DNA of 22,056 bases, taken from positions 1 through 22,056 of IMG/VR virus record IMGVR_UViG_3300020200_000208; one strand, given 5' to 3'. The translations under genes and the position numbers were made by a program. Below the pieces are notes generated by a model. The model searched no databases. It saw nothing but the letters and a program-made list of their open reading frames with translations, and had not been told where the DNA came from. The DNA is from a virus. Numbering within the stretch: position 1 is the first letter of the stretch; every line of letters begins with the position of its first letter. This document shows, piece after piece, positions 1 to 22,056 of the stretch.

Positions 1-1190
1 AAGTAGCCGAGTGGATTGCAACAATATTTGTTGGCGCATGGGATGGTCTTAAAATTGCTATTGGGTTTGTATGGGACATAATTACATGGGGCTGGGGTAT
101 AATTGGTCCTATATTGAGTCAACTGTGGGATTGGTTGTGGACTGGAATTAAATTTGCCTGGGAAGGCATAAAAAATGCTGTAGAGATTTTGTGGAATGTA
201 GCTCAAAATTGGTGGAGATGGCTGGAGCCAATATTGAGTCAACTATGGGATTGGTTGTGGACTGGCATTAAATTTGCATGGGATGCTATTGTCACAGCAG
301 TGCAAAATGTTTGGGGCGCAATTAAATCAATGTGGGAAAATGTGTTCCCAGTATTAAAGAAATTAGGTGAATTCATAAAAACTGGGGTTCAGTTTGCTAT
401 TGAAAAAGTTATAGATGTTTGGAATGGATTAAAAAATGCTTTCCAAAGTGTATATGATTTCGTAAAGCCTATTATTGAAAACATTGGTGGTTTTATTAGA
501 ACTATAATTGGTGGTGCAATTGACTTTATTTCGGGAGCAATAAGTGGAATTCCACATGTGTTTAAGACTATTTTAAATAGCGTATCTGGTTTGTTTAACA
601 GAGTAGTGGGTCTTCTTGGTAATTTTGCATTTCCAAAAACAATATTAAATATACCTGTGCCAGTGATTGGTGGTAAGAAAGTTTCTGATTTTATTAAACT
701 TCCATATCTCCCAACACTCTACAGTGGTGGAAAAGTTGGTTCGTATATGAGTGGTGGAATGGCATACATGAAGGGTGGAATGATGTACGGTGCTGGCGGT
801 ATGACATATGGACCGGCTCAACAGGGGATTCCAGCGATCTTACACGGTGGAGAATATGTAATTAATCATAAGGCAGTTCAAAGGATTGGGACAGATATTC
901 TAGATCGTTTAAATACAATGAGATTATCAAAGCCAAACTTGCCAACAATGCCTAGTGTGCCAAATATTAACATGCCAAATATGAGAATAAGTAACGCTGT
1001 TTCTCCTAGCGGTACGACTTCTTCTACACAGAATGTAAATATTTATGTTGACAATTTTATTGGAGAACCAGAGTGGTTTAATGCAATGATGAAAAATTAC
1101 AATACCAAAATTTTGCCAAGAAACCAAAAAACTGCTGGTCTTGAAAATCGTGTTATAAATTCTTACAATGGGATTAACAGGGGTCTGTAA
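1..1190 (+). CDS. Tape-measure protein, C-terminal part (5' end outside window)
   Basis: The reading frame is open from the window edge (first full codon at 3), so this is the end of a longer gene. Tape-measure proteins set tail length and line the tail tube. The first ~200 visible residues are Trp-rich, hydrophobic 40-residue repeats, each ending in Pro, with a repeated core ILSQLWDWLWTGIKFAW. A Gly/Met-rich segment follows (YMSGGMAYMKGGMMYGAGG), then the motif IPAILHGGEYVINHKAVQRIG. The LHGGEYVI-type motif near the C-terminus is typical of phage tape-measure proteins. Position just before two distal-tail-type proteins and a tip/hub protein fits standard siphovirus order. A TTG at 114 could be read as a start, but the open frame continues upstream through similar repeat sequence, so it is internal. 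The stop overlaps the next start (TAATG). Confidence 0.85.
   Translation, partial: VAEWIATIFVGAWDGLKIAIGFVWDIITWGWGIIGPILSQLWDWLWTGIKFAWEGIKNAVEILWNVAQNWWRWLEPILSQLWDWLWTGIKFAWDAIVTAVQNVWGAIKSMWENVFPVLKKLGEFIKTGVQFAIEKVIDVWNGLKNAFQSVYDFVKPIIENIGGFIRTIIGGAIDFISGAISGIPHVFKTILNSVSGLFNRVVGLLGNFAFPKTILNIPVPVIGGKKVSDFIKLPYLPTLYSGGKVGSYMSGGMAYMKGGMMYGAGGMTYGPAQQGIPAILHGGEYVINHKAVQRIGTDILDRLNTMRLSKPNLPTMPSVPNINMPNMRISNAVSPSGTTSSTQNVNIYVDNFIGEPEWFNAMMKNYNTKILPRNQKTAGLENRVINSYNGINRGL
3..590 (+). repeat. 120-bp (40-residue) tandem repeats in the tape-measure gene
   Basis: Units start at about 111, 231, 351 and 471, with a 36-codon remnant from 3 to 110. Every unit boundary falls after a Pro codon (GP, EP, FP, KP), giving an exact 40-residue period. 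Units 111-230 and 231-350 are nearly identical in DNA over their first ~50 bases, which implies recent duplication. The later units have diverged to about the level of shared hydrophobic pattern. Confidence 0.8.
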
Positions 1191-1585
1191 TGACAATAGT
1201 TAATTTATTAACAATTAATAATACAGAGATAACTGCTCACAACAGAAAACTTGGCATTGACGAAGAAATATCTGCAAACGATATAGATTTGGCTTCTGGG
1301 CATAAAAGAAGATTTTATACGAAAAATAAAAAAAGGTTTAATTTAACATGGTCGTATTTGCCAAATTTGGCAAACAAAACTGTAGACAATAGAGCTGCTC
1401 GTGATTTTTTATTTAGCATTGCAAACATTTCTAACTATGTTTCTTTTTCAATTGAATTAGAACCGGCTGGCGGCTTCGTCAATTATGATTGCTATCTGGA
1501 GTCATATAACGAATCCTTGTTAAGGCGAGATTTGACAACTGGCTGTATTTATTACGATGTCTCTATGACATTGACGGAGCGATAA
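1190..1585 (+). CDS. Distal-tail-type structural protein, short paralogue
   Basis: A 131-residue protein directly after the tape measure. I do not recognise it by exact family, but it is clearly paralogous to the C-terminal half of the next gene. Shared landmarks in order are HNRKLGID (partner HNRTLAMD), FNLTWSYLPN (FNLSWSWLPN), TVDNRAARDF (TVDHGSGRDF) and SYNESLLRRDL (NYNETLIRRDL). Position between tape measure and hub suggests a distal tail (Dit-like) or tail-tip ring protein; that role is inference from gene order. The start ATG at 1190 overlaps the previous stop and has AGGGG upstream. Confidence 0.6.
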   Translation: MTIVNLLTINNTEITAHNRKLGIDEEISANDIDLASGHKRRFYTKNKKRFNLTWSYLPNLANKTVDNRAARDFLFSIANISNYVSFSIELEPAGGFVNYDCYLESYNESLLRRDLTTGCIYYDVSMTLTER

Positions 1586-1586
1586 T

Positions 1587-2429
1587 ATGCCAAGTCAATT
1601 TAGTTACTACTCATTTTCAGAGCCATTAAATTCGGGTATTGATTTTTATACAGCAGATGCTGCTGTTCTTATTGAATCAAATTTATTGATTGAATCAAAT
1701 GTAACAATAAATGCTTCAAAAACTTCATTTGCTATATCAAATCAAAGCATTGAAAGTAGCGTTGTTGTTTCTGCTATTAGGACAAAATTTGCCGTAATTA
1801 ATTTAGACGCTACAGTAACAACAACCACTAACGCAATAACATTCAGGATAGTAACTGTTTCTGCATCGCTTTCTGCTACGGTCTCAATGACTACAGGTAG
1901 TAAGATAATTCTTGCAAATATTCGTATTGCGCTTCAAAATTTTGGGGCCATGTTTATTGAACCGTTTATTTTGTTTGAAAATGATGTCAATGCGGCAATT
2001 TATTCCTCAATACATAGAACACTAATTATGATTGATGGTAAACCATTAACAAATCACAATAGAACATTGGCTATGGACGTAGAACCAATTTTTGTTGAAA
2101 ATAGAAATTGGAATAATAGAAAAAATAGATATTATAAATCTCAAAACAGGTCTGGGCGAAAAGTATTTAATTTGTCTTGGTCTTGGTTGCCAAATTCAAT
2201 AAATTATACTGTAGATCATGGAAGTGGGCGCGATTTTATTCACCAAATAGCGGCTGACCCAAGAGGGCATGTGTTAAAAATTATTAATTTAGATGAATCT
2301 GGCACAACCCCATATACAGAAACAAGTTATAATGTATTGATAAAAAATTATAATGAAACATTAATTAGGAGAGACTTAAGTAATGATGTGTATTTTTGGG
2401 ATTGCTCAATGAGCTTAGAAGAGGTTTAA
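1587..2429 (+). CDS. Distal-tail-type structural protein with extra N-terminal domain
   Basis: A 280-residue protein. Residues ~150-280 repeat the whole fold of the upstream 131-residue protein (HNRTLAMD, FNLSWSWLPN, TVDHGSGRDF, NYNETLIRRDL). Residues ~1-145 have no counterpart there and are rich in Ser, Thr, Val, Ile and Asn in alternating patterns (such as VLIESNLLIESNVTINAS and VTVSASLSATVSMTTGS). This suggests a beta-rich, possibly repetitive decoration domain, perhaps exposed on the tail tip. A GGAG Shine-Dalgarno precedes the ATG by about 6 nt. Probably a tail-tip ring or second Dit-like protein that arose by duplication and domain gain. Confidence 0.6.
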   Translation: MPSQFSYYSFSEPLNSGIDFYTADAAVLIESNLLIESNVTINASKTSFAISNQSIESSVVVSAIRTKFAVINLDATVTTTTNAITFRIVTVSASLSATVSMTTGSKIILANIRIALQNFGAMFIEPFILFENDVNAAIYSSIHRTLIMIDGKPLTNHNRTLAMDVEPIFVENRNWNNRKNRYYKSQNRSGRKVFNLSWSWLPNSINYTVDHGSGRDFIHQIAADPRGHVLKIINLDESGTTPYTETSYNVLIKNYNETLIRRDLSNDVYFWDCSMSLEEV

Positions 2430-5400
2430 ATGCTTCAATACGGCTTATATAACAAACAAATATCAACATCTTTTAATAATGCTATTAGTGGCATTGCTCA
2501 AAGCGTTAAACCTTTAATATTTATTGACTGGTTAGATAGTCGTCACATTGATAAATTGAGTAATACTGATATTGCAACAAGCAATTATACAAATTCTAAA
2601 ATTACGGAAAATACAGTAAATCTCAATGTTGCTGGAATGTTAGCTAATGGTAGAACATTATCCGCCAATGAGATATTAATGAATAGATCCAGGGGCGCTG
2701 ATTTTTATTTTACTCCAAATGAATCAATTAATGGTGTAGAACGACAGTCATTTACTTGGGCTGTATGTGATGCAAAAGACATAAATGGCGATGTAATTAC
2801 AGCTAATGGCCAGTGGCATTGTTTGCCCCCAACAAAAGAAGAAAATTATGAATTTGGATATCAATCATCTGTAAAAAGCACGAACTCATTACATGCAACA
2901 TTCAGCGGCTATCAATTTACTACCCCAGTTGTTCTAACATATGTTTTTACAGAAAGAAAAGTTAATATAATTAAAATAATAACTTCAGAATATAATGGTC
3001 AAATAAAAAGTTATAATATAAAAGCATATAATAGTACGGTAAATCTTGTATATGATGAAAATGGTACAATCCCAGAAAACAATTATTTTTTTCAACACTA
3101 TCTATACAATATAAGTACAAATGATATTAATAAAATTGTTTTAACAATTTATACAACAAAAAATCCATTAGATTATGCAAGAATAAATGAAGTTGCCCCA
3201 ATTTATCGTCTTGACATGACCGATTATGTAATGAACTTTGGTGTGTCAAAAGTAAGAGATGTGCATGAAACAAGTTTACCAATTGCCGGCAGTGGGAGTA
3301 ATACATCTTCAATTACATTTGATAACACCGGAAAAGAGTTTAATTTATTTAATTCAAGTTCTCTTTTTGGTAAATATATGAAAAAAGATCTTGCCGTTCA
3401 TGTTCACGCCGGATGGCAAATACATTACTATAGCACTCAATTTGTAGAAGCTATTCTTTCTGCCAATGTTGCTGCCAATGCTACTGTTTGGACAGTAAAT
3501 AGTGTAAATGATTTTCCAGCCGGTGGAAGCGGGAATTACTATTTACTTACAATAGAACCAAATAGTGTTAATCAAGAAATAGTTATTGCAAGTAAAGGTA
3601 ATAATAATTCTTTTAACATTATAGAAAGAGGGGTTGGAAATACTTTGGCAAGAGCCCATAGTGCAAATTCCATAATTAAGTTTGATATTTATGAATATGT
3701 GCCGTATGGTGTTTTTTATATTGATGAGTGGCAGGCAACATCATCAAGCATGAATGTTGCTGCAAATTTAACAGATAGAAGTAAATTTAATAATGAAAAA
3801 ATGTTGACAAAGGGGTTTTTGCTTCAAGATTCTACTGTTGCAGAGGCTGTTGAGCATTTATTGTTAATGACAAATTTCCCCAAAAAAGATATTAAATATT
3901 TATGCCCCCCTTCAAAAAGTTATAAAAAAAATAATGCTATTTTGCACTATGGATTTGATGAAAATAGCAAAGACAGAGCCAATTCTCAAAAAATTGTTTC
4001 AACATCTTTGCGAGCAAGATTTGTTCAAGCACCATCTTCTGATTTGCATTCGGTTTTCGATATTCAATTAGATGCAAATGACAGGGAGTTAACTCTATAT
4101 GAAAAAGCTCTTGATGTTAAAGCCTATATTAGTCCTTCATTAACCACCACAACATCAGCCATATCTTCCAGTAACCAACTTGCTCTTGATTTTGTATCTG
4201 GTCAATTTACTGATAAAAATTCAGTAGTAGTAAGAGAATATTTTAATGGCGTATTTGATGGATATTATGTCCCAAGCGCAACTGGTGATTACCAAATATT
4301 ATTAGCAATTAATAAAGGCGGGTGCCGGGTTTATTTAAATAAAATATTAATTATAGATGAATGGAGACTAGTTGATTCCGGGTCTAGTTCGACAGTAACT
4401 TTTTCTTCAAACGAATTTGCATTAACTGCTGGCAAGGCTTATGAATTAAGAATTGAATTCTTTACACAAAATTATGTTGCCGGGGAGCCGTTTAAAATAT
4501 CTCTTGGTAGAACATTTAATGGGAGTCAAGGCAATATATATGCAAATGAATGCTACACAATGGTTGCTAATGATAAAATTGGTGTTAAAAATGATAATAC
4601 ATATTTAACATTTGCATCAAACTCATGGACCCCTACGGCTGATGTTAATGTAATTGAAAGATCATCCAGAAGAAATGACGCGATATATTTAGGGAATGTT
4701 GCTATATCTGAGCCAAGTGGCGTTGTTTCGGACAGCAGTAGTAAAAGCATTTTATTGTCATCCAACGCATACCTAAGAACTCCGTATCATATATCTTATA
4801 ATATTTTTGATACAGCATCACTTTTGTATACCGGTGAATTTACTATTCAAATATTTTTAAAATTTCATAACGGGAGCTTCTCTAACGATGGTGAATATAT
4901 TAGTAATTGGAGCAATGCTAATCCAAGTTCGGGTTTTGAGTTTTTTAATTCCAATTCATCTAATGGATTTAAATTTGTATCAAGTTCTGGAATTCAAACC
5001 ATAAGCAGCAATACTGCTTTATCTAATTCAATTTATAATCATCTTGCTGTTACATATAAAAATAATGTTTTACAATATTATATTAATGGAAATTTATCTA
5101 ACACTGTTACAACATCGGGTACTTTAGTTTCTTTTGCAGATAAAGATTTAACTTTTGGTGGAAGAGGGGCTGGCTTTTCAAGTGGCGCCGAGGTTGCGCC
5201 GGCAGTAAAGAGAAGTTTTTATATTGATGAATTTGTAATTCATAATAAACAATTTACTTCTGGTGAAATTAAAAATAATTATATTGAAACCCAAATGAAA
5301 GAAGTGAGGATTATGCCATTTATATATGGCAATGATTCTTCTATTCAAGCAGTAATTGACAATATAAGTTTAGCCGATCTGGGTAGATTTTATATAGACG

Positions 5401-6425
5401 AAAACAACATAGCCCAATATGAGCATTTTAATAGATTTTTTGAATCATCAATAGATCAACATGCAAATGTGCAATACCAATTATCGGATTCAGACAACAT
5501 TATTGATGCAAGTTACAATGTTCAATTGCAAACAAATAAAGTTGTTGTAAAAATTAATGGCGTTGCTAATAATTTAATTAATAAACAAAGTCTTTGGAGA
5601 GCCGAAGATCCAACAACGCTTGGGGTTACACAATTATCAAGCGCAATGTCCAGCAATGATACATCTATAAATGTTTTATCAACGGATAACCCTTATTTTG
5701 CAAAATCTGGTTATCTTAAAATAAATAATGAAATTATTAAATACGGTAATACAACAAGCAATTCATTTTTAACCTTAGAGCGGGGCATGTTTGATACATC
5801 TATTGCTTCTCATAATGCCAATACTTTAGTTAGAGAAGTAAAAAATTATGATTTATTGTATGACAAGGCCCCGGCTTTCAAGATTGAAAACCCATTAATT
5901 ACAAATATGAGCACTGTTAATCCTCCAAAAATAGAATTGATCAAATATAATCCAACATCTTTTGGTGCTAAATTAATATTAGCCGCCTCCAATAACACAG
6001 TCAATGGAGATATTGTTTACATTGAAGGAGAAAATCCACTAACTGGGGAAAAGCATTTTGCTGGCATTGCTGGGATTCCAGTTGTTATAACTGATAAAAC
6101 CGGTGATGTTAAAGAACAAAAAGCAGTATTAGATGATAATATAAGAAAATATGGTCTTAAAGAAATAATAATAGAAAATGAATTTATTACTGATTTAACA
6201 CATGCTCAAAATTTAGCTAATTTTATTATTAATAAAATGTCAGATCCGGTTCCTATTATCAATTTAAATATATTGCCAATACCAAAATTACAACTTGGGG
6301 ATAGAATAAGGATCTCTTCTTTAAATTCTTTTGATATAATTAATGGTGATTATTGGGTTATTAGTACAGATTTTACATATGATTCAACTGTATCTCAATC
6401 ACTAGTAATAAGGAAGGTAGTTTAA
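2430..6425 (+). CDS. Large tail-tip/baseplate hub protein with discoidin-, PA14- and LamG-like domains
   Basis: At 1331 residues this is the largest gene in the window. The N-terminus (KPLIFIDWLDSRHI) and the C-terminal end (NILPIPKLQLGDRIRISS) look like phage tail-tip/hub proteins. Between them I see: a discoidin-like beta segment (~residues 100-260, with INKIVLTIYT); a small module at ~338-415 and again at ~1066-1133 with the tail motif pattern 'ERG.G/F.T...A..H.AN....'; a PA14-like domain (~585-695: GYYVPSATGDYQ, VYLNKILIIDEW, LTAGKAYELRIEFF); and a LamG/concanavalin-like jelly roll (~785-955: FTIQIFLKF, HLAVTYKNNVLQYYINGNL, FYIDEFVIHNKQFTSGEI). These domains generally bind glycans, so the protein probably contacts host surface polysaccharide while closing the tail tip. 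GAGG precedes the start. Confidence 0.75.
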   Translation: MLQYGLYNKQISTSFNNAISGIAQSVKPLIFIDWLDSRHIDKLSNTDIATSNYTNSKITENTVNLNVAGMLANGRTLSANEILMNRSRGADFYFTPNESINGVERQSFTWAVCDAKDINGDVITANGQWHCLPPTKEENYEFGYQSSVKSTNSLHATFSGYQFTTPVVLTYVFTERKVNIIKIITSEYNGQIKSYNIKAYNSTVNLVYDENGTIPENNYFFQHYLYNISTNDINKIVLTIYTTKNPLDYARINEVAPIYRLDMTDYVMNFGVSKVRDVHETSLPIAGSGSNTSSITFDNTGKEFNLFNSSSLFGKYMKKDLAVHVHAGWQIHYYSTQFVEAILSANVAANATVWTVNSVNDFPAGGSGNYYLLTIEPNSVNQEIVIASKGNNNSFNIIERGVGNTLARAHSANSIIKFDIYEYVPYGVFYIDEWQATSSSMNVAANLTDRSKFNNEKMLTKGFLLQDSTVAEAVEHLLLMTNFPKKDIKYLCPPSKSYKKNNAILHYGFDENSKDRANSQKIVSTSLRARFVQAPSSDLHSVFDIQLDANDRELTLYEKALDVKAYISPSLTTTTSAISSSNQLALDFVSGQFTDKNSVVVREYFNGVFDGYYVPSATGDYQILLAINKGGCRVYLNKILIIDEWRLVDSGSSSTVTFSSNEFALTAGKAYELRIEFFTQNYVAGEPFKISLGRTFNGSQGNIYANECYTMVANDKIGVKNDNTYLTFASNSWTPTADVNVIERSSRRNDAIYLGNVAISEPSGVVSDSSSKSILLSSNAYLRTPYHISYNIFDTASLLYTGEFTIQIFLKFHNGSFSNDGEYISNWSNANPSSGFEFFNSNSSNGFKFVSSSGIQTISSNTALSNSIYNHLAVTYKNNVLQYYINGNLSNTVTTSGTLVSFADKDLTFGGRGAGFSSGAEVAPAVKRSFYIDEFVIHNKQFTSGEIKNNYIETQMKEVRIMPFIYGNDSSIQAVIDNISLADLGRFYIDENNIAQYEHFNRFFESSIDQHANVQYQLSDSDNIIDASYNVQLQTNKVVVKINGVANNLINKQSLWRAEDPTTLGVTQLSSAMSSNDTSINVLSTDNPYFAKSGYLKINNEIIKYGNTTSNSFLTLERGMFDTSIASHNANTLVREVKNYDLLYDKAPAFKIENPLITNMSTVNPPKIELIKYNPTSFGAKLILAASNNTVNGDIVYIEGENPLTGEKHFAGIAGIPVVITDKTGDVKEQKAVLDDNIRKYGLKEIIIENEFITDLTHAQNLANFIINKMSDPVPIINLNILPIPKLQLGDRIRISSLNSFDIINGDYWVISTDFTYDSTVSQSLVIRKVV

Positions 6426-7687
6426 TGCCGTTTTCAAAAGGGACGTCTGAAAACACAATTTTATTCTTTCAGGGTGGCCATAATCATGATGGTGCATCAT
6501 CTTCTTTAATAGATATAAGTAAATATTCAATTTATGATTTTGTTGTTGGCAAAATAGGCAGCTCTCAGCGCCAAATAACGCAGCAAAGAAATTTTGATAA
6601 TCTTAAAACAGTAATATCTAATATTATAACAACAGATATTTTAGGACCAGCCGGAGTTCGTCTTGGTCCAAATTCAGTTCAATCTGTAAACATTGCTGCT
6701 GGCGCCGTAACCGCAGAGGAATTGGCAGCCAATATTGTATTGGTCAATAATATAATCCAAAGTAACAATTACGTTGCCAATACTTCTGGATGGGCTATTC
6801 ATGGCAATGGGTTTGCTGAGTTTGATATTGCTGTAATCAGAGGAACAATCACTGCTGATTCTATATTTATAAATACCACTAATTACTGGAATTCTAATGG
6901 AACATTTTCCGTTGGCGCTGGAGATAATAGGATGCTCTACAATGGCACAAATTTGGAATTAACAGGAAAAGTTACTGCAACTTCTGGTCAAATTGCTGGG
7001 TGGGCAATTTCTGGAGATAATCTTGTTACTGGCGGTAATTTTTCTGGCGACATGATATTGGGGAAATTTACAGGAAGTGGTAATGGTGGTGGTGTAGCGA
7101 TTGAGGGGCCAGCGGATGGAAACAATAATTTTGGAATTTCAAAACTTATTGGTGGTCAATTGCTTTTAACAACGTCTGTTGAAAATGGTCCTCATACAAC
7201 TTATGGATCTTCTGGGGTTATTTACAGATATGGCACTCAAACATTTGAATTTTACTATAATTCTAGCAGTGATCAGTTATGGGCCTATATAGATGGTCAA
7301 CCATATTGTATACAACAATGCTCGACTTCACCACCGCCCGTCAGCGTCTCACCAACACCATCGCCAGGACCTGAACCAGGACCTGAACCAGGACCTGGAC
7401 CTGGACCTGGACCAGGACCTGAACCAGGACCTGGACCTGGACCAGAACCAGGACCTGGACCTGATCCTTCCCCAACGCCATCGCCTTGCGCTTGCTGTGT
7501 GGGTCAGTTAGTCTTTGAACAACGTTGCTACAACAATGGTCTTCAATTAAGATCTGGGATTTATTATGACGGTTCTTGTGGTGCGGGTGAAGAGTCGGGT
7601 ACTGAATGTAGCGGACAATGTACTGGATGTAGTTGTCCATCGTTTACGCAATGGAATGACTGGACGGACACGGGCATCGGATGCTGA
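6425..7687 (+). CDS. Tail fibre with (Pro-X)n hinge and cysteine-rich C-terminal tip
   Basis: A 420-residue fibre-type protein. The N-terminal half carries phrases common in phage fibres (HNHDGASSSLIDISKYS, GAVTAEELAANIV, AVIRGTITADSI, GQIAGWAISGD). Residues ~302-354 are a low-complexity linker in which nearly every second residue is Pro (17 consecutive PG/PE/PD dipeptides, then PSPTPSP). Residues ~355-420 hold ten Cys in about 66 residues, beginning CACC and ending in a terminal GC, with clusters CSGQCTGCSC; this suggests a disulphide- or metal-stabilised knob. I infer an adhesin with a stiff extended stalk and a distal binding tip. AAGGAAGG lies upstream of the ATG, which sits on the previous stop. 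The cysteine-rich domain matches no family I know by name. Confidence 0.7.
   Translation: MPFSKGTSENTILFFQGGHNHDGASSSLIDISKYSIYDFVVGKIGSSQRQITQQRNFDNLKTVISNIITTDILGPAGVRLGPNSVQSVNIAAGAVTAEELAANIVLVNNIIQSNNYVANTSGWAIHGNGFAEFDIAVIRGTITADSIFINTTNYWNSNGTFSVGAGDNRMLYNGTNLELTGKVTATSGQIAGWAISGDNLVTGGNFSGDMILGKFTGSGNGGGVAIEGPADGNNNFGISKLIGGQLLLTTSVENGPHTTYGSSGVIYRYGTQTFEFYYNSSSDQLWAYIDGQPYCIQQCSTSPPPVSVSPTPSPGPEPGPEPGPGPGPGPGPEPGPGPGPEPGPGPDPSPTPSPCACCVGQLVFEQRCYNNGLQLRSGIYYDGSCGAGEESGTECSGQCTGCSCPSFTQWNDWTDTGIGC
7364..7465 (+). repeat. Hexanucleotide repeat encoding the Pro-X hinge
   Basis: Seventeen consecutive hexamers of form CC(A/T)GGA, CC(A/T)GAA or CCTGAT. Each encodes Pro-Gly, Pro-Glu or Pro-Asp. 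Gain or loss of any unit keeps the fibre in frame, so the linker length can change by strand slippage without breaking the protein. It is much richer in G+C than the surrounding sequence. Confidence 0.9.
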
Positions 7688-7728
7688 TAGAATAGAATAT
7701 AGAATATTGAGCAAAGACAGGAGAAAAT

Positions 7729-8115
7729 ATGTTACTTGAAATTCCAGAAAATCCAGATTTAAGACCAGTAAAGTTCTTTGCTGTGCTTGTAGACAATGAG
7801 TATACTGGAGTTATATCTTTTGTGGAATCAGAAGATTCATACATGATTAGGTTGATGGATGGATTAAATCAAAGTCCAAATATAAATCCAATTTCCCAAG
7901 AAGAAGGTTCTACACTAAATTCATATAAAATATATAATGTTTCAGTAAACGAAGAAAATTATGGGAAAATATTTTGGCCAGATATACAAAATGAACAAGC
8001 GGTAATAGCTGGTTTGGAATCAAATCCGACCATTATTCCGGTAACAAAAGAGCAAATAAGTGGAATTAGCATTGGGTGGGTGTGGAATGGCACTAATTTT
8101 GTAGCCCCGCAATGA
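7729..8115 (+). CDS. Small hypothetical phage protein (fibre-associated?)
   Basis: A 128-residue protein of unrecognised family. A strong Shine-Dalgarno (CAGGAG, 6 nt before ATG) marks the start after a 41-nt AT-rich gap. The C-terminus GISIGWVWNGTNFVAPQ resembles the terminal 'GW.WNGT.F..P' tail found on small proteins beside fibre genes in many marine and freshwater phages. A fibre accessory or assembly role is inference only. No catalytic motif, signal peptide or membrane segment is visible. The stop overlaps the next start (ATGA). Confidence 0.55.
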   Translation: MLLEIPENPDLRPVKFFAVLVDNEYTGVISFVESEDSYMIRLMDGLNQSPNINPISQEEGSTLNSYKIYNVSVNEENYGKIFWPDIQNEQAVIAGLESNPTIIPVTKEQISGISIGWVWNGTNFVAPQ

Positions 8116-8336
8116 ACGCTTGGCAAGAATATAAAAAAAAAATTGGGGATGCCGGACCTTGGAATTTGTTAAATCCCGCCAATTATACCAATGATGAGTT
8201 AGGCAAAAAAAGATATGAAATATGCCTCACCTGCCCAGAACTAATTGATCTAACAAAGCAATGCAGGCAATGCGGATGCTTTATGATTCTTAAAACTAAA
8301 CTTAAGACGGCAGTATGCCCATTAAAGAAATGGTAA
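8112..8336 (+). CDS. Small six-cysteine, probable zinc-binding protein
   Basis: A 74-residue protein with Cys at 38, 41, 51, 54, 56 and 69 (CLTC, CRQCGC, CP) and a C-terminal LKKW. The two CxxC pairs suggest a zinc ribbon or other metal cluster. The start overlaps the previous stop by 4 nt and has no evident Shine-Dalgarno, so it is probably translated by coupling. Its end overlaps the oxygenase gene downstream. Function unknown; the tight coupling suggests the two are made together. Confidence 0.6.
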   Translation: MNAWQEYKKKIGDAGPWNLLNPANYTNDELGKKRYEICLTCPELIDLTKQCRQCGCFMILKTKLKTAVCPLKKW

Positions 8337-8923
8337 AAGAAAACGAACTTGCTCCTGGAATTATTGTTTATTCCTATGATAATGATAAAGCAAGTGAATG
8401 GCTTTCAATACTAAAAACATATTCCGATCCGCTTCTTAAAATTGGCGAAGTTGTGCTCAAAAAAAATGATGGCTACTATTCAGCGCCAAGTTTAGACCAT
8501 AGACGATGCAAAACATTTTCAGGAAGTGCACTATTGGATTGTCATCCTGAAGACCCTCTAAGAATTTTGTCTGATGAAGTAAATAATTTTATGGATAAAA
8601 ATGTTGCAATGTTTTGTGATAAATATAGTGCCCATAAAGCAATAAAAAATCATGATGTAATATTTTTAAAATATGAAACAGGAGATTTTTTTAATAATCA
8701 TAACGATGATTGCCCAACATACCATAGAACCGTATCATCTATTACATATTTTAATGATGATTATGATGGTGGTGAATTGTGTTTTAGATATTTTAATATT
8801 GAATACAGACCAGAGCAGGGAGACTGCATCCTGTTCTCGTCAGCATTCCCGTATATGCATCGTGTTAAGAAAATTACCAAAGGCGCTAGGTATGCGGCTG
8901 TTAATTGGTATAGATATGTCTAA
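8315..8923 (+). CDS. 2-oxoglutarate/Fe(II) oxygenase, prolyl 4-hydroxylase type
   Basis: A 202-residue enzyme of the P4Hc double-stranded beta-helix family, which uses Fe(II), O2 and 2-oxoglutarate to hydroxylate protein side chains, classically proline. The iron triad is visible: H129-N-D131 (FFNNHNDD) and the distal H182 (MHRVKK). R192 in KGARYAA sits at the usual place of the 2-oxoglutarate carboxylate ligand. The segment YFNDDYDGGELCFRY and PEQGDCILFSS are typical family strands. Length matches stand-alone microbial P4H domains. The start may instead be ATG 8330, which overlaps the previous TAA; the Shine-Dalgarno is weak for both. The neighbouring fibre has a (Pro-X)n hinge, which is an attractive substrate. 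Other substrates cannot be excluded from sequence. Confidence 0.85.
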   Translation: MPIKEMVKENELAPGIIVYSYDNDKASEWLSILKTYSDPLLKIGEVVLKKNDGYYSAPSLDHRRCKTFSGSALLDCHPEDPLRILSDEVNNFMDKNVAMFCDKYSAHKAIKNHDVIFLKYETGDFFNNHNDDCPTYHRTVSSITYFNDDYDGGELCFRYFNIEYRPEQGDCILFSSAFPYMHRVKKITKGARYAAVNWYRYV

Positions 8924-8929
8924 ATGAGG

Positions 8930-8935
8930 TATAAT
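8930..8935 (+). promoter_or_regulatory. Candidate -10 box just upstream of a start codon
   Basis: A perfect TATAAT ends 6 nt before the ATG at 8942, placing the expected transcription start on or next to that ATG (leaderless mRNA). No good -35 hexamer is seen (TTGGTA at 19-nt spacing is weak). GAGG at 8926-8929 could alternatively serve as a distant Shine-Dalgarno. In AT-rich DNA a chance match is possible. Confidence 0.35.
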
Positions 8936-8941
8936 ATATAA

Positions 8942-9607
8942 ATGGCTTACGAAAATTATTCCTTTGTGTCATGGACGGACGGGACGCCGATTTCTTCAGA
9001 CAGAATGGCCCAAATGTCTATGAATATAGAACAGGTTAGAGATTTTAATGATTCCAAACCGGCTGGAGTTTTGCAATTTATTGAAGTAACTACGGCTAAT
9101 ATTGTTGCAAATGTGGGGAGTTCTTCAACATCAATGTTGGCTTTAACAAACCCAAGCGGTGGATCTGATCAGAGAATCACGCTTGGCGACAACCGTTATT
9201 ATAAAGTAACGATTGTTTTTCCAGGCTTTACAGTTTACACAAAAGGAGCAGAAGATGCTGTATTAACACTACAAGCATGGCAGGCAGTTTCTGACGGTTA
9301 TAATGCAACAAGTCCTCTGATGGAATGGAAATTTTCACCATCCCCTCATATTTTTTATAACACAGCATCCTCTGCCAACGTAGCTGCTTTTGGTATGACC
9401 TTTAAATCAGATCAAGGGAGGCTCGGCGCTGGAACATACAGTATTTATCTAGAAAGCGGTGGCGGTCTCAGTGCCGTATCGTTTTCTGCCGCGGTTAAGA
9501 GAACTTTTGGGACATCTGGTTCAACAAATGCTCCTCAAATATCTGTTAATCCAACCGCAACGGAAAGATTGCAACTTATAGTTGAAGATGTTGGAGCAAG
9601 TTTGTAA
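8942..9607 (+). CDS. Phage structural protein (minor tail/fibre-like)
   Basis: A 221-residue protein. The opening YSFVSWTDGTPISSDRMAQM follows the pattern 'Y.f..WtdGTpis..rm..m..n', seen at the N-terminus of phage minor tail or head-fibre proteins. The central part is Ser/Gly/Ala-rich with alternating hydrophobics, consistent with a beta-sandwich, and the end RLQLIVEDVGASL resembles 'L.VEDIG' endings of virion decoration proteins. I cannot say whether it sits on head or tail. It has a candidate leaderless promoter and precedes the HNH endonuclease, marking the end of the virion-gene block. Confidence 0.55.
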   Translation: MAYENYSFVSWTDGTPISSDRMAQMSMNIEQVRDFNDSKPAGVLQFIEVTTANIVANVGSSSTSMLALTNPSGGSDQRITLGDNRYYKVTIVFPGFTVYTKGAEDAVLTLQAWQAVSDGYNATSPLMEWKFSPSPHIFYNTASSANVAAFGMTFKSDQGRLGAGTYSIYLESGGGLSAVSFSAAVKRTFGTSGSTNAPQISVNPTATERLQLIVEDVGASL

Positions 9608-9612
9608 AAATA

Positions 9613-10026
9613 ATGAAAGAAGTATTGGCTTCAAAAAGAAAAGATGTAGAATGGACTGTTAGAAATACATCTGGTGAATACAATCCAAATTATAATGGCG
9701 GTAAATATATAGATGATAAGGGGTATGTAAGAATACTAGATCAAGATCATCCTTTTGGTATTAAAGGATATGTTTATGAACACAGAAGCGTATTTGAGAC
9801 TTATCTTAATCGACATTTACAGCCGTGGGAAACGGTGCATCATATTAATGAAATTAAAACAGACAACAGGGTACAAAATTTGTTCTTATGCACGGTACCA
9901 GAGCATAGCGCAATTCATCGTGAAGGTAAAAAACCAACTGACAGTCATCGCAAAAAAATGCGAGAAAATATGCATAAACGCAATAAAGAAACAAGAGAAA
10001 ATAGGCAAAAAAGTTTTAAAAAATAA
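9613..10026 (+). CDS. HNH endonuclease (free-standing, homing type)
   Basis: A 137-residue nuclease. The core VHHINEIKTDNRVQNL (H76-H77, N79, then N85 and N89) and the downstream EHSAIHRE give the HNH_3-type motif that binds a metal and cuts DNA. YEHRSVFETYLNRHL before it is the usual helix preceding the motif. The C-terminal ~40 residues are highly basic (KKMRENMHKRNKETRENRQKSFKK) and may bind DNA. No Shine-Dalgarno is evident. Such genes are often mobile inserts in phage genomes, and its place between virion and replication modules fits. A role in DNA packaging or host takeover is a less likely alternative. Confidence 0.85.
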   Translation: MKEVLASKRKDVEWTVRNTSGEYNPNYNGGKYIDDKGYVRILDQDHPFGIKGYVYEHRSVFETYLNRHLQPWETVHHINEIKTDNRVQNLFLCTVPEHSAIHREGKKPTDSHRKKMRENMHKRNKETRENRQKSFKK

Positions 10027-10060
10027 ATTGTGTTTTAACCACACTGGGCTAAAATCGGTG

Positions 10061-10066
10061 TATAAT
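10061..10066 (+). promoter_or_regulatory. Candidate -10 box for the phosphoesterase/replication block
   Basis: A perfect TATAAT ends 7 nt before the ATG at 10074, in a short intergenic gap (10027-10073) after the HNH gene. Expected transcription start coincides with the start codon, and no Shine-Dalgarno is present, so the mRNA may be leaderless. The -35 region (ACCACA at 17-nt spacing) is poor. Confidence 0.4.
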
Positions 10067-10073
10067 CAACCTT

Positions 10074-11144
10074 ATGAAAATTTGTGAAGGTGCAGGGTGC
10101 AGCCATCAATTTGAACCCAAAACAGCTAATCAAAAATATGCTGACAATAGTTGCAGAAAAACTCTTGATAAAGACGGAGTTTGTCGAATCCGCCGCGAGG
10201 CCCGTGGTCCGCAATGGCCTGTGATTAAACAGGGACCGCCGATTCGTCTACCAAAGCAAAGAATTGTTATAAGAAAAACAGAAAAATATAAAAAATGTGT
10301 AATCGTGCCAGATGCGCAAATTGGTTACTATAGAGGTCGTGATGGCAGGCTAGAGCCAACCCATGATGAAAAAGCAATTGAAATTATGCTTTCAATGGTG
10401 CGTGATCTTAGACCTGCTTCAATTGTATGCGTTGGTGACAATTTGGATTTTCCAACATTAAGTAAATACATTACTACTCCTGCATATCAACAAACAATGC
10501 AGGCTGCAATTGATCGGGCGACAACATTTTGTGCACAACTTAGAGATGCTTCGCCGTCAGCCAAAATAATATGGCTTGCCGGCAATCACGAAGAAAGAAT
10601 GCCAAAATATTTATTGTTAAACGCGGCTGCTGCTTATGGAATTCGTAAAGGCAATATGCCAAATACTTGGCCGGTTCTTACTGTTCCTTATTTAGTTCGC
10701 ATGGATGAGTTTGGGGTGGAATACAGACCCGGCTATCCGGCTTCGGATTTTTGGATTAATGAAAGACTTAGGGTTATTCATGGAGACAGGATTAAATCTT
10801 CTGGCTCTACGGCAAATGTTTATTTAAACAGTGAAAAAACCAGCGTGATTTATGGTCATATTCATCGAATTGAAACTGCTTTTAAAACTCGTGAAGATTT
10901 TGATGGCGCTCGTACAACAATGGCAGCATCGCCAGGGTGCCTAGCCAGGATTGACGGGGCGGTGCCTTCACACAAGGGCGGTGTGGACCTTGATGGCAGA
11001 CCGCTTGTTAGATACGAAAACTGGCAACAGGGTGTCGGTGTTGTTACATACGAAACCACAGGACAACATAAATTTTTGTATGAAGTTACACCAATATATA
11101 ACGGATGGGCTATTTACCATAATAAGGAGTATTTTGCAAAATGA
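10074..11144 (+). CDS. Calcineurin-like metallophosphoesterase
   Basis: A 356-residue enzyme with the full set of metal-binding motifs: D80-A-Q82 (VPDAQIG, Gln where His is usual), G-D122-N (VGDNLDF), G-N171-H172-E173 (AGNHEERM), H236-G-D (VIHGDR) and G-H262-x-H264 (YGHIHR). This fold hydrolyses phosphoesters; family members include phosphatases and Mre11/SbcD-type nucleases. Position at the head of the replication block suggests nucleic-acid or nucleotide metabolism, but the substrate is not visible. The first 40 residues have four Cys (CEGAGC, SC, VC), a possible zinc-binding addition. The DxQ replacing DxH in motif I is notable. Confidence 0.8.
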   Translation: MKICEGAGCSHQFEPKTANQKYADNSCRKTLDKDGVCRIRREARGPQWPVIKQGPPIRLPKQRIVIRKTEKYKKCVIVPDAQIGYYRGRDGRLEPTHDEKAIEIMLSMVRDLRPASIVCVGDNLDFPTLSKYITTPAYQQTMQAAIDRATTFCAQLRDASPSAKIIWLAGNHEERMPKYLLLNAAAAYGIRKGNMPNTWPVLTVPYLVRMDEFGVEYRPGYPASDFWINERLRVIHGDRIKSSGSTANVYLNSEKTSVIYGHIHRIETAFKTREDFDGARTTMAASPGCLARIDGAVPSHKGGVDLDGRPLVRYENWQQGVGVVTYETTGQHKFLYEVTPIYNGWAIYHNKEYFAK

Positions 11145-11362
11145 TTAAATTAACTGGTTTTTATTGCAAACGGTGCGGTGGGAAAGTGTTTACTGGTTCT
11201 CAATATTATGCTTTTCAAAAAAATTACATAGATTTAACATGCATAAATTGCTCTGAATCCGTAGATGTAGAAGTCAAAAAAATAAACAAAATACTGAATT
11301 ATTTAGGATTTAATAAAATTAAGGAAAGATATGAACTTACAAACAACAATTCTAATAAATAA
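11141..11362 (+). CDS. Small zinc-ribbon protein
   Basis: A 73-residue protein with CKRCGG near the N-terminus and CINC about 25 residues later, a four-Cys zinc ribbon. The C-terminal half is lysine-rich. GGAG lies ~10 nt before ATG, and the start overlaps the previous stop. Function unknown; small zinc ribbons of this kind often bind nucleic acid or partner proteins. Confidence 0.6.
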   Translation: MIKLTGFYCKRCGGKVFTGSQYYAFQKNYIDLTCINCSESVDVEVKKINKILNYLGFNKIKERYELTNNNSNK

Positions 11363-11771
11363 ATTTTATAAATATTCTAACATTATAATTAAAGTTAAAA
11401 AAATTGCAAAAAATTTAAATAAAATTACAGCAATTGATTTAACTAATAAAGAAGAAATTGTTATGCCATATCAAGGTGCTGAATTGATTATGTATAGAAT
11501 TTACACAATTGGGGAGGTTGCAAAAATCGTTGAAAAAAGATCAGACACAATTAGGAAATACGAGAAGAAAGGACTGATTCCTAACGGAAAAAAATTTAAC
11601 GAATCTTGTCAAAGTTATAAAAACTGGCGGTACTATGAGAGAGATGATGTGTACAATATGGTAGCATTCTTTAATAAGCGATCTCCTGGGAGACCTGCTC
11701 ATCAAAGAAATATTAATGTAAAAGCTAATGTAATAAAAGTATCAGGAACAGTAAAATTAGGAAGGAAATAA
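11331..11771 (+). CDS. MerR-type helix-turn-helix DNA-binding protein
   Basis: A 146-residue protein. Residues ~50-110 (YTIGEVAKIVEKRSDTIRKYEKKGLI, then WRYYERDDVYNMVAFF) form a MerR/excisionase-like winged helix: helix-turn-helix, then the wing and the 'Y...D...' helix. The N-terminal ~48 residues (ending VMPYQGAELIMYR) lie before the HTH, unlike classical MerR regulators where the HTH is first. The tail SPGRPAHQRN is basic. No effector-binding domain is present, so it is more likely a phage regulator or recombination accessory protein. AAGGAAAG sits ~4 nt before the ATG, supporting this start despite a 32-nt overlap with the zinc ribbon. Confidence 0.65.
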   Translation: MNLQTTILINKFYKYSNIIIKVKKIAKNLNKITAIDLTNKEEIVMPYQGAELIMYRIYTIGEVAKIVEKRSDTIRKYEKKGLIPNGKKFNESCQSYKNWRYYERDDVYNMVAFFNKRSPGRPAHQRNINVKANVIKVSGTVKLGRK

Positions 11772-11772
11772 T

Positions 11773-11982
11773 ATGAAATCAAACTTAAATGAAAATCAAG
11801 TTGAATTGTGGGCATCGGTTGGAATTACCAAAAATTTAGGTAATTATGAATCGCTACGGCTTGACGCCGGCGCTCGGGTTGTAGCATCAAATATTGATGA
11901 AACCGAGTCATGGGATAAGTTGTGGGATGCAATTGATTCTCAGATTGAAGCAAAATTGCTAGAAATTGATGCGGAGAAATAA
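11773..11982 (+). CDS. Small acidic phage protein of unknown function
   Basis: A 69-residue protein preceded by a strong GGAAGGA Shine-Dalgarno. It contains the phrase NLGNYESLRLDAGARV and an acidic, helical C-terminus (WDKLWDAIDSQIEAKLLEIDAEK). I recall similar short proteins in actinophage replication regions but cannot name a function. It sits between two DNA-associated regulators (MerR-type and WhiB) and ends where the WhiB gene begins. Confidence 0.55.
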   Translation: MKSNLNENQVELWASVGITKNLGNYESLRLDAGARVVASNIDETESWDKLWDAIDSQIEAKLLEIDAEK

Positions 11983-12273
11983 TTGAATAATTGGAAACAC
12001 AAAGCCCTTTGTGCAACCGATCCAAATGGCAAATATTGGTTTTCGTATAAAAAGGAGGAAATAGAATATGCCAAAAATATCTGTAAAAAATGCAGTGTCA
12101 GAAAAGAATGCTTACTCTCTGCTTGGCAAGAAGACGACATATATGGTGTTAATGGCGGCTTTTCTGAGTTTGATATACTTCTTGAAACATGGAAGGCAGC
12201 AAAAAGGGTAAGCAATGCTAACTGGTCAAGATCTAATAAAACACTTCAAAGATTGTTGCAAAAAACAAAATAA
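11983..12273 (+). CDS. WhiB-like [4Fe-4S] regulatory protein
   Basis: A 96-residue protein with the four cluster cysteines C10, C34, C37 and C43 in the WhiB spacing (C-x23-C-x2-C-x5-C), plus ALCATDP and CSVRKECL, all diagnostic. The usual G(V/I)WGG turn appears as GVNGG (residues 55-59), so its Trp is replaced by Asn. WhiB proteins carry an iron-sulphur cluster and bind the principal sigma factor; phage copies can redirect host transcription or block superinfection. The family is confined to actinobacteria and their phages, which indicates the host. The start is TTG 11983, immediately after the previous stop, with GGAG 8 nt upstream. Confidence 0.85.
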   Translation: MNNWKHKALCATDPNGKYWFSYKKEEIEYAKNICKKCSVRKECLLSAWQEDDIYGVNGGFSEFDILLETWKAAKRVSNANWSRSNKTLQRLLQKTK

Positions 12274-12517
12274 GCTTTTTATTCCAGACTCGCCAAGACA
12301 AGAATCAGTAGCAGATTCGCTTGTAAATTTTTATAAAGAAGACAATCTTAAATTGGGCTTAGAGTCTTTTATAAAAAATAAACCAGGTCCGTTTTTAATT
12401 TTTGATTTTGCCGTCGAGTCTAGGGTCTTTGTGGAAAAAGCAGAGTTTGATAAGAAATCGTTAGAAAAATTTAAATCTATTGTACAGGAAACAAAAAAAA
12501 GAATGGATTCTGAGTGA
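12215..12517 (+). CDS. Hypothetical protein upstream of the helicase
   Basis: A 100-residue protein with no motif I recognise. It is mixed charged, with a central FIKNKPGPFLIFDFAVESR and a basic helical end. The ATG overlaps the WhiB gene by 59 nt; AGGG lies 6 nt upstream and no later in-frame ATG gives a reasonable start, so I keep it. The stop overlaps the helicase start (GTGA). Position suggests a replication accessory such as a helicase loader, but nothing in the sequence proves this. Confidence 0.5.
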   Translation: MLTGQDLIKHFKDCCKKQNKLFIPDSPRQESVADSLVNFYKEDNLKLGLESFIKNKPGPFLIFDFAVESRVFVEKAEFDKKSLEKFKSIVQETKKRMDSE

Positions 12518-13728
12518 ATTACGAAGTAAGATTGTTAAATTCTATTATACAAACACAAGACTATGTTGCTGCTGTTAATGGTGGCGTTGAAAAGGTCTTT
12601 TTAGAATACAGAGATGTATGGAATTTTATAGTTGCTCATTACGAAAAGCACAGTAAAGTTCCGTCAAAAGAAACGATTAAACAACATCATCAAGATTTTG
12701 AGTTTATCTTAACCCCAGAGCCAATAGATTATTATATTGATGAATCCAAAAAGGAATCTTTAGCGTATCAAACTAGAAATATTATTGCAAAAGCTCATGG
12801 TTTAATCAGTAACTTTGGACCAAAAGATGCATTGTCTTTCTTAATGGAAGAAACATCAAAATTATATAAATTTTCATCAAATTTAAAAGATACTGATTTA
12901 TCTGGAGAGTGGAGAAGTCGTGTTGAAGAGTTAAGATTGCGTTCAAAAAACCCAAAGGCTATTGCCGGTGTACCAAGTGGAATTAATGTTCTTGATAAAG
13001 TTTTTGGCGGTTGGCAACCAGGCGATTTTGTTGTTTTGCTTGGCTGGACTGGCGTTGGCAAATCATTTATTGCAAGATTATTTGCTGTTAATGCGTGGAA
13101 GGCCGGATATAGACCATTAATTATTTCACTTGAAATGAATAAACAGCAAGAGGGGCAGAGGCTAGATACATTATTAAACAATGGAGAGGGAAATTTTACA
13201 AATACCGATTTAGTAAGAGCCAATCCTGCAATTGTTGATAAATATGAACAATGGGCTGAAGCAACTTTTGATGGGAAACATGCAATTCATTTAATAACAT
13301 CAGAAGGTCTTGAAACTGCTGACCAAAACATGGTGCAGGCTAAAATAGATCAATACCATCCCGACATGGTTATTCTTGACTACCACAGCCTGTTTGATGA
13401 CTCTAGTGGGGCTAAAAATGAAACAGAAAAGGCAAAGAATTTATCTAAAGCCTTTAAGAGATTGGCTGTAAAAAACGGTGTTCCGATCATAGATGTTGCT
13501 GCGGTAACTATGTCAGATGGTCATTCCGAAAGACCGCCAGAACTAGAGGAAGTGGCTTGGAGTAAACAACTAGCCTATGATGCCGATTTGGTGCTGGCGA
13601 TACATAGGGAACCATCGTCTGATTTATTTCAAGTGGTTTCTAGGAAAGTTCGCAGAGCATCTAATTTTGGGTTTTATTTAAGATGGAATCTAGAGACAGG
13701 TAAATGGTCTGAGGAGTGGGATATCTAA
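12514..13728 (+). CDS. dnaB: DnaB-type replicative helicase
   Basis: A 404-residue hexameric helicase of the DnaB/RecA fold, which unwinds the fork 5'-3' using ATP. Walker A is GWTGVGKS (residues 177-184, K183), the LEMNKQQ helix follows, Walker B is MVILD289Y, and the DnaB-like end SRKVRRASNFGFYLRWNLETGKW carries the arginine-rich region. The N-terminal ~140 residues resemble a shortened DnaB N-terminal domain (LLNSIIQTQDYVAAVNGG). Somewhat shorter than bacterial DnaB (~450-470). Start is GTG 12514, overlapping the previous stop. The primase and SSB downstream complete the fork machinery. Confidence 0.9.
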   Translation: MNYEVRLLNSIIQTQDYVAAVNGGVEKVFLEYRDVWNFIVAHYEKHSKVPSKETIKQHHQDFEFILTPEPIDYYIDESKKESLAYQTRNIIAKAHGLISNFGPKDALSFLMEETSKLYKFSSNLKDTDLSGEWRSRVEELRLRSKNPKAIAGVPSGINVLDKVFGGWQPGDFVVLLGWTGVGKSFIARLFAVNAWKAGYRPLIISLEMNKQQEGQRLDTLLNNGEGNFTNTDLVRANPAIVDKYEQWAEATFDGKHAIHLITSEGLETADQNMVQAKIDQYHPDMVILDYHSLFDDSSGAKNETEKAKNLSKAFKRLAVKNGVPIIDVAAVTMSDGHSERPPELEEVAWSKQLAYDADLVLAIHREPSSDLFQVVSRKVRRASNFGFYLRWNLETGKWSEEWDI

Positions 13729-13895
13729 TGGATATTATAGTGCAAGGCGAAGTTAAAAGCATTGAAGACCTTCATAGGTTAAGATCGTGGATGGAAGATG
13801 AAGCAAAATTGGCGGGAGCAGTTTTTGAAAAAACAAAATTAATTACAGATTACGATCAGGGTAGAGATGTCTATAAATTCAAGTTACTCGCCTAA
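13728..13895 (+). CDS. Small 55-codon gene between helicase and primase
   Basis: ATG 13728 overlaps the helicase stop (TAATG) and the frame runs to TAA at 13893-13895, overlapping the primase start by 29 nt. It would encode a mixed-charge 55-residue protein beginning MDIIVQGEVKSIEDLHRLRS and ending DVYKFKLLA. Without it there would be a ~140-nt gap in a region with none elsewhere, and the overlap pattern matches its neighbours. No family recognised. GAGG lies ~14 nt upstream, so translational coupling is probable. Confidence 0.6.
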   Translation: MDIIVQGEVKSIEDLHRLRSWMEDEAKLAGAVFEKTKLITDYDQGRDVYKFKLLA

Positions 13896-14787
13896 AAAAA
13901 TTGAAGAAGAAATATTATCTTTATTTAATAATTATAATGTTTCAATTCAATCTTTTAGCGGTGAAGAATTAAATGTATATTGCCCATTTCACAAAAACAC
14001 ACATAGCGCTGCTATGTATATTAATACTAGAACTGGTTTATGGCAGTGCTTTAATCCTTCGTGTGGGAAAAAAGGTAATTTTAAGCAATTATACTTTTAT
14101 TTAACAGGGAAAACATACAGTAAAAATATTATAAATAATAAATATAATCTTGAAAAAGAATTAAATTATGATTTAAACAAAATTGAAAATACCGAAGAAC
14201 TATCAATTGATAATTTATTAATTGATTTTGATACTCAAATCAATTTGTTACAAACAATGACTGAACGAGGGCTGGATGTTGAAACATTAAAGCATTTTGA
14301 AGTAGGCTTTTCTGTAGAAAAAAATCGCGTAGTTATTCCTGTTAGATCTTACAACTATAAACTTGTTGGATTAATAGGTCGTGCTATAGAGCCATCACAA
14401 GAACCGAGATATTTATACAATAAAGGGTTTAAAAGAGCAGATGTTTTGTTTAACATTCAGAATGCAAAATCCTGTAGTTCTGTAATAGTTACCGAAGGTA
14501 GTATTGATTGCATGTTTGTTCATCAGTCTGGATTCCCAAATACAGTGGCTACACTTGGCGCCGCCGTGTCAAAATTTCAAGGCAATATGATAAAAAGGTT
14601 TTTTGACAAAATTATTTTATTTTGCGACAATGATGATGCCGGTATGGCAATGCGATATGCTATGATAGAGATGTGCCGAGGTAAGGAAATTTCGGTAGCA
14701 AGTATTCCCGATGGGTTGAAAGATCCAGCGGAAATGAATAAAGAACAAATAATAAACGCAATTAACAATAAACAAATTATCATATAG
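13867..14787 (+). CDS. Short DnaG-type primase (CHC2 zinc finger plus TOPRIM)
   Basis: A 306-residue primase that makes RNA primers for replication. The zinc finger is C39-P-F-H42 followed by C61-F-N-P-S-C66 (CHC2 type). The TOPRIM metal site is E210-G-S-I-D214 (VTEGSID) and D254-N-D-D (FCDNDDAG). It is about half the length of bacterial DnaG (~600): the linker core is compressed and the C-terminal helicase-interaction domain is absent, as in several phage primases. AGGG lies 6 nt before ATG. Adjacent to its helicase partner. Confidence 0.85.
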   Translation: MSINSSYSPKKIEEEILSLFNNYNVSIQSFSGEELNVYCPFHKNTHSAAMYINTRTGLWQCFNPSCGKKGNFKQLYFYLTGKTYSKNIINNKYNLEKELNYDLNKIENTEELSIDNLLIDFDTQINLLQTMTERGLDVETLKHFEVGFSVEKNRVVIPVRSYNYKLVGLIGRAIEPSQEPRYLYNKGFKRADVLFNIQNAKSCSSVIVTEGSIDCMFVHQSGFPNTVATLGAAVSKFQGNMIKRFFDKIILFCDNDDAGMAMRYAMIEMCRGKEISVASIPDGLKDPAEMNKEQIINAINNKQIII

Positions 14788-14796
14788 GAGAAAATA

Positions 14797-15438
14797 ATGT
14801 CATTTCAATCACTTAAATCATTAAAAGACTTAGAAAAGTCAGTAACAAAAACTAATACATCAAACGGAACTAAAAAGTATTTTACTGTTCAGCCAAACCA
14901 ATCTTACCGAATTCGTTTTCGTCAAGAATTGACTGAGGATTCAAAATATTTTAACGAAAAAATTGGAACAGCAATTAATGTTCCAGTAGTCACATCTCCA
15001 ATTAATTGGAAATGGAAGGTTGCATCAACTGCGGGACTTGAAAAATTTAATTATCGCTGTTGGGGCACTGAGCAATCTGTTGTTGATAAAGCCTGGAGAC
15101 CCAAGCCGCATCTATTGATCAATATTGCTGTTGAAATAGAGCCAAATGTTTGGGAGCCAAGGGTTCTTGATACAACATTTAATCAACGCCATGTTGGTTT
15201 AACATTAATTGAATATGCAAAAGAATTTGGAACCATCGTTGATAGGTATTATAAATACTCACGAACTGGTTCATCCGCAGCAGACACCAATTATTCTCTA
15301 ATTCCATTAGATGTAGCGCCAGAATCTAAAGCAATTTCTGACTTACCGCTTCATCAATTAGATAGTCTTTATATGACTCTGCCATACGAGAAACAACAAA
15401 TGTTTCTTACAACTGGAGAAATAAAAGACACTTGGTGA
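14797..15438 (+). CDS. Probable phage single-stranded DNA-binding protein
   Basis: A 213-residue protein with a strong AGGAG Shine-Dalgarno. It has basic-aromatic strands (YRIRFRQEL, INWKWKVAS, RCWGTEQSVVDKAWRPK, HLLINIAVEIE) compatible with an OB-fold core of the T4 gp32/phage SSB kind, and a loop KYSRTGSSAADTNYSLIPLD like the 'G...D..Y...P' segment seen in phage SSBs. It lacks gp32's zinc cysteines and has no clear acidic tail. Its place after helicase and primase supports the call; the family assignment is moderately confident only. Confidence 0.55.
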   Translation: MSFQSLKSLKDLEKSVTKTNTSNGTKKYFTVQPNQSYRIRFRQELTEDSKYFNEKIGTAINVPVVTSPINWKWKVASTAGLEKFNYRCWGTEQSVVDKAWRPKPHLLINIAVEIEPNVWEPRVLDTTFNQRHVGLTLIEYAKEFGTIVDRYYKYSRTGSSAADTNYSLIPLDVAPESKAISDLPLHQLDSLYMTLPYEKQQMFLTTGEIKDTW

Positions 15439-15440
15439 AA

Positions 15441-15466
15441 TAATCCACTGGACCACCAGTGGATTA
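15441..15466 (+). terminator. Perfect 11-bp hairpin abutting the tRNA
   Basis: TAATCCACTGG, loop ACCA, then the exact reverse complement CCAGTGGATTA. It begins 2 nt after the SSB stop and ends on the base before the tRNA 5' end. There is no T-run, so a classical intrinsic terminator is doubtful. It may be a U-less terminator, an mRNA 3'-end stabiliser or a cue for tRNA 5' processing. Confidence 0.6.
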
Positions 15467-15539
15467 GGGTGTATAGCCCAACGGCAGAGGCAGTTGACTT
15501 AAAATCAACAAAGTATGAGTTCAAATCTCATTACACCCA
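15467..15539 (+). tRNA. tRNA-Leu (anticodon UAA), short variable loop
   Basis: Folds as a complete 73-nt cloverleaf. Acceptor GGGTGTA pairs perfectly with TACACCC, discriminator A15539. The D arm is GCC/GGC with loop GG. Anticodon stem GTTGA/TCAAC encloses loop CTTAAAA, giving anticodon TAA at 15500-15502, which reads UUA. The T stem is ATGAG/CTCAT with loop TTCAAAT. No CCA is encoded (AC follows). The variable region is only 5 nt, whereas bacterial leucine tRNAs normally have a long variable arm; so the decoding is clear but the charged amino acid is less certain. UUA is frequent in the phage genes, a plausible reason to carry it. Confidence 0.9.
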
Positions 15540-15541
15540 CT

Positions 15542-16063
15542 ATGAAAAAAAATATTATTTTAGATTTAGATGGCGTAATAGCCGATATAGATACGGCTAT
15601 ATCAGAATATTTGCATGATGATGGTGGTGATCATATTGATTACTCAACATGGTTAATAGCCGACACAATAGATGAAGATGCACTAAAATTATTTTCTAAT
15701 TCTTTGTTTTGGAAAAATTTAAAACCTTTTGAAGACGCATGGCATCAAGTGAACTACTGGTTTAGTGAAGGCGTTGATGTTCATATTTTAACAGCAAGAA
15801 GAATGGTGGCTTCAATGGAAGCCGCCGTCCCCTGGTTAAATGAATGGAAAATCAATACGCTAATTCCTAAATTTAGTTCGTATAATGAAAAATATAAAAT
15901 GGCTAAGGAAATTAGCCCCTTGTATATGGTAGAAGATAATCCATCTGAGGTGAAAATATTATTAGATAATGGCATTAATTGTTTTTTGAGAAAAGCGTGG
16001 TATAACAAATCTTATTGGAAGAAATTACCAACTATTGACACTTTGTATGATTTAGATTTATAA
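15542..16063 (+). CDS. HAD-family phosphatase, nucleotidase-like
   Basis: About 173 residues from ATG 15542. Motif I is D8-L-D10-G (ILDLDGVIAD: nucleophile and acid/base), motif II is T84 (ILTARR) and motif IV is E131-D132 (MVEDNPS). The small size and order of motifs resemble the 5'(3')-deoxyribonucleotidase group, so it may dephosphorylate nucleotides during infection; other small HAD phosphatases are possible. The frame extends upstream to an ATG at 15515, but that lies inside the tRNA T arm, so 15542 is chosen. No Shine-Dalgarno precedes it: the ATG is 2 nt after the tRNA. The stop is followed by a single base, then the polymerase ATG. Confidence 0.75.
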   Translation: MKKNIILDLDGVIADIDTAISEYLHDDGGDHIDYSTWLIADTIDEDALKLFSNSLFWKNLKPFEDAWHQVNYWFSEGVDVHILTARRMVASMEAAVPWLNEWKINTLIPKFSSYNEKYKMAKEISPLYMVEDNPSEVKILLDNGINCFLRKAWYNKSYWKKLPTIDTLYDLDL

Positions 16064-16064
16064 A

Positions 16065-19000
16065 ATGTTAGATTTTGTTCATCTACACTGCCATTCTGAA
16101 TACTCCTTGTTAGATGGGATGTCCACGCCGGAAGAGATAGCGAAAATTACAAGCACCAACGGACAAGTCGCTGCTGCAATTACAGATCACGGCACAATGG
16201 GTGGTGTACTAAAATTTCAAGATTCGTGCATTAAGCATAATGTAAAACCATTGTTTGGGATCGAGGCTTATTTTGTGCCATCAATTGATACAGATACCGA
16301 AGATAGGTCTGAGCGATTTCATCTAATTTTATTGGCTAAAAATAATGAAGGTTTAAGAAAGTTATTTCAAATAAATCAAGTAGCCTGGAGAAACAATTTT
16401 TATTATAAACCAAGAATTGATTTCTCCCTTTTAGAGCAATTGGTTGACGGTGATGTTGTTGCTCTTTCTGGCTGTATGGCAAGCGCTATATCAAGATCAA
16501 TTATGGCGGGGGATGCCAATAGAGCCCAAGAATTATCAGAACGATTTTTAAAAATATTCAAAGACGATTTTTATTATGAAGTGCAAGCTTGGAACCCAAA
16601 AGAGTTAAACGATGGCTTAATTGATTTAGCAAGTTCATTTAACAGACCTGTGTTGGCTACAGCAGATTGCCATTTCCCTGCGTATAAAGATCGGGGCTGC
16701 GAAGAAATATTACTAATACTTTCCCAGTTCCCAAGTTTTCCTGCTTCAGACCAAAGACACGCTAGGGAGCACTCAAATTGCTTACATAATCCTTCTTTAG
16801 ACATAGTGGCGAAAATTAATAATATGTATCCTAACAGGCATCTTAGGTTTGATGCTATTAATCCATATATTGCTAAAGCCGAAGAGGTGGCTTCGTGGTT
16901 TAAAAAGGCCGGCTATGACAGGGTTGATATTTTGGAAAACACAATGGAAGTTGCCGATAAATGTGTAGCGAAAATTGAAAAACGCAAGAATCTCTTGCCT
17001 AAGTACATGAATGCAATACATTCCGATGATTATTTGTCCGAACTTGCAAAATTTAGGTTGCAAGAAATGGGGCTGGGCGAGCAGGTTTATATAGATCGGC
17101 TGAACGAAGAGTTGGCGGTTATCAAACAGCTCGGATTTTCAGACTATTTTTTAATTGTGTGGGATTTGGTCAAATGGGCTGACAACAACAATATTGGGCG
17201 AGGCGCCGGTCGCGGTTCTGTTGGCGGAAGTTTGACGGCCTTTTTGTTGGATATTACACAAGTTGATCCAATTAAATACAATCTGTTGTTTTCTCGTTTT
17301 ATAAACCCCGAAAGAAACGATTATCCCGATATTGATTTGGATTTTGAAGATAAACGGCGAGATGAGATTAAGAAGTATCTTGCCGTTCGCTGGGGCGAAA
17401 ATAATGTTGCGGCAATTTCAATTTATGGCACTTTTAAGCCTAAAAGTTGTGTAAAAGACGTAGCAAGAGTGCTACAGGTGCCATTTGCCGAAATTAATTC
17501 AATCACCCCATTTTTTGAAACAATTGATGAACTTAAAGCCACAGAAAAGGGCAAGGTTTTTATCAACAAATATAAAGATATTGTGCCAATTGCTTCAAGT
17601 TTAGAAAACCGTATTCGTACCGCAGGTATTCATGCTGCCGGCATGGTTGTTTCTTCTGTGCCATTAACAGAGGTTTGCCCGGTTGAATCTCGTAAAGACT
17701 CAAAAGGCGGGGAAAGATCCGCCGTTACAGCCTTTGCTATGGAAGACGCAGAAGCCGTTGGACTTATTAAAATTGACATTTTGGGTCTAAAGACCGTATC
17801 GGTGATTAAAGATTGCTTAAACAAGATCCTAGAGCGTACAGGGCGCGATGTAAAGTCGCAATCTTTAACTCTTGACGACCCCAAGGTATTTGAGAATTTT
17901 ACCAATGTTAATACCGTTGGTGTTTTCCAAACAGACGCTGCGGCTTATCGCAACCTAATTGAAAGAATGGGTATTGATAACTTTAACGATCTTGTCGTAT
18001 CAAATGCCTTAGTAAGGCCAGGGGCATTGGTATCTCAAGGTCAAAGGTATATTGATTGCAAAAAGGGTCAAAAGAAACCCAGATATGTAAATGATATAGT
18101 TAAACCAATTTTGGAAGAAACATACGGAACGGTTATTTTTCAAGAGCAATTGATGCAAATGACGGTATTGTTGGCTGATTTTACATGGGCAGAAGCTGAT
18201 TCGTTGCGTAAAATTATTGGTAAGAAAAAAGATATTAATGAATTTTCTAAGTACAAAGAGAAGTTTATTAGCAACAAATATCTGACCGTTGCGCAATCTG
18301 AAAAATTATGGTCTGAGTTCTTAAAATCGGCTTTATATATGTTTAATAAATCTCACGCTGTTGCTTACTCTCTAATGTCGTATCAGACGATGTGGTTAAA
18401 AATTAACTATCCGCTTGAATTTATGTGGGCTTTACTTTGCAATGAATCTGCGTCGGATAAAATTACTGCTTATTTAATGGAAGCCCAACGGCTGGGGTTG
18501 AAAATATACGCTCCGGATATCAATAAATCAGATGAATTTTTTTCTATGTCTATTGCCGAAGAAGAAGAGGGCATTCGCTTTGGTTTGTCCAACATAGCAA
18601 GTTGCGGTACAAGCGCAATAGATGAAATTAAAGCAAAAAGACCATTTAATTCTTTTGAAGAGTTTGAACATAAGTGTTCTAAATCGGCTGTAAAGGCTCC
18701 ATTGAGAGAGAATTTAGATAAAATCGGGGCTTTTAAAAGCATTGGTCATATTTCGCAATTTGACCACGAAAAATATTATTTGCCGGTGCTCGGCTTCCCA
18801 ATTGAATCAAGCCAGCACAAAACAATGATTGATGAATTTGTAGAGAATGCTGTTGATTTTCATGAAACAATTTCAAATCTTACTCTAGTAAAGGCAGTTG
18901 TTCGGTCTACAAAGAAGGCTACAAATTATTTAAGAGTTGATCTTGAAGATCATTCTGGTTCTTGCACAATATTTGGAGAAAGAAATACTGAATTGGGTCA

Positions 19001-19466
19001 ACGAGATTATGTTTATGCTTTAATTGGCGATAGAACACTCCATGCATATTGCGATGTTTACAATGTAGAAGACTCAAATTTATTTAAAATTATGATGTTA
19101 AAGAAAATTGGCGTTGACCATGAATATAAATGGCTTTATGATAATGGTCTTGGTTTTGTAAATGATGAAAAAACTCTTGCGTATATTTTTAATATAAGAA
19201 ACTTTGTTACATCATCTGGAAAAGAAATGGCAAGTGTTTATTGTTGGGATGGCAGGCAATTTTTTAAGATTGTAATATTTTCTACAGTGTATCAAAAAGT
19301 AAAAAATTTGTTAAAAGAACATAACTGGTACGCAATTCGTTTATCTAAAATTGAAGATAAAAACACATTAAACAGGTTAGATTCTTTCAAACTTGAATCG
19401 GCAGACAAGATTATTTTGGTAGATGATTACATTAAAAGAAAACAATTGGTTAAAAGTATTGTATAA
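16065..19466 (+). CDS. dnaE: DNA polymerase III alpha subunit (DnaE-type)
   Basis: At 1133 residues, nearly full bacterial DnaE length. The N-terminal PHP domain looks intact (HLHCHSEYSLLDG from residue 6, ITDHGTMGG, VALSGC, ATADCHF), so it may still bind metals and could proofread. The polymerase core has GRGAGRGSVGGSL and the C-family catalytic aspartates D422-I-D424 (YPDIDLDFED) and D571 (IKIDILGLKT). The tract HAAGMVVSS and the fingers segment IIGKKKDI follow. An OB-fold-like region lies near 940-1010 (LVKAVVRSTKK). I see no beta-clamp motif with certainty. No Shine-Dalgarno is evident at ATG 16065. It probably replicates the phage genome with the upstream helicase, primase and SSB. Confidence 0.95.
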   Translation: MLDFVHLHCHSEYSLLDGMSTPEEIAKITSTNGQVAAAITDHGTMGGVLKFQDSCIKHNVKPLFGIEAYFVPSIDTDTEDRSERFHLILLAKNNEGLRKLFQINQVAWRNNFYYKPRIDFSLLEQLVDGDVVALSGCMASAISRSIMAGDANRAQELSERFLKIFKDDFYYEVQAWNPKELNDGLIDLASSFNRPVLATADCHFPAYKDRGCEEILLILSQFPSFPASDQRHAREHSNCLHNPSLDIVAKINNMYPNRHLRFDAINPYIAKAEEVASWFKKAGYDRVDILENTMEVADKCVAKIEKRKNLLPKYMNAIHSDDYLSELAKFRLQEMGLGEQVYIDRLNEELAVIKQLGFSDYFLIVWDLVKWADNNNIGRGAGRGSVGGSLTAFLLDITQVDPIKYNLLFSRFINPERNDYPDIDLDFEDKRRDEIKKYLAVRWGENNVAAISIYGTFKPKSCVKDVARVLQVPFAEINSITPFFETIDELKATEKGKVFINKYKDIVPIASSLENRIRTAGIHAAGMVVSSVPLTEVCPVESRKDSKGGERSAVTAFAMEDAEAVGLIKIDILGLKTVSVIKDCLNKILERTGRDVKSQSLTLDDPKVFENFTNVNTVGVFQTDAAAYRNLIERMGIDNFNDLVVSNALVRPGALVSQGQRYIDCKKGQKKPRYVNDIVKPILEETYGTVIFQEQLMQMTVLLADFTWAEADSLRKIIGKKKDINEFSKYKEKFISNKYLTVAQSEKLWSEFLKSALYMFNKSHAVAYSLMSYQTMWLKINYPLEFMWALLCNESASDKITAYLMEAQRLGLKIYAPDINKSDEFFSMSIAEEEEGIRFGLSNIASCGTSAIDEIKAKRPFNSFEEFEHKCSKSAVKAPLRENLDKIGAFKSIGHISQFDHEKYYLPVLGFPIESSQHKTMIDEFVENAVDFHETISNLTLVKAVVRSTKKATNYLRVDLEDHSGSCTIFGERNTELGQRDYVYALIGDRTLHAYCDVYNVEDSNLFKIMMLKKIGVDHEYKWLYDNGLGFVNDEKTLAYIFNIRNFVTSSGKEMASVYCWDGRQFFKIVIFSTVYQKVKNLLKEHNWYAIRLSKIEDKNTLNRLDSFKLESADKIILVDDYIKRKQLVKSIV

Positions 19467-19467
19467 T
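19462..19467 (+). promoter_or_regulatory. Candidate -10 box before the glycosyltransferase gene
   Basis: TATAAT overlaps the polymerase stop codon and would start transcription around 19474, giving a leader of about 10 nt without a Shine-Dalgarno. No convincing -35 is present (AAAACA at 17 nt). Low confidence in such AT-rich DNA. Confidence 0.25.
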
Positions 19468-19483
19468 ATTAGCGTAAATTTGT

Positions 19484-20548
19484 ATGCTTGTATGGTCTGA
19501 TAATCAAACCCAAAAATTTAGCGAAGGCTATGGCTACGCACCAGATTGCCTATGGGAACATATCGGTTCAAGCGGTCTACCAATTAGACGACATAAGCCA
19601 TCTTTGCCAGAAGAAATTGGTCGGCTTCAAGCCAATATTCTAGGTCTGGGATATTTTGATAAGGGGTGTGTTGCTGATGAAATAGTCATTAACTTTTCTA
19701 TACCAGAGATGTTTGTTAAATCTAATTTATACTCAATTGGTTACACTTTCTGGGAGACAAATAAATTGCCAGAAGATTGGGTTGTTGAATGCAATGAGAT
19801 GGATGAAATCTGGACAGCTACTCAAGTTATGAAAGATGTTTTTGTCAATTCTGGTATTATTAAACCGGTTTATGAATTTAAACTAGGTGTTGATCCAAAA
19901 ATATATTTTCCCAAAAAGAGAACTCCGCACAATCAATTTACTTTTCTTTCTGTTGGTTCACCTTCAACTCGCAAGAACTCTCAGTTATCCTTAAATGCGT
20001 TTTTAAAAGTGTTTGGGGGAAATTATGATTACAGGCTGCTTTATAAATCAAACGGTCCCCCAGATGCCAGAATTTGGACTGGCGACATGATAGGACCGGT
20101 TCAACATCCACAAATTGAAGTAATTGATTACGATGTATCTCACGAAGAATTAGGGGCGATTTATGATAAAGCAGATTGCTTGCTGTACCCCACAAGCGGT
20201 GAGGGTTGGGGGTTAATTCCGTTTCAAGCAATTGCTAAAGGTATTCCTACAATTTGTACAAATGCTTTGGCGTGTTTTGAGTTTGCTCATATGTCTATAC
20301 CTCTTGATTTTACATGGGGAACCAAAAACATGACTGGGATATATGAAAATGCTGGTAAATGGGCTGAGCCAAACTTTGACGATTTATGCGACAAAATGCT
20401 ATATGTAGCAAATAATTATGAAGAAGTCTCTGATAAAACATATCAAAGCGCTGAATATATTAATCAAAATATGACATGGGAAAAGGTTTCTCAAAAATAT
20501 ATTGCTAGATGTTGGGAGGTTTTAAAGAATGTACAAAGATATAGTTGA
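19484..20548 (+). CDS. GT4-like glycosyltransferase
   Basis: A 354-residue protein with GT-B glycosyltransferase features: the mid-chain FLSVGSPSTRKN after a linker (family-4 hinge 'f..vg....rKn'), then ADCLLYPTSGEGWGLIPFQAIAKGIPTI, the nucleotide-sugar-binding helix. The EX7E motif here reads E240...Q248, so the second Glu is Gln. The donor and acceptor are not visible. Possible targets are virion proteins, phage DNA bases or host glycans. It heads a three-gene cassette with two methyltransferase-like proteins, inserted between polymerase and recombinase genes. It has no Shine-Dalgarno; the next gene begins inside its 3' end. Confidence 0.8.
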   Translation: MLVWSDNQTQKFSEGYGYAPDCLWEHIGSSGLPIRRHKPSLPEEIGRLQANILGLGYFDKGCVADEIVINFSIPEMFVKSNLYSIGYTFWETNKLPEDWVVECNEMDEIWTATQVMKDVFVNSGIIKPVYEFKLGVDPKIYFPKKRTPHNQFTFLSVGSPSTRKNSQLSLNAFLKVFGGNYDYRLLYKSNGPPDARIWTGDMIGPVQHPQIEVIDYDVSHEELGAIYDKADCLLYPTSGEGWGLIPFQAIAKGIPTICTNALACFEFAHMSIPLDFTWGTKNMTGIYENAGKWAEPNFDDLCDKMLYVANNYEEVSDKTYQSAEYINQNMTWEKVSQKYIARCWEVLKNVQRYS

Positions 20549-21125
20549 GACATCACAATGGTCAGAATCTCACGGTGCAAATAATGATTTTGCTGGGCTT
20601 GGTGCAATCTATTATGCACTCCCATACTCATTAAAGGCAGATATATGTGTTTGTTTAGGATCTGGGGCTGGTTTTGTACCAAAACTGATGCATTATGCAC
20701 AAGAGGTATTAATAAGAGAAGAAATAATTAATAAAATAGATGTATCGCTTGTTGATGCAGATATCGGTATTTGGGGCAGACCGGTATATCAAAATGTAAT
20801 AGATGGTTACGAAGGAATTAAGATATACAAACAATTAACCGATTCCGCTTTTGAAAATTTTAATAATATTGCATATCTACATGTTGATGCAGATCATACA
20901 TATGAGCAAGTATATAAGGACTTATGTAATTATGGAAGTAGAATGAGAAAAGAAAATTGGGCAATTACTGTTCATGATACAAACAATATACCTGCTAAGC
21001 TTGGTAATCTTGGAATTGGTTGTTATCAAGCCGCAACACAGTGGGCTGAAGAAAATAATTACGGGTTTGTCAATTTTACAGTTGGGTGTGGAACGGCATT
21101 AATTATGCCAAGGGCTGGAATTTAA
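20529..21125 (+). CDS. Class I methyltransferase-like protein (Methyltransf_24/CmcI type)
   Basis: A 198-residue Rossmann-fold protein. SAM motif I is VCLGSGAGFVP (G44-x-G46-x-G48), followed by VSLVDADIG (strand beta2 acid). H118-V-D120-A-D122-H123 (YLHVDADHTYEQ) and H149-D150 (TVHDT) form the metal-site pattern of the CmcI/Methyltransf_24 group, which includes sugar O-methyltransferases. This fits methylation of a sugar added by the upstream glycosyltransferase, but the target is inference. A GGAGG Shine-Dalgarno sits in the end of the previous gene, 9-10 nt before ATG. Confidence 0.7.
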   Translation: MYKDIVETSQWSESHGANNDFAGLGAIYYALPYSLKADICVCLGSGAGFVPKLMHYAQEVLIREEIINKIDVSLVDADIGIWGRPVYQNVIDGYEGIKIYKQLTDSAFENFNNIAYLHVDADHTYEQVYKDLCNYGSRMRKENWAITVHDTNNIPAKLGNLGIGCYQAATQWAEENNYGFVNFTVGCGTALIMPRAGI

Positions 21126-21631
21126 TGGATAGGTGGGAGTATCTCTATACAAAATCGTATTCAATTAGACATCATGTTGCTGAATATTATCTTGATGATA
21201 TTGATGTTGTTGTTGATATAGGAACATACAAAAGAAAGATAAAAACGGATAAAGTATTATATTGTATTGATCCGTTAAAAACATTTGAAGATACCTTTCA
21301 CGGAAGTGTCGCAGACTGGTATTCAATGTATTCAAATGAATTACATGGTAAAAGAATTGCAACAATAATTTTAGGTCTTCACATTGAAGGCGAGGAGAAA
21401 GAATTTGATTGCGTAGTTGATTTAATAAAAAAATCTTCTATTATTGTAATAGAATTTCCGAAACAACACACGCCTTCGCAACACCAGTTTGATACAATAT
21501 TGTCAAGAACTGGATTTATTGTGGAAAACGAAATTAATTTTAAAATGCCAATTGTTGAAACACCTGGTCATCCACCATTTCGAGATAGAACACTTTACAC
21601 ATTAAAGGAGAAAAATGTTAATAGTAGATAA
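21125..21631 (+). CDS. Rossmann-like, possible methyltransferase
   Basis: About 168 residues from ATG 21125, which overlaps the previous TAA and has AAGGG upstream. An ATG at 21086 in the same frame lies inside the preceding gene and lacks a better site, so the shorter form is preferred. VVVDIGTYKRK (residues 28-38) resembles SAM motif I with only one Gly; VLYCIDPL follows as a beta2 strand, then IATIILGLHIEG, IIVIEFPKQH and the fibre-like FDTILSRTGFIV helix-strand end typical of FkbM-like proteins. The degenerate motif leaves activity uncertain. It probably works with the two upstream genes. Confidence 0.5.
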   Translation: MDRWEYLYTKSYSIRHHVAEYYLDDIDVVVDIGTYKRKIKTDKVLYCIDPLKTFEDTFHGSVADWYSMYSNELHGKRIATIILGLHIEGEEKEFDCVVDLIKKSSIIVIEFPKQHTPSQHQFDTILSRTGFIVENEINFKMPIVETPGHPPFRDRTLYTLKEKNVNSR

Positions 21632-22056
21632 AAGAAAAGGCGATTCAATGCCGGTACATGAAGTGATACCGACACCAAGCGTTGGTTTGAACAGGGCTTT
21701 AAATGGTGGATTAAATTCCGGGGCAAGCCATTTGTTTTGGGGAACGCCGTCTGTTGGTAAGACAACAATGTGTTTTAGAATTATTGCAGAGGCTCAAAGA
21801 ATGGGATATAGGCCGGTAATTGTTGATTCAGAATCGTCGTACAATGATGAGTACGCCAAGAAATGCGGTATTGATATTGACGATGTAGTAATTATCCAAT
21901 CAACCGTAGTGGAAGATATTATGAAAAGCATTATTGGATATCTTACTGATGATAAAGAAAAGCACATTTTTTTATTTGATTCTTTATCCAATATTGTTAA
22001 AGAAGAATTTTATGACAAGCCAGAAGGGGGCAAGGCAATGGGGTTGTCGGCTCGTT
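21615..22056 (+). CDS. RecA-like recombinase, 3' end outside window
   Basis: The frame is open from ATG 21615 to the window edge (147 codons seen). Walker A is GTPSVGKT (residues 43-50, K49) and Walker B is HIFLFD122SLS, in the spacing of RecA/UvsX ATPases. IVDSESSYNDEYAKKCGID matches the 'D.E...d..ya...Gid' region of RecA, which carries the catalytic Glu area. It promotes strand exchange in phage recombination and repair. GGAG lies 5 nt upstream. It overlaps the previous gene by 17 nt. RadA or a DnaB relative is less likely given the DSESSYNDEYA segment. Confidence 0.8.
   Translation, partial: MLIVDKRKGDSMPVHEVIPTPSVGLNRALNGGLNSGASHLFWGTPSVGKTTMCFRIIAEAQRMGYRPVIVDSESSYNDEYAKKCGIDIDDVVIIQSTVVEDIMKSIIGYLTDDKEKHIFLFDSLSNIVKEEFYDKPEGGKAMGLSAR

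Follow-up and report, generated by a model that had tools for sequence, protein, structure and literature searches.

What does a prolyl-4-hydroxylase (P4H)-like oxygenase do in a phage, encoded just downstream of a tail-fibre gene with a proline-rich linker? Genes for 2OG oxygenases and P4H are widespread in phages and their role has been termed cryptic (PMC9301287), with DNA repair as a guess (PMC9146016). The locus lies in the window, an entire IMG/VR record of 22,056 bp, the source phage of which is freshwater-type. Comparison of its gene sequences with those of related viral loci points to phages as probable decorators of their own fibres, comparable to plants and their cell-wall proteins. 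The features concerned are arranged in the window as follows.

6425–7687, plus strand: tail-fibre-like protein of 420 aa, with a J/tail-tip-like middle, a Pro-rich linker, and a Cys-rich C-terminus.
7330–7487, plus strand: Pro-rich linker of the fibre, TSPPPVSVSPTPSP-(P[GED])17-SPTPSP.
7480–7687, plus strand: Cys-rich C-terminal module of the fibre, 90% conserved in the sister locus L017.
7729–8115, plus strand: small ORF of 128 aa with a C-terminal 'SNPTIIPV...GWVWNGTNFVAP' module, which recurs upstream of DUF6171 in relatives.
8112–8336, plus strand: DUF6171 zinc-ribbon-like protein of 74 aa, the constant cassette member (Pfam PF19668, 1.9e-8; PHROG 13558, 5.8e-16).
8315–8923, plus strand: P4H-like 2OG-Fe(II) oxygenase of 202 aa, the slot gene, assigned by Pfam, PDB HMM, and AF2/Foldseek.
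8942–9607, plus strand: structural-like protein, the downstream boundary of the exchangeable slot in the window's fibre lineage.

The fibre stop and the oxygenase start are separated by 628 bp, which agrees with the distance of about 0.6 kb given in the sequence-only reading of this DNA, and the gap contains the ORFs 7729–8115 and 8112–8336. The small ORF overlaps the DUF6171 gene by 4 bp, and the latter overlaps the oxygenase gene by 22 bp, or by 7 bp if the oxygenase starts at Met6 (8330), as its relatives do. The small ORF matches PHROG 14370 (0.0033), the Cys residues of DUF6171 proteins are invariant across the compared loci, and the 8942–9607 product is 40–92% identical among relatives with differing slot genes.

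The family matches of the fibre protein are weak (Phage_Tail_Tip PF09327, 2.5e-4, just below cutoff; PHROG 31 central tail fibre J, 2.4e-5). Its identity is supported by its location after the tape-measure and tail genes and by the agreement of its relatives, which are 47–100% identical to it. The hinge reads SPTPSP-(P[G/E/D])17-SPTPSP, and the earlier count of 17 straight Pro-Gly/Glu/Asp dipeptides is exact. The hinge DNA is a 12/36-bp tandem array (7364–7463, TRF score up to 169), far above chance. As the array has a period of two (Pro-X) and no Gly-X-Y triplet of period three, a collagen-like fibre was rejected. Two five-residue stretches of the linker, GPGPE and SPTPS, fit by eye the motif described for P4H sites in plants, [AVSTG]-P-[AVSTG]-[GAVPSTC]-[APSDE] (PMC7960765), a plant consensus that may not be that of the phage enzyme. 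Judged from their conserved alphabet, the SPPPV and SPTPSP flanks are the likelier candidate substrate, and the central Pro-[GED] array is atypical.

The oxygenase matches Pfam 2OG-FeII_Oxy_3 (PF13640) at 2.4e-14 and 54.5 bits (curated cutoff 27), and also PHROG 2OG-Fe(II) oxygenases. The active site H129-x-D131, H182, and R192, described as intact on first reading, is so: the triad is invariant in 49/49 diverse relatives, and position 192 is Arg in 43 and Lys in 6 of them, hence Arg or Lys in 49/49. The best PDB profile match is the B. anthracis P4H (BaP4H, 1.3e-11), accompanied by PBCV-1 P4H (2.7e-6), P3H1 (3.6e-6), another P4H, and PHD2. The AF2 model has a pLDDT of 94.9; its top Foldseek matches comprise Chlamydomonas P4H (the (Ser-Pro)5 complex 3gze among its structures), PHD2, Dictyostelium PHD, P. 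putida PHD, and the viral enzyme vCPH. With an E of 4e-10 to Cr-P4H and a TM of up to 0.73 to PHD2, the model has the double-stranded β-helix fold. Prolyl hydroxylases and PKHD hydroxylases dominate the sequence and fold results, in which AlkB/TET-type proteins are marginal. Sequence and model thus support assignment of the oxygenase to the peptidyl-prolyl-hydroxylase type, and the earlier placement in a family acting on peptidyl proline is supported, its PDB profile and fold matches being prolyl hydroxylases.

In related viral loci, a fibre with a low-complexity linker, the small ORF, and the DUF6171 zinc protein are followed by an exchangeable slot. Its occupant is a P4H-like enzyme, a member of another 2OG family (2OG-2), a GT60 transferase (the type that transfers GlcNAc to Thr or hydroxyproline), a GT11-like transferase, or an APS kinase, or else the slot contains structural genes only. 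The order fibre–small ORF–DUF6171–oxygenase repeats with other fibres and linkers, namely (SPV)n in L002, (TP)n in L060 and L095, and (VTPP)n in L089. The sister L017 has a near-identical fibre and keeps the hinge (16 dipeptides), while its slot contains a GT60 glycosyltransferase in place of the oxygenase, none of which is detectable on its 9,967-bp contig. In L004 and L005, the oxygenase gene goes with a (GGV)n linker, in which only Ser-Pro-Pro and Glu-Pro-Pro flanks are left, and L133 likewise has the oxygenase despite few X-Pro sites. The enzyme-less sibling L028 is without a linker and has an S74 chaperone instead. Some sibling operons additionally have a GDP-sugar epimerase and a GT11-like transferase, as in the (TP)n fibre–DUF6171–P4H–epimerase–GT11-like order of L095 and L339, and L354 has (TP)n fibre–DUF6171–P4H–radical SAM–GT60. 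The GT60 profile (PF11397) matches sibling loci outside the window at 5e-29 (L017), 3.5e-33 (L023), and 1.9e-36 (L060); no PDB relative of GT60 was found by sequence. No cultured phage with the full cassette was found; the cyanophages Sf-FS3, S-T4, S-H9-1, S-SCSM2R, and S-IOM18 have 2OG and/or DUF6171 and no adjoining Pro array, and in some cyanophages DUF6171 adjoins fibres without a 2OG gene. Bacterial genomes yielded a single distant DUF6171 (L607), without 2OG or GT, and no prophage host.

Linker and slot covary, P4H going with Ser/Ala/Thr/Val-Pro linkers, GT60 with mostly Thr-rich ones, and absence of enzyme with absence of linker. Among DUF6171-anchored loci, a linker with at least 8 Pro per 30 aa is present in 33/38 of the clusters that have a 2OG gene and in 5/16 of those that lack one (p=1.1e-4), a test that falls to p=0.085 when DUF6171 is clustered at 80% single linkage. 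In a second survey, loci were picked from linker DNA alone and enzyme genes were counted within 5 kb. A 2OG gene is found in 31 of 63 (PPVT)n arrays, many of which come from one lineage, in 0/23 Thr-run loci, and in none of the 59 independent loci with a Pro-[GED] array, which also have no GT60 within 5 kb downstream; after clustering, the counts with 2OG are 7/30 for (PPVT)n versus 0/57 for Pro-[GED] (p=3.5e-4). Within one fibre lineage, 12/13 P4H-slot linkers have an [S/A/T/G]-Pro motif near the linker start, and 3/4 linkers from GT60 slots have much Thr and little Pro. Thr-runs were rejected as a GT60/GT11 marker, as 0/23 such loci (5 clusters) in the linker-DNA scan have these enzymes, so the Thr–GT60 link draws only on the DUF6171-anchored and within-lineage loci. 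The survey proposed earlier, of co-occurrence between P4Hc genes and Pro-X fibres, is positive for the class (DUF6171-anchored loci and (PPVT)n arrays) and negative for Pro-[GED] arrays, which were rejected as the enzyme's general partner.

In our reading, the window probably carries one variant of a modular cassette for fibre decoration. Its 2OG-Fe(II) oxygenase would hydroxylate linker prolines of the fibre encoded just upstream, and recombination at the fibre end would swap linker and enzyme; taken as a whole, this explanation is moderately probable. Favoured sites would be Ser/Thr/Val-Pro and Pro-Pro, here SPPPVSVSPTPSP and DPSPTPSP, possibly with the Pro-Gly/Glu array as well. Judging from the linker comparison, the conserved Ser-Pro-Pro/Thr-Pro flanks are the likelier hydroxylation sites: Pro-Gly/Glu arrays generally lack the enzyme, L017 has GT60 beside the same fibre, and the enzyme persists beside (GGV)n. 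Hence, the idea that the phage modifies its own adhesin stalk is supported for the class, and its choice of the Pro-Gly/Glu/Asp hinge as substrate is not.

The oxygenase could instead be cargo in a recombination hot spot by the fibre, acting on an unrelated host or phage protein such as EF-Tu or a ribosomal protein, like bacterial PHD, with the Pro-rich adjacency hitch-hiking in a few lineages. The EF-Tu-bound P. putida PHD is among the best fold matches, L017 swaps the enzyme with its fibre unchanged, and some of the statistics become weaker when lineages are clustered. However, the slot mostly contains protein- or sugar-modifying enzymes (2OG, 2OG-2, GT60, GT11-like, APS kinase) or structural genes, and the linker alphabet tracks the enzyme even within one fibre lineage and in the linker-only scan, which makes cargo unlikely in our judgement. 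DUF6171 or the small 7729–8115 protein as the substrate is very improbable: DUF6171 is always adjacent, its gene overlaps its neighbours, and it has invariant Pro in PW, CP, and CPL motifs, but L017, L021, and L023 retain those Pro with GT60 in the slot, so their conservation is independent of the oxygenase, and the linker covariation indicates the fibre.

TonB-like Pro-Glu/Pro-Lys arms exemplify unmodified polyproline-II spacers, and DNA repair is often proposed for phage 2OG oxygenases. That the linker is such a spacer and the oxygenase works in DNA repair or nucleic-acid oxidation would fit the Pro-[GED] arrays common in viral proteins without a 2OG neighbour and the role suggested for cyanophage 2OG genes (PMC9146016). 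We find it quite improbable, given hydroxylase rather than AlkB/TET-type matches and a gene within the tail operon, not next to repair genes; it also leaves the linker–enzyme association unexplained.

Returning to the fibre-decoration cassette, the sequence-only reading suggested stiffening, protection from proteases, or sugar attachment as the effect; of these, glycosylation would be the most likely purpose, because GT60, GT11-like, and GDP-mannose-dehydratase-like genes occur in sibling operons. In sibling phages, GT60, GT11-like transferases, and sugar-nucleotide enzymes from the slot or operon may put sugars on Thr/Ser or hydroxyproline, and the outcome would be an extended mucin- or extensin-like stalk, hydroxylated or glycosylated. 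More tentatively, phages might encode a full extensin- or mucin-like system, in which prolyl hydroxylase, GT60/GT11-like, and sugar-nucleotide enzymes modify hypervariable Pro/Thr linkers and matched linker–enzyme pairs are exchanged to alter the fibre surface; we rate this as possible. If so, hydroxyproline-rich, probably glycosylated adhesins would also occur outside eukaryotes and the viruses that infect them, and phage host recognition and fibre durability would have a variable layer in post-translational decoration. The matched cassette offers a concrete, cheap substrate test.

Several known systems resemble parts of this arrangement. Cyanophage 2OG-Fe(II) oxygenases (PHROG 61 and relatives) share the superfamily, and S-H9-1 has two beside short tail-fibre genes; unlike the window's oxygenase, they have no adjoining Pro array in the isolates checked, are only about 20–40% identical to it, and are usually either credited with DNA repair or listed without a function. 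Mycobacteriophages also encode glycosyltransferases, which modify their virion proteins, and we know of no hydroxylase step or covarying Pro/Thr linker cassette there. The vCPH of Paramecium bursaria chlorella virus 1 (PDB 5c5t) is a similarly small, single-domain viral P4H-type enzyme, matched by profile and fold, but PBCV-1 is a eukaryotic algal virus, and to our knowledge no fibre or linker cassette adjoins its gene. vCPH acts on Pro-containing peptides and is present in PBCV-1 virions, in which, however, no hydroxyproline was detected (PMC7019647). Chlamydomonas P4H-1 and plant P4H are the best fold match, and the phage linker alphabets (SP, TP, VP, AP, SPPP) resemble plant and algal hydroxyproline-rich glycoprotein substrates, i.e. 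extensin and AGP (PMC7960765), whereas the phage enzyme is phage-encoded and its putative sugars would come via GT60/GT11-like enzymes instead of plants' arabinosyl- and galactosyltransferases. The protist Skp1 pathway, with P4H, then a GT60 GlcNAc-transferase, then GTs including FucT, differs in its substrate and in its GT74 fucosyltransferase versus the phage GT11-like one. GT60 enzymes glycosylate hydroxyproline or mucin Thr/Ser (PMC8724618), and in phages P4H and GT60 share an operon or alternate in the slot.

The window spans an entire 22,056-bp IMG/VR record and starts with the end of a tape-measure gene and tail proteins, then a 1331-aa PA14/laminin-G tail protein. The genes that follow are:

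6425-7687, fibre ORF, after the PA14/laminin-G tail protein
7729-8115, ORF between fibre and DUF6171
8112-8336, DUF6171
8315-8923, oxygenase, then the replication module

The fibre linker contains the 17 straight Pro-Gly/Glu/Asp dipeptides described in the sequence-only reading; the run is uninterrupted, has SPTPSP on either side and is preceded by STSPPPVSV, and the fibre ends in a Cys-rich C-terminal segment. The nearby oxygenase was likewise borne out as intact, with an invariant iron triad and Arg or Lys at the 2OG (2-oxoglutarate)-binding position in 49/49 sequences. The DnaE encoded in the replication module is closest to Streptomyces phages (37%). Two tail proteins (1190-1585 and 1587-2429) share ~35% identity across ~130 aa, a duplication. 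Inside the replication module, a family 4 glycosyltransferase, a Methyltransf_24/RMNT_CmcI-like protein and one more ORF stand in tandem (19484-21631), and their products could act on virion glycans.

Profile searches against the PDB matched the oxygenase to B. anthracis P4H (prolyl 4-hydroxylase; 1.3e-11), PKHD hydroxylases, PBCV-1 P4H, P3H1, and PHD2. Its AlphaFold model (pLDDT 94.9, 49-sequence alignment) best matches Chlamydomonas P4H, PHD2, Dictyostelium PHD, P. putida PHD, and viral vCPH. Judged from sequence and model, it is a prolyl-hydroxylase-type enzyme with predicted activity.

Viral loci related through the oxygenase, fibre or DUF6171 (L-numbers below) repeat one gene order: a low-complexity-linker fibre, a small ORF, DUF6171, and a slot gene. 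The slot holds a P4H-like enzyme, a second 2OG family, GT60 glycosyltransferase (PF11397, up to 1.9e-36), a weakly GT11-like transferase, APS kinase, or structural genes. The second 2OG family has no significant Pfam match, and its model (pLDDT 94.7) folds like a 2OG oxygenase and carries an HxD...H pattern; beside Pro-rich fibres it occurs at L149:4190-4951, L142:4912-5493, and L360:4435-5010(-), with H95xD97...H141xR143 and 'EPDHW'. The larger finding, beyond the original idea, is an exchangeable linker-plus-modifier cassette. An HNH endonuclease (9613-10026), which adjoins the fibre region and is kept in relatives, may promote the exchanges observed at the slot. At L136:1165-1923, downstream of a (PPVV)n fibre, the slot encodes an APS kinase/nucleotidyltransferase-like protein, which suggests sulfation as a further decoration. 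L006-L016 carry tandem arrays with up to eight 2OG-oxygenase domains inside 9 kb of viral DNA (e.g. L006:708-8982).

Within the closest lineage, which has a common fibre N-terminus, P4H accompanies X-Pro linkers in the window, L003, L004, L005, and L024, GT60 accompanies Thr-rich linkers in L021 and L023, and L028 has neither enzyme nor linker, having an S74 chaperone end instead. The sister phage L017 has a nearly identical fibre with 16 dipeptides versus 17, and GT60 (L017:7604-8566) takes the place of the oxygenase, with DUF6171 before it and the structural gene after it. In L004 and L005 the oxygenase is still present; their linker is now largely (GGV)n, and its edges retain SPPPV/SPPAV and EPPPPSG/EPPAG. 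A Ser/Ala/Thr/Gly-Pro motif near the linker start accompanies P4H in 12/13 loci, and is what stays with the enzyme, rather than the Pro-Gly/Glu array.

With DUF6171 as anchor, 33/38 clusters that had 2OG reached at least 8 Pro per 30 aa, against 5/16 that lacked it (90% clusters, p=1.1e-4); at 80% single linkage, which leaves few negatives, p=0.085. A second locus set was picked by linker DNA only, and 2OG genes were sought within 5 kb downstream with custom-built profiles. The counts are samples, taken among the matches listed for three of the four linker types. The expected co-occurrence of 2OG genes with Pro-repeat fibres held for (PPVT)n (31/63) but not for Pro-[GED] (0/59) among the matches listed; there, (TP)n gave 4/58 (GT60 or GT11-like, 8/58) and Thr-runs 0/23. 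Clustered by downstream DNA, again among the matches listed, 2OG accompanied 7/30 (PPVT)n and 0/57 Pro-[GED] arrays (p=3.5e-4); counting any enzyme, (TP)n gave 9/52 against 0/57 for Pro-[GED] (p=8.6e-4).

Several operons combine P4H with putative glycosylation genes:

L095 and L339, (TP)n fibre, DUF6171, P4H, GDP-mannose-dehydratase-like epimerase, GT11-like transferase
L360, the same plus a gene of the second 2OG family
L354, (TP)n fibre, DUF6171, P4H, radical SAM/SPASM protein, GT60, epimerase
L060, P4H then GT60
L134, (VTPP)n fibre, DUF6171, GT60, carbamoyltransferase, P4H

By gene content, these sets comprise the components one would expect if sugars are added after hydroxylation. The radical SAM/SPASM protein (L354:1752-2687(-)), between P4H and GT60 in its (TP)n-fibre operon, is possibly a peptide-modifying enzyme. 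The cultured cyanophage Synechococcus phage Sf-FS3 (PV340856.1) has a DUF6171-like protein, P4H, 2OG oxygenase, epimerases, GT, and sugar O-methyltransferase consecutively at 183681-188926; a Pro array was not found beside this row.

The proposal that the phage hydroxylates its own fibre was right in kind, and the neighbouring linker probably undergoes proline hydroxylation. On the comparative evidence, the Pro-Gly/Glu array singled out in that proposal is an unlikely substrate. A full hydroxylation/glycosylation system is a tentative reading. Phage P4HA genes have been termed cryptic (PMC9301287), and DNA repair is a frequent assignment for phage 2OG genes (PMC9146016). Searches of the open-licence literature turned up no phage fibre said to mature by prolyl hydroxylation. 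The PBCV-1 virion contains viral P4H, yet hydroxyproline was undetected there (PMC7019647), a real warning. Plant and algal P4Hs accept AP, SP, TP, VP, and GP contexts (PMC7960765), and protist GT60 enzymes glycosylate mucin-domain Thr/Ser as well as the hydroxyproline of the Skp1 pathway (PMC8724618).
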